A stretch of 64,000 nt of DNA, from the NCBI GenBank assembly GCA_018821985.1, contig JAHJKP010000017.1, positions 1-64,000 on the forward strand, written 5' to 3'. A program made the position numbers and the translations under genes. Below the pieces are notes generated by a model. It was not told the origin of the DNA, made no database searches, and saw nothing but the letters and a program-made list of their open reading frames with translations. The DNA is from Pseudomonadota bacterium (GTDB taxonomy: Bacteria > Desulfobacterota > Desulfobulbia > Desulfobulbales > Desulfocapsaceae). Shown here piece after piece: positions 1 to 64,000 of the stretch. How positions within the stretch are numbered: the first letter of the stretch is position 1; every line of letters starts with the position of its first letter.

Positions 1-195
1 AATCCGAACAACCTGTCAATATCTTTTTTCTCCAGGTCGTTCGTTTTACTGCCACTCTTTCCTCACGAGATCTGCTGCTTTTACCTCGCACCCAAGGTGC
101 CGCGGCAAACTACTCAATCAATGATTCACTGTCAATGAAAAAATGGCCGTCATTAAAGAAATGTATCAACACACCTTCTGCCCGTAATTTTCATC
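1..195. other. window edge, no supported gene
   Basis: No gene can be supported here. On the minus strand a frame is open from a GTG at 91 to the window edge, rich in Arg and Lys, but it has no clear ribosome binding site and is too short to judge. This stretch also serves as the downstream flank of the TPR lipoprotein gene that ends at 196. Confidence 0.3.
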
Positions 196-2070
196 TCACT
201 TCAATGCTGGACTTTGTTCTGTCGACAGAGGCACCCCACTCACTCCTGACTCAGAGACAGGTGCTGCAGCAGGAGATTTTACTCCTAGCGATTGTGAAAC
301 TTCCTCACCAACACGCCCTGACTGTTTCACAAGTTCAGGGTCAATAGCATTCATTTCTTTTTCAACCCTTTTAATATTACCAAGAACCTTATCTGTAATT
401 TCTACTCCCGGATACTTAACAAGGATATCCAGCAGACGCCTGCGTGATTCAATCAACAGCTTCTTCTTACTTTCTACATCAGGGGCTTTGGTGAAACGAA
501 TGAAGACATCTGCCGCATTACGTCGCTCAGCCTCTGCAGCCTGCAATGCGGCCTCGGCAATTTTTTTATCCGCCTTGGCGGAATAGTCAGTTTCAAGCAT
601 GGGGGTAAATGTTTCAATAGCTTTATCATACTGAGCACCTTCCATTAGACGCACCCCCTCATTCCATCGACGATCAAGTTCTTGTTTTTTTTCAAGCTTG
701 GCCGTCTCGCTTTCAAGCTTCTCAGCCAACGCCAGATCCCCAGTTTTCTTGGCAATCTGCTGCTGTGTTTCAGGGTTGACAATGGTGTTGGGAACTGTCT
801 CAAGCTTACCTAGCGCCTCCTGGTACCGTTTTTGCCCCGCCAGCTCATCCGCCTCTGTCAAGACTGCCTTTGACCACTTGTCTGCCCGCTCACGAGCTGC
901 AGACCTTAAAAGATCGACATTGGATGCAACTGGAGAGTAGGGATAGGTCTGGAGAAATTTATCAGCCTGCCATACCACGGTATACCCATCCTTGGCCGGA
1001 TTAAAGCCAAGATAATTCTTTAATATATCAGAGTACTCTTGAAGCTCAGGACCTCCCTGCTCGCTCCGTTCAAGAATGGATCGTTGCAATATGGCCCATT
1101 CCTCAATACTGGCCATATCCTTGTATTCTTTGGATATTTCAATATATTGAGCTTCCGCATCTTTATAATTACCTGAAGCGACATAGAGATCAGCCAAAAT
1201 TTTCCGCAATGAAAGGAGATCCGCGGCTTGGCCGCCAGGGCTCATCATTTGATCGACCATCTGCCGAAATACGCTCGCGGCCTCCTCTTGTTGCCGTAAA
1301 GCCATTAAGGCATTTCCGTATAACAATCTGGTATTCAACTGTACTCTGGCTGCCATTGCCTCAGGCATCTGTCTCCACACCTGCACAAGCTCCTCAAACT
1401 CTCCATTGGCTGCGTGTTGCGCGATCATGGCCTCAACAGGAGGAAGCTTTCTTGAGTCATCACTCTTTATCCAACCCGTATCTTTGGCGTCATCAGCGGC
1501 CACAACCTGACCACAGAATCCATCAAGAAAAGTAATATCACTCTGCTGCAAGTCATAAATTTCCTTTGCACTTACTTGTCCACCTGTTGACATGGGAGCT
1601 TGTTGCAAAAGAATTTCACGAAGACGATTATAACCATTAAGGACTTTATGCAAATCCTGAAAACAAGACACCATTTTTTCAGACTCATCCGCAGGAATCC
1701 GCAAAACAGCGGTCTGACTATCTCGTTCTCTCCAACGATCCATCTTTTTATTATACTTAGCAATCCGACTCGTTACATATTCAAGAGATGGCATGAAACG
1801 TTCAGCCTGTTGACCTACTATATTATCTGGCTGTTCAATAGGCTGAACAGAGCGACGCAGAAGGTCCGTTTCCTGGATCGGAGCCGAAGTACTTACCACA
1901 TCTCCAGTTCCCGTCGAATCAACTAACTGCCCCGCAGAATCAGGCTGCGTCTGTTCAGGCACAACCGGAGCAGCAGGGTCAATTATTCTTTTTTGTTTAT
2001 ACAGACAACCACTCATCATCATTGAGCAGAAGACAATCAGCAGAACAGTTTTCAATCGATTCATATTCAT
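196..2070 (-). CDS. TPR-repeat outer-membrane lipoprotein, function unknown
   Basis: A 624-residue lipoprotein. The N-terminus has a short basic stretch, a hydrophobic segment and a lipobox ending MSGC with the lipidated Cys at residue 22, so the mature protein is probably membrane-anchored and periplasmic. A Pro/Gln/Ser-rich linker follows. The middle (about 215-330) reads as TPR-like helices (LLYGNALMALRQQEEAASVFRQM and ILADLYVASGNYKDAEAQY style), and 380-560 is a charged, Ala/Glu/Lys-rich helical region with further TPR-like units. The last 50 residues are low complexity. No catalytic motif is visible. A second in-frame ATG lies at 2064, and neither has a strong ribosome binding site. The gene lies downstream of the class A PBP on the same strand, 223 nt away, so a cell-envelope assembly role is plausible but is inference only. 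Confidence 0.75.
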   Translation of the reverse strand: MNMNRLKTVLLIVFCSMMMSGCLYKQKRIIDPAAPVVPEQTQPDSAGQLVDSTGTGDVVSTSAPIQETDLLRRSVQPIEQPDNIVGQQAERFMPSLEYVTSRIAKYNKKMDRWRERDSQTAVLRIPADESEKMVSCFQDLHKVLNGYNRLREILLQQAPMSTGGQVSAKEIYDLQQSDITFLDGFCGQVVAADDAKDTGWIKSDDSRKLPPVEAMIAQHAANGEFEELVQVWRQMPEAMAARVQLNTRLLYGNALMALRQQEEAASVFRQMVDQMMSPGGQAADLLSLRKILADLYVASGNYKDAEAQYIEISKEYKDMASIEEWAILQRSILERSEQGGPELQEYSDILKNYLGFNPAKDGYTVVWQADKFLQTYPYSPVASNVDLLRSAARERADKWSKAVLTEADELAGQKRYQEALGKLETVPNTIVNPETQQQIAKKTGDLALAEKLESETAKLEKKQELDRRWNEGVRLMEGAQYDKAIETFTPMLETDYSAKADKKIAEAALQAAEAERRNAADVFIRFTKAPDVESKKKLLIESRRRLLDILVKYPGVEITDKVLGNIKRVEKEMNAIDPELVKQSGRVGEEVSQSLGVKSPAAAPVSESGVSGVPLSTEQSPALK

Positions 2071-2164
2071 AATATATCTATACGTTTTTATTAAACATTA
2101 CAACAATAAGGAGAAATACAGCCCACCCAGAATACCGCCATTGATTCTAAATACACGCAGATGG

Positions 2165-2204
2165 TTTTCATGCTCAGGAAACTGACAACACCTGAGCATG
2201 AAAA
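2165..2204. repeat. perfect 14-bp inverted repeat between pbp and lipoprotein gene
   Basis: Arms 2165-2178 and 2191-2204 are perfectly complementary over 14 bp around a 12-nt loop. It stands in the 223-nt spacer between the penicillin-binding protein gene and the TPR lipoprotein gene, both on the minus strand. No clear U-run follows on either strand, so it is a weak candidate for an intrinsic terminator. It could instead be an mRNA-stabilising or processing hairpin. Confidence 0.6.
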
Positions 2205-2293
2205 ATTATATCATACCATTGAAATGGTGCGACCACCAACATAAGAAACGACAACGAAATCGTCAAAGTTGTAATGCATATTCGTCGCGGTCC

Positions 2294-5200
2294 TTAGAAG
2301 TCCAATCCTGCCGGAGACTCGCCATTGCTCCAGTAAGGCTTGAATTGTCTCGCAGGGACAAATCTCCCAGTATCATCCAACTCACCAAAAGTCATGATCG
2401 AAGGGATCGAACGATTCTTCACGTCCACCTCACTGACATGAGATGGCAATATACCTCCGAGCTCATCCTGAACCGCAAGATTCAGCTGTCCCAATGACTT
2501 CCGTTGTAAAGTAAGGCCGGAAAATGAAATATCAATAGCATCGAGCTTTTGCGTATACCCTTTTTCCTTCAACACTGTACGCACCAGATCAGTCCATGTG
2601 GGCAATGCTCCCTCAGAACCGGTTATTCTGGTTGAAGAACGCCGCATATCCTCATTGTCATCAAAACCTACATAAACCCCAATTGCATATCCACCTTGAG
2701 TCACCAGTCCTTCACCTTGGGAAGCCACGCCGGGAAGATAGCCGAAGAATGAGGCATTGGTGTAATTATTGGCCGTCCCTGTTTTTCCCAAGAGCGGAAT
2801 CGCAAGGTCAAAACCTGCAAATTTTTTAGAGGCCTCTTCATCTATTTCTGTCAGCCTGACATTTTTATCAGCATAGCGCCCTGTGCCAAACTTTACAATA
2901 TTTTCGAGGATGTGACCAACGACCAGGGATGTCTCTGGCGCCACAAGCCGAGTACGCTTACGCTTGGGTTGATAAAGCACCTCGCCTTCTTCGGATTCTA
3001 TGCGATCAATAACGGAGAGCAAATCACGGGAATCATCCCCTTGCCCCTCACTCAAGACCACCTCTCCAGTCACTATCCCCTCATACATCCGTACAAACTC
3101 AAGAAGAGTCACCACGTTAGAGCCAAGCGGAAAGGAAAGGACAGGATCCAATTGACTCTTTATCCCGAATTCTCGGGCCAGATTGATCAGATAACGCAAT
3201 CCAACCAGCAATCTAAAATCTTTTACAGCAGATAAGACCTCTAAATCATATGGCGGCAAAGCTGTTAAACGCTGAAATTCAAGATCCACCTGTTTGCGAA
3301 CCATATTCATCGTAGCAGAAGACACTGTGGAATCAAGAAATACATCAGACCAGAATTTATCCCGACCAACACTGTCCTGTTGAAATAAATAATCTCGCAA
3401 CTGCTTCACATTCGCCATCTGCAAAGCTCCGCTTCGTCCCCCCTTTGTAAACGTGTATCGATCACGAATTGGATCATAATAAAGCGAGCCCTTACCTGGA
3501 GTTACAGGGGTGACAAAAAGAGCTGAGGAATTCCACGGATCTTCCATTTCCCGACGATAAGAATCCATTCCCTGCTGCAAAGCAACAAGGGCAAGATAGT
3601 TCTGGCCTGCAAGAAGAGACTTCCGCAAAGAAAGCTCCTGTCCTTCCTGTGCCGTTACCCCTTTCCTTTGCAACTGAGCCTCCAGACTGGATGCGGAACT
3701 TCCATCCGTTAATCCATAATGCAGATTTTTTATGACAGTATATTCCTGCAGACGATTTTCGAAGATAAAATCTGTTTCAAGATTGGTAACAGCCTGTTCA
3801 AAAGCCGCAGTTTCAAGCACGGCACGATTAATTATAATACCATGTCGATCCCTGATCCTGGCTGCATAATTCTCATAAGGCTCTATCTCACCAGAGAGAC
3901 TTTTGGGAGTCAAACCAACCTGGGTCGCAACCTCTTGAAACTGTTTCATACTGAGATGGTCACATAGATGATAAAGCAACCAGACAGAGGCAAGATTTTC
4001 CGAATGCACACCCGCCCAACTCATCGACACCTGACCATTTTCGCTTTTATGATCAGGTCTCGGGAAATAAGGTTGCCTCTGAAAGACAAAGACATCTCTT
4101 TTGTTGCTGAGTAGATCCGTCGCATTCCAACCAAGCTGCAGAGCAGCGGTATAAACAAAAGGCTTAAAGGCAGACCCCATGGTCCGCTTAGCATAAATGG
4201 CCCGATTAAAAAATCGGTTTTCGACTCCGCCTGCCATGGCCTTAATAAGTCCCTCCTGCAGAATCAAGGCACCACCCTGGATTTTTGGAAATTTTTCCAG
4301 CTCCAGATCCACCGTGCCATCAGGGGCAATCTCCCGGATACTGACCCAGGCCCGATCTCCTTCCCGCAATTCGGGCAACAACATGGGCAGATCTTTTACA
4401 CCAGCCTCATTCCAACGACCTTGTTTCCATTTCATCTGAGCAACAAGCAGGCCCATAAGGCCTTGCTCCTGGATCACCCCTGTTCCCAGATTTCTTCCTA
4501 AATCAACCTCAATATGTACTGAAGATTTACCTTTCTCCGCAGTTCTGGTAATTTTTGCGATAGTACCAAACAGAAACGCCTGTTTTTTCAATACCAAATC
4601 TCCTGCATAATCAGTTGCCTGCAATTCTTTCTGCACTTCTTCCCGGCGATATCCTCGCAACCGGACATCCAGCCGGGAAAGTTCCTGCCGCAACGCATAG
4701 AGAGTCTGTCTCTGCAGTGTTTCATCAACGGTTGTGATTACCCGTAACCCCGAAGTGGCCAGATTATCAATGCCTTGGGCCTTTAACGCTTCAAGGACAT
4801 CCGGCGTGGACACAGCATCCGTCACCATTTCCATCACATAATCCTGGGCGTATCCTATTGTTCCTCGATGAAACACAAGTTCATCCTTGATCGCTTCATG
4901 AAATTGGGCATCGGTAATCTTGTCTGCTTCACGCATCTTTTCAAGGACATAACGAACCCGCACGCTGGCATTCACTTGAGCCGTCTTTACGGCCTCATCA
5001 CTCTTCTTTATGAACGGATTATAATAATTCGGTTTTTTCACACTCCCTGCAATAAAGGCACATTCAAGCAGGGACAACTCCTCCACAGGCTTATTAAAAT
5101 AATAACGTGCAGCGACACCAAGGCCATGCCCATTACCACTTACATAAAACTGATTCGCATAGAACTCAAAGATTTTTTCTTTTGAATAATAATATTCCAA

Positions 5201-5656
5201 GCGAAGAGCAAAGAGCAGTTCCTTAATTTTAGCCTCATATGATCTCCCGCTTCGTTTGAAAAGATTTTTCGCGGTCTGCTGGGTAAGGGTACTTCCACCC
5301 TGCACCACCCTTCCCATTTGATAATTTTTGACAGCCGCCCTCAAAATTCCAAGCGGATCAAAGCCATAGTGGGAAAAAAACTGATCATCTTCCGAGGCAA
5401 CCAGGGCATTGACAAAATCCTTGGGGATCTGCTCATACGAAACATATTGCCGATGGGCCTGATCAAAAAAAACACCCAGCCTAGTTGTACCATCACTAAA
5501 AAAAACCGGGGTTTCTTTCCCTAAGATACGCTGAATATTAGCTGGATCAATCTCATCCCCAGGATGGAGGACAACAAACCAGTAAAATCCCCCACTAACC
5601 CCTAGGATTCCCAACACAATTAAAAAAATTAATACATAAAATAGTTTTTTAAACAT
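2294..5656 (-). CDS. Class A penicillin-binding protein (PBP1A-like), unusually long
   Basis: A bifunctional peptidoglycan synthase of 1120 residues, anchored by one N-terminal membrane segment (about 7-30) with the rest in the periplasm. The GT51 glycosyltransferase domain (about 55-230) has the EDDQFFSHYG catalytic box (Glu89) and GGSTLTQQ at 120-127. The transpeptidase shows SAFK (Ser495-Lys498), SEN at 552-554 and KTG at 958-960. The roughly 400 residues between SxN and KTG are far more than the usual 120-180, which explains the excess over typical PBP1A (750-850 residues). The extra part is charged, mostly helical in appearance, and matches no domain I recognise. It is the first gene of a leftward pair with the TPR lipoprotein, and is transcribed divergently from the LysM transglycosylase gene, a sensible pairing of wall synthase and wall lytic enzyme. 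Confidence 0.93.
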   Translation of the reverse strand: MFKKLFYVLIFLIVLGILGVSGGFYWFVVLHPGDEIDPANIQRILGKETPVFFSDGTTRLGVFFDQAHRQYVSYEQIPKDFVNALVASEDDQFFSHYGFDPLGILRAAVKNYQMGRVVQGGSTLTQQTAKNLFKRSGRSYEAKIKELLFALRLEYYYSKEKIFEFYANQFYVSGNGHGLGVAARYYFNKPVEELSLLECAFIAGSVKKPNYYNPFIKKSDEAVKTAQVNASVRVRYVLEKMREADKITDAQFHEAIKDELVFHRGTIGYAQDYVMEMVTDAVSTPDVLEALKAQGIDNLATSGLRVITTVDETLQRQTLYALRQELSRLDVRLRGYRREEVQKELQATDYAGDLVLKKQAFLFGTIAKITRTAEKGKSSVHIEVDLGRNLGTGVIQEQGLMGLLVAQMKWKQGRWNEAGVKDLPMLLPELREGDRAWVSIREIAPDGTVDLELEKFPKIQGGALILQEGLIKAMAGGVENRFFNRAIYAKRTMGSAFKPFVYTAALQLGWNATDLLSNKRDVFVFQRQPYFPRPDHKSENGQVSMSWAGVHSENLASVWLLYHLCDHLSMKQFQEVATQVGLTPKSLSGEIEPYENYAARIRDRHGIIINRAVLETAAFEQAVTNLETDFIFENRLQEYTVIKNLHYGLTDGSSASSLEAQLQRKGVTAQEGQELSLRKSLLAGQNYLALVALQQGMDSYRREMEDPWNSSALFVTPVTPGKGSLYYDPIRDRYTFTKGGRSGALQMANVKQLRDYLFQQDSVGRDKFWSDVFLDSTVSSATMNMVRKQVDLEFQRLTALPPYDLEVLSAVKDFRLLVGLRYLINLAREFGIKSQLDPVLSFPLGSNVVTLLEFVRMYEGIVTGEVVLSEGQGDDSRDLLSVIDRIESEEGEVLYQPKRKRTRLVAPETSLVVGHILENIVKFGTGRYADKNVRLTEIDEEASKKFAGFDLAIPLLGKTGTANNYTNASFFGYLPGVASQGEGLVTQGGYAIGVYVGFDDNEDMRRSSTRITGSEGALPTWTDLVRTVLKEKGYTQKLDAIDISFSGLTLQRKSLGQLNLAVQDELGGILPSHVSEVDVKNRSIPSIMTFGELDDTGRFVPARQFKPYWSNGESPAGLDF

Positions 5657-5936
5657 TACAAAACAAGCCAGTTATTCCAGTTTTCTTTATTCGACATTTT
5701 CCATAAAAATGGCATAAATACCATCAAAAGAGCAATATTTCTTCATGTCAACCATCTTTTCCAATATTTTTCTTATTTCTCTTGCAATTCAAAAGCAGTT
5801 AGAGTTTAAATAAACAACTTTAAATTGGGAGCAAATGTACTGTGTTACTCATCAGAGCACAATAAGGTTTTATTCTTCCTCTGATTTTCAAGCACCCAAT
5901 ACATCTAAAAACTTCCTACTACTTCATAGAATCCTT

Positions 5937-7664
5937 ATGACTCAGCACTTGATCCGATGTTTGAGCATATGCGCTCTGCTCTTGCCGACTCTCTTCTTCT
6001 CTGCCTGCGCCGACGGACAACATTCTGCCGAGCTGCGTCTCTCCGATGACCAGGAAGTCGTTAGTGTTGCTCCGACCGATGCAGAAGATCCTGAGACAGA
6101 GCTTAGCGCAGAAGTTGAAGCTCTTCGTCGCGCCGGTTCCTGGACCATGGGCAATAAGGCTCCTCAAAATAAAGACCTGCAACCTGACAGCACCTGCTCA
6201 GATTTTCCCATTATCATTAATAATCAAGTGCAAGCATACCTAGATCTTTTTCAGAATCAACAGAAAAAGAGTTTCAGCATTTGGCTAAGCCGTTCAGGTA
6301 AATACCTACCATTGATGCAGAGAGAGCTCAAGGAAGCAGGACTTCCCGAGGATCTTGCTTACCTGGCAATGATTGAAAGTGGTTATAATCAAAAAGCTTA
6401 CTCCAAATCTCACGCATCAGGCCTCTGGCAATTTATTCCAGGAACAGGCGCTCAATATAATCTGACAATGAACAAATATCTTGACGAGCGCCGTGATGCA
6501 GAAAAATCTACCAAAGCCGCAGTTAAATTCCTTTCCAATCTTTATGACGAATTTGGTGACTGGCATCTCGCTGTAGCTGCATACAATGCCGGTCCTGGAA
6601 AAATCAGCAAAGGCATGGAGCGTTACCATGCAGATGATTTTTGGTCGCTGGCCCAATATGACTATCTTGCTATGGAGACCAAACGGTATGTACCCAAACT
6701 TATTGCCTCAATAATCATTGCCAAAAATCCTGAACAATACGGCTTTGCAGATATTCAACCTGAAGAGCCTTATTCATATGACACACTAGAGGTCGGGCCA
6801 GGCCTTACTTTGGATGCTGTAGCGCTGGTCAGTAACTGTGACAGAAAAATCATTGATCGACTCAATCAGGAATTATCTACTGACAGGACCCCCCTGAATC
6901 AAAGTTCGTACCCTATTAAAATCCCCGTTGGCTCCAAAAATTTAGCAAGTAAGAATCTTCCCCGACTGCACCGCATTGCTACCACTGACTACAAAACCCA
7001 CACGATCAGTAAGGGAGAGTCTCTTTCCCAGGTGTGCAATCGATACGATATCAACAAAACAACTCTGCTCAAGGTTAATAATTTACGCAACAAAACGCTT
7101 GTATCCGGCCAACGATTACGGATCCCCTATCAAACCGTTCGTTACCAACTTTTGCCGGAAGGCAGCAGCCAAGCTATTGCGGCAGCAACACAGGACAACC
7201 TTATCCTGCACCGAATTCAAAAGGGTGAATCTATTTCACAAATCGCTCGTAAATACAAGGTGCCGGCAGAGCTGATCGTTTCCTGGAATGATCTTCCCTC
7301 CAGCCACAATATTCGGGCAGGACAACAACTGTCACTCTACATTGATCAAAAAAACAAAACTTTTCAACCTAAAGCAGCTACAAGCATTGCCTTTAACTCT
7401 TCGAAAGAAGATAATGTCATTATTCTGGCAACCCAAGCAAAGAAAACTCCAACAGATGACATCGTTAACAACGCTACGGTAACCATTAACAACACTCAAA
7501 CCGCTAAAAAGTCACAATACAGTTGGTATAATGTGCAAGATGGTGACACACTTTGGACTATTGCTAAAGTATTCAATCTGTCACCTTTGCAAATAAAACA
7601 ATGGAACAATCTACAATCCAACATGATTCATCCTGGAAAACGTCTCAAGATTAAAGATGTGTAA
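5937..7664 (+). CDS. mltD: MltD-like membrane-bound lytic transglycosylase with three LysM domains
   Basis: A 575-residue exported murein transglycosylase. I choose the ATG at 5937 because it is followed at once by a lipoprotein signal (hydrophobic segment and FSAC lipobox). An upstream in-frame ATG at 5835 would add 34 residues that hide the signal. The SLT/GH23 domain lies around residues 95-240, with catalytic Glu147 in AMIESGY, then SGLWQFIPGTG and the AYNAGPGK box typical of the family. Three LysM modules follow (roughly 340-390, 430-475 and 525-573), each starting with the xYxVxxGDTL-like pattern. Escherichia coli MltD has two. Function by family: non-hydrolytic cleavage of the MurNAc-GlcNAc bond, giving 1,6-anhydromuropeptides. 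It is transcribed divergently from the class A PBP gene and is probably monocistronic. Confidence 0.92.
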   Translation: MTQHLIRCLSICALLLPTLFFSACADGQHSAELRLSDDQEVVSVAPTDAEDPETELSAEVEALRRAGSWTMGNKAPQNKDLQPDSTCSDFPIIINNQVQAYLDLFQNQQKKSFSIWLSRSGKYLPLMQRELKEAGLPEDLAYLAMIESGYNQKAYSKSHASGLWQFIPGTGAQYNLTMNKYLDERRDAEKSTKAAVKFLSNLYDEFGDWHLAVAAYNAGPGKISKGMERYHADDFWSLAQYDYLAMETKRYVPKLIASIIIAKNPEQYGFADIQPEEPYSYDTLEVGPGLTLDAVALVSNCDRKIIDRLNQELSTDRTPLNQSSYPIKIPVGSKNLASKNLPRLHRIATTDYKTHTISKGESLSQVCNRYDINKTTLLKVNNLRNKTLVSGQRLRIPYQTVRYQLLPEGSSQAIAAATQDNLILHRIQKGESISQIARKYKVPAELIVSWNDLPSSHNIRAGQQLSLYIDQKNKTFQPKAATSIAFNSSKEDNVIILATQAKKTPTDDIVNNATVTINNTQTAKKSQYSWYNVQDGDTLWTIAKVFNLSPLQIKQWNNLQSNMIHPGKRLKIKDV

Positions 7665-8019
7665 CTCACTACAGATCGAGTTTGTAAAATTAGAACATAA
7701 ATATTTGACTCAGGTTTTTTATATTTTTGTTCATTCCTGATCCTACAAGTCCGCACTTATCTTATTCCCAACAATATTTTTCACCAATTCACCTGACAGT
7801 CTCTTTACAATTCACAAATTCATTGCCATCTTATTAAAAAAAATCGACAATGCTCCCTTCCTGTTAATGTTTTTTCTCTAAAGACCTGTTACTAAGGAGG
7901 TCTGAAATTTTTGATTTCCTATTTCAGGCAATCAAAATATAGATATTCAACACCTCCAGTTTAACAGAACAGACACTTTTTATTTTTTTTCAACTCTTAA
8001 CTGCAGGTCATTTTTGTTT
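7665..8019. other. AT-rich intergenic leader upstream of the TraB-family gene
   Basis: A 355-nt non-coding stretch. It is strongly AT-rich, with oligo-T and oligo-A runs. The only striking element is a perfect Shine-Dalgarno-like AAGGAGGT at 7894-7901, with a TTG ten nucleotides further on opening a 17-codon frame (7911-7964). The ATG of the TraB-family gene is at 8020. I see no convincing terminator for the upstream mltD gene. Confidence 0.4.
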
Positions 8020-9216
8020 ATGTCGCAAACACACTTCCCCTCAAAAGATTACCCGGCAGATGTCCATGTTATCCACTACAACAATCGAACCATTCTGCTC
8101 GTGGGTACAGCCCATATCTCCCAGGAATCAGTCGCTCTGGTACAAGAGGTCATTCAGCAGGAACGACCTGACGGTGTTTGTATAGAACTTGACGAAAAAC
8201 GCTACCAAGCACTTACCGAAAAAAAAAGGTGGCAGGCGCTGGATCTAAAACAGATCATCAAGGACAAACAACTCTCAACCCTGATGGTCAATCTCCTTAT
8301 GGCCTCCTACCAGAAAAAACTGGGGAAACAATTGGGGGTTAAGCCAGGTGCAGAATTACTGGCTGCTGCGCAGTTCGCCAAAGAACAAAATATTCCCATT
8401 ACCTTATGTGATCGCGATGTTCGCATCACCCTCCGGCGGGCTTGGAAATCAACGTCATTATTTAAAAAAGGTTATTTATTGACAACTCTCTTTGCCAGCC
8501 TCTTAGACAAAACTGAAATCAGTGAAGAAAAACTTGCCGAGCTGAAACAAAAAGATGTCCTTTCAGAGCTGATGGGGGAAATGGGTGAAATCCTGCCCAA
8601 TGTGAAGAAAGTGCTTATTGACGAACGAGACATCTACCTCTCTGAAAAAATAAAAGCGACAAGCGGAAATCGCCTTGTCGCTGTTGTAGGAGCAGGTCAT
8701 GTGGCAGGAATTCAGAAGTTGTTTGCCATTGATAACAGCAGGATACTTGACAAAATCAGTACGATCCCCCCCATATCCAAAGGCTGGAAGATCGCCGGCT
8801 GGTCCTTTCCCTTACTTATTATCGGCTCAATTATCGCCATTGGCCTACAAAAAGGAGGAGCAGATGCAGGATCCAACCTCCTTTACTGGACTTTAGCCAA
8901 CGGCATCCCATCTGCAATTGGCGGCATGATTGCCTTGGCCCATCCTCTTACAATTCTAGGAGCTTTTGTTGCAGCCCCAATCACCAGTCTGACACCAGTG
9001 ATCGGGGCAGGCTATGTGGCCGCCTTTATCCAGGTTATGATGGCTCCTCCCCTGGTGAAGGAGTTTGAAACTGTTGGAGACGATATGGGGAGCGTACACG
9101 GGTGGTGGAAGAACAAACTACTCCGGGTTTTTCTCGTCTTCGTCCTCACGGGCCTAGGATCTTCTTTAGGGACCTATATCGGTGGATACGAAATCATCAA
9201 AAACCTCATTCACTAA
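8020..9216 (+). CDS. TraB/PrgY family integral membrane protein
   Basis: A 398-residue protein of the TraB/PrgY (GumN-related) family. The N-terminal half holds the family signatures: LLVGTAHISQES near residue 28, GVCIELDEKRYQAL, and GAGHVAGI near residue 225, with conserved Glu and His residues thought to bind metal in this superfamily. The C-terminal 140 residues contain four to five hydrophobic segments, so the protein sits in the inner membrane by its C-terminus. The ATG at 8020 is preferred over an in-frame TTG two codons earlier. The molecular function of bacterial chromosomal members is not established. PrgY of Enterococcus reduces pheromone activity and eukaryotic TRABD proteins are metalloproteases, so a peptidase role is possible but not shown. 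The yhbY gene follows 25 nt downstream. Confidence 0.85.
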   Translation: MSQTHFPSKDYPADVHVIHYNNRTILLVGTAHISQESVALVQEVIQQERPDGVCIELDEKRYQALTEKKRWQALDLKQIIKDKQLSTLMVNLLMASYQKKLGKQLGVKPGAELLAAAQFAKEQNIPITLCDRDVRITLRRAWKSTSLFKKGYLLTTLFASLLDKTEISEEKLAELKQKDVLSELMGEMGEILPNVKKVLIDERDIYLSEKIKATSGNRLVAVVGAGHVAGIQKLFAIDNSRILDKISTIPPISKGWKIAGWSFPLLIIGSIIAIGLQKGGADAGSNLLYWTLANGIPSAIGGMIALAHPLTILGAFVAAPITSLTPVIGAGYVAAFIQVMMAPPLVKEFETVGDDMGSVHGWWKNKLLRVFLVFVLTGLGSSLGTYIGGYEIIKNLIH

Positions 9217-9241
9217 AAAATTTATCAAGGATAATAAAAAC

Positions 9242-9574
9242 ATGACTGACCAAGAAGAGAAGATTGAAGGCACCTTAACTGGAAAACAAAAAAAATTCCT
9301 CAAAGGACTTGGCCATCACCTATCTCCCCTGATTTCCATTGGCAAAGAAGGATTGACCGAAAATGTATTCAAGGCAACCAGGCAGGAGCTCCTGTCCAGG
9401 GAACTGATTAAGGTTAAAATCGGCAACAACAGCAATATAAAAAAACAAGAGGCAGCAGAATTATTACCTGCAGCCACTGACAGCTCACTCGTACAGCTCA
9501 TCGGGAAAACCCTTCTTCTCTATAAGGAAAATCCCAAAATTGATAAAGAGCATCGGATATCTCTCCCTCGCTGA
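9242..9574 (+). CDS. yhbY: YhbY-family RNA-binding protein (CRM domain)
   Basis: A 110-residue single-domain protein of the CRS1-YhbY (CRM) family. LTGKQKKFLKGLGHHLSPLI, the GKEGLTENV turn (GxxG loop region) and the ELLSRELIKVKI stretch are diagnostic. Family members bind RNA and associate with pre-50S ribosomal particles. The ATG at 9242 has AGGA about nine nucleotides upstream and begins the family consensus. An upstream frame overlapping the TraB gene is not needed. It is probably cotranscribed with the TraB-family gene and converges with the metallo-hydrolase gene that ends at 9631. Confidence 0.88.
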   Translation: MTDQEEKIEGTLTGKQKKFLKGLGHHLSPLISIGKEGLTENVFKATRQELLSRELIKVKIGNNSNIKKQEAAELLPAATDSSLVQLIGKTLLLYKENPKIDKEHRISLPR

Positions 9575-9630
9575 ACCTCATCTCACTTTCCGTGAATAAT
9601 AAGATATTTTTCCTCAAAAATAACTGGCTG

Positions 9631-10401
9631 TTATTTCTCCAGTAATATAAGCTCGGTGGCCAGGGTCTGTGACGCGACCCTGAGCTGGAGCGGGCTATCC
9701 CCAACAGCCCCCCTGGCTGTCGTCATGGCCAGATCCGGATGATTATTTGTTGCACTGAGATGAGCCAAAATCACATATTGTAATTGATCATGGAGCAGAG
9801 ATTGTAAGAATTCTGCTCCATCCGCGTTAGACAGATGTCCATGATCGGAACGGACACGTTGCTGCAAGGCAAGTGAATAAGGTCCTTCTTTCAACATCTG
9901 GGGATCATGATTAAATTCCAAGACAAGACCATTACATCCCATAAGCCTCTGCCTTAAAAGTGCTGAAACCTTGCCGGTATCCGTACAATATGCAAGGGTC
10001 ACCTTACCGTTGCATATTACAAAGCCTACCGGATCGGCGGCATCGTGAGAGACAGAGAAGCTCCGTATCTGCAGATCCTGCATCTGAATGACCTCCCCCG
10101 TTACAAACTCAGAATGCTTGAACAGTTTTCCCATGAGCTTCTCGCCACTCTTGACTGTGTCATAATTCCCATAAACTGGAATATTGCAACGTCTGGAAAG
10201 AACGCCCACGCCATGGATATGATCATGATGCTCATGAGTCACAAACAGGGCATCCAAATCTTCAATCCTGCGTCCGATGGAGTGGAGCCTAGTGGCAATT
10301 TCTTTCCCGGAAAAACCAGCATCAATGAGAATTGCCGTCGATCCCGACTCAATATAGACACTGTTCCCTTTACTGCCGCTGCCAAGAACGGAAAAATACA
10401 T
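9631..10401 (-). CDS. MBL-fold metallo-hydrolase, YycJ/WalJ type
   Basis: A 256-residue cytoplasmic metallo-beta-lactamase-fold protein. MYFSVLGSGSKGNS at the start, LIDAGFSGKEI, and the zinc motif THEHHDH (around residues 56-62) match the YycJ/WalJ/YycI-region hydrolase subfamily, with further ligands in SHDAADP, CTDTG and LEFNHD. Proposed functions include a 5'-to-3' double-strand DNA exonuclease acting in mismatch repair or cell-division coordination, and I cannot choose between them from sequence. The start lies three nucleotides after the dut stop codon, so the two are one transcription unit. The gene ends convergently with yhbY, and a small AAATAAC/GTTATTT hairpin overlaps its stop codon. 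Confidence 0.88.
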   Translation of the reverse strand: MYFSVLGSGSKGNSVYIESGSTAILIDAGFSGKEIATRLHSIGRRIEDLDALFVTHEHHDHIHGVGVLSRRCNIPVYGNYDTVKSGEKLMGKLFKHSEFVTGEVIQMQDLQIRSFSVSHDAADPVGFVICNGKVTLAYCTDTGKVSALLRQRLMGCNGLVLEFNHDPQMLKEGPYSLALQQRVRSDHGHLSNADGAEFLQSLLHDQLQYVILAHLSATNNHPDLAMTTARGAVGDSPLQLRVASQTLATELILLEK

Positions 10402-10404
10402 GCT

Positions 10405-10860
10405 CTATTTCCCCGTATGGCCAAAACCGCCATCGCCCCGACTGGTAGAATCGAGGCTGGTCACCAGCTGAACTTGTGCTCGAGTCACCGGTGCCAGAAC
10501 AAGTTGGGCAATACGATCACCACGATTAATGAGATAGGGTTCGTGACCAAGATTAATCAGACCAATGCGCACCTCCCCTCGATAATCGGCATCAATGGTC
10601 CCAGGGCTATTGACCACTGTCACCCCATGCCTGATTGCCAGGCCACTGCGGGGCCTAACCTGCAGTTCATATCCCACGGGAATAGCGACTGAAAAACCTG
10701 AGGGTAGGAGATCAATCTGACCGGGATTCAGGACCACAGGTTCACACACTGCCGCCGACACATCCAGACCTGCTGCTAAGGCCGAGTGATAGCGTGGCAA
10801 TTCCAGATCACCATACTTCTCCGAATCTATCCAGCAGAACTGCACAGTTATTTCCTTCAT
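10405..10860 (-). CDS. dut: Deoxyuridine 5'-triphosphate nucleotidohydrolase
   Basis: A trimeric dUTPase of 151 residues, the usual length. All five motifs are present in order: AGLDVSA (motif 1), PRSGLA (motif 2), [14 protein letters not shown] (motif 3, with the catalytic Asp), GDRIAQLV (motif 4) and the C-terminal [10 protein letters not shown] (motif 5) that closes over the active site. It converts dUTP to dUMP and pyrophosphate, keeping uracil out of DNA and feeding dTMP synthesis. It follows the pnp terminator on the same strand, so it probably starts from its own promoter, and it is translationally close to the MBL hydrolase gene downstream. Confidence 0.96.
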
Positions 10861-10891
10861 CCATCCACCTCCACTCTGATCATTTATATAT

Positions 10892-10927
10892 AAAAAAAGG
10901 GCCGTCTCAATGAGAAACGACCCTTTT
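10892..10927 (-). terminator. intrinsic terminator after pnp
   Basis: Read on the minus strand, an interrupted GC-containing stem (AAAGGG-CGT and ACG-CCCTTT parts) is followed by a run of eight T residues. It lies 30 nt after the pnp stop codon and ends the long rimP-pnp operon before dut. Confidence 0.8.
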
Positions 10928-10956
10928 GCTTACAACAATGGTTAGAATTAAGAATG

Positions 10957-13029
10957 TTACATCAATGCCTTACGACTCAAACGGATACGACCGCGGTTGT
11001 CAACCTCTAAGACCTTGACCTCAATTTCGTCACCTTCCTTGACCACATCAGTCACATTCTCAACTCGTTTTGTATCAAGCTCTGAGATGTGAACCAGACC
11101 ATCTGTGCCCGGCATGATTTCGACAAAGGCACCAAAATCCTTGATGGTCTTGACAATTCCCTTATAGACAGCACCGACCTCAACCTCGGCGGTAAGTTGT
11201 TTAACACGTTCAACAAGGGCAAGGGCACTGGCAGCATTATTACAAAACATCTTAACCACGCCGGAATCATCAACTTCGATTTTGGCATCGTATTCAGCAG
11301 AGAGTGCCTTGATGATTTTGCCACCAGATCCAATAATGTCACGGATTTTATCTGGATTAATTTTATGAATATAATATTTGGGCGCGTACTCAGATACATC
11401 TTTACGAGATTGAGAGATACCTTTCGCCATTTCACCGAGAATGTGCATTCGGCCTTCCTTGGCCTGAGCCAGGGCCCGTCCCATGATATCTCTATCAACT
11501 CCGGCAATCTTGATATCCATCTGCAGAGAGGTAACGCCATCATCCGTGCCCACAACCTTAAAATCCATATCGCCAAGATGATCTTCGTCACCCAGGATAT
11601 CAGAGAGGATAATAACCTTATCGCCCTCTTTGATCAGGCCCATGGCAATGCCAGAAACTGGCTTTTTAATGGGTATTCCGGCATCCATCATGGCCATACT
11701 ACCACCACACACAGTGGCCATGGATGAAGAACCGTTTGATTCCAAGACCTCGGAAACCACTCGGATCGAGTAGGGAAAATCCTCTTCACTAGGGAGGACA
11801 GCACTCAGTCCCCGCATGGCCAGGGTGCCATGACCGATATCGCGGCGAGAAGGACCACCCATCCTTCGTGCCTCACCCACACAGTAGGGAGGAAAGTTGT
11901 AGTGCAACATGAAACGTTTTGACTCCTCGCCTAACAGAGTCTCCACACGCTGCTGATCACGTTCGCTGCCCAACGTAGCTGACACCAAAGCCTGAGTCTC
12001 GCCACGGGTAAAGAGAGCAGATCCATGTGTCCTTGGCAGATAAGAGGCCTCACAACTGATGGCCCGCACCTCATTAAAGGCACGGCCATCTAATCTAACC
12101 CCCTCTTCCACAATCTTACCGCGCATGATCGTCTTTTTATAACTAGACAATAGATTGCTGATCTCTTTTGCCCGCATTCCGTCCACGTTCAATTCAGAAA
12201 CTACATCACTTTTCAGTTGATCATAGAGGCGTCCGCGTTCCATCTTATCAGCAGTGGAAATAACCGTCTGCATTCCAGTCTCAGCGACCGCTCTGACTTG
12301 CACCATCAATTCTTCATCAATCTGGGGAGGCTCAACAATACGTTTAACTTTTCCATTGGCTTCCCGTAACTGATCCTGAAGATCAATAAGAGACTGTACC
12401 TGCTCATGGACAAAAAATATGGCGGCCAGAATCTCATCCTCACTCAAGGCATCAGCTTTCCCCTCAACCATAACCACGGCAGTACGGGTACAGGCCACGA
12501 TGATATCCATACGTGATATCTTCAGCTCATCTTTCGTTGGGTTCAACACATAGTTTCCATCAACATATCCGACCCTTGCCCCGGCCACTGGACCGCCAAA
12601 GGGGATATCAGACAGGGTAAGGGCACAAGAGGCGCCTAACAGGGCCAGCATGTCTGGGTCATTCTGCTGATCGGCTGAAAGGACAGTGGCAATCACCTGG
12701 GTTTCAGCACAATATCCATCCGCAAAGAGAGGCCGTAAGGGTCGGTCTATGATACGGCAGGTAAGCACTTCCTGTTCACTGGGGCGACCGATCTCCCTCC
12801 GGAAATAGTTTCCGGGGATCCGTCCCACGGATGACATCTTTTCCTGATATTCAATGGTCAACGGTAAAAAACCGAGCTCAGGCTTGTTTTCTTTATCGGC
12901 AACGGCTGTCACCAGTACCATGGTTTCGCCACACTGAACAACCACTGATCCCGAGGCCTGTTTGGCAAGCTTACCTGTTTCAACAGACAGCGTCTTACCA
13001 CCAATTTCAATTTCAACTTTCTTATACAT
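10957..13029 (-). CDS. pnp: Polyribonucleotide nucleotidyltransferase (PNPase)
   Basis: PNPase of 690 residues, normal size. Two RNase PH domains are clear: the first around 1-210, the second around 315-545 (RLDGRAFNEVRAISCEASYLPRTHGSALFTRGETQALV, then the phosphorolytic core with SNGSSSMATVCGGS and DILGDEDHLGDMDFKVVGT). A KH domain with IIGSGGK and a C-terminal S1 domain (GAVYKGIVKTIKDFGAFVEI) follow. It degrades RNA phosphorolytically 3'-to-5' and forms the degradosome core in many bacteria. I place the start at 13029, where GGAGAG precedes the ATG and MYKKVEIEIGGK matches the family. An in-frame extension to 13155 covers regulatory hairpins. It is the last gene of the rimP-pnp operon. Confidence 0.97.
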   Translation of the reverse strand: MYKKVEIEIGGKTLSVETGKLAKQASGSVVVQCGETMVLVTAVADKENKPELGFLPLTIEYQEKMSSVGRIPGNYFRREIGRPSEQEVLTCRIIDRPLRPLFADGYCAETQVIATVLSADQQNDPDMLALLGASCALTLSDIPFGGPVAGARVGYVDGNYVLNPTKDELKISRMDIIVACTRTAVVMVEGKADALSEDEILAAIFFVHEQVQSLIDLQDQLREANGKVKRIVEPPQIDEELMVQVRAVAETGMQTVISTADKMERGRLYDQLKSDVVSELNVDGMRAKEISNLLSSYKKTIMRGKIVEEGVRLDGRAFNEVRAISCEASYLPRTHGSALFTRGETQALVSATLGSERDQQRVETLLGEESKRFMLHYNFPPYCVGEARRMGGPSRRDIGHGTLAMRGLSAVLPSEEDFPYSIRVVSEVLESNGSSSMATVCGGSMAMMDAGIPIKKPVSGIAMGLIKEGDKVIILSDILGDEDHLGDMDFKVVGTDDGVTSLQMDIKIAGVDRDIMGRALAQAKEGRMHILGEMAKGISQSRKDVSEYAPKYYIHKINPDKIRDIIGSGGKIIKALSAEYDAKIEVDDSGVVKMFCNNAASALALVERVKQLTAEVEVGAVYKGIVKTIKDFGAFVEIMPGTDGLVHISELDTKRVENVTDVVKEGDEIEVKVLEVDNRGRIRLSRKALM

Positions 13030-13039
13030 ACACTCTCCA

Positions 13040-13214
13040 ACTGTGCGAACACAGTGCTTTTTTGGCACGCAAACCGCACCCGCATCCTGGATTTCAGCAT
13101 GAGTACACTGTGTACCCCAAGCGCGGCAAAAGAAGCGCACACCTGTGATGCTCAAACCCAGAACTTAAAACTTAACGAGTATGCAGAACCGTTTTCAATC
13201 CTTGCATACTCGTT
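13040..13214 (-). promoter_or_regulatory. rpsO-pnp leader with hairpins, probable RNase III/PNPase control region
   Basis: The 198-nt spacer between rpsO and pnp holds three clear inverted repeats. Arms 13174-13185 and 13203-13214 form a perfect 12-bp stem. GTACAC-T-GTGTAC is a short palindrome near 13100. ACTGTG-UUCG-CACAGT (13055-13040 on the minus strand) is a stable tetraloop hairpin directly beside the pnp ribosome binding site. In Escherichia coli the same spacer has an RNase III stem and PNPase then represses its own mRNA. The position and structure agree with such a mechanism here, which remains inference. Confidence 0.6.
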
Positions 13215-13227
13215 CAGTGACATCCTG

Positions 13228-13497
13228 TTACTTTCTGATACCAAGCTCAGCAATAACGGATTTATATTTACTCATATCTTTCTTTTTTAGATAATCAAGC
13301 AGACTTCTGCGCTGACCAACCAGTTTCAAAAGTCCCTGACGGGAGTGATGATCCTTGCTGTGCGTTTTAAAATGCTCGGTCAGATAGACAATTCGATCTG
13401 AAAGAAGGGCAATCTGCACCTCTGATGAACCGGTATCGGTGGGATGGACCTTAAACTTTTCAATAATTTCATGTTTTTTTACTGCTGACTGTGCCAA
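13228..13497 (-). CDS. rpsO: 30S ribosomal protein S15
   Basis: S15, 89 residues, with the family signature [27 protein letters not shown] that binds 16S rRNA helices 20-22. The start is a TTG at 13497: a strong AGGAGG lies six nucleotides upstream, and the first residues [11 protein letters not shown] match the family. An in-frame ATG at 13563 would add 22 unrelated residues and put the ribosome binding site inside the gene. It lies between truB and pnp, the classical order. A rare start codon on an abundant ribosomal protein with an optimal Shine-Dalgarno sequence may limit translation. Confidence 0.96.
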
Positions 13498-13643
13498 AAC
13501 GGGCCTCCTCTTGCTTATATAAAGACTGTTTTTCCCTTTAGTTAGGGCCGCTTCCCCTTTCAAACAACACGTTTCAGGAAAAGCGAAAAATATTCATTTA
13601 TGTACCACTCCTCTCTAACAACACCTACGACTACTTACTCTTA

Positions 13644-14420
13644 TTACAACAGATTAGCAAAATCGTCAACAGATAGGGCCTTGGCCAATAAGCGTTGACG
13701 AGCATCAGGAAAAAGCAGTTCAGACCCAGGGAAACTATCCTCCAGAGTAAAACAACCACTTCTTGTCCTGCGTAACTGCGTGAGATAGGCACCACAGCCC
13801 AGACTTCTGCCAATATCTGCAGCCAGACTTCGAATATAGGTCCCCTTACTGCACACAACCCGCACTGAGAGCTGTACCTCCTCTCCCCCTACCATATCAT
13901 GGTCGCCATCCGTCCTTTCCAGAGTTTCAATAAAGACTGGACGCGGGGCTTTCACAATACTGATTCCCTGACGGGCATAATGATAAAGCGGTTTTCCCTG
14001 ATGCTTCAAGGCTGAATAAATGGGTGGGACCTGGAGTTGCTCCCCCCGAAACAAGGAGAGGCATTCTTCAATCTGCTCCGCCGGTAGGGGAGCAACGGGA
14101 TGCCGACTCACCACCGCTCCTTCCGGATCAAAGGTCTCGGTTACAACGCCGAGACAAAGGGTGGCCAGGTATTCTTTCCGGCCATCCATCATCTGAGAAA
14201 TCATCCGGGTTGCAGGACGGCCCGCACAGATGATAAGCAGCCCCGTAGCAAAAGGATCAAGAGTTCCAGCATGACCGACTTTTTTTATTCCCAGTGCGCG
14301 ACGCACCCCACTCACCATCTTAAAAGAGGTGGGTCCGGCAGGTTTATCTATGACAAATATACCGGCCTCAAAAGCTTGTTCCACACCAATTTTTTCTTCT
14401 TCCACTCGATCAAGGATCAA
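13644..14420 (-). CDS. truB: tRNA pseudouridine-55 synthase
   Basis: TruB makes pseudouridine 55 in the T-loop of elongator tRNAs. Visible motifs: FVIDKPAGPTSF, GHAGTLDPFATGLL with the catalytic Asp, and CSKGTYIRSLAADIG. The length of about 258 is slightly short because the C-terminal PUA-like region is reduced. No ATG precedes the conserved part: the likely start is TTG at 14420, nine nucleotides after the nrnA stop, or a GTG at 14408. It sits between nrnA and rpsO in the translation operon. Confidence 0.94.
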   Translation of the reverse strand: MILDRVEEEKIGVEQAFEAGIFVIDKPAGPTSFKMVSGVRRALGIKKVGHAGTLDPFATGLLIICAGRPATRMISQMMDGRKEYLATLCLGVVTETFDPEGAVVSRHPVAPLPAEQIEECLSLFRGEQLQVPPIYSALKHQGKPLYHYARQGISIVKAPRPVFIETLERTDGDHDMVGGEEVQLSVRVVCSKGTYIRSLAADIGRSLGCGAYLTQLRRTRSGCFTLEDSFPGSELLFPDARQRLLAKALSVDDFANLL

Positions 14421-14429
14421 AAGCTGTTC

Positions 14430-15419
14430 TCACTTCAAGACTTTGCACAGGGCATCCAAAATAATTTTCTGTACCTGCTTCACGTCCTTACCTGAAAAAC
14501 GAAAGCCAGCGGCATTCCGATGTCCACCACCACCAAAAGCAGCAGCGACCTCTGCGACATCACATCCGCCTTTGGCACGCAAACTGACGGAAACCCCACC
14601 ATTTTGGGTCTCTTTGAGAAATACAGCTACCTTTACCGATAGCAATGCCCGAGGATAGTTAATAAATCCCTCCGTATCACCGGCCTCTGCCCCACACTCC
14701 TCAAACATCTTATTGGTCACGGTTATGAAGGCGACCTGGTCAGACTCAAAGAGCTCCAACGTTGCCAGCACCTGTTCCATGAGACGCAATCGCTGCAAGG
14801 TAAAATTATCATACACATGTCCAGCCACCTCCTCGGGATGAACCCCGCAGGCCACCAGGTCAGCAGCTATTCGCAAGGTTCTGGGGCTGGTATTCTCATA
14901 ACGGAAGGATCCAGTATCCGTAGAAATTGCTACATAGATATTAAAGGCAGCAGCATAGGAAATTTCAACACCCAACTCCATTGCCAGCTCATAGACCATC
15001 TCCCCGGTGGAGGAGCGGCTGGAGTCAAGCCAGCGGAAATCACCAAACTCCTGATGACCACGATGATGATCAATCACTAGAAATGGATGCAGATTGAGCA
15101 ACTCCATCTTTTCCCGTCCCAACCGGTCACAATCTCCACAATCCAGTGACACAGCAGCCACATTACCGTTGGCAGCGGCCACAAAATTCTGCAAGGCAGC
15201 AAGATCAGTTTGCGCAAGAGAACAGCCAGGTAAAAAATCATAGAGATGGGTCACCGGCTCTTCCAGATAACGGAACACCTTTTTCCCCATCCCCTCGACT
15301 ATATCCGCCAGACCCAGGAGTGAGCCCAAGGCGTCACCATCAGGATGAAGGTGAGTCATGAGGACTAAGCTGTCAACCTCTTGAATAATTTTACTGATCT
15401 CTTCAGGAACTACTTTCAT
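14430..15419 (-). CDS. nrnA: DHH-family phosphoesterase, nanoRNase/pAp phosphatase
   Basis: A 329-residue DHH/DHHA1 protein of the NrnA type. THLHPDGDALGS and the VIDHHRGH box supply the Asp/His metal ligands, and GGGGHRNAAGF is the C-terminal DHHA1 substrate-binding motif. Family members degrade 2-5-nt nanoRNAs and hydrolyse 3'-phosphoadenosine 5'-phosphate (pAp) to AMP. The pAp activity would be useful in a sulfur-metabolising bacterium, although dissimilatory sulfate reduction itself does not make pAp. The start is ambiguous between adjacent ATG codons at 15422 and 15419 behind AGAGGTGG. It overlaps the 3' end of rbfA by 17-20 nt, so it is translationally coupled. Confidence 0.92.
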   Translation of the reverse strand: MKVVPEEISKIIQEVDSLVLMTHLHPDGDALGSLLGLADIVEGMGKKVFRYLEEPVTHLYDFLPGCSLAQTDLAALQNFVAAANGNVAAVSLDCGDCDRLGREKMELLNLHPFLVIDHHRGHQEFGDFRWLDSSRSSTGEMVYELAMELGVEISYAAAFNIYVAISTDTGSFRYENTSPRTLRIAADLVACGVHPEEVAGHVYDNFTLQRLRLMEQVLATLELFESDQVAFITVTNKMFEECGAEAGDTEGFINYPRALLSVKVAVFLKETQNGGVSVSLRAKGGCDVAEVAAAFGGGGHRNAAGFRFSGKDVKQVQKIILDALCKVLK

Positions 15420-15822
15420 CATCACCACCTCTTTCATTGGCAATTTCTTGAAGAAGTTTCTCCATTGCTACCACCTTCTCAATCTGCTGATCATAGACAA
15501 ATTGCAATTCAGGCGTATAACGCATATTAATGACTTTGGCTAGATGACTCCTCATGAATCCTTTTGCCCTTTGCAATCCTTCTTTTGCACTCAGCTGTTG
15601 TGTCTTGTCTCCAGGGACCGTAAAATAAATCCGAGCATATTTCAGATCATCCGCCAACTCAACCCGAGAGATACCAACCTCTGCAAGTTTTGGATCACAC
15701 ACCTTTGTAAGAAGGAGCATGGAGAGTTCATTACGGATCGCCTCTGCCACTCGAACCGATCTTTTTTGCTCACTCTTCGGCCCCAGGCCAACAGATTTTA
15801 ATGTCTCTTTAGGATCCCACAT
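15403..15822 (-). CDS. rbfA: Ribosome-binding factor A
   Basis: RbfA, 139 residues with a KH-like fold, needed for late 30S maturation. Conserved features are the RVAEAIRNELSMLL start, DPKLAEVGISRVELADDLKYARIYFTV, and the LRxELxxxINMRYTPELQFVYD-type C-terminal part. A 13-residue N-terminal extension precedes the core. It stands between infB, 100 nt upstream, and nrnA, which it overlaps. Confidence 0.95.
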   Translation of the reverse strand: MWDPKETLKSVGLGPKSEQKRSVRVAEAIRNELSMLLLTKVCDPKLAEVGISRVELADDLKYARIYFTVPGDKTQQLSAKEGLQRAKGFMRSHLAKVINMRYTPELQFVYDQQIEKVVAMEKLLQEIANERGGDDESSS

Positions 15823-15856
15823 AAGAATACAGCGAAAGGGGTAGAATAGGTTATTT

Positions 15857-15894
15857 AGTCTATAGACTGTTAGTCTGTTAGCGTACAGACTACA
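15857..15894. repeat. short palindromic repeats in the infB-rbfA spacer
   Basis: AGTCTATAGACT (15857-15868) is a perfect palindrome, and TAGTCTGT-tagcgt-ACAGACTA (15871-15892) is a perfect 8-bp hairpin. Nothing like this is normal between infB and rbfA. Two parts of it, AGTCTGTtaGCGT and ACAGACTACA, recur in the folE2-like upstream region at 52396-52464. Confidence 0.6.
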
Positions 15895-15921
15895 ACCGAG
15901 CAGAGCTACACAACCTCTGTT

Positions 15922-18612
15922 CTAACCTTCCAGTGTTGCCTCCACTTCATTCAGGACAAAGGCTTCAAGAATATCTCCGACAAGAAGGTCATTGTAATTA
16001 TCAATGCCGATACCACATTCATATCCTGTAAGAACCTCTCTGACATCATCCTTAACTCTGCGCAAAGAACCAATCTTACCAGTGTAAAGAACCACCCCTT
16101 CACGAATAACCCTGACCGAGGCCTTACGGGTAATCTTCCCATCAATGACAGAACAACCCGCAATGGTGCCAATTTTAGGGACATGAAAGAGTTGTCGGAC
16201 TTCGGCATTACCAATTACTTCCTCAACAAAGGTGGGTTCCAGCATCCCGACCATGGCCTTCCTGATATCATCGAGGGCGTGATAGATAACGTCATACGAA
16301 CGGACATCCACATGTTCCTTGATGCTCAACTCTTTGACCTTGGTCGTTGGCCGCACATTAAATCCGATAATAATGGCATCAGAGGCAGAAGCAAGCAGGA
16401 TATCAGACTCGGTGATCGTCCCGGTACCCTCATGCAGGATACGCACCTTCACCGCATCAGTAGAAAGTTTTTCTGCAGCGGAACAGAAGGCCTCAAGCGT
16501 TCCCTGAACATCAGCACGAAGGACAACCCGTAATTCCTGGGTCTCTTCTTCGTTCATCTTCTCAAACAATCTATCCAGCGAGACCTTCGAACCTGAAGCC
16601 AGTTCAAGCTCACGAGCCTTCAAGATACGAGCTTGGCTGACGCTTCTGGCCATTTTCTCATCAGTGACCACGATAAACTCATCACCCGCCTGCGGAACAC
16701 CGGTCAGCCCCTGCACCTCAACGGGAATTGATGGGCCAGCCTCATCAAGGGGTTTATTCTTATCATTGATCAGGGCGCGGACCTTACCGCTGAACTGACC
16801 TACCACAAAATAATCGCCTGTCTTCAGAGTTCCTTCCTGCACCAGAATCGTAGCCACTGGCCCGCGTCCTTTATCAAGTTTGGCCTCAACAACCCGTCCT
16901 CTGGCCTTCCTGGTGGCATCGGCCTTTAATTCCATTACCTCAGCCATCAGTTGAATGGATTCAAGCAGACTGTCAATACCGATATTTTTCTTGGCCGAGG
17001 TCTCACAGTACATTGTCTGCCCCCCCCACTCTTCAGGGGCAAGACCCAGATCAGACAACTCCCGCTTTACCCGATCCGGATCGGCATTCTCCTTGTCAAT
17101 CTTGTTTACGCAAACAAGGATAGGAACTCCCGCTGCCTGAGCGTGACGAATAGCTTCTCGAGTCTGATCCATGACCCCATCGTCAGCCGCAACGACAAGG
17201 ACCACAAGATCTGTAATCTGAGCCCCACGAGAACGCATCTCGGTAAAAGCTGCATGGCCCGGGGTATCGACAAAGGTCACATCACCAGAGCTGGAGGTTA
17301 CATGGTAGGCACCAATATGCTGGGTAATACCACCCGCCTCTCCATCAGCCACATCAGTCTTTCTAATGGCATCCAGAATGGACGTTTTACCATGATCAAC
17401 ATGACCCATAACCGTTACCACTGGCGAACGCGGCAGCAGCTCACCACCGCCTTCCTGCTCATTGAGCTGGAGGACACCAATCTCTTCGGTAATCCCCTGT
17501 TCAACCTCATAGCCAAAATCCGCCCCAATAAGAGTCGCGGTATCAACATCAAGGGCCTGATTCAAGGTAGCCATAACTCCAAAGCCCATCAACTTGGCAA
17601 TGATCTCACTAGATTTGACACCCATCCGATGGGCAAGGTCAGCGACACTGATCGTTTCCAGCACCTTAATCCGTTTTTTGATAGCCTTCATCTCAACGGC
17701 AGGCTGAATCACTTTTCTCTCGACCCGGCCTCTCGATCTTTTTCCCCGCTTACCAGTGACATTGCTGTACTCATCACCAAAACGGGTAACCTGAACTTTG
17801 CCCCTTCCTTTCTGACCAAATTTGTCAGCCTTCCAGGCACCGCCTTTCTTTTGTTCAACATCCTCCACCTCAGCACCGCGCTTTCCTTTTTTCTTGCCTT
17901 TGCTGGCATCACTCAAGGGTGCTACGCCCACTGGAGGTTTCGGTGCAGAGGCAGAGGGCTGTGGCTTATACCCTCCTCCTGTAGCAGGACGTTCCGCTGG
18001 TCGTTCAGTTCTTTTTCGTGGTTTTTCCACAACCTGCGGCTTTTCTTCAACTGGGATTTCAATACTCCCAACGACACGGGCCAGCCCTTTTCTTGATGCC
18101 AGCTCAGGTTCTTCAGATATAATAGTTTTTTTCTCATGGCTGACAGGAGCGGTTTTTAAGTCTTTTTGCTGTTCCTTGCTCTGTTGCTTGAAATCTACAA
18201 CGACGGGAGCGATCGGTTCTTGCACGTCTTTGTCCGCTTCTGCCTCCTGAAACTCTTCAACCACCGCTTGCTGATCAATGGCTGGAACTTGGAGCTCTTC
18301 TTCTTCCTGAGCTGCTCCCTCTACGACAGGCACCTCTTCCACTGTTTCAGCTTCGGGGGCAGCAGCTGGTCGGCGACGAATGACCGTTGTCCGGCGAACC
18401 ATAGCAGGAGTTTCTTCAGCTGCACTCTTCTTGTCGGCAACATCAGCCTTAGAGCTTTGCAACACTGTAGTCCGGATTTTATCGGCTATGTCATCTTCAA
18501 CTGTTGAGCTGGCCCCTTTAATTTCATAACCCTGTTCATGCAGTTTCTCAATTAACATTTTGCTGCTCATACCCGCTTCTTTGGCCAGCTCATAAATCCT
18601 TACCTTGCTCAT
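15922..18612 (-). CDS. infB: Translation initiation factor IF-2
   Basis: IF-2 of 896 residues. An IF2_N module (VRIYELAKEAGMSSKMLIEKL) opens the protein, followed by about 230 residues of acidic and Pro/Ala-rich linker and a basic patch, then the second IF2_N domain near 310-370. The GTPase domain has GHVDHGKTS (G1), DTPGHAAF (G3) and NKIDK (G4), followed by domains II-IV, the last binding fMet-tRNA. It is the longest member of the rimP-pnp operon. It follows ylxR by about 40 nt. Confidence 0.97.
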   Translation of the reverse strand: MSKVRIYELAKEAGMSSKMLIEKLHEQGYEIKGASSTVEDDIADKIRTTVLQSSKADVADKKSAAEETPAMVRRTTVIRRRPAAAPEAETVEEVPVVEGAAQEEEELQVPAIDQQAVVEEFQEAEADKDVQEPIAPVVVDFKQQSKEQQKDLKTAPVSHEKKTIISEEPELASRKGLARVVGSIEIPVEEKPQVVEKPRKRTERPAERPATGGGYKPQPSASAPKPPVGVAPLSDASKGKKKGKRGAEVEDVEQKKGGAWKADKFGQKGRGKVQVTRFGDEYSNVTGKRGKRSRGRVERKVIQPAVEMKAIKKRIKVLETISVADLAHRMGVKSSEIIAKLMGFGVMATLNQALDVDTATLIGADFGYEVEQGITEEIGVLQLNEQEGGGELLPRSPVVTVMGHVDHGKTSILDAIRKTDVADGEAGGITQHIGAYHVTSSSGDVTFVDTPGHAAFTEMRSRGAQITDLVVLVVAADDGVMDQTREAIRHAQAAGVPILVCVNKIDKENADPDRVKRELSDLGLAPEEWGGQTMYCETSAKKNIGIDSLLESIQLMAEVMELKADATRKARGRVVEAKLDKGRGPVATILVQEGTLKTGDYFVVGQFSGKVRALINDKNKPLDEAGPSIPVEVQGLTGVPQAGDEFIVVTDEKMARSVSQARILKARELELASGSKVSLDRLFEKMNEEETQELRVVLRADVQGTLEAFCSAAEKLSTDAVKVRILHEGTGTITESDILLASASDAIIIGFNVRPTTKVKELSIKEHVDVRSYDVIYHALDDIRKAMVGMLEPTFVEEVIGNAEVRQLFHVPKIGTIAGCSVIDGKITRKASVRVIREGVVLYTGKIGSLRRVKDDVREVLTGYECGIGIDNYNDLLVGDILEAFVLNEVEATLEG

Positions 18613-18655
18613 CCCTTACTCCCGTCTATCCTTGCTACAGTGTTTTTTCACTCAC

Positions 18656-18919
18656 TCAACTTTTCAGAGCCAAAGGATTCCTTTCCACCTTCAAGGCCCT
18701 TTTCCATCTTTTTTGCTGACTCAAAAAAACTTCCCGACATCTCTCGTTATGACAACAATATGCCCCTCTTCCCGCTTTGACTTTATGCACATCTAAAACC
18801 GGTTTATCCCCTTGCAGAACAAACCGATCCAAGTTTGGCTTCAAAGCCTTTGTCCTGCAGACACAACAGGTACGGACAGGTTGACACTGACTTGCCTTAG
18901 CCCTGTTCACCGGGCTCAT
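18656..18919 (-). CDS. ylxR: YlxR-family RNA-binding protein (DUF448)
   Basis: A small basic protein of about 87 residues. RTCCVCRTKALKPNLDRFV matches the start of the YlxR fold, and CCHNERCREVFL resembles the second conserved element (the Cys pairs could bind a metal). YlxR proteins lie between nusA and infB in most bacteria and may act as nucleoid-associated or RNase P-modulating factors. The start is uncertain: an ATG at 18919 (used here) or a GTG a few codons later, both within the 3' end of nusA, so the genes overlap. Confidence 0.85.
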   Translation of the reverse strand: MSPVNRAKASQCQPVRTCCVCRTKALKPNLDRFVLQGDKPVLDVHKVKAGRGAYCCHNERCREVFLSQQKRWKRALKVERNPLALKS

Positions 18920-20297
18920 CCACATCTTCATCGACCAAGTTGTCAGGGATATCACCTACCTCCTGCTCCTTGTCCGCATCCTCTTCCTGCTCGGCCTCTT
19001 GGACAGTCTCGTCAACGCTTTCCAGGGTAGCCCTTGTTCTCTCGATTGGAGCATCAGGGTCCATGCCCAGACTCTTCCGTGCAGCCTGAATAAGATAAAC
19101 TGCCTGTTCTTCGCCAATAGCTCGCAAAACAGTCAAATCTTCAATGGCGGCCTCAGCAAGCATGGCAGTCGACAGGATATCTCTGGAAAACAACTGGTCA
19201 GCCAAGGCCTCTTCCACACCATCAAGTGCCAACAATGACTGATATCCTGGGTCTTCAAGATTTGCATACCGTTGTTCACTTTTCACATCAATCCGCCAGC
19301 CAAGAAGCTTGGCGGCAAGACGCACATTCTGACCTTGACGGCCGATGGCCAGTGAGAGTTGATCATTAGGCACGATCACCAAAAGTGATTTAGCATCCTC
19401 ATCAACCATCACCATACTCACTTGGGCAGGGGCGAGGGCATTATAGGCATATTTAGCTATATCAGGACTCCAAGGGACAATATCAACCCTCTCCCCCTGC
19501 AATTCCTGGACAACATTCTGAACACGCGAACCTTTCATGCCCACACAGGCGCCTACAGGATCAACATCGGACTCCGTCGAACTAACCGCAATTTTGGCCC
19601 TGAATCCAGGATCACGACTGACCCCCATAATTCTCACTATCCCTTCTGCAATCTCCGGGACTTCCATCTCAAACAATTTAGCAAGGAAGTCATCATGTGT
19701 TCTGGAAAGCAAAAGCTGCGCATCCTTAGAACCTCTCCTGACATCAACCAGATAGGCTCTGACCCGATCACCCTGCTTGAAAGACCGCTTGGGAATCTGC
19801 TGATCCTTGGGCAGAATGGCATCAGTGCGGCCGAGATTAACAATCATATTACCCCGCTCAAAGCGTTGCACTATGCCGCTGACCACTTCTCCGATACGGT
19901 CCTTGAACATCTCATAGATAACATCACGTTCAGCATCCTTCATCTTATGGATGATCACCTGTTTTGCTGACTGGGCGGCAATTCTTCCCAGATCTGCAAT
20001 ATTATCCATCTTTTCGCCAAGCTCGTCATTCAACTGCACCTCAGGATCAAGCGCTTGAGCTTCCGCTAGAAGGATTTGGGTCTGTTCATCCGTCACCTCT
20101 TCAACAACAGTACGAAACTGAAAGACCTCAACCTCACCATACTCTTCATTATATCGAACCTCGATATCCCGCCTGCTCCCCAATTTTTTCCTGGCGGCAG
20201 ATTGAACAGCCTCTTCTATGGCCTCAATCAACAGTTTTCTATCAAAACCACGGTCCCTGCTGATCTGGTCGATTATGCGTTTCAAATCCGATAGCAT
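18897..20297 (-). CDS. nusA: Transcription termination/antitermination factor NusA
   Basis: NusA of 466 residues: N-terminal RNA polymerase-binding domain (about 1-125), S1 domain (IGEVVSGIVQRFERGNMIVNLG), KH1 and KH2 (VGACVGMKGSRVQNVVQELQGERVDIV and AIGRQGQNVRLAAKLLGWRID), then a single helix-hairpin-helix-like repeat and an acidic tail. It controls pausing, termination and coupling of transcription with translation. The acidic last 60 residues (Glu/Asp-rich) are likely disordered. It follows rimP by about 100 nt. Confidence 0.97.
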   Translation of the reverse strand: MLSDLKRIIDQISRDRGFDRKLLIEAIEEAVQSAARKKLGSRRDIEVRYNEEYGEVEVFQFRTVVEEVTDEQTQILLAEAQALDPEVQLNDELGEKMDNIADLGRIAAQSAKQVIIHKMKDAERDVIYEMFKDRIGEVVSGIVQRFERGNMIVNLGRTDAILPKDQQIPKRSFKQGDRVRAYLVDVRRGSKDAQLLLSRTHDDFLAKLFEMEVPEIAEGIVRIMGVSRDPGFRAKIAVSSTESDVDPVGACVGMKGSRVQNVVQELQGERVDIVPWSPDIAKYAYNALAPAQVSMVMVDEDAKSLLVIVPNDQLSLAIGRQGQNVRLAAKLLGWRIDVKSEQRYANLEDPGYQSLLALDGVEEALADQLFSRDILSTAMLAEAAIEDLTVLRAIGEEQAVYLIQAARKSLGMDPDAPIERTRATLESVDETVQEAEQEEDADKEQEVGDIPDNLVDEDVDEPGEQG

Positions 20298-20400
20298 TCT
20301 CTTTCCCCATCTTTAAAACTGACAGACCCTCTTTCCAGAAAAGTCATTCTATTCCTACAAAGCTTGCGTCCCACAGGGGCACAGCCCACAATTCTTTTTT

Positions 20401-20856
20401 TCAAAGTGACAGACGAGCCTTGCGAATCTGCTCAAAAGCAATCTGGCACTTGCTACCATCCTCTAGAACCAGCTCAACAGTTTCACCTTCGGCCTGACTG
20501 ATCACACCAATCAAGACCCGCTGGTTTTCAACATCTTCACGTAACTTTACTTTTGCCTTCTTTCCAAGGTAACGCTGAAAATCTTTCATGCTGTGCAGGG
20601 AACGTTCGAGCCCAGGCGAAGACACCTCAAGATGAAAAGCATGGTCGATCAAATCCTCCACATCAAGGAAGTCACTGACCTCCCGGCTGACCCGGCTGCA
20701 ATGATCCAGTGTCACTCCTTCTTTGCCGTCAATAAAAAGGCGCAACACCCATCCGTGCCCTTCAATACGAAACTGGACCTCAACTAATTCCAGTCCCATA
20801 GACCGCAGAAGCGTTTCCGCAAATGCCTGGACTTTTTCAACAACTGTGTCACTCAT
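20401..20856 (-). CDS. rimP: Ribosome maturation factor RimP
   Basis: RimP, 151 residues, for 30S assembly. MGLELVEVQFRIEGHGWVLRLFIDGKEGVTLDHCSRVSREVSDFLDVEDLIDHAFHLEVSSPGLERSL is diagnostic, with the C-terminal SH3-like half at AKVKLREDVENQRVLIGVI. I place the start at ATG 20856, from the family alignment. The frame remains open upstream to 20991 but that part covers the tRNA terminator. It is the first protein gene of the operon headed by tRNA-Gly. Confidence 0.94.
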   Translation of the reverse strand: MSDTVVEKVQAFAETLLRSMGLELVEVQFRIEGHGWVLRLFIDGKEGVTLDHCSRVSREVSDFLDVEDLIDHAFHLEVSSPGLERSLHSMKDFQRYLGKKAKVKLREDVENQRVLIGVISQAEGETVELVLEDGSKCQIAFEQIRKARLSL

Positions 20857-20911
20857 TTCCGCATTATCACGCAAAAACTTTGCTATTTCAACTACACCTT
20901 GAAATAGACAT

Positions 20912-20936
20912 AAAAAAAAGTGGGCAAGCCCACTTT
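20912..20936 (-). terminator. intrinsic terminator/attenuator after tRNA-Gly
   Basis: On the minus strand an 8-bp perfect stem AAAGTGGG/CCCACTTT with a 4-nt loop is followed by a run of eight T residues. It lies between the tRNA-Gly gene and rimP. It either ends a monocistronic tRNA transcript or acts as an attenuator with partial read-through into rimP-nusA-infB. Confidence 0.8.
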
Positions 20937-21013
20937 CAAAGCCACCTGCATCACCCTGCGTGACACCAATGGTATAACCGGAAAAAAACAATGTGCAATC
21001 CAGCCATCAACCC

Positions 21014-21089
21014 TGGAGCGGGCAACGAGATTCGAACTCGCGACCCCAAGCTTGGGAAGCTTGTGCTCTACCAACTGAGCTACACCCGC
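21014..21089 (-). tRNA. tRNA-Gly (anticodon CCC)
   Basis: A 76-nt cloverleaf read on the minus strand. The acceptor GCGGGTG pairs with TGCCCGC (one G-T pair at each of two inner positions). The D arm has GCTC/GAGC with AGTTGGTA. The anticodon stem CAAGC/GCTTG closes the loop TTCCCAA, giving anticodon CCC. The T arm is GCGAG-TTCGAAT-CTCGT. Discriminator T is followed by an encoded CCA. It heads the rimP-nusA-infB region, as tRNA metY does in Escherichia coli. Confidence 0.96.
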
Positions 21090-21112
21090 ACACAACCCGA
21101 TAAAACACTGTA

Positions 21113-21141
21113 TATAAAACACAGAATTGACGGTTTGTCAA
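21113..21141 (-). promoter_or_regulatory. sigma-70 promoter for tRNA-Gly
   Basis: On the minus strand a perfect -35 box TTGACA (21141-21136), a 17-nt spacer, and a -10 box TTTATA (21118-21113). The predicted start is near 21106, 17 nt before the mature tRNA 5' end. It may also serve the downstream rimP-pnp operon if the terminator is read through. Confidence 0.7.
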
Positions 21142-21623
21142 GGCTGAAGCAACCCATCAGACAGCCCATGAGAGAAGATAAGCCACCAATACTTCTGTCA
21201 TGAACCGGCGTACCAAATTGCGAATGTGACTGCGTCTCGACCACCTCTCGACGCCGACTCAGGTCAGCGCCCTTACATGAACGTTGAAAACAAAATGAAC
21301 ACTATCCAACACAGCTCTAGATGTTTCGTTACAAAAGACAATAACACCAACAATATGTTAAAACTTCATCATGTTACATCTTCAGACCGAACAAATAATA
21401 TCCACATTTCATTATTCAGCAAACCTTCTCATCCACCTGTCCTTCTCAAAAATAAAATTGACAAACACGAGTCAGCCTTATAGAAGATGGAATATTTTAT
21501 CTTCTTACAATCCGGTCCCTCAATGTGTTATTCATAAATAGCCTTTTCCTGTAAATGGCAGGAACGGCCTCATGTAAACATTCCAGACCTTCACTCAATT
21601 TGCTGCAGTACCAACAGGAGACA
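21142..21623. other. intergenic region upstream of topB
   Basis: About 480 nt between the tRNA-Gly promoter and topB. No gene can be supported: the short open frames have no family features or ribosome binding sites. It holds a TTGACA at 21458-21463 with poorly spaced -10 candidates, and an AGAAGAT/ATCTTCT inverted repeat near 21482-21506. The topB ribosome binding site CAGGAG lies at the end. Confidence 0.4.
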
Positions 21624-24077
21624 ATGCCTGACAAATCACTTATTATTACCGAGAAACCCAGCGTGGCCGCTGATATCGTTAAGGTCCTGCCGGGTAAATT
21701 CGAAAAAAGCAAGACTCATTACGAAAGTGACAGGTATATTGTATCCTATGCCATCGGCCATCTTGTTTCCATTGAATTCCCGGAAGAGATTGACCCCAAA
21801 TACAAAGATTGGAAACTGGAAAACCTTCCTATCCTGCCGGAGGAATTCCCCCTCAAGGGCCTGGACGGAACCAAAAGTCAACTCAATGCCCTGCAGCAGC
21901 TGATCCGCCGTAAGGATGTCCGGGAGATCATCAACGCCTGTGATGCCGGCCGCGAAGGAGAGCTGATCTTTAAATATATCCTGCGCTATGTCTGGAACCA
22001 GTCCGTGGCCAAAAAGACACTCAAGCGCCTCTGGCTGCAATCCATGACCAAAGAGGCTATCAAGGACGCCCTTGCCCATCTCCGCGACAATGATGAGATG
22101 CTGCCTCTGGAAGACGCTGCGCTGTGCCGCTCCGAATCTGACTGGCTGATAGGGATCAATGCCACCCGGGCGCTCACCGGTTTCAATTCCAGGCGTGGGG
22201 GCTTTTTCCTCACCCCCTGCGGCCGAGTGCAGACCCCCACCCTCTCCCTTATCGTCAAAAGAGAACAGGCCCGCCTCAATTTTGTCCCCCGCACCTATTT
22301 CAACCTGCTCTCCACCTTCACCTTTGATAAAGGGTCGTATACCGGCAAATGGATTGATCCCCAGTTTGTCAAGGACAAGGTAGACAATCAGGCCAAGGCC
22401 GACCGGATATGGGAGGAAAGAACGGCCGACCAGATCCTGGCGCAATGCACCGGCAAGCAGGCCGCAATTGAGGAAACAAGCAAAAAAGTAAGTGAGCGTT
22501 CGCCTCAGCTCTACGATCTCACCTCATTACAGCGAGAAGCTAACTCCCGTTTTGGTTTTTCTGCCAAGAATACACTGGGGCTGGCCCAGGCTCTTTATGA
22601 ACGACATAAGGTATTGACCTATCCCCGTACCGACAGCCGTTGTCTGCCCGAAGATTATCTGGCCACGGTCCAGAAAACCGTCACGGCCCAGACCGCCTGG
22701 GCCTATGGTCAGTTTGCTGAAACCGCCCTGTCCAAAAATTTTATCAAGCCCGAGAAACTGATCTTCAATAATGCCAAGATCTCCGATCATCATGCCATCA
22801 TCCCCACAACGGTCCTGCCTAAAACTCTGACCGAACCGGAACTTAAGATATACACCATGGTGGTCCAACGTTTTCTGGCCGTCTTTTTCCCGCCCGCTCG
22901 ATACCTGAACGCCCGGCGTATCTCCGTGGTTGAGACTGAATCGTTTTTGACCGAAGGCAAGATCCTCACCGATCCCGGCTGGAAGGCCATCTATGGCAGC
23001 GAAATTGATCAGGAGCAGGAGGTCGCATTAAGCCCGATCCCAGAAGGGGCAGAAATCACCTGCGCGCAGATCAGCAAAGAGAAAGCAGAGACCAAACCTC
23101 CCGCCCGCTTTAACGAGGCAACCCTGCTCTCAGCCATGGAGAACTCTGACAAACTGGTGGAAGACGAAGAGCTGGCCGAGGCCATGAAAGAACGGGGACT
23201 GGGCACACCGGCAACCCGGGCCGCGATCATCGAGAAGCTGCTCAAGGAAAAATATCTGGTTCGCGAAGGAAAGGAACTCACTCCCACCGGCAAGGCCTTC
23301 AATCTATTCTCCCTTCTTGAGGCCATGAAAATAGAGCTGCTCGCTTCTCCTGAAATGACAGGGGAATGGGAGCACAAGCTGAATCAGATCCTGCACGGCA
23401 AGTTTACCCGCCAGCAGTTCATGGCCGAGATCAGGGAGACAACAGAGCATATCATCTCTCAGGTGCGTAACTTTGACCGGACAGAGGTTCGAGTTGAGGC
23501 TCCTTTCAGCCCTGTCAACAATATCCATTTCTATACCAGCCCCACCGCCTTCATCTCAGAAGATGAAAAAATAACCATCCGCAAGATTCTGGGCGGCAGG
23601 ATTATGAGCGAGGCTGAGATTGTGGCCCTGATCAAAGGAGAGACCTTAGGTCCTTTCAGTGATTTCAGGTCCAAACAGGGAAAACCCTTTACCGCCTCGG
23701 TCAGGTTGCATCAACAGAAAATAGAGTTTATTTTTGCCGACGCAACCGACAATCTGGATATAGAAGCAATCAAGGCAAGCTCGAGCCTGGGACTCTCCCC
23801 TATTGACGGAACTACAGTGCATGAGACCCCGGCTGCCTACATGTCTACATCGGCGTTGGAGGGTGACAAAAAAAAGGGTTTACAGATCAGCAAGATGATC
23901 CTGGCCAAGGCCATCGAGCCCAACCATATTCAACAACTGCTGACTGATGGCAAGACCGAACTGATCACTGGTTTTATTTCCAAAAAGAAACGTCCCTTTG
24001 ATGCCTTCCTTCTTCTCGATAAAAAGGGTAAGATTACCTTTGAATTTCCACCACGAATAAAAAAAGAAAAAAAATGA
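21624..24077 (+). CDS. topB: DNA topoisomerase III (type IA)
   Basis: A type IA topoisomerase of 817 residues. The start ATG at 21624 has CAGGAG immediately upstream. The Toprim domain has ITEKPSVA near residue 8 and CDAGREGELIF (Asp107), the form usual in Firmicutes-type TopB. The active-site Tyr333 lies in YPRTDSR. After the core, two Toprim-associated C-terminal repeats (about 640-700 and 755-815, both with a KGETLGPFSDFRSKQGKPF-like pattern) replace zinc fingers. It resolves single-stranded DNA crossings and precatenanes. The codon use looks more GC-rich than that of the flanking genes. The protein is one of two related families, and its role with a RecQ helicase is a family inference. 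Confidence 0.93.
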   Translation: MPDKSLIITEKPSVAADIVKVLPGKFEKSKTHYESDRYIVSYAIGHLVSIEFPEEIDPKYKDWKLENLPILPEEFPLKGLDGTKSQLNALQQLIRRKDVREIINACDAGREGELIFKYILRYVWNQSVAKKTLKRLWLQSMTKEAIKDALAHLRDNDEMLPLEDAALCRSESDWLIGINATRALTGFNSRRGGFFLTPCGRVQTPTLSLIVKREQARLNFVPRTYFNLLSTFTFDKGSYTGKWIDPQFVKDKVDNQAKADRIWEERTADQILAQCTGKQAAIEETSKKVSERSPQLYDLTSLQREANSRFGFSAKNTLGLAQALYERHKVLTYPRTDSRCLPEDYLATVQKTVTAQTAWAYGQFAETALSKNFIKPEKLIFNNAKISDHHAIIPTTVLPKTLTEPELKIYTMVVQRFLAVFFPPARYLNARRISVVETESFLTEGKILTDPGWKAIYGSEIDQEQEVALSPIPEGAEITCAQISKEKAETKPPARFNEATLLSAMENSDKLVEDEELAEAMKERGLGTPATRAAIIEKLLKEKYLVREGKELTPTGKAFNLFSLLEAMKIELLASPEMTGEWEHKLNQILHGKFTRQQFMAEIRETTEHIISQVRNFDRTEVRVEAPFSPVNNIHFYTSPTAFISEDEKITIRKILGGRIMSEAEIVALIKGETLGPFSDFRSKQGKPFTASVRLHQQKIEFIFADATDNLDIEAIKASSSLGLSPIDGTTVHETPAAYMSTSALEGDKKKGLQISKMILAKAIEPNHIQQLLTDGKTELITGFISKKKRPFDAFLLLDKKGKITFEFPPRIKKEKK

Positions 24078-24226
24078 TTATTCTTTTTGCTGAGAACAAA
24101 CTGTTCTCCCGCTGAGACTGAGACGCTAAGCAAATCATTTTTGGTTTTCTTCTGCGCCTCAGCAATAAAAAAACACAACCACCTGATTTTCCATACAATA
24201 AAGGAGCCCACACGGGCATAACATTT

Positions 24227-24616
24227 ATGCAACGACTAAAGAAAGAGTATCAAGATAAAAGCGGCCTGGAATTGGCCAGAATTTGCGCACGCGTCGCCCT
24301 TGACGCCAAGGCCGAGGATCTGGTTGTCCTCGACGTCAAAGGGATTTCCTCATTTACAGATTATTTTGTAATCATGAACGGCCGCTCAACCCGGCATGTC
24401 CAAGGTCTGGCAGAGACCATTGAAGCTGAGATGCGCTCTAAGCGCATAAACGCCTCCCATGCTGAGGGCATGGAGGAAGGGATGTGGGTTCTTCTTGACT
24501 TTGATGACGTAGTTGTACATATTTTTTATCATGAGCAAAGGAAGTTTTACGATCTGGAAGGTCTCTGGCATGACGCCAGGCCCGTAAACATTGACGACCT
24601 CTTGACCCTCTCTTAA
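24227..24616 (+). CDS. rsfS: Ribosomal silencing factor RsfS
   Basis: RsfS/YbeB/Iojap, 129 residues. Conserved parts are LARICARVALDAKAEDLVVLDVKGISSFTDYFVI, STRHVQGLAETIE, the central GxxEGMWVLLDFDDVVVHIF and the HEQRKFYDLEGLW motif. It binds ribosomal protein L14 and blocks subunit joining during starvation. The ATG has only a weak ribosome binding site, and AGGAG lies 18 nt upstream. thrC follows 49 nt downstream, so they are probably one transcript. Confidence 0.95.
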   Translation: MQRLKKEYQDKSGLELARICARVALDAKAEDLVVLDVKGISSFTDYFVIMNGRSTRHVQGLAETIEAEMRSKRINASHAEGMEEGMWVLLDFDDVVVHIFYHEQRKFYDLEGLWHDARPVNIDDLLTLS

Positions 24617-24665
24617 ACCAACAACAACTCTTCTCAGGGAAACCATTTCCCGGACAACGATCATT

Positions 24666-26057
24666 ATGCAATACATAAGCACCAGGGGCGGTATCAGCCC
24701 CATTCCCTTTACCGAGGCCGTAATGATGGGTCTGGCCGAAGACGGCGGCCTGCTCCTGCCACGTACCATCCCTCGTATCGGCAGCGAGACCTATGCCTCA
24801 TGGCAGGATCTTTCCTATCCGGAACTGGCCTTTGAGGTCATGTCACGATTCATTGATGATATTCCCAACAGTGATCTGCGTGAATTGATCAATCGTTCTT
24901 ACGCCACCTTTGACCATGCCGAGGTCACTCCTTTGATTCATCAGGGGACCCTGCATATCCTCGAACTCTTTCACGGCCCAACCTTTGCCTTCAAGGATGT
25001 TGCTCTCCAATTTCTTGGCAATCTCTTTGAATATCTCCTGAAGAAAAATGATGCGGTGATGAACATCATCGGCGCTACCTCCGGCGATACCGGCAGTGCC
25101 GCCATCTATGGGGTCCGTGGTAAGGAGAAGATCAATATCTTCATCCTCCATCCCCACAAACGGGTCAGCCCGGTCCAGGAACAGCAGATGACCACGGTCA
25201 CCGATGCTAATGTTTTCAACATTGCCATCCGCGGCACTTTTGATGACGGCCAAGCCATTGTCAAGGCCATCTTCAACGATATCGACTTCAAGAAAAAATA
25301 CAACCTGGGGGCGATCAACTCCATCAACTGGGCGCGGGTCCTGGCCCAGGTTGTCTATTACGTCCACAGCTGCCTGCACATCAACCGTCACGAACAGGAC
25401 AAGGCCGTTGATTTTGCCGTACCCACCGGTAATTTTGGTGACATTTTTGCCGGATATATCGCCAAACGGATGCTGCCGGAAGGCACTATCCGCAAGCTAT
25501 TGCTGGCAAGCAACACCAATGATATTCTCACCCGCTTTGTCACACGCGGAGATTACTCACTAGGTGAAGTGGTGGCAACCTCCAGTCCTTCCATGGACAT
25601 CCAGGCCGCCTCCAATTTTGAACGCTATCTCTACTACCTCATGGATGAAAACCCGGTCCGCACTAAAGACGCTATGCTGCACTTTGCGGAGACAGGCAAG
25701 CTCGACCTCTCAAGCTCCTGCGACCAGATCAGACGTGACTTTGTAGCTACCGCCGCCTCGGAACAGGAGGTGCTGGATACCATTCAACTCTTTTATAAGG
25801 AGCACGGATATATCCTTGATCCGCACACGGCAGTGGGAGTCCATGCAGCCCTCATCCATCAGCAGAAAGGAATTCCAACCATCTGCCTGTCCACGGCCCA
25901 TCCGGCGAAATTTGCTGAGACTGTGGAAAAAGCCATCGGCGTCCCACTTGAATTACCAAAAGCCATTGCCGATCTTGCCGACAAGAAATCCCGCTGTGAG
26001 CTGATGGACGCCGACCGCAATCTGATCCAGGAATTTATCAGACAACATGCTCTGTAA
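24666..26057 (+). CDS. thrC: Threonine synthase
   Basis: A PLP-dependent fold-type II lyase of 463 residues, of the longer class-II (Escherichia coli/yeast-like) threonine synthases. STRGG near the start, the PLP-lysine motif HGPTFAFKDVALQF, GATSGDTGSAA and SINWARVLAQVVYY are characteristic. It converts O-phospho-L-homoserine to threonine and phosphate, the last step of threonine synthesis. No other threonine gene is nearby. It ends convergently with the secreted-protein gene at 26269, across the strong hairpin at 26156-26203. Confidence 0.96.
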   Translation: MQYISTRGGISPIPFTEAVMMGLAEDGGLLLPRTIPRIGSETYASWQDLSYPELAFEVMSRFIDDIPNSDLRELINRSYATFDHAEVTPLIHQGTLHILELFHGPTFAFKDVALQFLGNLFEYLLKKNDAVMNIIGATSGDTGSAAIYGVRGKEKINIFILHPHKRVSPVQEQQMTTVTDANVFNIAIRGTFDDGQAIVKAIFNDIDFKKKYNLGAINSINWARVLAQVVYYVHSCLHINRHEQDKAVDFAVPTGNFGDIFAGYIAKRMLPEGTIRKLLLASNTNDILTRFVTRGDYSLGEVVATSSPSMDIQAASNFERYLYYLMDENPVRTKDAMLHFAETGKLDLSSSCDQIRRDFVATAASEQEVLDTIQLFYKEHGYILDPHTAVGVHAALIHQQKGIPTICLSTAHPAKFAETVEKAIGVPLELPKAIADLADKKSRCELMDADRNLIQEFIRQHAL

Positions 26058-26155
26058 CATCGACAGACGTGCCGCCTTTATAACTTTGTCATTTCGACCG
26101 AGGGAAAAACCTGGAAGAATTTGATCATTTTCCCCTCGGGAAATCACCGATGAAT

Positions 26156-26203
26156 AAAAAAAGGGGCAGGATAGACTTTTACGCAAGTCCATCCTGCCCC
26201 TTT
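26156..26203 (-). terminator. strong hairpin terminator between thrC and the convergent gene
   Basis: A GC-rich stem with GGGGCAGGAT and ATCCTGCCCC arms and further pairs, followed by seven T residues on the minus strand and three on the plus. It can end the minus-strand gene at 26269 and probably also thrC. A second imperfect hairpin (CCGAGGG/CCCTCGG arms) lies at 26098-26140 just after thrC. Confidence 0.82.
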
Positions 26204-26268
26204 CGGTTCTGAAACACCAGAGGGACACAACTCGTCCTCACACAATCAACCAGATTTCTATCGACCGA

Positions 26269-26874
26269 TCACGGTATCGCCAATATTTTATCGTAATCCA
26301 CCGCCTTGGCATAGGCCATAATATCATCTTGGCTCACATCATTGCCCTCCACTGTAACCAACACCTTACCGGCGATGACCACATTGATATCACCCCGTTT
26401 TTCCTGCGTTTCATATTTGACAATGGCTGTCTGGCCATTAATCTTTTCGAGCCTGCCGCCGCTGGAACTTGCAAACATGGGATTGCTGATCAACATCATC
26501 ATGCTCTGCAGCAAAGGAGAGTCCGTGACGATCTTGACAGTGACACTGCCCTGATCTCCTTTGTGATATCGTCCCTCAGCAGAAAGACCACCACCAAACA
26601 TTGCTGTTCCCGCCGCCTGAGAAACCACCTCATCGGCAGTCCAACCGGACAGGGGTTGCGGGATAAGCACCTTCAATGCATCAGCCTTCATCTGACCGAT
26701 TTTCTGCGACGCATAATTGAGACTGTTCATGGCCTCCGCGAAACTTCCCTTCTTGTACTGCTCCAATCCCTGCGTGATCGAATCCGTCACCTCATCCGCA
26801 AAAACAGGACCACAGGACAACATTCCCATACACACCGCAAGCGCCAGTACTCTGCCTCTTCTCCACCTCATCAT
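26269..26874 (-). CDS. secreted protein of unknown function
   Basis: A 201-residue protein with a clear signal peptide (basic MMRWRRGR start, hydrophobic core, cleavage near VFADE at about residue 27), so probably periplasmic. A helical part (30-70, with an EQYKKGSFAEAMNSLNYASQKI tetratricopeptide-like turn) precedes a mixed alpha/beta part with TVKIVTDSPLLQSMM and VVIAGKVLVTVEGND. AGGAGGG directly precedes the ATG. I do not recognise the family and no catalytic motif is visible. It stands alone between thrC (convergent) and the B12 operon (same strand, downstream of cbiL by about 95 nt), and could be read from the same transcript. Confidence 0.7.
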   Translation of the reverse strand: MMRWRRGRVLALAVCMGMLSCGPVFADEVTDSITQGLEQYKKGSFAEAMNSLNYASQKIGQMKADALKVLIPQPLSGWTADEVVSQAAGTAMFGGGLSAEGRYHKGDQGSVTVKIVTDSPLLQSMMMLISNPMFASSSGGRLEKINGQTAIVKYETQEKRGDINVVIAGKVLVTVEGNDVSQDDIMAYAKAVDYDKILAIP

Positions 26875-26969
26875 AAAACCCTCCTGCTCAAATCAGATAA
26901 TTAATTGCAAATTAGCCCATACAACGACAGTATACACAAAGGCTATCACGAAGCATCATATTCCGCAAA

Positions 26970-27701
26970 TTACTTTTTTCTGACAATGATGGTGGAAAAA
27001 TAATGCACCTGTCCGGAAATAGCCAAAAGATCAGAGACAATCCGCTCATCTGCCATGCCAACCCTTTCTACCAGTACAGCCTTATCCAGAAGTTTTAATT
27101 CACTCAACAACCCGATCAGGTGATCAATGACCCGGTGTACCTTCATCAGGACGATGGTATCAAAGCTTTCCAGGGTCTGTCTGAGCCGACTGTCGCTGAA
27201 GGTTGCAGGAACGACCGCCAGCATATCATCACCAAGACAGATGGGGGTGTGAGTAGTGGCGGAACAGGAGCTCATGGCCGAAATCCCCGGCACAAACTTG
27301 ACCCTGACCTCCGGATGCATCTCCAAAATGGTCGCATAAAGATAGTAGCCAGTGGAATAGATCGCGGGATCACCCAGTGTCGGAAAGGCAACATCCTTTC
27401 CCTGACTGAGAATGGCAAAAATTCTGCTGGCGCCATCCTGCCAGGCCTGCAGCACGTCTGGATCCGGCTCCTGGCCCAGGTGAATCTTCTTCATGGGAAA
27501 ATGGAGTTCCACGATTTCTTTCCCATTCATCTCGCCAGCAGAGAGAGCTTGCTGAACAATGGAAAGCGCTGTGGAATGTCCATGCTGCGAGGCCTTGGGT
27601 GTAGCGATGACCGGACAATGACACAGAACATTGAGGGCCTTGATAGTCAGAAGTCCTGGATCACCAGGACCGACACCGATAATATGAAGTGTTGCGTGCA
27701 T
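26970..27701 (-). CDS. cbiL: Precorrin-2/cobalt-factor-II C20-methyltransferase
   Basis: A 243-residue SAM-dependent tetrapyrrole methylase. IIGVGPGDPGLLTIKA at the start is the SAM-binding loop, and PTLGDPAIYSTGYYL and FVPGISAMSSCSA are the conserved C20-methyltransferase segments. It methylates C-20 of cobalt-factor II (CbiL, anaerobic) or precorrin-2 (CobI). The anaerobic assignment follows from the CbiK in the same operon. It is the last gene of the riboswitch operon, about 65 nt after btuF. Confidence 0.9.
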   Translation of the reverse strand: MHATLHIIGVGPGDPGLLTIKALNVLCHCPVIATPKASQHGHSTALSIVQQALSAGEMNGKEIVELHFPMKKIHLGQEPDPDVLQAWQDGASRIFAILSQGKDVAFPTLGDPAIYSTGYYLYATILEMHPEVRVKFVPGISAMSSCSATTHTPICLGDDMLAVVPATFSDSRLRQTLESFDTIVLMKVHRVIDHLIGLLSELKLLDKAVLVERVGMADERIVSDLLAISGQVHYFSTIIVRKK

Positions 27702-27768
27702 GACAAATTAAATAGTAAATTTTTTATAAAAACAGCTAATTTTCGTATTTTCTCAAAAACAAAACAGC

Positions 27769-28707
27769 CTAATTCTCCGGGTAGAACATCTTGCGTACCT
27801 GCCTGATCCCCTCGAGCAGGTGCATGGTCGGACGTGAGACCAGTTCTTCATTGACGAGACAGATTCTCCCCTCACGTACCGCCTTAATTGCCTTGAACCC
27901 TGGTTCTTCAGTAATCATTTCCTTCGTTACCTGGTTCATCTGGCCCTGCTGGGCAAGATAGATATCAATCTCTGCCGCATGAGAGAGAATGCGTTCTTTC
28001 CCATAAGCGGCAATATTGGTGGAATGTCTGGCCGTAGCATCGGCTGCGACATTAACCCCACCCCCATTTTCAAGGACAAAAACTGCAATGGATGATGGGG
28101 CAAAGGTCTTCATCTTGGCATGAATGGATTCAAAATAAACTCTGGGCCGATTATTCACAGGAACCATGTCCCGAATCTCCTGAAGAGCCGTAAGCTCACT
28201 CCTGAATGTCCGGATCATGGCCGCAGCCTCATTGGCTCGGCCGGTAAGTTCCCCCAGGCTCTGCCAATAACTGAACATCTCTTCAATGGTGGTTGGCTGA
28301 AGAGAGACAAGGACGATACCAGCCTCCTGCAACTGTTTTACCAGTTGAGGATGGGAGCGGCTGATCATCGGTCTGATCAGGATAAGATCCGGTTTTGCGG
28401 CAATGAATTTTTCCGGGGTATCATTAGCACTAAACAGCGGTCTGCCAAGGACAGCCGGATCATCATCGCCAGCAGTTACCCCGATCAGTTCCTGATTAAG
28501 ACCAAGCGCCAGCAGATTCTCGGTATGGGCCGGATAAAGGGAAATAATCCGCTTGAAAGGCACTTCATAACTAATCGAAGTTCCCTCCTGATCTACCAGG
28601 ATGGCGGCAGACGCAGGATGCCATCTGCTTATCACAATAAAAACAGCAAGCAGCAAGCAACAACACTGCTTTTTCCTCAGACCAAAAAAATAAAAGGGAA
28701 TATTCAT
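27769..28707 (-). CDS. btuF: corrinoid/metal-chelate ABC transporter substrate-binding protein (BtuF-like)
   Basis: A 312-residue exported periplasmic binding protein. A basic, Cys-rich signal peptide with cleavage near PASAA (residue 34) precedes a class III (helical-backbone) binding fold: RIISLYPAHTENLLALGL, KPDLILIRP, and a C-terminal EPGFKAIKAVREGRICLVNEEL. It belongs to the BtuF/FhuD/ferric-siderophore group. Substrate is inferred as a corrinoid or precursor, because the operon carries a cobalamin riboswitch. It starts one nucleotide after the btuD stop codon region, so coupling is likely. Confidence 0.85.
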   Translation of the reverse strand: MNIPFYFFGLRKKQCCCLLLAVFIVISRWHPASAAILVDQEGTSISYEVPFKRIISLYPAHTENLLALGLNQELIGVTAGDDDPAVLGRPLFSANDTPEKFIAAKPDLILIRPMISRSHPQLVKQLQEAGIVLVSLQPTTIEEMFSYWQSLGELTGRANEAAAMIRTFRSELTALQEIRDMVPVNNRPRVYFESIHAKMKTFAPSSIAVFVLENGGGVNVAADATARHSTNIAAYGKERILSHAAEIDIYLAQQGQMNQVTKEMITEEPGFKAIKAVREGRICLVNEELVSRPTMHLLEGIRQVRKMFYPEN

Positions 28708-28708
28708 A

Positions 28709-29518
28709 TTAGCTCAATGTATAATGGATACGTGGAGAATGATTAAGGGTTGCAGCCTGCACCTCGGCCTGCACCTGAAAGACCTCGGCAATCAAATCGA
28801 CGGTCAGGGCTTCCCCCACCGGCCCGGTAGTAAAGATGCGACCCTCTTTCAAGACAATCACCTGGTCACAGAAGGCTGCGGCCAGATTCAGATCGTGGAT
28901 GGCGGCAATAACCGTCCGGCCTTGCTCTCTAACCAGTTTACGAATAACATGCATAATTTCAATAGTATGATGGATGTCAAGATTTGAGGTAGCCTCGTCA
29001 AGCACCAAGACCTCGGTGTCCTGGGCCAGAGCCCGGGCCACCACCACTCGCTGTTTCTCGCCGCCGGACAGATCGGTGATCAATCGGTGGCGCAGGGTGT
29101 GGACCTGCATGACTTGCATGGCCTCATCAACCAGATCAAGATCCCGCTGAGACGGATTACTGAACCGAGGAATATATGGGTAACGACCCATGAGCACCAG
29201 ATCAGACACGGTAAAGTCAAAACCCATGGAAAACTGCTGGGGCACCAGAGCAATCTTGGTGGCCAACTCCTTTTTGGCATAGTCGGCAAGTGCCTTTCCC
29301 TGAAAAATTATCTGGCCGCTCTGCAAGGGCCTGGTAGCGGTCAGCAGATCAAGCAGGGTTGTCTTGCCGCTACCATTGGGACCGATAAGTCCGTAAAACT
29401 GCCCAGGAACAAGATCCAGATCAATATCCTGGAGGACGTTATTTGCCCTGTAGGCAAAACAGCCCTTACTGATGGCAAAGAGCGGGTCAGTGTGGATATT
29501 ATTCTTAGCCACGGCCAT
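28709..29518 (-). CDS. btuD: ABC transporter ATP-binding protein (BtuD-like)
   Basis: A 269-residue ABC ATPase of the FecCD-type (iron complex/B12) import family. Walker A GPNGSGKTT, Q-loop VPQQF, signature LSGGEKQR, Walker B VLVLDEATSNLD and the H-loop IHDLNLA are all present. I use the ATG at 29518, which overlaps the btuC stop in a TGATG arrangement. It powers corrinoid import with the neighbouring permease. Confidence 0.93.
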   Translation of the reverse strand: MAVAKNNIHTDPLFAISKGCFAYRANNVLQDIDLDLVPGQFYGLIGPNGSGKTTLLDLLTATRPLQSGQIIFQGKALADYAKKELATKIALVPQQFSMGFDFTVSDLVLMGRYPYIPRFSNPSQRDLDLVDEAMQVMQVHTLRHRLITDLSGGEKQRVVVARALAQDTEVLVLDEATSNLDIHHTIEIMHVIRKLVREQGRTVIAAIHDLNLAAAFCDQVIVLKEGRIFTTGPVGEALTVDLIAEVFQVQAEVQAATLNHSPRIHYTLS

Positions 29519-30546
29519 CACCGCTGTCCCAACTGTTTTTTACGGAAGATATAGCAGAAAAACGGGCCGCCGATCAGCGAGGTAAGCACCCCTATGGGCA
29601 GCTCAGTTGGCAGCCAGGCCCTGGTAATGGTGTCAGCCGTAAGCAGGAGAATGGCCCCGCCGAAGAAACAGGCCGGGATCAGCAGGCGGTTATCAGGACC
29701 TAAGACGAGGCGCAGAAGATGGGGGATAATCAGCCCCACAAAACCGATGATACCGGATACCGAGACACAGATGGCTGTCATCAGTGAGGCGCAGACCAAG
29801 AGGATCTTCTTCACCTTGCGGCTGTCAACGCCGAGTGTATCCGCCGTCCGTCCGCCAAGGGCCATGATATTGAGATCCCTTGCAAAATAAAGCGTCAACA
29901 GCAGACCAGGAAAAACAAAGATTGCGGTCAAAGTTACATCAGACCAGGTCTTGCCCACAAAGCTTCCCATCAGCCAGAAGATAATCACCCCCACCTGCTC
30001 ATCGGCCAGATACTTGATGAAACCAATCCCGGCAGAGAGGATAGCAGCCACAATCACCCCGGACAGGATCAAGGTATTGGAAGAAAGCCTGCCGTCCGGA
30101 GCGGCCAGAGCAAAGACCACGATCAGAGTGGTCATGGCACCAAGAAAGGCAAAGAGAGGCACTGAAAAAAAAAGTGGAACCGTGATTCCCAAGATACCCA
30201 AGACCAAGGCCAGAGAGGCTCCGAAGGCCGCACCCGAAGAGACCCCAAGAGTATAGGGATCTGCCAGAGGATTGAGAAGAATGGCCTGAAACACGGCTCC
30301 GGCCACTGCCAGTCCGCCACCGACAAAGGCCGCGGCCAGGATACGTGGCAGTCGTACCTCCATGATGACAAAGGGAAAAGTGGGATTAATATCAGCTGCA
30401 ATCCCTATTCCACGCACCTTTGCCCATACGACCTGGATCACCTCCAGAGGTGCAATGGCAAGAAATCCCATACCCGTTGCCAGGATAATGGCCAAGACCA
30501 GGAACAGGGCCAGGGACATCAGGATAAAAGGTGACTTAGATGACAT
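29518..30546 (-). CDS. btuC: FecCD-family ABC transporter permease (BtuC-like)
   Basis: A 342-residue inner-membrane permease with about ten predicted transmembrane segments. GAVFQAILLNPLADPYTLGVSSGAAFGASL and GIIGFVGLIIPHLLRLVLGPD are the conserved motifs of BtuC/FhuB-like permeases. It forms the membrane channel with two copies of BtuD. It sits between cbiK (upstream, 18 nt) and btuD (overlapping by one nucleotide motif). Confidence 0.93.
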   Translation of the reverse strand: MSSKSPFILMSLALFLVLAIILATGMGFLAIAPLEVIQVVWAKVRGIGIAADINPTFPFVIMEVRLPRILAAAFVGGGLAVAGAVFQAILLNPLADPYTLGVSSGAAFGASLALVLGILGITVPLFFSVPLFAFLGAMTTLIVVFALAAPDGRLSSNTLILSGVIVAAILSAGIGFIKYLADEQVGVIIFWLMGSFVGKTWSDVTLTAIFVFPGLLLTLYFARDLNIMALGGRTADTLGVDSRKVKKILLVCASLMTAICVSVSGIIGFVGLIIPHLLRLVLGPDNRLLIPACFFGGAILLLTADTITRAWLPTELPIGVLTSLIGGPFFCYIFRKKQLGQR

Positions 30547-30564
30547 GCAATATCCGCTTTTTCT

Positions 30565-31551
30565 TTAGTCCAGTTGAATTCCATGCTCTTTTGCCAGCTC
30601 CGTCAGATGATGGACAAAGACATCGGCAAAGCTGTCCACTTCCCCCATTCCCTGCAAGATCGGGGTTACTTCAAATCCTTCTTTGGTCAGGATGGATTTC
30701 CAGGACTCGGCCTCGGGTCCTGCCATGTCGTTCTGGGCATGGTCGCCAGCCACGGTCAGGAAGGGTTTCAACAGAACCTTCCTGGTCTTGTCCCTCTTCA
30801 ACTGCTCGATGACATAGTCAAGTCCGGGAAATCCTTCCACGGTACCGATATAGGTCTTCACCTGGGGGGTGAGATGGTTCATGGTATCGGCAAACTGGAG
30901 GTAGGAACCGCCTGAGGGGAAAAAGTCATTGCCGTGTCCCATATACACCAGGGCACTGCCGGCCTTTGCGGCCTGATCGATATCCGCAGACAGGGACTTG
31001 GCAACCAATTCGATATCCTGAGGATAGGGATGGATATCGCCCATGGTGCCTAAGGCCGGTCTGCCAATCACCAGTTGCTTGAAGGGCTGGTTCTTCTCTT
31101 TAATGGTGTGAATACCGGACAGCCCCTGCACATAGGAAACCAGATCAAGATACTCTTCTCCCAGAGCAACATGGGTGGGTTGGATCAGGATAGTGGTAAA
31201 GCCATCATCCTGCAGGTTGGCAATGGTGGCCAGAGGCCCTTGTACGCCCAGGATATCTTGGGGGACAGCAGGATGTGTTTTGACATAATCCGGATCGTGC
31301 TGGCGTTTATGCCAGATGGCACGGATCATGTTGGAGGTGAAAGCAATCCGCACCTCGGTGTTCGGATATTGTAGTTTAATTCGGTCTCTGACATTCAGAA
31401 TGCCAGTCAACGCCTCTGGCACGGTGGTGCCGAAGGCGGCAATCACCACTGCCTGAGTTTGTTTCTTATTGTGTTCCCGCCCACAGGCAAGGGAATACAT
31501 GGAAAAAAAGCAGAGCGCCCACAGGATTGAGAGTTTTGTAAATTTATGCAT
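30565..31551 (-). CDS. cbiK: exported sirohydrochlorin cobaltochelatase, CbiK type
   Basis: A 328-residue CbiK chelatase with an N-terminal hydrophobic export signal (residues 5-22, ending SLAC), so it is probably periplasmic or lipid-anchored. VVIAAFGTTVPEAL starts the chelatase domain. VYMGHGND (His206) and AGDHAQNDM (His271) correspond by position and context to the metal-binding histidines of Salmonella CbiK, and QPTHVALGEEY (His127) may provide a further ligand. Desulfovibrio vulgaris has both a cytoplasmic and a periplasmic CbiK. The periplasmic one binds heme and its physiological role is unsettled. AAGGAA precedes the ATG. It is the first gene after the cobalamin riboswitch, so it is expected to be shut off when B12 is plentiful. 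Confidence 0.93.
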   Translation of the reverse strand: MHKFTKLSILWALCFFSMYSLACGREHNKKQTQAVVIAAFGTTVPEALTGILNVRDRIKLQYPNTEVRIAFTSNMIRAIWHKRQHDPDYVKTHPAVPQDILGVQGPLATIANLQDDGFTTILIQPTHVALGEEYLDLVSYVQGLSGIHTIKEKNQPFKQLVIGRPALGTMGDIHPYPQDIELVAKSLSADIDQAAKAGSALVYMGHGNDFFPSGGSYLQFADTMNHLTPQVKTYIGTVEGFPGLDYVIEQLKRDKTRKVLLKPFLTVAGDHAQNDMAGPEAESWKSILTKEGFEVTPILQGMGEVDSFADVFVHHLTELAKEHGIQLD

Positions 31552-31594
31552 GATGTTCCTTCCCCTTGCTGATCAGGTCCGGGGAAAACAGAAA

Positions 31595-31627
31595 ATCCCG
31601 GACCAATTATAATAATTGATCCGGGAT
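31595..31627 (-). terminator. hairpin in the cbiK leader, possible riboswitch expression platform
   Basis: On the minus strand ATCCCGGA-TC-AATTAT and the matching ATAATTG-GTCCGGGAT form a long stem followed by TTTT, between the B12 riboswitch aptamer and cbiK. It looks like the terminator arm of a transcriptional riboswitch. The U-run is short, so control at translation cannot be excluded. Confidence 0.6.
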
Positions 31628-31687
31628 CTCCCTTCATATCCGAAATCACAGGTATGGGCTCTGTCCACGAGGTCATACCAATTTTAT

Positions 31688-31832
31688 TCAGGCAGGTCTT
31701 CTGACTTCCGGCTCTTTCGCACCCCGCGCCTTCCCATCCTCACTTCCAGACAGTGGCTTTTTGCGGAATTTGTCCCCGGTTACAGCGGCGGGCCCGTCTT
31801 CGATTTACACGAAGTTCCCTTTTCAACCTGAA
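31688..31832 (-). promoter_or_regulatory. cobalamin (B12) riboswitch upstream of cbiK
   Basis: On the minus strand the region carries the B12-box-type motif AGTCAGAAGACCTGCCT, preceded by the GCCGGAAG stem and the central core with GGCCCGCCGCTGTAACC-like elements and GAAGTGAGGATG. This is the adenosylcobalamin aptamer pattern. Its position, 135 nt before cbiK, means the whole cbiK-btuC-btuD-btuF-cbiL operon is expected to be repressed by cobalamin. Confidence 0.9.
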
Positions 31833-32306
31833 AAATTTATTCTATCTTCTTAATATAAGCAGACGAAGAAACCTTCCAGGTACCTGAATCTATAAAAACA
31901 CAAATACCTGCAATCATCGGTTTTGTCAAGATTAGGAGCCGTCACGAAATAACTTCTCTCTTTATAACTATTTCGCTACGGCTCCTTATACCGTTCCGGC
32001 CCTTCAGATAACCATATTATTCACAGACAACGGTTTGACTGGAAAGCTGAAAGTTATAAGTTGAAAGATGAAGGTTGTCTGTGGTAGCGTTCCTATAACC
32101 TTATTATGCACTTGACTGTTATTCAAAAAATCATACTATTGATGTCGTGACTGACATCAATAGCCATAGCAGAAAGATCAAGAAAGCAATGGTTGTTTCG
32201 TAACGACTGCTAGGCTTTCAGGATTCCCAGAATACCTGACTCTCTAAAAACAAATCTTCTCGTCATCTTTTTCTCTCTTCTCATCTCATTCTTTCAGGAG
32301 GTTATT
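31833..32306. repeat. repeat-rich non-coding region between the B12 operon and lemA
   Basis: Non-coding, with nested repeats. An inverted repeat has arms 31934-31951 and 31969-31986 (16 of 18 bp match). A 17-bp direct repeat ATAACCxTATTATxCAC is at 32008-32024 and 32095-32111. CACAGACAAC/GTTGTCTGTG (32022-32031 and 32074-32083) is a 10-bp inverted repeat. CTATTGATGTC/GACATCAATAG (32136-32163) is an 11-bp hairpin. TACCTGAxTCT-type copies flank the region at 31881-31905 and 32233-32255. Function unknown. A MITE-like or REP-like element is possible. Confidence 0.6.
31901..31929 (-). promoter_or_regulatory. promoter for the B12 riboswitch operon
   Basis: On the minus strand a perfect TTGACA (31929-31924), 17 nt, and TATTTG as -10 (31906-31901). 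The -10 is weak but the distance to the aptamer start (about 60 nt downstream of the predicted start site) is sensible. Confidence 0.5.
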
Positions 32307-32891
32307 ATGAAACGGATCATACATTTCGGAGTCTTGCTCCTTGTTGCCATGCTTCTATCCAGTTGTGGCTATAACTCCTTGCAGACTCAGGAAGAAACGG
32401 TCTTCAAGGCCTGGGCCGACATTGAATCCACCCTGCAACGACGTGCCGACCTGATCCCCAATCTGGTAGCAACGGTCAAGGGCTACGCCACACATGAACA
32501 AGAAACCTTACAAAAGGTTATAGAGGCCCGGGCCAAGGCGACCTCCATCCAGCTTTCTCCCGCTGACCTGAGCAATCCGGCAGCCATGCAACAACTTCAA
32601 GCCTCTCAGGGCGCTCTTTCTTCGGCCCTTTCCCGCCTGATGGTTGTCGTGGAACAATATCCTGATCTCAAGGCCAATCAGAACTTTCTTGATCTGCAGA
32701 ATCAACTTGAAGGCACGGAAAACCGAATCAACGTGGCCCGGCAGCGTTACAATGAGGCTGTGGAGATGTTTAACGGTTCTATCAGAAAGTTTCCTGCCAG
32801 CCTGACCAATAAATTCCTGCTGCACCTGGTGAAAAAGGAGTACTTCAAGGCCGAAGAAACGGCCAAAGCTGTGCCTAAAGTTACGTTCTAA
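32307..32891 (+). CDS. LemA-family lipoprotein
   Basis: A 194-residue LemA protein. The signal ends with LLSSC, giving a lipobox Cys at residue 20, so membrane-anchored in the periplasm. The all-helical LemA core follows: [51 protein letters not shown] and a C-terminal [11 protein letters not shown]-like end. AGGAGG precedes the ATG. Function of the family is not firmly known, and it commonly occurs with TPM-domain proteins, as here. It starts a plus-strand trio with the two TPM-domain genes. Confidence 0.92.
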
Positions 32892-32897
32892 TTTCCC

Positions 32898-33779
32898 ATG
32901 CGCAATACTCTTCTCACAAAAAGGTTGGTCGGACTATTTCTCGCCCTGAGCTTGATCTTTCTTGGCACGCGGCCCGTCCCGGCCCTTGAGGTCCCGCCGC
33001 TCAAAGGCCGGGTCAATGATTACGCCGGAATTCTTGCCCCGGCCACGGCCCGTCAACTTGAAGCTGTGTTGCAGAATTTTGAGACTGAGGAATCAACCCA
33101 AATTGTTCTGCTCACTGTTCCTTCTTTGGACGGAGCGTCTCTCGAGGATTTTTCCCTGCGAGTGGTGGAAAAGTGGAAACCCGGACAGAACAAGCTGGAT
33201 AACGGCGCCCTGCTTCTGATTGCCAAGAATGATCGTAAATTGCGCATAGAAGTCGGTTATGGCCTTGAAGGGAAGTTAACCGATCTGGTGTCCGGCCGTA
33301 TTATTCGGGACATCATCACCCCCAGGTTCAAGGAGGGGAATTTTGATCAAGGGGTAATCGATGGTATTTCCGCCATGATGGCCGTGGTTAAAGGTGAGTT
33401 CGCGACCACCGACAGTAACCGGCGCCAAAATCGCAGCGGTGACCCCGGGGCCATGCTCATTTTTTTCCTGGTCATTTTCTCGGTTCTTGGCAGGATATTG
33501 GCCCGCACCCCTTGGCTGGCGGCGGGAGTCGGGGCGGTTTTCGCTCCTGTTTTCGGCGCGCTGGCACTGAGTCTCGGTGGCCTAATGCTGTTGGCCTTGG
33601 CATTACTCGGTTTTATTGGTGGCCTCATCGCGGCCCGAATGGCCAATGCAACAGGAGTCAGCTCGCACGGATACTGGGGTGGAAGTGGAGGTTTTAGCAG
33701 CGGTTCCTCAGGTGGATTTGGCGGCTTCAGCGGCGGCGGTGGCAGTTTTGGTGGCGGTGGAGCCTCAGGAGGCTGGTAA
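32898..33779 (+). CDS. TPM-domain protein, YgcG-like, exported, Gly/Ser-rich tail
   Basis: A 293-residue protein. A signal peptide (cleavage near ALEVPP, residue 32) is followed by a TPM phosphatase-like domain (about 36-155: GRVNDYAGILAPATARQLEAVLQ and LLIAKNDRKLRIEVGYGLEGKLTD, PRFKEGNFDQGVIDGISAMM). After it comes a membrane region with two hydrophobic segments (about 185-250) and a Gly/Ser-rich C-terminus (GGFGGFSGGGGSFGGGG). This matches the YgcG/Psb32-like family that travels with LemA. Six nucleotides separate it from lemA. Confidence 0.9.
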   Translation: MRNTLLTKRLVGLFLALSLIFLGTRPVPALEVPPLKGRVNDYAGILAPATARQLEAVLQNFETEESTQIVLLTVPSLDGASLEDFSLRVVEKWKPGQNKLDNGALLLIAKNDRKLRIEVGYGLEGKLTDLVSGRIIRDIITPRFKEGNFDQGVIDGISAMMAVVKGEFATTDSNRRQNRSGDPGAMLIFFLVIFSVLGRILARTPWLAAGVGAVFAPVFGALALSLGGLMLLALALLGFIGGLIAARMANATGVSSHGYWGGSGGFSSGSSGGFGGFSGGGGSFGGGGASGGW

Positions 33780-33782
33780 TAA

Positions 33783-34433
33783 ATGCAGACTTTAGCTCAA
33801 CAGTTTCTTACAGAGGCAGAACAGAACACGATCTCAGCCCTTGTCCAGCAGATGGAACAGCAGACCTCGGGTGAGATCGTTCCCATGGTGGTCTCGGCCA
33901 GTCACTCGTATCCCACAGCCATAATTATGGGGGCAACAGTACTAGCCTTTCCCTTTTCATTGCTCCTCATGCCAGTCATCAGCGGCCTTTTCTGGCTAGG
34001 CTCGCAGAATGTGTGGATTTTTATCGCCCTCTTTATAACACTGTACGGCGTCTTTTATAGTCTGATACAACGCTTTACCTGGTTTAAACGTTTTTTCCTG
34101 TCCCGGAAGCAGGTCGAGGCGGAGGTACAGGAGGCGGCGCTCACCAGTTTTTTTACGGAAAAACTCTACAAAACAAAGGACGCAAATGGAATTCTGATCT
34201 TCATTTCCATTCTTGAACGCAAGGTCTGGGTGTTAGCTGATAGTGGAATCAATGCTTGTATTGATTCAGGGCAGTGGCAGGGGGTTATTGATGTGATCAC
34301 TCAGGGGATCAAGGAAAAACGTCAATGTGAGGCTATCTGTGAAGCCATTATCCAAATTGGAGAGCTGCTCAGGACACATTTCCCCGTTCAGGAGGATGAT
34401 ATCAATGAATTGCACAATCTCATTGTACGTTAA
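33783..34433 (+). CDS. TPM-domain membrane protein
   Basis: A 216-residue protein in the same cluster. Residues 1-50 carry a QFLTEAEQNTISALVQQMEQQTSGEIVPMVVSAS start of TPM type. Two transmembrane segments occupy about 45-100, and the C-terminal half FFTEKLYKTKDANGILIFISILERKVWVLADSGINA continues the TPM fold (the family repeats the xGILIxIS element). It begins four nucleotides after the preceding TPM gene, so it is coupled. Molecular function is unknown. Confidence 0.88.
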   Translation: MQTLAQQFLTEAEQNTISALVQQMEQQTSGEIVPMVVSASHSYPTAIIMGATVLAFPFSLLLMPVISGLFWLGSQNVWIFIALFITLYGVFYSLIQRFTWFKRFFLSRKQVEAEVQEAALTSFFTEKLYKTKDANGILIFISILERKVWVLADSGINACIDSGQWQGVIDVITQGIKEKRQCEAICEAIIQIGELLRTHFPVQEDDINELHNLIVR

Positions 34434-34574
34434 CATTGTGCTCTCTTGATATAATGCCACGTCAAAGATATAAAAAAAAAGTCTGACCGGTCTGAACAAC
34501 CGTGAGTCGAGTGTATTCGCTGATAATCATCGACAACTTTGCAGCAGTAAACTTCAAAGAAATTGTGGCAACAT

Positions 34575-35738
34575 TCACCGTCTCTTAAGGGGCTGCTGCT
34601 CAGGATTTTGCCGCGATCGAAAGTGGGGCCTATCGATCCAGTACGGAGCAGCAAGGCCGTTTCGATAGGCATCAAGTGCCTCGGGAGATGAATTGATGTG
34701 AAGATTGCTGAAGCTCCCGTCCTTGTTTTCCCAGCGTTCATGCCAATAGACCGCTCCCTTGACCCGCGGGTATCTCGTCTCTAAATCAGCAAAGGCCTTG
34801 GTGAAAAATTCAGCCTTGCTGGCTGGAGGGAATTCACCAACTCCCCATTCCGCCAGAATGACAGGTTTCAGGGGGTCCAACCGACAGATTTCCTGATAGG
34901 AGCTCTCCATCACATCATAAAAGGAGGCCCAGTCCTCCGAACGCAACATCTTGCCATACACACTCAAGCCGAGCCAGTCCACATAGTCCGCCCCAGGATA
35001 GTAATTAGCTATTTTATTCCAGGATTTTTGAGGCATACCATAATGGTTGACGTGAAAACCCCAGAGAATATTTACCGCCTTCCGCGACCTGACCCGATCA
35101 ACCACATACCGGTATGCCTTTTTCACCAACTCTGGTCCGGCATAAAGAGGATGTCCGTCTTTATGGCCAGTAACCCTGCCCCCGCCAAAATAGGAACCTG
35201 ACCAGGGAAACCAGGTTCCGTTCATCTCAAGCCCCCAGGACACCATAATGGGTTTGCCATAGTTCCGCGCCGCATCTGCCCATTGATCGATATAGATGTC
35301 CCACTTGCCCGCAAGGATATCGGGCAGCTTAAAACGATCCGGACGCTGATATTCCACGTAGGGTCTGTCCCATGGTGACCAGTAGATCAAGGGGATCGCC
35401 CCATATCCCGAGACAATCTTCACTGCTTTGACGGGAAACACCTGTTCTCCCCAGAAATTACCAAAGCCTATAATGGCAAGGTGTTTGCCGCTCATCTGCT
35501 CAAAGGCTGTTATTGCGTCAAAGGTGACATTACCCTCACCCTCGCCAAAATCCACATACGCCCCGGTGTAAGCCCCTTTGTCCGGCATGCTCAATTCTTT
35601 CGGACCGTCGTCATTAACCCTTGCAGGTTCCTCATGTTGACAGCCGGCGCACAGAACCCCACAGGAGAACAAAACAGCAACAAGCCAAACAACTATTTTT
35701 ATGCTGATGAATGAACCCCTCGTAATCATTACCTTCAT
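34575..35738 (-). CDS. GH26-like glycoside hydrolase, lipoprotein
   Basis: A 387-residue protein, starting at ATG 35738 where TAGGA lies upstream. The N-terminus is basic then hydrophobic and ends LCAGC, a lipobox-like motif. The catalytic domain resembles GH26 beta-mannanases: WGLEMNGTWFPWSG contains the acid/base Glu of the EMNG box, and ILAEWGVGE the likely nucleophile. HLAIIGFGNFWG near residue 90 and SVYGKML and YWHERWENKDGS fill the family pattern. Substrate not known; GH26 members also act on beta-1,3/1,4 glucans and related polymers. It follows the tri-domain polysaccharide gene by 16 nt, so the two are cotranscribed and probably act on the same polymer: release, trimming or turnover is inferred. 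Confidence 0.82.
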   Translation of the reverse strand: MKVMITRGSFISIKIVVWLVAVLFSCGVLCAGCQHEEPARVNDDGPKELSMPDKGAYTGAYVDFGEGEGNVTFDAITAFEQMSGKHLAIIGFGNFWGEQVFPVKAVKIVSGYGAIPLIYWSPWDRPYVEYQRPDRFKLPDILAGKWDIYIDQWADAARNYGKPIMVSWGLEMNGTWFPWSGSYFGGGRVTGHKDGHPLYAGPELVKKAYRYVVDRVRSRKAVNILWGFHVNHYGMPQKSWNKIANYYPGADYVDWLGLSVYGKMLRSEDWASFYDVMESSYQEICRLDPLKPVILAEWGVGEFPPASKAEFFTKAFADLETRYPRVKGAVYWHERWENKDGSFSNLHINSSPEALDAYRNGLAAPYWIDRPHFRSRQNPEQQPLKRR

Positions 35739-35754
35739 GATTCCTACCTTTCCC

Positions 35755-38700
35755 TCAAGCATTATAAGTGACCGAGGCGGTACGATCGAGTTTGCCCCAG
35801 CCGACCAAGACCCCTTTGCTCGCTTTGACTATGGCCTTGATGACCGCATAACTTAACACCGGTCTGTAGATAAACCGCATGGGCAGAACCAGCCAGACCT
35901 GGGATAAAGGCTCCCTTTCTATGAGGCAGGCAACCGCGGCCAGCAGCAGATCGGCACAAAGAAAGATTAAAAAATAAAAATAGAGAATACCGTTAGCCGG
36001 ACTCATAAACAGCGATAAAAGCAAAAAAGCATCAATAATTGGCCCAAGCGCCACCAGCAGGATATTGAAAAACCAGGAACTTGGCAGACTAAACCAACCC
36101 AGCGCCCTGTACTTGCTATCAAAAAGCATATCCCGATGTTTCCACAGACATTGCAAGGTTCCAAAGGCCCAACGGAATCGTTGTTTAGCAAAAGCCCTTA
36201 TGGTTTCAGGGGCCTCAGTCCAGGCAACGGCCCTGGAGGCATAGCAAATCTTAAAGCCACACCTGTGCAGACTCAAGGTCAGGTCAGTATCTTCTGCCAG
36301 GGTATCGGTACTGATCCCACCAGCCGCAAAGACCGCCCCTTTTTTTAAGGCGCTGACTGCCCCGGGCACGACCGTAATACAGTTCAGCAGGTGATAGGCC
36401 CTCCGATCAAGATTGAACCCGCAGGTATATTCAAGGGACTGGAATCTGGCAACAAAGGTCTTGGGATTGCCAACCCTGGCCCGGCCTGAAACTGCACCAA
36501 CGGCAGGATCAGCAAATGGGCGGACAAGCTCACCAATGGTATCCGGCGTGAATTGAGTGTCAGCATCCAGACTGATCACAATTTCGTGTTGGACAAGGTC
36601 AAACCCGGTCTTTAAGGCCATGGCCTTCCCACAATTAATCTGCCTAAAAAGATGGATGCGTCCATCGCTTTGAGCCATCTCAGCCACAATCTCCGCTGTT
36701 CTGTCCTTTGAACCGTCATCGACCACAATCACCTCAATCTCACCTGGGTAGGTGCTGTTCAATACCGCCAGCAGCGTTTGCCTGATAACCTTTTCTTCAT
36801 TATAGGCAGCGACCAGGACACTCACTGATGGATAGAGTCCTGGCAGCGGAGGCCAGGGCGGCAACCCGGCATCACCAAGCCTGCGGCTACGGATTGCCAA
36901 CCAGGCCACGCTTAAGGTCCTGACAACAACCATGGCGGTCGCCACGATCATAAACGCCCAGAAGAATTGCGCCATTTTGTGGATGGCTTTGAACCCGCTT
37001 TCGCTCACCAGCCTGGTCATAGACCGCTGATTCTGAGAGACAGAAGGCATGACCTGTTCCTGCGGGATCCCGAGCATTGAGGACAAGGAAAGAATAGTGT
37101 CTCCCCTGGCCCGTAAATAATCGATAATCCTCGGCAGCGCCTCAATCGTCTGACTCCGGTCACCGCCCGCATCATGGAGCAGAACGATATTTCCGCCCTG
37201 CTGGCGATCCCGTTTGACGTTCTCGACCATTGCCGTGACCCCTGGCTGTGACCAGTCTTCCGGATCAATGTCTTCGGTCACGGTGATATATCCCAGTTTC
37301 TGAGCAAGCTTGACAGGCACAAGCTCTTCCGGGTCATAGGGGTTGGTGTCAGCATTATATGGGGGTCTGAAAAGGATGGTTGATTGACCGATTATGGCCT
37401 CTATCAGACGCTGGGTCGCATTGAATTCCAAATAGGCCCGCTCCTCTGAGACCAGAGCAATATTGGGATGGGTATAGGTGTGGATTCCGACCGTGTGTCC
37501 CTCACGGACAATACGACGGACAATATCGGGATATTTCTCCATATTCGCACCAACCATGAAAAAAGTGGCATTCACCCCTTTAGCCTTGAGAATATCGAGA
37601 ATTTGCGGAGTCCATGTGGAATCGGGTCCGTCATCAAAGGTGATGGCAACGGCATCATTTGGCCCCATTCCCTGATGGAGAATGGTGAGGTAACTGGGGA
37701 ATTTTTCATAGTGTTCAATCACCGGCTCCTCACCATCAGCATTTTTATCGGTTTCAAGCCGCCGCGACCCGTCGGCGCGCTCATCCTCCATGCTAATAAA
37801 GTTTCCCCTGCCGATATGGGCTATTGCCGCTCCGGGCCTGATGGTCTCCAGCGAAACAAGATTAGCACCGACAAGGGGCTTGGCGATATCCAGTTTCAGG
37901 ACCTGCCAGATGCCGGGATCCTCCGTGCCAAGCCGCGATATGGCGATGCCAGCGACATGACGCGATCTTCCAACCTTGAGCTGATTTAAAAAGGTAACAG
38001 CATCCAGAAACCAGAGGGTATGAGCAGCACCCGAGTCCTCATAGTCAAAATGCGGATTATAAGTGGGGGCGTCAAAATCACAGGAGCTGAGGGAGGAGCG
38101 GCCTGCCCGGCTCATCACATCCTGAAAACGAACGGTCTCCGCCTCCTTTTCCCCCTCCGTCCAATCATAGCCATAGGAGCCGAGGGCCAAGACCCACTGC
38201 GATGGCTCGCCGTAGTCGGTCAGGGTATCAAGCCAGCCATTGAACCATTCCCTTGAGGCAATCGGTCCTGGCGGGTCAGATTCGGAATTTTCATCATGAA
38301 GCATGGCGACAAAACGGTCGACATGTTCGGCCAGGGTATCCAGGTCAAGGACATTCAGCCCACTTCCCATGGGCACACAGAGCCATAATTCCATGCTATC
38401 ACCCTGGAGGGCCGAAGCAATTCTGGTAAGAAACACCGTCATGGCAGCCCGATAGGCAGGATCAACCTGTTCCCAGTCGATAACGACCCCGCCCGCACCC
38501 ATGGCCTTCAGGCGTTCCTTGAGGTCGACGATAAACCGATCCCGTCTGACGGCAGGCCCGTTGATAAGCCCTTCAACCGCCTCCGGCAGCCAGACCCCTT
38601 CTCTACCGATGTTGCGGAGCAGGGGGAGAAGTACAATCCCCCGACCCTTTATCAGGTCAAGAACATTCTGCTCCTGGACGACCTTGAGTTCGCCGCGACC

Positions 38701-39219
38701 ATCCTCAACAGTGAACCAGTCCGGGCAGAGGTGGGTTAGGGCATCGACATGGGCCTTAAGCGAATCAAAGCTGGACGGATCCCAACTTTCATAAAACCCA
38801 AGTCTGACCTCACGAATAGAAGTGGTGTGCAGACTCAGCTCTTTTTTAAAGGGGGGCACAACGACCCTTTGGTCGGCGACGAAGGGGATTCTCGTCACGG
38901 CTTTACTATTGCCCTTGGCAAAATTCAGCCACAAGGGCCGCGGCGCCAGCAGCCTGGTCTGGTGTTCCTTGATTTGGAGGGTCTTAAGTCGAGACTTGAG
39001 TTGCTGCACCGTGGGCGGAAGGATAAAATGCGACGGCACAAACAGAGTCTGCACGAAGAGTATCACCCCAACGAATAAAAGAAGCCCCATGACAAATATG
39101 GAAAGACGGAGCCTGGGCCAGCGTTTCCCGCCGGCATCCAGAAAGACAAAGGAATCGGTATTAGGGGTGGGGGGCGGTGAAGGGCGCGTCGACTGGCAAG
39201 TATTACCTGTCATATTCAT
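35755..39219 (-). CDS. tri-domain polysaccharide enzyme: GH18-like, CE4 deacetylase and GT2 synthase
   Basis: One polypeptide of 1154 residues with three enzyme folds. A cytoplasmic start (1-37) leads to a membrane segment (about 38-60). The periplasmic GH18-like domain (about 135-460) has VVIDWEQ with Glu250. The polysaccharide deacetylase (NodB/CE4) domain (about 515-715) keeps TFDDGPD (527-533), HTYTH (580-584), RPPYN (618-622) and LLHDAGGD (680-687). A second membrane segment (about 750-775) leads to a cytoplasmic family-2 glycosyltransferase: DDG 834-836, DADT 885-888, EDTDL 976-980 and QRFRW 1013-1017, then C-terminal membrane segments. The order fits a processive synthase (poly-GlcNAc-like) that also deacetylates and possibly cuts its polymer outside. 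It is upstream of the GH26-like gene. A PilZ-domain gene lies 260 nt upstream on the same strand. Confidence 0.9.
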   Translation of the reverse strand: MNMTGNTCQSTRPSPPPTPNTDSFVFLDAGGKRWPRLRLSIFVMGLLLFVGVILFVQTLFVPSHFILPPTVQQLKSRLKTLQIKEHQTRLLAPRPLWLNFAKGNSKAVTRIPFVADQRVVVPPFKKELSLHTTSIREVRLGFYESWDPSSFDSLKAHVDALTHLCPDWFTVEDGRGELKVVQEQNVLDLIKGRGIVLLPLLRNIGREGVWLPEAVEGLINGPAVRRDRFIVDLKERLKAMGAGGVVIDWEQVDPAYRAAMTVFLTRIASALQGDSMELWLCVPMGSGLNVLDLDTLAEHVDRFVAMLHDENSESDPPGPIASREWFNGWLDTLTDYGEPSQWVLALGSYGYDWTEGEKEAETVRFQDVMSRAGRSSLSSCDFDAPTYNPHFDYEDSGAAHTLWFLDAVTFLNQLKVGRSRHVAGIAISRLGTEDPGIWQVLKLDIAKPLVGANLVSLETIRPGAAIAHIGRGNFISMEDERADGSRRLETDKNADGEEPVIEHYEKFPSYLTILHQGMGPNDAVAITFDDGPDSTWTPQILDILKAKGVNATFFMVGANMEKYPDIVRRIVREGHTVGIHTYTHPNIALVSEERAYLEFNATQRLIEAIIGQSTILFRPPYNADTNPYDPEELVPVKLAQKLGYITVTEDIDPEDWSQPGVTAMVENVKRDRQQGGNIVLLHDAGGDRSQTIEALPRIIDYLRARGDTILSLSSMLGIPQEQVMPSVSQNQRSMTRLVSESGFKAIHKMAQFFWAFMIVATAMVVVRTLSVAWLAIRSRRLGDAGLPPWPPLPGLYPSVSVLVAAYNEEKVIRQTLLAVLNSTYPGEIEVIVVDDGSKDRTAEIVAEMAQSDGRIHLFRQINCGKAMALKTGFDLVQHEIVISLDADTQFTPDTIGELVRPFADPAVGAVSGRARVGNPKTFVARFQSLEYTCGFNLDRRAYHLLNCITVVPGAVSALKKGAVFAAGGISTDTLAEDTDLTLSLHRCGFKICYASRAVAWTEAPETIRAFAKQRFRWAFGTLQCLWKHRDMLFDSKYRALGWFSLPSSWFFNILLVALGPIIDAFLLLSLFMSPANGILYFYFLIFLCADLLLAAVACLIEREPLSQVWLVLPMRFIYRPVLSYAVIKAIVKASKGVLVGWGKLDRTASVTYNA

Positions 39220-39479
39220 TCATCTCACTCGCAAAACGTCCGGACCAGAGCCTACTCAAGAATCCTTCGTGCCCACTTCATTTTTCAGCACGGAGATGTT
39301 CACATATGAATGAAAATATTCTATTAATAACATCATACGCTTATCGCCGGCAATAAGCTATCTTCCCGTAAGGTATGGATACACTGCAGAAGGACAGCTA
39401 AAACACCCAGGACTGGATGGAGATATTTTCTAATCTTTCCCATAGAGGAAAATTTATTAAACTTCAAATCCCGGAATAA

Positions 39480-39830
39480 TCACCTTCGGCCTTCTTCCAT
39501 TGCCTGCCGGCAATAATGGGTATAGACATTAAAGAGGACAAACCATTCCATTCTGGAGATAAAGTGAATGGCAAGCCCATGTTCATCTTCTCGGACAACC
39601 TCACCCCGGATATCATCAAGAAGCAGACGGCTATGATGACCTGTGACGATTATTTCTATCGTACAGGATGCTCCCACCGGAATACTCTGATCAATCTGTA
39701 CAAACATGCCGCTGATACTGATATTCACAAGTTCAGCCGACATAGCGTAATCAGCACCCTCTAACTTTAACGTCACATCGGTGAAAAAGGGGGTGCGGGT
39801 ACACATTCTTCTTTCATTTTTTTTCTCCAT
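39480..39830 (-). CDS. PilZ-domain protein (putative c-di-GMP receptor)
   Basis: A 116-residue PilZ protein. The c-di-GMP motif RxxxR appears as RRMCTR near the N-terminus and the (D/N)xSxxG motif as NISISGMF. The barrel continues with SCTIEIIVTG, RGEVVREDEHGLAIHF. The ATG at 39830 (GAGGTG upstream) is preferred over a longer in-frame start at 39890, which would add hydrophobic, Cys-rich residues of no family meaning. Its place upstream of the tri-domain glycosyltransferase gene suggests it links c-di-GMP to polysaccharide synthesis, as PilZ modules do in cellulose synthase. This is inference from neighbourhood. Confidence 0.85.
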   Translation of the reverse strand: MEKKNERRMCTRTPFFTDVTLKLEGADYAMSAELVNISISGMFVQIDQSIPVGASCTIEIIVTGHHSRLLLDDIRGEVVREDEHGLAIHFISRMEWFVLFNVYTHYCRQAMEEGRR

Positions 39831-39980
39831 ATCTATTTCACACCTCATTAGCAACAACAATTCAAGGGGACAGCACAAGAAGCCATTCAAATGCCCTCAA
39901 GAGGCATCTGTCCCTCATTTTTTCATAATTATAGATAGTATAGCATTCTAATCAATCCTTTTGTCAATCCTTCTTTTCTG

Positions 39981-40010
39981 TTGACTTTAACCAGAAGCTG
40001 ACCATACAAT
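39981..40010 (+). promoter_or_regulatory. promoter for the universal stress protein gene
   Basis: TTGACT (39981-39986), 18-nt spacer, TACAAT (40005-40010), about 38 nt before the ATG at 40048. Confidence 0.5.
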
Positions 40011-40047
40011 ACATATACACAAAAAATTCATTCCCCATCTGCCGCTC

Positions 40048-40977
40048 ATGAAAAAACAACTACTGATTGCCGTTGACGGTTCTATCTACTCCAGCCAGTC
40101 GCTGGAATACATCGCCCTCCTTTTTGCCAACAATCCTGACATCCACTTTCATCTCATGACCTGCATCAGTAGCTGCCAGGGTGTGATCCCGGTTGCAGCC
40201 GACAGCAACAACTCCCTGCTGCCGCTCTATTCAGGAGCGGAGAAAAAAAAACAAACAGCACAATACTACCTACAGTCTGCAATAGACAAATTGATCCGCC
40301 TGCAAATCACTCCCGAGCGGATAGACTCAACGGTAGAGATGTCAGGATATAATATTGCCGCAGCCATCCAGCGTCAGGCCGAATATCTTTTAGTGGATTG
40401 TATCCTGGTGGGCCGAAGGGGATTAAACACTCTCAGCGAAATGCTGCTGGGATCAGTTTCAACTACCCTGCTCAAAAAATGCCACCAAATTCCGCTGTGG
40501 ATCATTGACGGCGAAGTCACAAATAAAAATTTTCTAGCGCCGGTAGATGGTTCTCTTCCTTCTCTGCTGGCCATTGATCATTTGGCCCATATCATGGAAG
40601 GACAGAAAGATATCACTATTTACCTCTTTCACTGCCTTCACTTTCTGGGAAAGAAGATTGAACCAAATCCTGAATCTTTTTATCATATCTGGGACAAAGA
40701 ATGGTGTGACACCCATCTGACTGGTGAGAACCACCTCTTTCATGGTCCAACGCAACTTCTCATCGAGGCTGGTATCCCCGAGAGCAATATCGTCATTTTG
40801 CCGGAGGTCTCAGACCTGGAAACAGCACATGGTATAATACGTCAGGCCGAGAAACACCAATGCGGAACCATTGTCATTGGACGCCGAGGAGACGAAATCA
40901 CCAAAGGGATTCTGGGCGGTGTCTCTGATCGTACTATCAAACACGCCCAGGATATCGCCCTTTGGGTAGTCGGATAA
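40048..40977 (+). CDS. tandem universal stress protein (UspA domains)
   Basis: A 309-residue cytoplasmic protein with two Usp domains in tandem. The first starts LLIAVDGSIYSSQSLEYIALL and carries the ATP-type loop VGRRGLNTLSEMLLGSVSTTLL (G-x2-G-x8-G-S). The second has VIGRRGDEITKGILGGVSDRTIKHA near its end. Both retain the Asp of AVDGS or APVDGS. UspA-type proteins with this loop bind ATP and respond to starvation or redox stress. The gene converges with the M16 protease gene (33 nt apart), with no clear terminator between them. Confidence 0.93.
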   Translation: MKKQLLIAVDGSIYSSQSLEYIALLFANNPDIHFHLMTCISSCQGVIPVAADSNNSLLPLYSGAEKKKQTAQYYLQSAIDKLIRLQITPERIDSTVEMSGYNIAAAIQRQAEYLLVDCILVGRRGLNTLSEMLLGSVSTTLLKKCHQIPLWIIDGEVTNKNFLAPVDGSLPSLLAIDHLAHIMEGQKDITIYLFHCLHFLGKKIEPNPESFYHIWDKEWCDTHLTGENHLFHGPTQLLIEAGIPESNIVILPEVSDLETAHGIIRQAEKHQCGTIVIGRRGDEITKGILGGVSDRTIKHAQDIALWVVG

Positions 40978-41010
40978 GAGCTGAATCCTCTATCATCTTT
41001 TTTATATTCC

Positions 41011-43857
41011 CTACTTTACAGGAACGACCATAACCCTGGCAGCCTTGGCGGGATCAAGATAATCACTGGCCAGAGCGGACAGTTGCTCCTTGGTCACTGA
41101 TTCAAATGCAGATAAAATCGTTGTCGGCCACTTGAGCTGTTGCGGATATCTCGATGACAGGGCAAGGACCGAATTCAACCAGTACCCGTTGGCTCGAATC
41201 ATGTCCTTAAGCGAAGTAAGCATGGGCGCTCTGGCCCGTTCCAATTCCTCGGCGCTCACCCCGGATTTCCATAAGTCGCTGGCCACCTGCACGACTTCTC
41301 GACTGACATCCTCAATCTGAACTGGAGCCACAATTAACTGAGCCCGCAAGACACCATAGCCGGGATAAACTCTGCTGGGTTGGTTGAAAACTTGCGGAGA
41401 ATAGGTCGCTCCCAGTTTTTCACGAATAACCTTACGCAATCGATCGGAAAAAACCTCCGTCAGCAGATACAGTCTTCGAGTTCGCTCTATATCCCAGAAA
41501 TCAGCAGTGGGCCAGGCCACCACCAACATGGCCTTGTCAATAGATGATGGAGCGGTAAGCCTTAAAATTTCTCCTGCCGGGAAATGAATTTGTGGTGCTG
41601 ACGTTTCACTCTGCTCCCTTTTGGCCAGCGGCGCAAGATACTCTCTGGCCAGATCACGCACTCGCTGCAGATCAAAGTCACCGACCAGTGAGACCTCAAG
41701 CCCCCCTGACAACATGGCAGGCTCCACCCAGGCACGAATCTGAACCGGTGTCAGAGTGGAAAATTCCTGCCAGGAAGGCAGCCCAAAGGCTTTATTTCCT
41801 CCCGCCAGAAACGACTCTCCCGATAGTTCCATGGACCCGCTCACATCACTGGCCATCTGTTCATACATCTGCCGAAATCCCTGCATGGCCATGGTATAGG
41901 CGTCCTCTCGCACGACAGGATCGGCAAACTGCGCCTGCAGGAGCTGAAAGAGCTGCTCAATATCCTTATTGACTGCCGTCCCCTTCCAGGAAAAACTGGC
42001 CTCGTTGACCTTGAAATCAAGTTTGACCGTGCTGCCCGCAAAGATCCGTTCGAGATCCGATTTGGTGAATTTCGCGGTCCCGGAATCATTAACCACCCGT
42101 TCCGCCAACACGGCAAGACCAGGACGAGGTTCTCCCTGCCTGCCATTGCCGAAATGAGCCGCAACCTGCACTTCATTCTCCTGAAACTTCGTCTGTTTCA
42201 GATTAACAATTACACCGTTGGCAAAAACAATTCGCTCAGCCTGAACCTCAGGCAGAAGCTGCTCCCGAGCAGGCCTTGTATCAGCAACAAGATGAAGATA
42301 GGGAAAGACCAGATCGCTTGCAACCTGCGGAGGGTTCACCTTTTGGGCAGAAACTGACTGATAAATATCTTTGATCTGCGACCGGGGATCTTTCTCTGCA
42401 AGATCGGCATTACCGACAACCTGAATCAACCTCGCCTGGTGACTCCATATTCTTTGAAAGGCGACATGAAGTTCTTCCGCCTTCATCCCCGCAATCACCG
42501 GAGACAACGCGTCCCTTTCCTGTTGTGGGGACATTAAAACCTTATTCCTGTTCAGCCTGCTTATCAGATCCGCCGCCAGTTTCTGACTGTCGCGGGTTGC
42601 AGCTGTCAGCACTGCGGAATCCAGTTCCGAGAGCATCTCTTTTTTCACCCGCCGGAGTTCCTGCTCCGTGAAACCATACTTCAGGGTCTGGCGCAAGACC
42701 TGTTCAACCGCCCCGAGAGTCGATTGCCACTTTCCCGGATCTGTTTTGGCACTGATCATGCCATAGCCGATCCGCCCGAGAAACATACCGGCATACGCCT
42801 CTCCCTCCGTAAAGGGGGTATCCTTTTTTTCCAGAAGCCGATCCAGCCGATGCTGAACAATACGGCCCGCAGCAGCTTCATAAGTCTCGCGCGTTTGCAA
42901 GGCAAGAGAATCATTTTCCTCCAGCTCATTCCACACGGTTTCAATGGTAACCTCAGTAAAGCCCATTTCCGGTTCATGATGATAAAAAAATTCCGTCCCC
43001 GTATGGTGCACTTGCCCCAAATCCGGACAAACTGGCGTTACTCCTTCACCACGAAGGCTCTTGAAACGATTACGAATCACCGGCTCCGCCAGCACCGGAT
43101 CAAAATCACCTACCATCACCAGGATCATCTTCTCCGGTCGGTACCAGGAATTATAAAAAGTCTTCATCGTCCCACGATCGGCCTTGTTCAAGGTTTCAAG
43201 GACACCGATAGGCATACGCTCAGGAATCATGCTCCCATGCATAGTAAAGGCCATACCTGCTTCATGGCTTCGATACTCGACCGAATCACGGGCCCGTTTT
43301 TCCGAAAGGATAACTCCGCGCTCACGATTGATCTCTGTTTCTGACAACAAGGCGCCACGGGCATAATCAGCCATGACCAGAAGTCCTTTTCCTATCTGTT
43401 CACGACTGGCCCCCGGCAAGAGGATATGGTACACTGTCTCATCAAAACTAGTATGGGCGTTGGTGTCTCCACCGAAACTCATCCCTATGGACTGAAAATA
43501 ATCAACCAGGGATCCCGCTGGGAAATGAGTTGACCCATTAAAAACCATATGTTCAAGGAAATGAGCAATTCCCCGCTGCTCATCAGTCTCATACAGCGAT
43601 CCAGCCTGAATATCAAGATAGACACCCACCCTCCCCTTCGGCTCTTGATTTTTAAACAGAACATAGCGAAAGCCATTGTCCAGCCGTCCAAAGATCAAGG
43701 TCGGATCCGGGGCAAGATCACTCTTTTCATGGGGCCAGGTCGTACTCAAACAACGCTGATCCTGGGAGCCATTTCCTTGAAGCTCTTTAGAAAATCCTGG
43801 TTCTAAAGAAAAGAGCAGAACAAGAGATAAAAAAAACAGCGTATTAATCCACTTCAT
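41011..43857 (-). CDS. M16-family zinc protease, exported
   Basis: A 948-residue insulinase/pitrilysin-like (M16) metalloprotease. A signal peptide covers residues 1-23. The inverted zinc motif HFLEH (His99, Glu102, His103) is present, with the distal Glu in TEINRERGVILSEKRARDS. Two M16 pairs follow: the N-terminal active half (50-475) and a C-terminal inactive half (520-948) with the R/Y region PGYGVLRAQL. It would degrade peptides in the periplasm or outer membrane. The gene is isolated on the minus strand, with a 190-nt spacer to the next gene (divergent SDR). Confidence 0.92.
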   Translation of the reverse strand: MKWINTLFFLSLVLLFSLEPGFSKELQGNGSQDQRCLSTTWPHEKSDLAPDPTLIFGRLDNGFRYVLFKNQEPKGRVGVYLDIQAGSLYETDEQRGIAHFLEHMVFNGSTHFPAGSLVDYFQSIGMSFGGDTNAHTSFDETVYHILLPGASREQIGKGLLVMADYARGALLSETEINRERGVILSEKRARDSVEYRSHEAGMAFTMHGSMIPERMPIGVLETLNKADRGTMKTFYNSWYRPEKMILVMVGDFDPVLAEPVIRNRFKSLRGEGVTPVCPDLGQVHHTGTEFFYHHEPEMGFTEVTIETVWNELEENDSLALQTRETYEAAAGRIVQHRLDRLLEKKDTPFTEGEAYAGMFLGRIGYGMISAKTDPGKWQSTLGAVEQVLRQTLKYGFTEQELRRVKKEMLSELDSAVLTAATRDSQKLAADLISRLNRNKVLMSPQQERDALSPVIAGMKAEELHVAFQRIWSHQARLIQVVGNADLAEKDPRSQIKDIYQSVSAQKVNPPQVASDLVFPYLHLVADTRPAREQLLPEVQAERIVFANGVIVNLKQTKFQENEVQVAAHFGNGRQGEPRPGLAVLAERVVNDSGTAKFTKSDLERIFAGSTVKLDFKVNEASFSWKGTAVNKDIEQLFQLLQAQFADPVVREDAYTMAMQGFRQMYEQMASDVSGSMELSGESFLAGGNKAFGLPSWQEFSTLTPVQIRAWVEPAMLSGGLEVSLVGDFDLQRVRDLAREYLAPLAKREQSETSAPQIHFPAGEILRLTAPSSIDKAMLVVAWPTADFWDIERTRRLYLLTEVFSDRLRKVIREKLGATYSPQVFNQPSRVYPGYGVLRAQLIVAPVQIEDVSREVVQVASDLWKSGVSAEELERARAPMLTSLKDMIRANGYWLNSVLALSSRYPQQLKWPTTILSAFESVTKEQLSALASDYLDPAKAARVMVVPVK

Positions 43858-44051
43858 TATTACACCTTGCAGAACAGATTCATGGACGTTAGATATTATT
43901 ATCAGCTTAAAAATGAGATTTAACTCTATATCCTGCTCACGGAATTACAAGAGAAGAAATCCTTCTCAAGCCCTGTCATCACGACAGATACGGCATGTAC
44001 CCATTACGGCGACCATAGAGCAAAGGTCAGACAACCAAAGGAGACTACGCC

Positions 44052-44891
44052 ATGCAGTTACAAGGTAAAATTGCCCTGATCCCCGGTGCATCGAGAGCAA
44101 TCGGCAGGGAAATTGCCAGAAAACTGGCAAAGGAAGGAGTCAACCTGATCCTCCCTACCTTTGACTGGCCAGAATCTGTCCAGGACATGGAACAGGAGTT
44201 CAAGGGCCTGGATATTGAAGTGTTGATCCTGCCATGTGATTTGCGAGAACCTAATCAGGTGCAGAAGATGGTGGCTGCAATCAAGAAACGTTTTGGCGCC
44301 CTCCATATTCTGGTCAACAATATCGAACGGGGAGGAATGCCCATCGTCCATGGTTCATACGACCTTGCCCACAACCATGAGCAATGGGATCTAGAAATCG
44401 ACACCACACTCAAGGCCAAATGGCTGTTATTCCATCATTGCCTGCCCATGATGAAACAGTCCGGTAGCGGAGCCATTGTCAACATCTCATCCATCTCCGC
44501 CCTGACCGGAAGAAGTGGACCCGCCGCTCTCCTCTTTAACGATGCCTACAGTGCCGCCAACCGGGCCATTTCATCTTTTACTGAAACCTGGGCCAGAGAG
44601 GCCGCACCGGAAATACGGGTAAACGAATTGATGCTTGGCTTGATCGAGCATCGACATGGGGAGAGAACCAGAGGATGGTCGGCCATGAAGGATGAGGAGA
44701 AACAGGAATTACTGACGCATACCTTGTTACAACGCACGGGAACTGCAGAAGAAGTAGCAACCGCCACCCTCTTTCTGGTGCGCGATGCCGACTTCATGAC
44801 CGGCACTGTTCTGCGCATGGACGGGGGATTTTGCCTCGGAGGGGAACAGGTTCCAGATATAGCAGAGGGGATTTTAACCCAAGAAGGGTAG
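44052..44891 (+). CDS. SDR-family oxidoreductase with YxxxN in place of YxxxK
   Basis: A 279-residue Rossmann-fold short-chain dehydrogenase. The cofactor region reads IPGASRAIGREIA, an ILVNNIERGG motif follows, and ISSISAL contains the Ser of the catalytic triad. The active-site Tyr166 stands in DAYSAANRAISSF, so the position of the catalytic Lys is occupied by Asn170. The C-terminal FMTGTVLRMDGGFCLGG is that of classical SDRs. No substrate can be assigned. The gene is followed by a 15-bp perfect terminator and is monocistronic. What the Asn means is discussed under findings. Confidence 0.88.
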   Translation: MQLQGKIALIPGASRAIGREIARKLAKEGVNLILPTFDWPESVQDMEQEFKGLDIEVLILPCDLREPNQVQKMVAAIKKRFGALHILVNNIERGGMPIVHGSYDLAHNHEQWDLEIDTTLKAKWLLFHHCLPMMKQSGSGAIVNISSISALTGRSGPAALLFNDAYSAANRAISSFTETWAREAAPEIRVNELMLGLIEHRHGERTRGWSAMKDEEKQELLTHTLLQRTGTAEEVATATLFLVRDADFMTGTVLRMDGGFCLGGEQVPDIAEGILTQEG

Positions 44892-44893
44892 TA

Positions 44894-44937
44894 ACAACAA
44901 AGGCCTGCTCGTTTCCACGGCAGGCCTTTGTTGTCTC
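44894..44937 (+). terminator. intrinsic terminator after the SDR gene
   Basis: Perfect 15-bp stem (arms 44894-44908 and 44920-44934, with a GGCCTGC/GCAGGCC core) around an 11-nt loop, followed by a short T-rich stretch. It works between the SDR gene and the convergent small lipoprotein gene, and could act for both. Confidence 0.85.
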
Positions 44938-44979
44938 TGATATGAATAAAGAGTTCAAACCAGCAGGATCAAAAAGAGA

Positions 44980-45348
44980 TCAACTCCCGCCACAGGAACC
45001 TTGGGGCAGAAGCTCAATGGAAACAGCCCTGTTCTCTCCCGCCTCAACGCTATAAATCACCCGTACTGGTTGAAACCTGACGATCTCTTTAAGTGAACCG
45101 CCCTTCACCGGTGTTTGCTCAGTAAATTTTACAGTGACGCGATTACCCTTTGGTGGAGCAACAAGCATGATACCCTCTTCAAGGGAAAACTTCTGCACCT
45201 TCCCTTTTACGGTGAGGCTGTTTACTTGGATATTTTCTGAACCAGCTGCTCCATTCTGGGTAGAAACACACCCGGAAGCCAAAAGAAAAAGGGAAAGAAA
45301 GGCCAACAATAACACATTACCGCACCGATTATTCAAGACAAAAGACAT
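44980..45348 (-). CDS. small lipoprotein, function unknown
   Basis: A 122-residue lipoprotein. The signal peptide ends FLLASGC with Cys27 at the lipobox. The rest looks beta-rich: NSLTVKGKVQKFSLEEGIMLVAPPKGNRVTVKFTEQTPVKG, a small OB- or barrel-like fold, then a Cys/Gly-rich end (GSCGGS). No family recognised. It is flanked by spacers on both sides and is convergent with the SDR gene. Confidence 0.75.
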   Translation of the reverse strand: MSFVLNNRCGNVLLLAFLSLFLLASGCVSTQNGAAGSENIQVNSLTVKGKVQKFSLEEGIMLVAPPKGNRVTVKFTEQTPVKGGSLKEIVRFQPVRVIYSVEAGENRAVSIELLPQGSCGGS

Positions 45349-45498
45349 GGCACCCCCCTGAAAAATATTTATATTTGTGTCCTGAAACTCTCATTCCAGC
45401 ACGCGTAACAGCCCTGATTAGGTAAAAAGAAAAGCCAAGCCCCTGTCCAAAAAAAATTGGCGCTGAAACTGGCTATAAGGACAACAAAAGACTGCAAC

Positions 45499-45532
45499 AT
45501 TACAGCACCGCAACTACATAAGGAGCTGTAAT
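45499..45532. repeat. 8-bp inverted repeat downstream of the 84-residue protein gene
   Basis: ATTACAGC (45499-45506) and GCTGTAAT (45525-45532) flank an 18-nt loop in the spacer between the small lipoprotein gene and the 84-residue protein gene. No T-run follows on either strand. It could be a protein-binding palindrome or a processing stem. The rest of this spacer (45349-45571) shows nothing else. Confidence 0.4.
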
Positions 45533-45571
45533 TAAGAAGATAACAACGTATTGGTTATTTCTTATCGGCCC

Positions 45572-45826
45572 CTAAATATCCCGCACCCAATCAGGAATAT
45601 GATGAAGGATATAATTCTGTACAGCAGCCTGTTGCTCTTGTTTATCTCCAGGACCAATTTCCTGCAAGACCTCTTCAAAATCAAACCAGCAAAGTTCTCG
45701 CTCATCATGATCATAGACCGTTAGAATACGTCGATCCTGATCATGAACATTTTCTTCTTCCTGAATGGCAGCTACAAGCTTAGCCGCTTCCTGAAAGGGG
45801 AGAAATTTCATTTCACTCTCAGCCAT
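45572..45826 (-). CDS. small conserved-looking acidic protein, unknown function
   Basis: An 84-residue cytoplasmic, acidic protein, starting at ATG 45826 (AGGTA upstream). EMKFLPFQEAAKLVAAIQEEENVHDQDRRIL and LCWFDFEEVLQEIGPGDKQEQQAAVQNYILHHIPDW give a helix-rich pattern with several aromatic residues. I do not recognise the family. It stands downstream of rpmB and its terminator on the same strand. Confidence 0.6.
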   Translation of the reverse strand: MAESEMKFLPFQEAAKLVAAIQEEENVHDQDRRILTVYDHDERELCWFDFEEVLQEIGPGDKQEQQAAVQNYILHHIPDWVRDI

Positions 45827-45845
45827 TACCCTATACCTCAAACGG

Positions 45846-45875
45846 AAAAAGGCGAGATGGATTCTTCCACTCGCC
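45846..45875 (-). terminator. intrinsic terminator after rpmB
   Basis: On the minus strand GGCGAG-t-GGA and TCC-at-CTCGCC arms (45875-45851) are followed by TTTTT. It ends the rpmB transcript about 24 nt after the stop codon. Confidence 0.75.
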
Positions 45876-45898
45876 TTCTAGAAATCATAAAAGATACC

Positions 45899-46096
45899 TC
45901 AAGCAGCTGGTTTAACAACAGCCCCGGATCGAATACATCGTGTACATACCCTGGCCCTCACAGCGCTGCCGCTTGCGGAAACCATATGAACTTTTTTCAA
46001 ATTTGGCAGCCAACGCCGACGAGTTTTGTTATTGGCATGGGAAACATTATTTCCGGTAACAGGCCCTTTTCCACAAATTTGACATACTTTCGCCAT
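45899..46096 (-). CDS. rpmB: 50S ribosomal protein L28
   Basis: L28 of 65 residues. [36 protein letters not shown] is diagnostic. It keeps the CxxC...CxxC zinc ribbon (CQIC near residue 5, CTRC near 50). GGAAGGAGAG precedes ATG 46096, so an upstream in-frame start at 46117 is not used. It is a single-gene unit. Confidence 0.95.
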
Positions 46097-46534
46097 AGCA
46101 CTCTCCTTCCCTTGCATCTCAGCCCTTTATTACTTTGTCTGCTAGTAATAACAACCAGGCATATTAAATTTATTGAATGTGTTTACAAATTTCTACAATT
46201 TGAAAAACACATTTTATACCCCTTGTCTGTTCAAATAGCAAGATCTTTTCTTGGGAATCCCTCCAAGAACATGAACGGAAAGTACAGTCACCCTTTACAA
46301 TAAAGTCATTATATTTTTCACCTAGTTCAAAAAATATTTTTCATTTTTGATGAAATTTCATTATTTTTTGAAAAAGTAATAAAAACTGGATTTCAGTTGT
46401 ATCCCATTTTATTCAATTCGTGTAAATTGTGAATCCAATTCTACAATTTCAATCCAAACATTTTTTTATTGCTCTCACCTCCTATTGATGCTAGATAAAC
46501 AGTTATTAATAACAATTCTCACAAAAAGGGTCGT
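46097..46534. other. AT-rich intergenic region between rpmB and resB
   Basis: About 440 nt between the divergent rpmB and resB genes. It is the most AT-rich stretch in the window (from about 46190 to 46480), with many oligo-A and oligo-T runs. I see no gene, RNA or clear terminator. It should contain both promoters, and the base composition suits a promoter or a nucleoid-protein binding site. Confidence 0.4.
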
Positions 46535-47857
46535 ATGAAAAATAGAAATCCAATCTGGGACTTTTTCGCATCCGTGAAACTTGCCCTCTTTACTCTTTTC
46601 TTCCTTGCCACCACCTCAGTCATCGGCACAATTATTCCTCAGAAAGAGACCGCTCAATGGTATATTGACAGATATGGTGAGGCAAGTGCCAACCTGCTTC
46701 AAATCCTCTCCATCACTCCAGACATGTACACTTCCGCGTGGTTTTTATCTCTTCTCGGCCTGCTCTGCATTAATCTTATTATCTGCAGTCTGGACAGATT
46801 TCCCGGCGTTTGGCGCCAGATCAAGGCGGACAATCTTGCAAGCCCTCTGACTCGCCTGGAAAAAATGACGCCACAGTCCCAATGGCAGTCAGACAATTCA
46901 TCAGCGTCCTCCGCGAGTGCTCTGAAGACAGCTCTGAGTTCAATGGGATGGAAAGCTAAAGAACGCTTGCTCGACAGCGGGCTCCTGCTTTTTGCCCAGA
47001 AAGGAGCTATGACCCGCACCGGTGTTTATATTGTACATACCTCCATTCTTGTCATCTTTGCCGGGGCAATCATTGGCTCCGCCCTTGGCTTCAAGGCAAG
47101 TGTCATGCTGCCCGAAACCAGAAGCACGGACAAAGTCTACACCTTTGATACACATGCTGCTGTTGACCTCGGCTTTGAAATCCGTTGCGACCTTTTCAAT
47201 ATTGAATTTTACGACAATGGAATGCCCAAGGCCTACCGTTCACATCTCTCCATTCTGGAAAACGGTAACGTAGTCAAAGAGAAGTCAATTGTGGTCAACG
47301 ACCCTCTCAGCTACAAGGGAATTACTTTTTATCAATCAAGTTATGAACCCTACCAGGAGTTTTTGGTCACGATCACCAACAAAAAAACAGGGTTAAACGA
47401 AAACGTAGTTATTCCCTATCAAGAGCAGCACAGTTTTGAAAAAAGTGGCCTTCGTTTAGGCGTTATCAACGCGGAAGCACGCGGCCAGTCCGTCAGCAAA
47501 ATAAAGATATGGTTAACCGATGACAACGGCGATCCTTCCCTGTTCTGGCTGGATGATGGAGAGCAGGTCACGGTGGAACGTACGAAAAATAATTATACCG
47601 TGTCAGCCAAGCAGATGTACGCCACCGGGCTGCAAGTTGCTAAAGATCCCGGAGTATGGACAGTCTACGCCGGATGTGCCTTGATGATCCTTGGTCTTGT
47701 TGTTGCCTTTTTCATGTCACATCAACGTATCTGGCTTTATATCCGAGAGGAAACAGATGGCACAAGCTCCATTTTGATGACTGGAAATGCCAATAAAAAC
47801 AAGGTCAATTTTGAAAAAAAATTTCAGACACTGACACAGGCAATCAATAAGATTTAA
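46535..47857 (+). CDS. resB: Cytochrome c biogenesis protein ResB (System II)
   Basis: A 440-residue ResB/Ccs1-type membrane protein. N-terminal membrane segments follow WDFFASVKLALFTLFFLATTSVIGTIIPQ, the usual family start. A large periplasmic domain (about 180-370) includes KASVMLPETRS and the YKGITFYQSSYEPYQEF motif, and a final membrane segment sits near 380-405. With CcsA it delivers and ligates heme to apocytochromes c outside the membrane. It is followed 77 nt downstream by ccsA and then by a tetraheme cytochrome, its likely client. Confidence 0.95.
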   Translation: MKNRNPIWDFFASVKLALFTLFFLATTSVIGTIIPQKETAQWYIDRYGEASANLLQILSITPDMYTSAWFLSLLGLLCINLIICSLDRFPGVWRQIKADNLASPLTRLEKMTPQSQWQSDNSSASSASALKTALSSMGWKAKERLLDSGLLLFAQKGAMTRTGVYIVHTSILVIFAGAIIGSALGFKASVMLPETRSTDKVYTFDTHAAVDLGFEIRCDLFNIEFYDNGMPKAYRSHLSILENGNVVKEKSIVVNDPLSYKGITFYQSSYEPYQEFLVTITNKKTGLNENVVIPYQEQHSFEKSGLRLGVINAEARGQSVSKIKIWLTDDNGDPSLFWLDDGEQVTVERTKNNYTVSAKQMYATGLQVAKDPGVWTVYAGCALMILGLVVAFFMSHQRIWLYIREETDGTSSILMTGNANKNKVNFEKKFQTLTQAINKI

Positions 47858-47934
47858 ATGTTACGTTTTAAGTTTTAGCATTTTCGTTTAAAACTCATAA
47901 CATACTTACAACTGCACATAACGGGGTTAACTCC

Positions 47935-48789
47935 ATGAACAGTTCACAACTTATCGGTATCACAACATTTACCTATCTTTTTTCCACCATTCTCTACGCC
48001 GCCCTCTTCATCTTCAAAACTAAGCGACTGGGTCCCCTGGCGACGATCTTTACCATCATAGCCCTTCTGGTTCAAACAGCCGGCATCGGACTCAGATGGC
48101 TGGAATCCTATCAGATGGGAATGGGGCGCGCCCCTCTCAGTAATATGTACGAATCGGTTGTCTTTTTTGCATGGGCTATTATTTTCATTTATCTGATCAT
48201 TGAATGGAAATTCAAGACCAGAATTATTGGGGCATTTGCCGTCCCTTTTGCTTTTCTGGCCATGGCTTATGCCTCATTTTCCTCAGGGATTTCGAAAGAA
48301 ATCGTCCCCTTGATTCCTGCCCTCCAATCAAACTGGCTGATTGCTCACGTTGTCACCTGTTTTATCGGCTATGCAGCCTTTGCCGTGGCCGCAGGACTAG
48401 GTTTTATGTACCTGATCAAGAATACCAGCGAAACTCGCCAGTCCAGCAACGACACTACACTATTGGGTTCACTCCCACCATTAAAGGTCATTGAAGACAT
48501 CACCCACAAGACTATGGTCTTTGGTTTCCTATGGCTGTCAATTGGGATCATCACCGGCGCCATCTGGGCCAACTCGGCCTGGGGAACATACTGGAGTTGG
48601 GATCCCAAGGAAACCTGGTCGTTGATCACCTGGTTCATCTACGCTATTACCCTCCACGCCCGTTATACCAGAGGCTGGGGAGGAACTAAAATTGCCTGGC
48701 TGGCGATCTTCGGTTTCGTTTCAGTTATTTTTACCTACTACGGTGTTAACTTCCTGCTTGCAGGTCTGCACAGTTACGGTTCAAATTAA
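47935..48789 (+). CDS. ccsA: Cytochrome c biogenesis protein CcsA/ResC
   Basis: A 284-residue heme-handling membrane protein with about eight transmembrane segments. The tryptophan-rich WWD motif appears as WGTYWSWDPKETWSL near residue 220, flanked by conserved His residues (for example HVVTCFIGYAAFA, HARYTRGWGG). It exports and presents heme for thioether bond formation together with ResB. It is transcribed with resB. Confidence 0.95.
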   Translation: MNSSQLIGITTFTYLFSTILYAALFIFKTKRLGPLATIFTIIALLVQTAGIGLRWLESYQMGMGRAPLSNMYESVVFFAWAIIFIYLIIEWKFKTRIIGAFAVPFAFLAMAYASFSSGISKEIVPLIPALQSNWLIAHVVTCFIGYAAFAVAAGLGFMYLIKNTSETRQSSNDTTLLGSLPPLKVIEDITHKTMVFGFLWLSIGIITGAIWANSAWGTYWSWDPKETWSLITWFIYAITLHARYTRGWGGTKIAWLAIFGFVSVIFTYYGVNFLLAGLHSYGSN

Positions 48790-48896
48790 CTATGGAATCT
48801 GTACAAAATAACTGTTAACTGTAAATTCTTAAAAAAGATGGAATAACAGTCAGTTACTTCTCAAATTTGTGATCATAAAATCAAAGACCTGACTCC

Positions 48897-48927
48897 TTGA
48901 CAAAGAAATTAGAAGGGGGTATATAAT
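48897..48927 (+). promoter_or_regulatory. strong sigma-70-like promoter for cytochrome c3
   Basis: TTGACA (48897-48902) is followed after 17 nt by TATATA (48920-48925), or after 19 nt by TATAAT (48922-48927). It lies about 75 nt before the cytochrome start codon, giving this gene its own promoter. Confidence 0.65.
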
Positions 48928-49000
48928 GATATTTATAAAATTATATATGAGTGAAGAGTCATTCATATGCGCTGTTCAATTTTTAATCATAAGGGGAAAA

Positions 49001-49396
49001 ATGATGAAAAAAACCGTACTGTACGCTGCAGCTTTCGCTCTGGTAATGGGCTTGGGATTTAGTGTAAATGCCATGGCTGGTGATAAAGGACCCGCTGAGA
49101 TGACCCTGCAGGCCACTGTTGACGCCGCTGCCAAGCCAAAACCAGCCATGTTTCCACACGCCAAACATCAGGAAACACTTGCCTGTGGCGAATGCCATCA
49201 TGGCAAAGACGCTGCCGGTAAGCAGGTTGCCTATGTAGAAGGCCAGAAGAACGAGAAGTGTGAGTCCTGCCACAACAAGGCTGCCGGTATGGACAAGAAA
49301 ATTGCTACCTTCAAGGATGCCGCTCATACAAGATGCAAAGGTTGCCATACCGAGAAGAAAGTATCTACCAAATGTGATACCTGCCATAAAAAATAA
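49001..49396 (+). CDS. Tetraheme cytochrome c3 family protein
   Basis: A 131-residue periplasmic cytochrome. I use the ATG at 49001 (AAGGGG upstream), giving a signal peptide cleaved near AMAGD (residue 26-27). An upstream in-frame start would add 25 unlikely residues. Four CxxCH motifs (CGECH, CESCH, CKGCH, CDTCH) attach four hemes, and counting the axial His in HAKH, HH and AAH gives eight, as bis-His c3 needs. Class I cytochrome c3 is the electron-transfer partner of hydrogenase and of membrane redox complexes in sulfate reducers. The neighbouring resB-ccsA pair builds c-type cytochromes. Confidence 0.93.
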   Translation: MMKKTVLYAAAFALVMGLGFSVNAMAGDKGPAEMTLQATVDAAAKPKPAMFPHAKHQETLACGECHHGKDAAGKQVAYVEGQKNEKCESCHNKAAGMDKKIATFKDAAHTRCKGCHTEKKVSTKCDTCHKK

Positions 49397-49440
49397 AACG
49401 CACTTTCAGGGAAAGCCATTCTATTAGCATTCCCGCTTTA

Positions 49441-49486
49441 AGTATAAAAAAAGGCCGTCTTGAAAAAGACGGCCTTTTTTTATACT
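49441..49486 (+). terminator. bidirectional terminator between cytochrome c3 and glyS
   Basis: A perfect 21-bp inverted repeat (arms 49441-49461 and 49466-49486) with a GAAA tetraloop. The GGCCGTCTT/AAGACGGCC core is flanked by A7 and T7, so it terminates both the plus-strand cytochrome and the minus-strand glyS. Confidence 0.95.
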
Positions 49487-49529
49487 CTTTACATACCGGA
49501 CCCAAGCCTCAGTACGCCAGGATGACTTT

Positions 49530-51605
49530 TTACAAGACCGTCATTCTGGAGATATCACCGATCTGGAGGAACAGATGGGCAATGGCCGTCAACAAGTTAA
49601 GTCGGTTCCCACGGATCTTTTCATCATCAGCCATGACCATAACCGACGTAAAAAAGAGATCCACAGGTTCCTTCAAAGCCAGCATAGCAGCAAGCGCCTG
49701 ACCGTACTCTTTCTGTGCCAATAAGGGTTGCACTGCGGTTGAGACATTGGCATAAACATCCGCAAGATTCCGTTCTGCCTCTTCCTCCAGAAATGCGGGA
49801 AGAACCTCTGCCCCTACATGGCCTTTAATGATATTACGAATCCGCTTAAATGCTGCCGCCAGAACGGCAAAAGCCTCCTCGTTACGAATGCCAGCCAGGG
49901 CGTTAATCTTCTTTCTGCAATCATTGACATCATCAAAGTCAAGGGAAGTCACCGCCTCCACCGCCTCCTGGTCGACCCCTCTGCTCACAATGTCATTGAC
50001 AAAACGTCCTTTAACAAAGGCCATAACCGCATCAACGGTCACAGCGCTGCCATCAACCTTATCGCCATACAAAGCCAAGGCTTTATAAACCACTTCTCGA
50101 AGTGACAAGCTGTAACCACGGTCACCTATAATATGCAACAGCGCGATAGCCAGTCTGCGCAGGCCAAAAGGATCCGTGGTGCCGGTTGGCTGCTGACCAA
50201 TACCGAAACATCCAACAAGGGTGTCAAGCCGATCAGCCAGAGCAACAAGGGCACCAGGAGTTGAAACGGGCAACTCAGAGCCAGCCCTCTTCGGAAGATA
50301 ATGCTCCCGGATGGCCAGAGCCACTTCTGCAGGCTCTCCATCACTCATGGCATACGCTGCCCCCATATCACCCTGCAGCGAAGGAAATTCACCAACCATA
50401 TTGGTCAGAAGGTCAATTTTGCTCAGTTGTGCTGCCCGTCGGGTAGCATCAATGTACGCCGGCGCCAGCTTCTCAGCCAGCATCACTGCCAGTTTAATCA
50501 AACGCTCACTCTTCTCCAGCATGGTTCCCAACCTGGCCTGAAAAATAATACCGGTCAAATCAGCAAGACGTTCTTCAAGCCGTTTTTCCTTGTCAGCATT
50601 AAAAAAGAATAAAGCATCTTCAAGACGGGCACGCAACACACGTTCATGTCCCTGTCTGGTCAGAGCAATGTCGTAAACCCGGGTATTGTTCACCGCCACA
50701 AAAAAAGGAAGCAAACGTCCCTGTCCATCAAGCACTGGGAAGTATTTTTGATGCTCACGCATGGAGGTGACCAGAACCTCTTCAGGTAATTCCAGGAAGC
50801 GCGCATCAAAGGAGCCACAAACTCCAAAAGGACATTCCACAAGATTGGTGACCGTATCAATCAGGCCCTCATCAATGGCAACATGGGCGTCGACAAGGCC
50901 GGGGTTCTCAGCCACTGCCCGCTCAATCTCTTCCAACACTGCCTGACGACGACGGGCAGGATCCACCAGAACATGAGCATCCACCAGTTGCTGTTCGTAA
51001 CTTGCAGCACCTTGAATCCGAATGCTGTCGGGTGCCATAAACCGATGTCCGCGACTGCTATGCGAAGAGACAATACCATCAAGGGAAAGATCAACAACCT
51101 CATGACCATAAAGGGCCAGCAGCCATTGGACAGGACGGGCAAAGGCATTAGTGTTGCAACCCCACTTCATTGATTTAGCGAAAGAAAATTCGGCAAGAAG
51201 CCCACGAAGGAGATCGGGAAGAAGTTCCGTGGTCTGAACGCCTACCACCTCTCTGACCAACATCAGATATTGCCCCTTCGCCGTATCCACAATCTGTAGA
51301 GCAGCGGCCTCAGCGCCTTTTGAGCGGGCAAATCCTTGGGCAGCCTTACTGAAGCCGCCATCAGCATCAAGACCTGCTTTGGTGGAAGGCCCCATAAGCT
51401 CTTCCCGGCGATCCGGCTGCCGTTCTTCAAGGTTCTGAACAATCAAGGCCAGACGTCTCGGGGTCCCTGCCACCTTCACCTGCCCAAAAGCAAGCTGCTG
51501 TTCAACTGCCTTTCTGATAAAATTCTGTTGTAATTGTTCCAGAGCAGGCAGAATAAAACCAGCAGGAAGTTCTTCGGTACCTATTTCAAAAAGAAGATCG
51601 GTCAT
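49530..51605 (-). CDS. glyS: Glycyl-tRNA synthetase beta subunit
   Basis: The beta subunit of the bacterial alpha2-beta2 glycyl-tRNA synthetase, 691 residues, the usual length. LLFEIGTEELPAGFI is the family start, and GFARSKG, TSMREHQKYFPV, the HD-like region IGQQPTGTTDPFGLRR and the C-terminal anticodon-binding part are all visible. It holds the tRNA-binding and part of the catalytic function. It needs GlyQ, which is not adjacent: the upstream gene is a FolE2-like protein. No Shine-Dalgarno sequence is visible before ATG 51605. Confidence 0.96.
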   Translation of the reverse strand: MTDLLFEIGTEELPAGFILPALEQLQQNFIRKAVEQQLAFGQVKVAGTPRRLALIVQNLEERQPDRREELMGPSTKAGLDADGGFSKAAQGFARSKGAEAAALQIVDTAKGQYLMLVREVVGVQTTELLPDLLRGLLAEFSFAKSMKWGCNTNAFARPVQWLLALYGHEVVDLSLDGIVSSHSSRGHRFMAPDSIRIQGAASYEQQLVDAHVLVDPARRRQAVLEEIERAVAENPGLVDAHVAIDEGLIDTVTNLVECPFGVCGSFDARFLELPEEVLVTSMREHQKYFPVLDGQGRLLPFFVAVNNTRVYDIALTRQGHERVLRARLEDALFFFNADKEKRLEERLADLTGIIFQARLGTMLEKSERLIKLAVMLAEKLAPAYIDATRRAAQLSKIDLLTNMVGEFPSLQGDMGAAYAMSDGEPAEVALAIREHYLPKRAGSELPVSTPGALVALADRLDTLVGCFGIGQQPTGTTDPFGLRRLAIALLHIIGDRGYSLSLREVVYKALALYGDKVDGSAVTVDAVMAFVKGRFVNDIVSRGVDQEAVEAVTSLDFDDVNDCRKKINALAGIRNEEAFAVLAAAFKRIRNIIKGHVGAEVLPAFLEEEAERNLADVYANVSTAVQPLLAQKEYGQALAAMLALKEPVDLFFTSVMVMADDEKIRGNRLNLLTAIAHLFLQIGDISRMTVL

Positions 51606-51632
51606 GATAATATGTAAATAGACAAGATTTAA

Positions 51633-52373
51633 TTAGGAAGAATAAGATGTCGTGGCAAAGGTAGAATATCCTTCAAAAAGATTCTCCACCGTTACCGAAA
51701 ACCATTTTAGTGCAGACAACTCCGCAAGACGAGCCCCAATGTGCCGGGTAAGTGACTCCACAGACAACGATCCCTGCAGATCCTGGTTACTCTGCTCTTG
51801 TTCCTGACCAATAACCTGTTCTATGGCCAGCTCAACCAGATTGATAATATCTTCAATCCAGATAAAATGACGGAACCTGACCGCAATAACCGCATGTCCC
51901 CAATGACCACGAGAACGGGGCAATCCACAGGCCGCCATTTCTTTCAAAGGTAACGATACCGGAACGGTAAACTGGAATTCAAGGTCATCACTCTGGTCAA
52001 GCGAGCCATGCATCCGGCACTCATAACGGCAGGCATTCAAGATATCAGGGTTTTGCTTTCTCGGCAGGAAATAGGCAAACCCCATCTCCATATGGGCAGC
52101 CTCTGCCTCCAACCGCTCTTTCATTTCCTCGAGAATATGATGAAAACTTCCCAGATCGATCTGTCCATGAAACCGATTCAGAATCTCAACAAAACGGCTC
52201 ATATGGGTTCCCTTGAACCGATGAGGCAGGTTCACATACATATTGACAGTGGCCACGGTATGCTGACGCTTCCTGGCCTTATCCAATACGGTTATTGGGT
52301 ATGAGATGGTCTTGACGCCGACCTTTTTGATATTGATACGTCTGTGGTCGAGCTCACTCTGGATATCTTTCAT
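51633..52373 (-). CDS. divergent FolE2/MptA-family protein (GTP cyclohydrolase I-like)
   Basis: A 246-residue protein of the FolE2/MptA tunnelling fold. The start LDHRRINIKKVGVKTISYPITVLDKARKRQHTVATVNMYVNLPHRFKGTHMSRFVEIL matches the family closely. The region usually reading CPCSKEISxxGAHNQRxH here is LPLKEMAACGLPRSRGHWGH, with Leu where the metal-binding/catalytic Cys is expected and one residue fewer. The late KRxDE element is also not found (instead EQVIGQEQEQSNQ). So GTP cyclohydrolase activity, the first step of folate, is doubtful. glyS follows 27 nt downstream. Confidence 0.8.
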   Translation of the reverse strand: MKDIQSELDHRRINIKKVGVKTISYPITVLDKARKRQHTVATVNMYVNLPHRFKGTHMSRFVEILNRFHGQIDLGSFHHILEEMKERLEAEAAHMEMGFAYFLPRKQNPDILNACRYECRMHGSLDQSDDLEFQFTVPVSLPLKEMAACGLPRSRGHWGHAVIAVRFRHFIWIEDIINLVELAIEQVIGQEQEQSNQDLQGSLSVESLTRHIGARLAELSALKWFSVTVENLFEGYSTFATTSYSS

Positions 52374-52395
52374 AATCGTACCTACTCAGATAGAG

Positions 52396-52464
52396 AGTCT
52401 GTAGGCGTTTGGGTTGAACAAGGAAAGCAAGGGTCCGTTCTTTGCTCAGACCTGACAGACTACA
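52396..52464. repeat. second locus of the AGTCTGT/ACAGACTACA repeat
   Basis: AGTCTGTAGGCGT (52396-52408) and ACAGACTACA (52455-52464) recur here, 46 nt apart, in the spacer upstream of the FolE2-like gene. In the infB-rbfA spacer the same two elements are directly joined. Confidence 0.5.
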
Positions 52465-52498
52465 GTCTCAACAAACCGGGGTACTCATAACCACACCA

Positions 52499-52849
52499 CT
52501 ATCCCAGATATTTATGAACAGCCTCTTTCAATTTCAGCATGTCCGGGGATTTGACAATAAACTCATCCGATGCCCAGGCGCTGAGATCCTGTGTATATTC
52601 ATGGTAGGCCGTACTAAGAATAATCGGGAGTTGAGGAGCAATCATCTTCATCTGCCGCAAGACCTCAATCCCATTCATCCCCGGCATCTGAATATCAAGA
52701 ATGACAAGATCAGGGGTTTCAGTCCTGAATTTTTCCAGCGCCTCTTCTCCAGTAAAAGCCGAAATCACCTCGTAGCCCTCATCCTGAAACTCCTCCTGAT
52801 ACAGGAGTTGAATACCCTCTTCATCATCAACCAATAATATTTTCTTCAT
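52499..52849 (-). CDS. stand-alone response-regulator receiver protein
   Basis: A 116-residue CheY-like receiver without an output domain. The acidic pocket is LLVDDEE (Asp8, Asp9), the phosphoacceptor is Asp52 in LVILDIQMPG, the switch residue is Thr80 in IILSTAY, and the conserved Lys is Lys100 in FIVKSPD. It works by protein interaction, in a phosphorelay or on a complex. Its ATG overlaps the galT stop (ATGA), behind GGAGG, so it is translationally coupled to galT. No sensor kinase is nearby. Confidence 0.92.
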   Translation of the reverse strand: MKKILLVDDEEGIQLLYQEEFQDEGYEVISAFTGEEALEKFRTETPDLVILDIQMPGMNGIEVLRQMKMIAPQLPIILSTAYHEYTQDLSAWASDEFIVKSPDMLKLKEAVHKYLG

Positions 52850-53871
52850 GGCCTTGCCTCCTGTGCTCCATTTCCAAGTGATTCACGCAGATACAGTGCA
52901 GCCTCTTCCGGTGGCATGGGATTAATATAAAATCCTGAGCCCCATTCAAATCCGGCAATAGATGTCAATTTGGGAACGATCTCAAAATGCCAATGAAAAT
53001 GCTTCATATTCTCAGAACGCAAAGGCTGAGTGTGAAGCACAAAATTATAAGGAACACCTGGGATACAGGCATCAAGACGGCGCAAGGTCTCAGAAAAGAT
53101 CTCAGCAAGGGCCGCAAGCTGCTCATCATTCTGATTGTGATAACCGGACTCATGCTCTTTGGGAAGAATCCACATCTCAAAAGGCGTCCGCGGCGCAAAA
53201 GGAGTCATGGTAATAAAACGATCATTCTGACATACAACCCGAACCTTTTGCTGAATCTCCTGCCGGATAATATCACAATAAATACAGCGTTCCTTGTACT
53301 TATAATACTCCAATGTTCCCTGCAGCTCCGAAACAATCATACGGGGAAGAATAGGCAGAGCCACAAGCTGTGAATGTGAATGTTCAAGCGACGCCCCGGC
53401 AGCACGTCCATAATTCTTAAATACCAGAACATAAAGAAATCGAGGATCACGCTCCAAATCCTGAATCCTGGCCCGAAAGGCCTGAAAGACCACAATCATA
53501 TGAGGAAGAGCCAGCTCGGCAAAAATATCCTCATGACGCGGACTCTCGATGACCACCTCATGAGCGCCGATCCCATTCATCTTATCATAAAGCCCTTCTG
53601 CCTGACGGTCGAGATTTCCTTCAATAACAAGGGCTGGATATTTGTTGGGAACCACCCGCACCAGCCAGCCAGGGGTATTGGCAGGCGCCCCATACGATCG
53701 GCCGTAAGCAAGTACCTCAGGAGGAGTTGTGTTCTCATTCCCAGGACAAAGGGGACAAAAACCTCCGGCAGATGGCGCTTCAGCCACAACAAAATCGGTA
53801 GGCCGTTTTGCACGTTCCTGGGCAATGATAATCCACCGCCCCAGAACAGGATCTTTTCGTAACTCAGGCAT
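52846..53871 (-). CDS. galT: Galactose-1-phosphate uridylyltransferase
   Basis: A GalT-family nucleotidyltransferase of about 341 residues. ELRKDPVLGRWIIIAQERAKRPTDF is the family start. CPLCPGNE is a zinc site, and EHSHSQLVALP corresponds to the HPH region with the nucleophilic His. GHRxxVVIESPxHExxF-type and the second-domain FHWHFEIVPK motif are present. It exchanges UMP between UDP-glucose and galactose-1-phosphate. Related members use ADP-glucose or other sugars, so the substrate is likely but not certain. The frame extends 17 residues upstream but ATG 53871 gives the consensus start and begins two nucleotides after the DksA-type gene's stop. Confidence 0.92.
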   Translation of the reverse strand: MPELRKDPVLGRWIIIAQERAKRPTDFVVAEAPSAGGFCPLCPGNENTTPPEVLAYGRSYGAPANTPGWLVRVVPNKYPALVIEGNLDRQAEGLYDKMNGIGAHEVVIESPRHEDIFAELALPHMIVVFQAFRARIQDLERDPRFLYVLVFKNYGRAAGASLEHSHSQLVALPILPRMIVSELQGTLEYYKYKERCIYCDIIRQEIQQKVRVVCQNDRFITMTPFAPRTPFEMWILPKEHESGYHNQNDEQLAALAEIFSETLRRLDACIPGVPYNFVLHTQPLRSENMKHFHWHFEIVPKLTSIAGFEWGSGFYINPMPPEEAALYLRESLGNGAQEARP

Positions 53872-53873
53872 GG

Positions 53874-54239
53874 TTATTCTGGCCCATGTCCTTTTTCTTT
53901 CTTTTCCTGAAGAGTTTTGCAATCAATACACAACGACGTCACCGGTCTGGCCTCAAGTCGCTTCATGCCTATTTCTTCACCACAGCCCTCACATTCGCCA
54001 AAGGTACCGACCTTGATTCGCTCAAGAGCAGCTTCAATCTTTGGCAGCAATTTTCTCTCCCGATCACGGATACGAAGCTCAAAACTCCGATCAGCCTCAG
54101 CGCTTGCCCGATCATTAGGGTCAGGAATATTCCCACTCCGATCGGTCAGTTCAGTTAATGTCCGTTCTGCTTCACTCAGAATCTCTGCACGTTTATCCTC
54201 AAGTAACTGCCTGAACCTGTCCAGCTCTTTCTGCTCCAT
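53874..54239 (-). CDS. dksA: DksA/TraR-type zinc finger transcription factor
   Basis: A 121-residue DksA-family protein. A coiled coil (RFRQLLEDKRAEILSEAERTLTELTDR) is followed by the family's SGNIPDPNDRASAEADRSFELRIRDRERKLLPKIEAALERI and a four-Cys zinc finger, CEGCG...CIDCK. GGGGGATG precedes ATG 54239. DksA binds RNA polymerase in the secondary channel and, with ppGpp, controls stable-RNA and amino-acid promoters. The coiled-coil tip reads IPDPNDRASAEADR, which I would expect to carry an Asp-Asp motif. Confidence 0.93.
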   Translation of the reverse strand: MEQKELDRFRQLLEDKRAEILSEAERTLTELTDRSGNIPDPNDRASAEADRSFELRIRDRERKLLPKIEAALERIKVGTFGECEGCGEEIGMKRLEARPVTSLCIDCKTLQEKKEKGHGPE

Positions 54240-54307
54240 ACAATCATCCCCCAAATTATCCAGTTCCCCTGTAAGGGTTCATTTATTATAGGAAAACAAC
54301 AAACCCC

Positions 54308-54805
54308 TTATTCTTGTCGCACAAAGGTCCCACTTTTACCACCGGTTTTTTTCAACAGACGGATATTATTGATCACCATGGATTTATCGACTGCTTTACA
54401 CATATCATAAATGGTCAATGCCGCCAGCGAAACCGCAGTCAGGGCCTCCATCTCCACACCGGTCTTACCACAGATTCCCACTGTTGCCTGAATTTCTATG
54501 GAGCAATCCTCATCATGAAAGACGAAATCCACATTGGTCCTGGTAATCATCAAGGGATGGGCAAGGGGAATGAGTTCATCAACCTTTTTAGCACCCATAA
54601 TCCCAGCCAATCGCGCGACACCCAGAACATCGCCTTTCGCCATGGAGCCACTCTTTACCAAGGCATAAGCCTGCGCCGTCATACTTACACTGCCGGCAGC
54701 CAAGGCTACTCTGGTTGATTCGTTCTTGCCGCTGACATCAACCATCCTGGCATTGCCATCGCCATCAAAATGGGTAAATCCCGAATCTCTATCCACCTGA
54801 CTCAT
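54308..54805 (-). CDS. moaC: Cyclic pyranopterin monophosphate synthase (molybdopterin cofactor)
   Basis: MoaC, 165 residues. [57 protein letters not shown], and [31 protein letters not shown] contain the active-site Lys and His residues. It converts the MoaA product into cyclic pyranopterin monophosphate. ATG 54805 with AGAGGAAG upstream is chosen; the longer frame overlaps dnaJ. No other moa gene is nearby. It starts four nucleotides after dnaJ. Confidence 0.96.
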
Positions 54806-54809
54806 ATGG

Positions 54810-55946
54810 CTACTCTTCCTCTTTTGACTTTTTACCAAGGACTTCATTAAAGAGTCGACTAAAAAAACCTTCCTGCTCTTTATGGTGCCCATGTTCCCGG
54901 CACAGATCGTCAAATTTACGCAGCAGTTCCTTCTGCTCTTCGCACAGCTTCACAGGCGTCTTCACCTGAAGTTCAACCACCATATCCCCTCGTCCACTGC
55001 CACGGAGACTGGGTACCCCTTCATGCTTCAAGGTAAACATGGTTCCCGATTGACTTCCGGCCGGTATTTTCAAACTCTTTTTTCCATGTATCGTTGGAAC
55101 CTCTACCTTACAGCCAAGGGCAGCCTGAACCATAGACACCGGGAAATGACAGTAGATGGTATCCCCTTCCCGTTTAAAAAACTCGTGTTCCTCTACATGA
55201 ATAACCACATAGAGGTCACCGGCAGCGCCACCGCGACGGCCACCTTCTCCTTCTCCGCGCAGGCGCATCCGGGCTCCATGATCAACACCGGCAGGTATCT
55301 TGATCGAGACCTTCTTGCTTTTATTAACCAGCCCAGAGCCGTTACAGTCGGTACAAGGATCAGTGACGATTTCGCCCTCGCCATGACATTGCGGACAGGT
55401 AGTACTAACCTGAAAAAATCCCTGGGAACGGATCACCTGGCCACGCCCATGACAACTGGGGCAGGTCTCCCTCTTGTGACCGGGACGGCAGCCTGAACCT
55501 TCGCAGGTCCAGCAGGTATCGCGCCTGGTCAGCTCAACCTCTTTCGCTACGCCATGCACGGCCTCCATGAACGAGATGGTGGCATCATAACGAAGATCAT
55601 TACCGGGGATCGGGCCATTCCGTCGCGGTTGTGCTCCTCCGCGTCTCCCAAAGAGGTCCCCAAACAAATCACCAAAACCGGAAAAAACATCTTCAAAATT
55701 CCCCGGCCCCTGATAGCCACTGTTCTTCAGACCTTCATACCCATAGGTGTCATAGATCTTTCTTTTCTGGACATCACTGAGCACCTCATAGGCCTCAGCA
55801 CACTCTTTAAAAAGAGACTCCGCCTCTTTGTCATCCGGATTGCGATCCGGATGATGTTTCATGGCAAGGGTCCGATAAGCCTTCTTGATCTCACTGCTGC
55901 TTGCAGTACGGCTTACAGACAATATTTCGTAATAATCTCTAGGCAT
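54810..55946 (-). CDS. dnaJ: Chaperone DnaJ
   Basis: DnaJ of 378 residues with all standard parts: J-domain (1-70) with HPD at KHHPDRN, Gly/Phe-rich linker, four CxxCxGxG zinc repeats ([40 protein letters not shown]) and the C-terminal substrate-binding domain. It activates DnaK and holds unfolded proteins. dnaK and grpE are not in the window. The next gene, moaC, is very close and probably cotranscribed. Confidence 0.97.
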
Positions 55947-56131
55947 TCTTCCAACTCGAACAAAAAAATTTAAAACCGCTACTCAACAACCCTTACATTC
56001 ATGACCATTGAGTTAGTACAGCCATGAATGGATACCTACCCCAAAAAAAGTGTCTTATGGGATATAAAGAACTATCGCCCTCGTATGCCGGGCAGAACAT
56101 TCCAATGTTACGGTTATTTCCAAAAGAAACC

Positions 56132-56395
56132 TTACGCCTCAACAACCTGCTCAGCGATACCTGCTTCCTGACCCTCTTTTCGCGAGTGATCTGTCAGTTT
56201 CTTGATATTAGCAAAGGTAACTTTGGCAGCGGCGATTTCCCGCAGGGTCATGACGATCTCTTTATTGTTCCCCGGTACCAGAAAAGGTTCTCCATGTCGG
56301 TGCTGTTTAATGCGTTCCACAGTAAGATGAACCAGATTAAACCTATTATCGTCACCAATCTGTTCCAAACAATCTTCCACGGTAATTCTAGCCAT
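56132..56395 (-). CDS. rpoZ: RNA polymerase omega subunit
   Basis: Omega, 87 residues. MARITVEDCLEQIGDDNRFNLVHLTVERIKQ is diagnostic, with the conserved NRFxLVxLxxxRxxQ and KEIVMTLREIAAAKVT. It promotes beta' assembly. It lies between purA and dnaJ on the same strand; gaps of about 185 nt on one side and 87 on the other suggest a separate or weakly coupled transcript. Confidence 0.94.
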   Translation of the reverse strand: MARITVEDCLEQIGDDNRFNLVHLTVERIKQHRHGEPFLVPGNNKEIVMTLREIAAAKVTFANIKKLTDHSRKEGQEAGIAEQVVEA

Positions 56396-56482
56396 ACAGT
56401 AACCTCATTTCTTCCTCTATTTTTAAGCGTCCTTACCCCACGCTTTTTCTTTCACTTTCAGCCTACATGCCTGAATAGACCT

Positions 56483-58120
<1,638 letters not shown>

Positions 58121-59122
58121 ATGAAAAGTTATCTCAATATCAACCAGATCACCAGACTTCGCCTGATCAGCCAATCTCTTTTTGCCTTGTTCTGCCTTAT
58201 CACCGGCCTGCAATTTTATCAATTTTATCTCTGGGCGACAAATGCCTCTGCAATGATTGCACAGCGTCCGCCGGCAGTCGAGGCCTTTCTCCCCCTTGGC
58301 GCCCTGGTCAGCCTGAAACGCCTTCTTCTTACCGGGGAATTTGACACTATCCACCCGGCAGGACTCACTATCTTCCTAGCCGCCTTGTTTCTTAGCCTCT
58401 TTTTACGCAAAGGTTTCTGCGGCTGGATCTGCCCCATTGGCTTTGCCTCAAATCTTGCAGAAAGAATCGGCAGAAAACTGCATATTTTACAGGCCATTCC
58501 ATCTTGGATCGACCTGCCACTGCTCTCTCTGAAATATCTGCTGCTCGCCGCTTTTTCCTGGCTCATCCTGTGGAAGATGAACCTGCAGGAGCTCACCTCT
58601 TTTCATTATTCATCCTACAACATGATCTCCGATGCCAAGATGCTCCATTTCTTTCTTGAACCGAGCCGGCTCGCCGGTTCAATCATGCTCATTCTCGTAA
58701 TTCTGTCTTTTATCGTAAAAAATCCGTGGTGCCGCTATCTATGCCCCCATGGCGCACTCCTTGGCCTCCTGGCCATTTTTAGTCCTTTCCAGGTAAAACG
58801 TGACCAAGCCTTATGTATTAACTGCAAAAAATGCGAGACAGTCTGCCCGGCATCCATCCATATCACCGCCAGACAAGCCGTCCGCAACAGCGAATGTATC
58901 AGCTGCCTGGAATGCCTTCCTGTCTGCCCCCCAAAAGGATGCCTCCAACTCACCCTGCCAGGAAAGCCAACAGTGCAACCACTCCTGCTGCCGGCCTTGA
59001 TCATCGGTTCTTTTCTCCTTTTCTGGTTGCTGGCCAGGATGACCGGTCACTGGCAAAGCCAGATTTCGCCCGAGACTTTTCATCAACATTACCAGCAGCT
59101 CGAGTCCATTGGCCACCCTTAA
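58121..59122 (+). CDS. 4Fe-4S membrane protein, NapH/CcoG-like
   Basis: A 333-residue inner-membrane iron-sulfur protein. Four to five membrane segments carry two cytoplasm-facing CxxxCP motifs (CGWICPIG and CRYLCPHG). The C-terminal part holds a ferredoxin-type pair of clusters, CINCKKCETVCP and CISCLECLPVCP. This is the plan of NapH, NosR/CcoG-type proteins and other quinol-linked electron carriers. The partner is not known. The start is uncertain between ATG 58121 and an in-frame GTG at 58073, both without a strong ribosome binding site. tatB follows 167 nt downstream from its own promoter. Confidence 0.88.
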   Translation: MKSYLNINQITRLRLISQSLFALFCLITGLQFYQFYLWATNASAMIAQRPPAVEAFLPLGALVSLKRLLLTGEFDTIHPAGLTIFLAALFLSLFLRKGFCGWICPIGFASNLAERIGRKLHILQAIPSWIDLPLLSLKYLLLAAFSWLILWKMNLQELTSFHYSSYNMISDAKMLHFFLEPSRLAGSIMLILVILSFIVKNPWCRYLCPHGALLGLLAIFSPFQVKRDQALCINCKKCETVCPASIHITARQAVRNSECISCLECLPVCPPKGCLQLTLPGKPTVQPLLLPALIIGSFLLFWLLARMTGHWQSQISPETFHQHYQQLESIGHP

Positions 59123-59163
59123 GACATTACGAGTTGTGACAGAGAGGCAAGTCTCAACAAAGA

Positions 59164-59192
59164 TTGACACCCTTATGCAAATGACGTACATT
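59164..59192 (+). promoter_or_regulatory. sigma-70-like promoter for tatBC
   Basis: TTGACA (59164-59169), 17 nt, TACATT (59187-59192), about 97 nt upstream of the tatB ATG at 59289. Confidence 0.6.
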
Positions 59193-59288
59193 ATTTTTTG
59201 TTTAGCAGACCGCTTAACAAATTTAAAGTGAAGGCCATTTTTCTCTCCTGATTTTACACCCTGATTTTTCACCCATAAAGGTACCTCT

Positions 59289-59741
59289 ATGTTCGGCATT
59301 GGTCTCCCTGAAATGATTCTGATCCTGGCCCTTGCCCTCATCGTTGTCGGGCCGGACAAATTACCTGACCTGGCACGCTCCATGGCAAAAGGGGTAATGG
59401 AGCTGAAGAAAACTGCCGAGGCGCTGAAAAAAAACCTGACGGAAGACGGCACCCTGGACACCATCAAATCCGACCTCAACAACGCCGTTCACGGGCACCA
59501 GGGCAACCTGCTTGAATCCTCTGATCAATCGTGGAAAAGACTTGGCCCTGGTGAAGGGGTGAATCCTCCCCCCGAGAAAACCGCAGATAAAATCATCGAG
59601 GCCGAGCTCACTGTGATCGATGACACCACGCCGCCTCTCTCCGAGGAGCAGGCAGCTGAAAAGGTCAGCGAAAGCACAGAACAGTCCACTCCCGAAAAAG
59701 AATCAAACACCCCTCCAGAGAATGCTAGCCAGAAGCCTTGA
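59289..59741 (+). CDS. tatB: Sec-independent translocase TatB (TatA/B family)
   Basis: A 150-residue TatA/B-type protein. The start MFGIGLPEMILILALALIVVGPDKLPDLARSM contains the membrane helix with the conserved Glu-Pro-Glu-type (LPEM) and the hinge Gly-Pro, followed by an amphipathic helix. The 90-residue Glu/Lys/Pro-rich tail is long, which favours TatB. It recognises twin-arginine signal peptides with TatC. The gene overlaps tatC by 20 nt. No tatA is nearby. Confidence 0.92.
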   Translation: MFGIGLPEMILILALALIVVGPDKLPDLARSMAKGVMELKKTAEALKKNLTEDGTLDTIKSDLNNAVHGHQGNLLESSDQSWKRLGPGEGVNPPPEKTADKIIEAELTVIDDTTPPLSEEQAAEKVSESTEQSTPEKESNTPPENASQKP

Positions 59742-60450
59742 GCTCTTTGCCCCGCACCATCAAGAGCTACGAAAACGGCTAATTACAGCCTTTCTGGCTA
59801 TCATTATCTGTACGGCCATCGCCTATGGCTTTTCCGAGCATATTGCCCGGATCTTTCTGGCCCCGCTTTTTCAGGCCAGCCCTTTGATACACAAGCTGGT
59901 ATACACTAACCTGCCGGAGGCCTTTCTTTCCTATATTAAGCTTTCCCTACTTATCGGCATTGTGGCAAGCTTTCCAGTTATCCTCTATCAGATCTGGATG
60001 TTTATCGCCCCAGGACTCAAGAGCAATGAAAAAAAGCTTGCCACCGTGGTGGTCTTCTGGGCCACTCTTCTGTTCGCAGCCGGGGCAGCCTTTGCTTTTC
60101 TTGCTGTTCTGCCGAGAATGCTTCACTACTTCATGAGTTACGCCACTCCGAATCTGGAACCCCTCCCCAAGTTCGGTGACTACCTGACCTTTGTGGCCCG
60201 TACGATGCTCGCCTTCGGACTCTCATTTGAAATCCCCTTTCTCATGGTCATGTCCGGCAAAGCAGGCTTTCTCGAGGCCGGCTATTTCCGCAAGAAAAGA
60301 ATTTCTTTTTATGCAGCCATTGTGGTGCTGGCCTTTCTCCTGACCGCCGGCGACTTCATGGCCACTGCCATGCTGGCCATCCCCCTCTTTGGCCTTTACG
60401 AAGCTGGGATCTTCCTCACCGCCCTCTTCAGCGGAACCCAAAAAAAATAA
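59722..60450 (+). CDS. tatC: Sec-independent translocase TatC
   Basis: TatC, 242 residues, six membrane segments. HHQELRKRLITAFLAIIICTAIAYGFSEHIARIFLAPL starts the family; the LPEAFLSYIKLSLLIG region and the FAFLAVLPRMLHYF segment with conserved Phe and Pro are visible. The ATG at 59722 lies behind CCAGAGA and inside tatB, so translation is coupled. It is the receptor for folded proteins with twin-arginine signals, needed to export cofactor-loaded redox enzymes. Confidence 0.95.
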   Translation: MLARSLELFAPHHQELRKRLITAFLAIIICTAIAYGFSEHIARIFLAPLFQASPLIHKLVYTNLPEAFLSYIKLSLLIGIVASFPVILYQIWMFIAPGLKSNEKKLATVVVFWATLLFAAGAAFAFLAVLPRMLHYFMSYATPNLEPLPKFGDYLTFVARTMLAFGLSFEIPFLMVMSGKAGFLEAGYFRKKRISFYAAIVVLAFLLTAGDFMATAMLAIPLFGLYEAGIFLTALFSGTQKK

Positions 60451-61024
60451 TTCGTAATAACCTTCAAAAGGTAACGTAATATTTCACACCCGCAAATATT
60501 TTATAAATTTCAATTTTCACTTAAACCGTAGTCATATATACTCAATACAGATCTCATCCTATGACTACAAACGTTATTTTTTCTACAGAATATCATTTAG
60601 ATAGAATTTTTTCTTTGTCTTAAGATCAGATAAGAATAAAAAGACAATGAGATGTTTTCAGCTTGCATAAATTGCCCACGAAAAGGTCGCACAGTCAATA
60701 TCTCTCTTGTGGATAATGAAGTATTCTGGGCTGATAAGGAAAAGAGGCAGCAGCAAGGCTAGCAGAGGGGACTGTTCTGCAGACTATATACCTGCCCTTA
60801 GGGGAGACAATGGCAAGACAGGGTTGCACTCCAGTGCAAATGATAACAGGTCGGAATCTGTTCGAAACACAGTTTTAGACCAACAGAATTTTAGACCAAC
60901 AGAAAACTGGATGGCAGACCAGCTCATCATAGCAATCAATCCATTCATTTATCCGCGCATTATACAAAAAAGGCTGTGGACCCCAAAAGGATCCACAGCC
61001 TTTGCCATCAAACAAGAACCGAAA
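60451..61024. other. long non-coding region with tandem repeat and hairpins
   Basis: About 570 nt without a believable gene. The tandem repeat TTTTAGACCAACAGAA occurs twice back to back (60873-60888 and 60889-60904), flanked by CAGTTTT (60870-60876) and AAAACTG (60903-60909). TTGCAC-TCCA-GTGCAA (60824-60839) and AACAG/CTGTT (60845-60862) form small hairpins, and CCTG...CAGG arms bracket 60791-60822. A plus-strand non-coding RNA after tatC is possible. An open frame at 60707-61123 has no family features. Confidence 0.5.
60966..61003 (-). terminator. intrinsic terminator after the PilY1-linked gene
   Basis: GGCTGTGGA (60972-60980) pairs with TCCACAGCC (60992-61000); on the minus strand it is followed by TTTTTT. 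It ends the transcript of the secreted-protein gene stopping at 61025. Confidence 0.85.
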
Positions 61025-61498
61025 TCAGTTTTTCCAAACCCCACCTTCAATGTGGACCGGCGCGCTTTGACCTTTATTCTGTTCATTTGCGGTCCCGTCC
61101 TCATTAGCGGAATCAACCGGTAAGGAAGGTTGCCGATTTGCTTCCACATCTTCCGGGTTCATAGCCCGCACTTCTACCAGCATACCATCGACACTCAAAA
61201 AACCGACAAGATCATTCACTTGCAGACTTGAGACCGCAATACGAGACCCATTCCGGTTGTAAAATCGTGTGCCATTGGAATAATGAAACGTCACATCAGA
61301 GATAACGATCGCGTCCTCACCGTCAAAGGAATTGATCATCCCCGTCGTTAGTTTCCCGGCTTCTTCTTCCTGTTGCCCGGCGCCTCCCACCTCTTCTGAT
61401 TGTTCCTCAGCACAAACCAGATGTGGATTGAACAAAATCAAGCCATTTACCACCATTACTCCCACAAACATTATCGCGAGCCATCCTCTTCTCTTCAT
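61025..61498 (-). CDS. secreted protein of unknown function downstream of pilY1
   Basis: A 157-residue protein with a signal peptide (MKRRGW basic start, hydrophobic core, cleavage near LVCAEE, about residue 30). The middle reads GKLTTGMINSFDGEDAIVISDVTFHYSNGTRFYN and IAVSSLQVNDLVGFLSVDGMLVEVRAM, suggesting a small beta-barrel domain. Gly/Glu/Asn-rich linkers flank it. No catalytic residue is evident. It starts 20 nt after the pilY1 stop codon, so it belongs to the pilus operon. AGGT lies seven nucleotides before ATG 61498. Confidence 0.7.
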   Translation of the reverse strand: MKRRGWLAIMFVGVMVVNGLILFNPHLVCAEEQSEEVGGAGQQEEEAGKLTTGMINSFDGEDAIVISDVTFHYSNGTRFYNRNGSRIAVSSLQVNDLVGFLSVDGMLVEVRAMNPEDVEANRQPSLPVDSANEDGTANEQNKGQSAPVHIEGGVWKN

Positions 61499-61518
61499 TG
61501 CGGACCTCACTCTTACTG

Positions 61519-64000
61519 TTATTGAATCTGTTGCCACATGTAAACGCCACGGGTTATCGCCTTTTCCTTAACCACCTGAATAGCGCCCTGCGAGGTACTT
61601 AAATATTTAATTTCCGTATTATCATCAAGTTTTACTATTGACGGATTTTGCAGGCGCCCTTCAAAGGCCTGGTCTCCGGGATACCCCTTAATGACATCCT
61701 TATCATCAATAACTCCGTCATTATTCTCATCGCGATTCGATTGAATATAAACAAAATCCGAAGCATCAATCTTGCCATCACCATTCAGATCATAGACCGG
61801 TGCCAATACCATACCACCTGTATTGGGGTTCCGTTCGTTGAGGAACGAATACGCCCCGGCATTGCACCGCTTCCCAGTCACTCCGAAAGAAAGGAAAATC
61901 GCCCGACCATCACGGATAATCGTATCATTGGTCACCCGTTCACCGGGGATACGCTCACCTGCCTCATCGATGGTTCCGTCCTTGTCATTATCCACGCCGT
62001 CATGGACCAGATCAATTTTGCCAGGAAGATCAAAGACCCAGCCCACATTGGCCATTGGCACCCTGTCACGCCAATTTATAAAACCATCCCCGTTGATATC
62101 TATGTTGTAGAGATGATCACTGCCAGGCAGATTATTGGTAGTATCAGTAGACCAATCCCCCTCATAATTGGAGATTATCCGATAATAAGAGTAGGTATCG
62201 ATCACTCCATTACCATTAGTATCCTCGTTCAGGGTAAGAATGCCATCGCCGTTTGTATCCTCGGTCAGGTTCCCTTCAATCCAGGCAACCTGTTCCAAAA
62301 GGGTACGAGTGGCATCACCATTGATATCGGTCTCCGGCCAGTTGGAAAGAGTAGCCAACTTCCCGGGAAGCGGAGTATCCACTCGAGCGCCGTTGTAGCC
62401 CGTATCCCAGTTATCCGGAGCCCAATCCCAGATGCCATAGAGTGATTGTACATCAAAGGTATCAAGATCCGGCTCACCCAGGTATTTACCGGTACCAAAG
62501 ATGACCATGAACCCGAGATCACTGCTGTGACTAGTGACATCCGGGGCCGCAGTAATCGGCTGGTTAGCGTTCCCGGCAAAGAGTGGCTTAGGAATAAACC
62601 CTGTCGCTGTAGTGTCGTCACAATTATTTACTGAATCCGGACCGGCAGTTTTATCACAGAAGGCCACCTGCCACTTGGCATGATCCGAACTGGTAAGATC
62701 AAACTTCCACATATTTCCAAGCAGGTCGCCGGCATAGACATAATCAACCTTGAGATCGTGGTTATTGTCAATGATAGCTGGTGTTGACAGTCCGTTAAAT
62801 GGACCCACTTTCGTCTCTATTTTCTTAAGCACCGCACCATTGCTGGGATTCAGAACGTAGAGGATGGCTGTGCCATCTTCACTGCCATAGCCATTTCCAA
62901 AGACGACCACCCAACCTTGCAGATTTGTACCGGCATTGATAGTCTGGTCATTGGTCTGCACCGGATAGGCCTTACTGAAAGAATAGCCCATCCCTGTATC
63001 ACTGGTGGACTTGGTGATAATAATATCTTTTCCATCACCATAGGTACTGATCAGACTGCCAGCCTCCACATCAATGGAACTCCCGTCTGCGGCCCTTGCC
63101 GTGATCTTATAGACACCATCATTGCTGCCGCTGTTGATCCCGTTATTAAAGTTTGCCCCCACCACGGCGATCCGTTGGCCCACCACAAAATCGGCTGCGC
63201 TGAACCGCTTGAGACTATCTTTAATCTGATCTGCACCCCCTGCTCCAGTGGCGCTGGTGAAAGTAAAAGTCGTTCCCGTTAGCAGGGTGGCCGGGGGGGC
63301 CGGGTACTCCCATTTGACCTTGCTTGCCAGATCCGATTCATTGCTGATTCGCTCCCCCGCCTTGGTGATATCCAGGCAGTAGTAACCCTTGCCACCCTTG
63401 CCCAACCCGCCAACCAGTAAAGTCAGTTCGTCACCGATCTTTTCGCTGATTTTTTTGGTATAAGGGCTGTTATCAACAAAGAAACGGTGGTCATAAAGGG
63501 GGTCAGCCAGCCGGCGAAGGTTGGCATAAATCTGACCGGGGACATAGGCGAACAGCTCCTTACCCTTATTTGTGTCGTCGGCATAAAAGGCATGAAGCAT
63601 ACCGTCGTTACCGCCCACATAGAGGAAACCATCCTCATAGGTGGCAACGGAGTTGACCACATCCCCCAAGGGATGTGCTGCGTCTCGATCTCTGAATATA
63701 CCTTCTTTACTACTATCGCCGCGCAGATAATCAAGGACATTCTCGGCGTTAAGGGTCAAGGAAAAATAAGGCACGAGCTGTTTCTGCTGTACTGCATTCA
63801 GGGTTCCAGTCCCGCCATTCCAGCGGAATGGTTTGCCCGCACTGCCGTCATAGGTGGCAATAATGCGGCCATTAGATCCACTCACGCCAAGCTGGTCGGC
63901 CAGGGTCTTCTCTGCTGACCAGACATGGGGACTCAGGACCTCGCCGGTAGTGGTATTCAAAGCATAGGCCTTCAGATCTCCGTACCAGTTACCGCTATTA
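61519..64000 (-). CDS. pilY1: PilY1-like type IV pilus tip/biogenesis protein, C-terminal part
   Basis: At least 826 residues of a larger protein whose 5' end is beyond 64000; the frame is open to the window edge (reading NSGNWYGDLKAYAL). The conserved PilY1 beta-propeller is present: DGFLYVGGNDGMLHAFYAD, LFAYVPGQIYANLRRLADPLYDHRFFVDNSPY, LVGGLGKGGKGYYCLDIT and VFGNGYGSEDG, then YAGDLLGNMWKFDLT. The C-terminal third carries several calcium-type loops with DxNxDG patterns (about 61700-62270). PilY1 sits at the pilus tip or outer membrane in adhesion and surface sensing. A small secreted-protein gene follows at once. Confidence 0.93.
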   Translation of the reverse strand, partial: NSGNWYGDLKAYALNTTTGEVLSPHVWSAEKTLADQLGVSGSNGRIIATYDGSAGKPFRWNGGTGTLNAVQQKQLVPYFSLTLNAENVLDYLRGDSSKEGIFRDRDAAHPLGDVVNSVATYEDGFLYVGGNDGMLHAFYADDTNKGKELFAYVPGQIYANLRRLADPLYDHRFFVDNSPYTKKISEKIGDELTLLVGGLGKGGKGYYCLDITKAGERISNESDLASKVKWEYPAPPATLLTGTTFTFTSATGAGGADQIKDSLKRFSAADFVVGQRIAVVGANFNNGINSGSNDGVYKITARAADGSSIDVEAGSLISTYGDGKDIIITKSTSDTGMGYSFSKAYPVQTNDQTINAGTNLQGWVVVFGNGYGSEDGTAILYVLNPSNGAVLKKIETKVGPFNGLSTPAIIDNNHDLKVDYVYAGDLLGNMWKFDLTSSDHAKWQVAFCDKTAGPDSVNNCDDTTATGFIPKPLFAGNANQPITAAPDVTSHSSDLGFMVIFGTGKYLGEPDLDTFDVQSLYGIWDWAPDNWDTGYNGARVDTPLPGKLATLSNWPETDINGDATRTLLEQVAWIEGNLTEDTNGDGILTLNEDTNGNGVIDTYSYYRIISNYEGDWSTDTTNNLPGSDHLYNIDINGDGFINWRDRVPMANVGWVFDLPGKIDLVHDGVDNDKDGTIDEAGERIPGERVTNDTIIRDGRAIFLSFGVTGKRCNAGAYSFLNERNPNTGGMVLAPVYDLNGDGKIDASDFVYIQSNRDENNDGVIDDKDVIKGYPGDQAFEGRLQNPSIVKLDDNTEIKYLSTSQGAIQVVKEKAITRGVYMWQQIQ

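Follow-up and report, generated by a model that had tools for sequence, protein, structure and literature searches.

Why exopolysaccharide synthases carry a hydrolase is the question raised by a locus in the window, the stretch of 64,000 nucleotides of Desulfocapsaceae DNA analysed here, in which one gene encodes a GH18-like domain, a CE4 deacetylase and a GT2 synthase in a single membrane protein and the following gene encodes a GH26 lipoprotein. A natural experiment on this question is offered by the relatives of the fusion, which comprise proteins with an intact built-in GH18 domain (clade I) and proteins with an altered GH18 domain plus an external GH26 enzyme (clade II).

The fusion protein and its GH26 neighbour

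The original prediction placed GH18-like, CE4 and GT2 parts in one chain of 1154 residues, and this has been borne out by a Pfam domain search and an AlphaFold2 model (mean pLDDT 86), with the domains in the order GH18-CE4-GT2. The catalytic residues that it had listed, namely Glu250, the Asp-Asp and His boxes of the deacetylase and the DDG, DADT, EDTD and QRFRW motifs of the synthase, are all present in the window protein (Table 1). In the model, an N-terminal helix precedes the GH18 barrel and the CE4 domain, a long helix joins the latter to the GT2 core, and three further helices close the chain at its C-terminus, an arrangement that would leave the GH18 and CE4 domains outside the inner membrane and the GT2 core inside. 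By Foldseek, the GH18 part resembles a Chromobacterium chitinase and SleL, the CE4 part the peptidoglycan deacetylase Bc1960, and the GT2 part hyaluronan and cellulose synthases. Promoter and terminator signals at this locus showed no excess over chance.

The three domains are recognised with different ease. Pfam Glyco_hydro_18 (PF00704) matches residues 225-394 with an E-value of 4e-7 and 30.5 bits, just above the curated cut-off of 29.6, and the closest structure is the Chromobacterium chitinase 5jh8 (TM 0.89 by target). Polysacc_deac_1 matches residues 520-623 (E 3.6e-35, 121 bits), and this domain displays the NodB fold, the Asp-Asp pair, the HxxxH motif and the catalytic His of a CE4 enzyme, residues that are invariant across 93 sequences. 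Glycos_transf_2 matches residues 800-929 (E 3.3e-32), and the DDG, DxD, ED and QxxRW motifs together with membrane helices are those of a processive GT2 synthase. None of the motif positions examined, nine in CE4 and nine in GT2, varies in clade I or clade II.

The GH26 gene lies directly downstream of the fusion, its start overlapping the stop codon of the latter if the ATG at 35762 is used (a second ATG is found at 35738), and it is the sole GH26 gene of its genome. Its product scores 45.9 bits against Pfam Glyco_hydro_26 (PF02156; E 6.5e-12, cut-off 20.2), and its model is nearest to the lichenase CtLic26A (TM 0.93 by target). Both catalytic glutamates are conserved among relatives (E179 in 52/52, E305 in 51/51), and a lipobox-like Cys was matched in 36 of 56 GH26 frames by a simple pattern scan, with a near match in others.

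Table 1. Positions of the features of the locus in the window
Feature	Position	Strand	Residues and motifs	Basis
Tri-domain membrane protein, GH18-like / CE4 / GT2	35755..39219	(-)	1154 aa	ORF list, Pfam, AlphaFold2, Foldseek
N-terminal helix, likely membrane anchor	39040..39123	(-)	33-60	AlphaFold2; membrane assignment inferred
GH18-fold domain	37810..38802	(-)	~140-470; D248 and E250 present, beta6 Tyr = H308	Pfam, alignment to YdhD and 5jh8, Foldseek
CE4 de-N-acetylase domain	37069..37662	(-)	520-717; D529 D530 H580 H584 R618 D652 H682	Pfam, alignment, Foldseek
Long helix, likely membrane crossing joining outside CE4 to inside GT2	36877..37020	(-)	734-781	AlphaFold2; topology inferred
GT2 synthase core	36115..36834	(-)	796-1035; DDG / DADT / EDTD / QRFRW	Pfam, alignment, Foldseek
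C-terminal membrane helices	35815..36105	(-)	1039-1072, 1077-1101, 1105-1135	AlphaFold2; membrane assignment inferred
GH26 lipoprotein	34575..35762	(-)	395 aa; Cys in lipobox-like C-A-G-C; catalytic pair E179/E305	Pfam, model, alignment
PilZ-domain protein (likely start 39830), adjoining the fusion upstream	39480..39890	(-)		Pfam; judged outside the conserved module

Spread of the fusion and its linkage to GH26

The triple fusion had been regarded as unusual in itself, a view that is not supported since it is widespread across bacteria. Fusions without a GH26 link are found in Acidobacteriota, Bacillota, Cyanobacteriota, Alpha- and Gammaproteobacteria, and others lie on Sphingomonas, Deinococcus and Prevotella replicons, annotated simply as 'glycosyltransferase'. 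Related arrangements have also been described, including GT domains fused to PgaB-like deacetylases and lacking pgaA and pgaD (PMC7112194), GH-domain proteins that carry GT2 or deacetylase domains too (PMC4928363), and a GH26 that belongs to a Wzx/Wzy cluster unrelated to this locus (PMC13390465). The openly accessible literature searched yielded no report of this fusion together with GH26. The triple fusion in itself is no novelty; what is new is its evolution.

In a tree built on the CE4 and GT2 columns, with GH18 left out, the GH26-paired fusions fall in clade II (62 rows, SH-aLRT 100), which includes the window protein, apart from clade I (29 rows). Because this tree was made by a quick method and rooted at its midpoint, the probable ancestral state has been taken from the intact and widespread clade I.

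The coupling to a GH26 lipoprotein proposed for the window was confirmed, and the linkage is far stronger than one sequence could show. In all 15 genomes of relatives whose fusion is 53% identical or more, the window's own included, the GH26 gene lies directly 3' of it. Among 395 genomes across the phylum, 16 carry the fusion, and these are the very 16 that have a GH26 at 51% identity or above. The pair is also present in Verrucomicrobiota (Spartobacteria and relatives), Competibacteraceae and Thiosymbion, its range in clade II spanning Thermodesulfobacteriota, Verrucomicrobiota and some Gammaproteobacteria. Where clade II genomes lacked a GH26 in the fetched stretch, 10 out of 11 have one elsewhere with 52-67% identity; in Udaeobacter and an Akkermansia-labelled MAG, the gene is in the genome, outside the stretch fetched beside the fusion. 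The GH26 identity follows that of CE4+GT2 (r = 0.91), none of the more distant GH26 loci tested (identity of 41% or less) adjoins a fusion, and no match above 30% was obtained when 28 clade I genomes were searched for GH26. Among the genes tested, no replacement hydrolase adjoins the clade I fusions. As side observations, G306 is the sole case among the 16 with fusion and GH26 on different contigs, and G347 carries a further GH26, at 48% identity.

GH26 is the only conserved neighbour of clade II fusions. LemA/TPM, Usp and an M16 peptidase were dropped as candidate partners, none of them being kept in the neighbourhoods of relatives. The survey of homologues' neighbours suggested by the original prediction had a divided outcome, with GH26 conserved and PilZ not near the fusion in the relatives examined. 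The PilZ gene of the window, on the same strand and 260 bases upstream of the fusion (Pfam PilZ E 2.8e-8), has no counterpart near the fusion among the matches listed for 24 carrier genomes and is not shared in the neighbourhoods of relatives, so it has been rejected as a module partner and is considered a local neighbour, and control of the module by c-di-GMP is unsupported.

Fate of the GH18 active site

The GH18 active site has followed different paths in the two clades. All 29 clade I sequences keep Asp248 and Glu250, and 28 of them keep Tyr308, the exception having a Phe. In the 62 clade II sequences, position 250 is occupied by Glu in 29, Gln in 22, Gly in 8 and Asn in 3, which amounts to loss of the Glu in 33, and position 308 by His in 32, Phe in 19, Tyr in 9 and Asn and Thr in one each, the Tyr being replaced in 53. 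Asp248 is kept by 51 and is Glu or Asn in 11. The state of Glu250 has changed at least 10 times on the tree, always within clade II, and a single member (L104) preserves the full D-E-Y-D set.

In the window protein, Glu250 is aligned with the Glu of the DxE motif in YdhD and in the Chromobacterium chitinase, and the active-site set reads D-E-H-D, with His308 where a working GH18 has the beta6 Tyr. In GH18 chemistry, the N-acetyl group of the substrate is held in part by this Tyr. The canonical site (DxE plus beta6 Tyr-Asp) is therefore incomplete, even though the fold is that of GH18. Since Asp248 and Glu250 are kept, the window domain could retain residual or altered activity, as judged from its residues. 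Canonical chitinase-type cutting, which had been attributed to this part, is not supported in view of the loss of the catalytic Tyr in the window protein and of Glu250 in more than half of clade II; the original prediction had itself named the absence of Glu250 from an alignment as an outcome that would count against it.

These losses do not reflect overall decay of the domain, a possibility rejected on the ratio of GH18 to GT2 identity, which is about equal in both clades (0.78 in clade II versus 0.73 in clade I). Moreover, 25 signature positions of the GH18 domain are fixed in clade II and rare in clade I, including W279, W329, W342, D253 and E216, several of them aromatic or acidic. A constrained fold that has gained new signature residues argues that the clade II domain was repurposed and not discarded, and the picture that emerges from the sequences is of a domain with a putative new, non-canonical job.

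That job could still be hydrolysis. Loss of the Glu is no proof of lost cutting, because the GH153 domain of PgaB, a CE4-linked TIM barrel, has no counterpart of the Glu and nevertheless cleaves deacetylated PNAG by means of a single Asp (PMC5933820). The clade II GH18 domain might likewise have remained a hydrolase with a changed mechanism relying on a single Asp, leaving to GH26 a second linkage or a role at the cell surface only, and the prevalence of Asp248, the constrained fold and the new near-invariant acids D253, E216 and D315 are in line with this. On the other hand, Asp248 itself is Glu or Asn in 11 members, Glu250 has been exchanged for Gln, Gly or Asn in different lineages with Tyr308 lost too, and GH26 accompanies exactly clade II, which together make this alternative rather unlikely.

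Nature of the polymer

Among the synthase profiles compared, the GT2 domain scores best with PgaC/IcaA (190 bits, versus 96 for NodC and 83 for cellulose synthase), and this best score of 190.3 bits is far below the 422.3-bit cut-off of the PgaC/IcaA equivalog model. With only 34% identity of the GT2 core to PgaC and 30% to NodC (23% to BcsA), the sugar is one that we infer. Naming the polymer by GT2 relatedness was dropped, as a tree with PgaC, IcaA, NodC and BcsA gave long branches and no resolution.

The earlier hint that a GH26 partner does not sit easily with a polymer of GlcNAc alone is still a fair one. One could suppose that the clade II polymer is glucan-like or mixed (for example, GlcNAc plus Glc) and is trimmed by a lichenase-like GH26. 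This idea accommodates the proximity of GH26 to CtLic26A, the loss from GH18 of residues that hold the N-acetyl group, and 19 GT2 positions at which clade II is fixed and most clade I members differ from it, which would allow an altered donor or linkage. However, the catalytic residues of CE4 are all invariant, implying an N-acetylated substrate, and the GT2 profile scores favour PgaC/IcaA; we regard such a polymer as improbable, albeit worth keeping in mind. The original reading, a c-di-GMP-controlled PNAG system of the pga/ica type whose single chain contains three active enzymes, draws on the adjacent PilZ gene and on PgaC being nearest to the GT2 domain among the characterised synthases compared, and is very hard to maintain in view of the lack of a PilZ gene near the fusion in the relatives examined, the shortfall against the PgaC model, a genome without PgaB or an above-cut-off PgaA, and the GH18 residues lost in clade II.

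Proposed mechanism and implications

On balance, the locus probably encodes a variant synthase-dependent exopolysaccharide system in which a deacetylated amino-sugar polymer is now hydrolysed by the GH26 lipoprotein and the GH18 domain has become non-canonical. The domains, residues, co-occurrence, tree and residue loss are observed in the sequences; the topology, polymer and division of labour are proposals. The fusion and GH26 would form a compact, mobile two-gene module whose product is an amino-sugar polymer that is secreted and partly de-N-acetylated. The cytoplasmic GT2 core would polymerise UDP-HexNAc, most likely GlcNAc, and move the chain through the inner membrane, at whose outer face CE4 would strip N-acetyl groups from the emerging chain. 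The clade II GH18-fold domain, presumably no canonical retaining chitinase, may have been retained as a chain-binding or guiding module, and trimming and release would be performed by the envelope-anchored GH26 lipoprotein.

GH18 enzymes require the N-acetyl group of the substrate and GH26 enzymes do not. A built-in deacetylase would then produce a polymer that GH18 could not cut, a problem that recruitment of GH26 would solve, since this enzyme, with its clan-A mechanism, does not depend on an N-acetyl group and could act on the deacetylated chain. It counts against this takeover by GH26 that the nearest solved relative of the lipoprotein is a lichenase and not an amino-sugar enzyme.

A more far-reaching proposal, which we put forward tentatively and with some doubt, is that this is an undescribed, horizontally spread system in which GH18 turned into a non-catalytic polymer handler when an outside GH26 took over, with GH26 acquiring a new specificity for a deacetylated amino-sugar polymer. 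An unexplored GH26 specificity is thereby suggested, possibly a tool against deacetylated biofilm polymers, and the module also suggests that groups which have received little attention, among them soil Verrucomicrobiota (Udaeobacter) and Desulfobulbaceae, make a matrix polymer.

Relation to known polysaccharide systems

Like the pgaABCD and icaADBC systems, the module combines a GT2 synthase with a CE4 deacetylase, and PgaB adds a polymer-cutting TIM barrel; here, in contrast, the activities lie in one fused chain with a GH18 and not a GH153 fold, and a separate GH26 lipoprotein is present. Judged by its sequence, the module is not a pga system, because the PgaC model stays far below its cut-off and neither PgaB nor an above-cut-off PgaA was found in the window's genome, which is 99.85% complete. 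No outer-membrane pore was linked to the module.

The BcsA/BcsZ cellulose system shares an inner-membrane GT2 with a dedicated hydrolase, and differs in its distant GT2 core and in the CE4 domain present here; BcsZ belongs to a different hydrolase family. CtLic26A of Clostridium thermocellum shares with the window GH26 the fold, about 30% identity and both catalytic glutamates. It is a secreted plant-polymer enzyme, unlike the window GH26, a lipoprotein of the envelope that is coupled to a synthase. Chi-lectins share the GH18 fold and have another residue in place of the catalytic Glu, and structures of this kind (YKL-40, YKL-39, SI-CLP) are among the Foldseek matches of the fusion; they are secreted animal proteins, unlike the clade II domain, for which chain binding is putative.

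The closest comparison is with the clade I fusions of Geobacillus, Calothrix, Rhodanobacter and others, which have the same domain order and about 36-42% identity over their length; those of Sphingomonas, Deinococcus and Prevotella, loci examined for neighbours only, are similar to them. Clade I combines intact GH18 catalytic residues with a genome devoid of a GH26 counterpart, and clade II differs in both.

Distribution of the two fusion types and variation in gene arrangement

Both types of the GH18-like/CE4/GT2 fusion are present within one bacterial family, since a clade I fusion without GH26 (locus L070, genome G028) comes from the same family as the window. In an Akkermansia-labelled MAG (L144), a clade II fusion carries Gln in place of the GH18 catalytic Glu, and the GH26 gene is located elsewhere in the genome, away from the fusion. 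Five Verrucomicrobiota loci (L090, L110, L114, L115 and L147) have the fusion separated from GH26 by a gene on the opposite strand encoding a large F5/8-type-C protein of ~730-780 aa, whose sequence suggests another TIM-barrel glycosidase. In genome G402 (L155, L189 and L190) the fusion is found as two open frames with the break between CE4 and GT2 (residue ~780/794), which may reflect either a real fission or an assembly frameshift. Genome G347 encodes a second GH26 paralogue (C161:31929-32921, 48% identity) on a different contig from its fusion.

Genes neighboring the fusion locus in the window

The LemA/TPM row is convergent with the window GH26 gene. The CbiK-like, BtuC-, BtuD- and BtuF-like genes lie 3' of a cobalamin riboswitch and, as predicted from sequence, this set is an ordinary B12/cobalt uptake cluster.

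Features neighboring the fusion locus
Feature	Position	Strand	Remark
Cobalamin riboswitch and uptake gene set	27769-31897	-	Gene names by reading sequences
Cobalamin riboswitch	31674-31897	-	Upstream of the uptake genes
LemA and two TPM-domain proteins in a row	32307-34433	+
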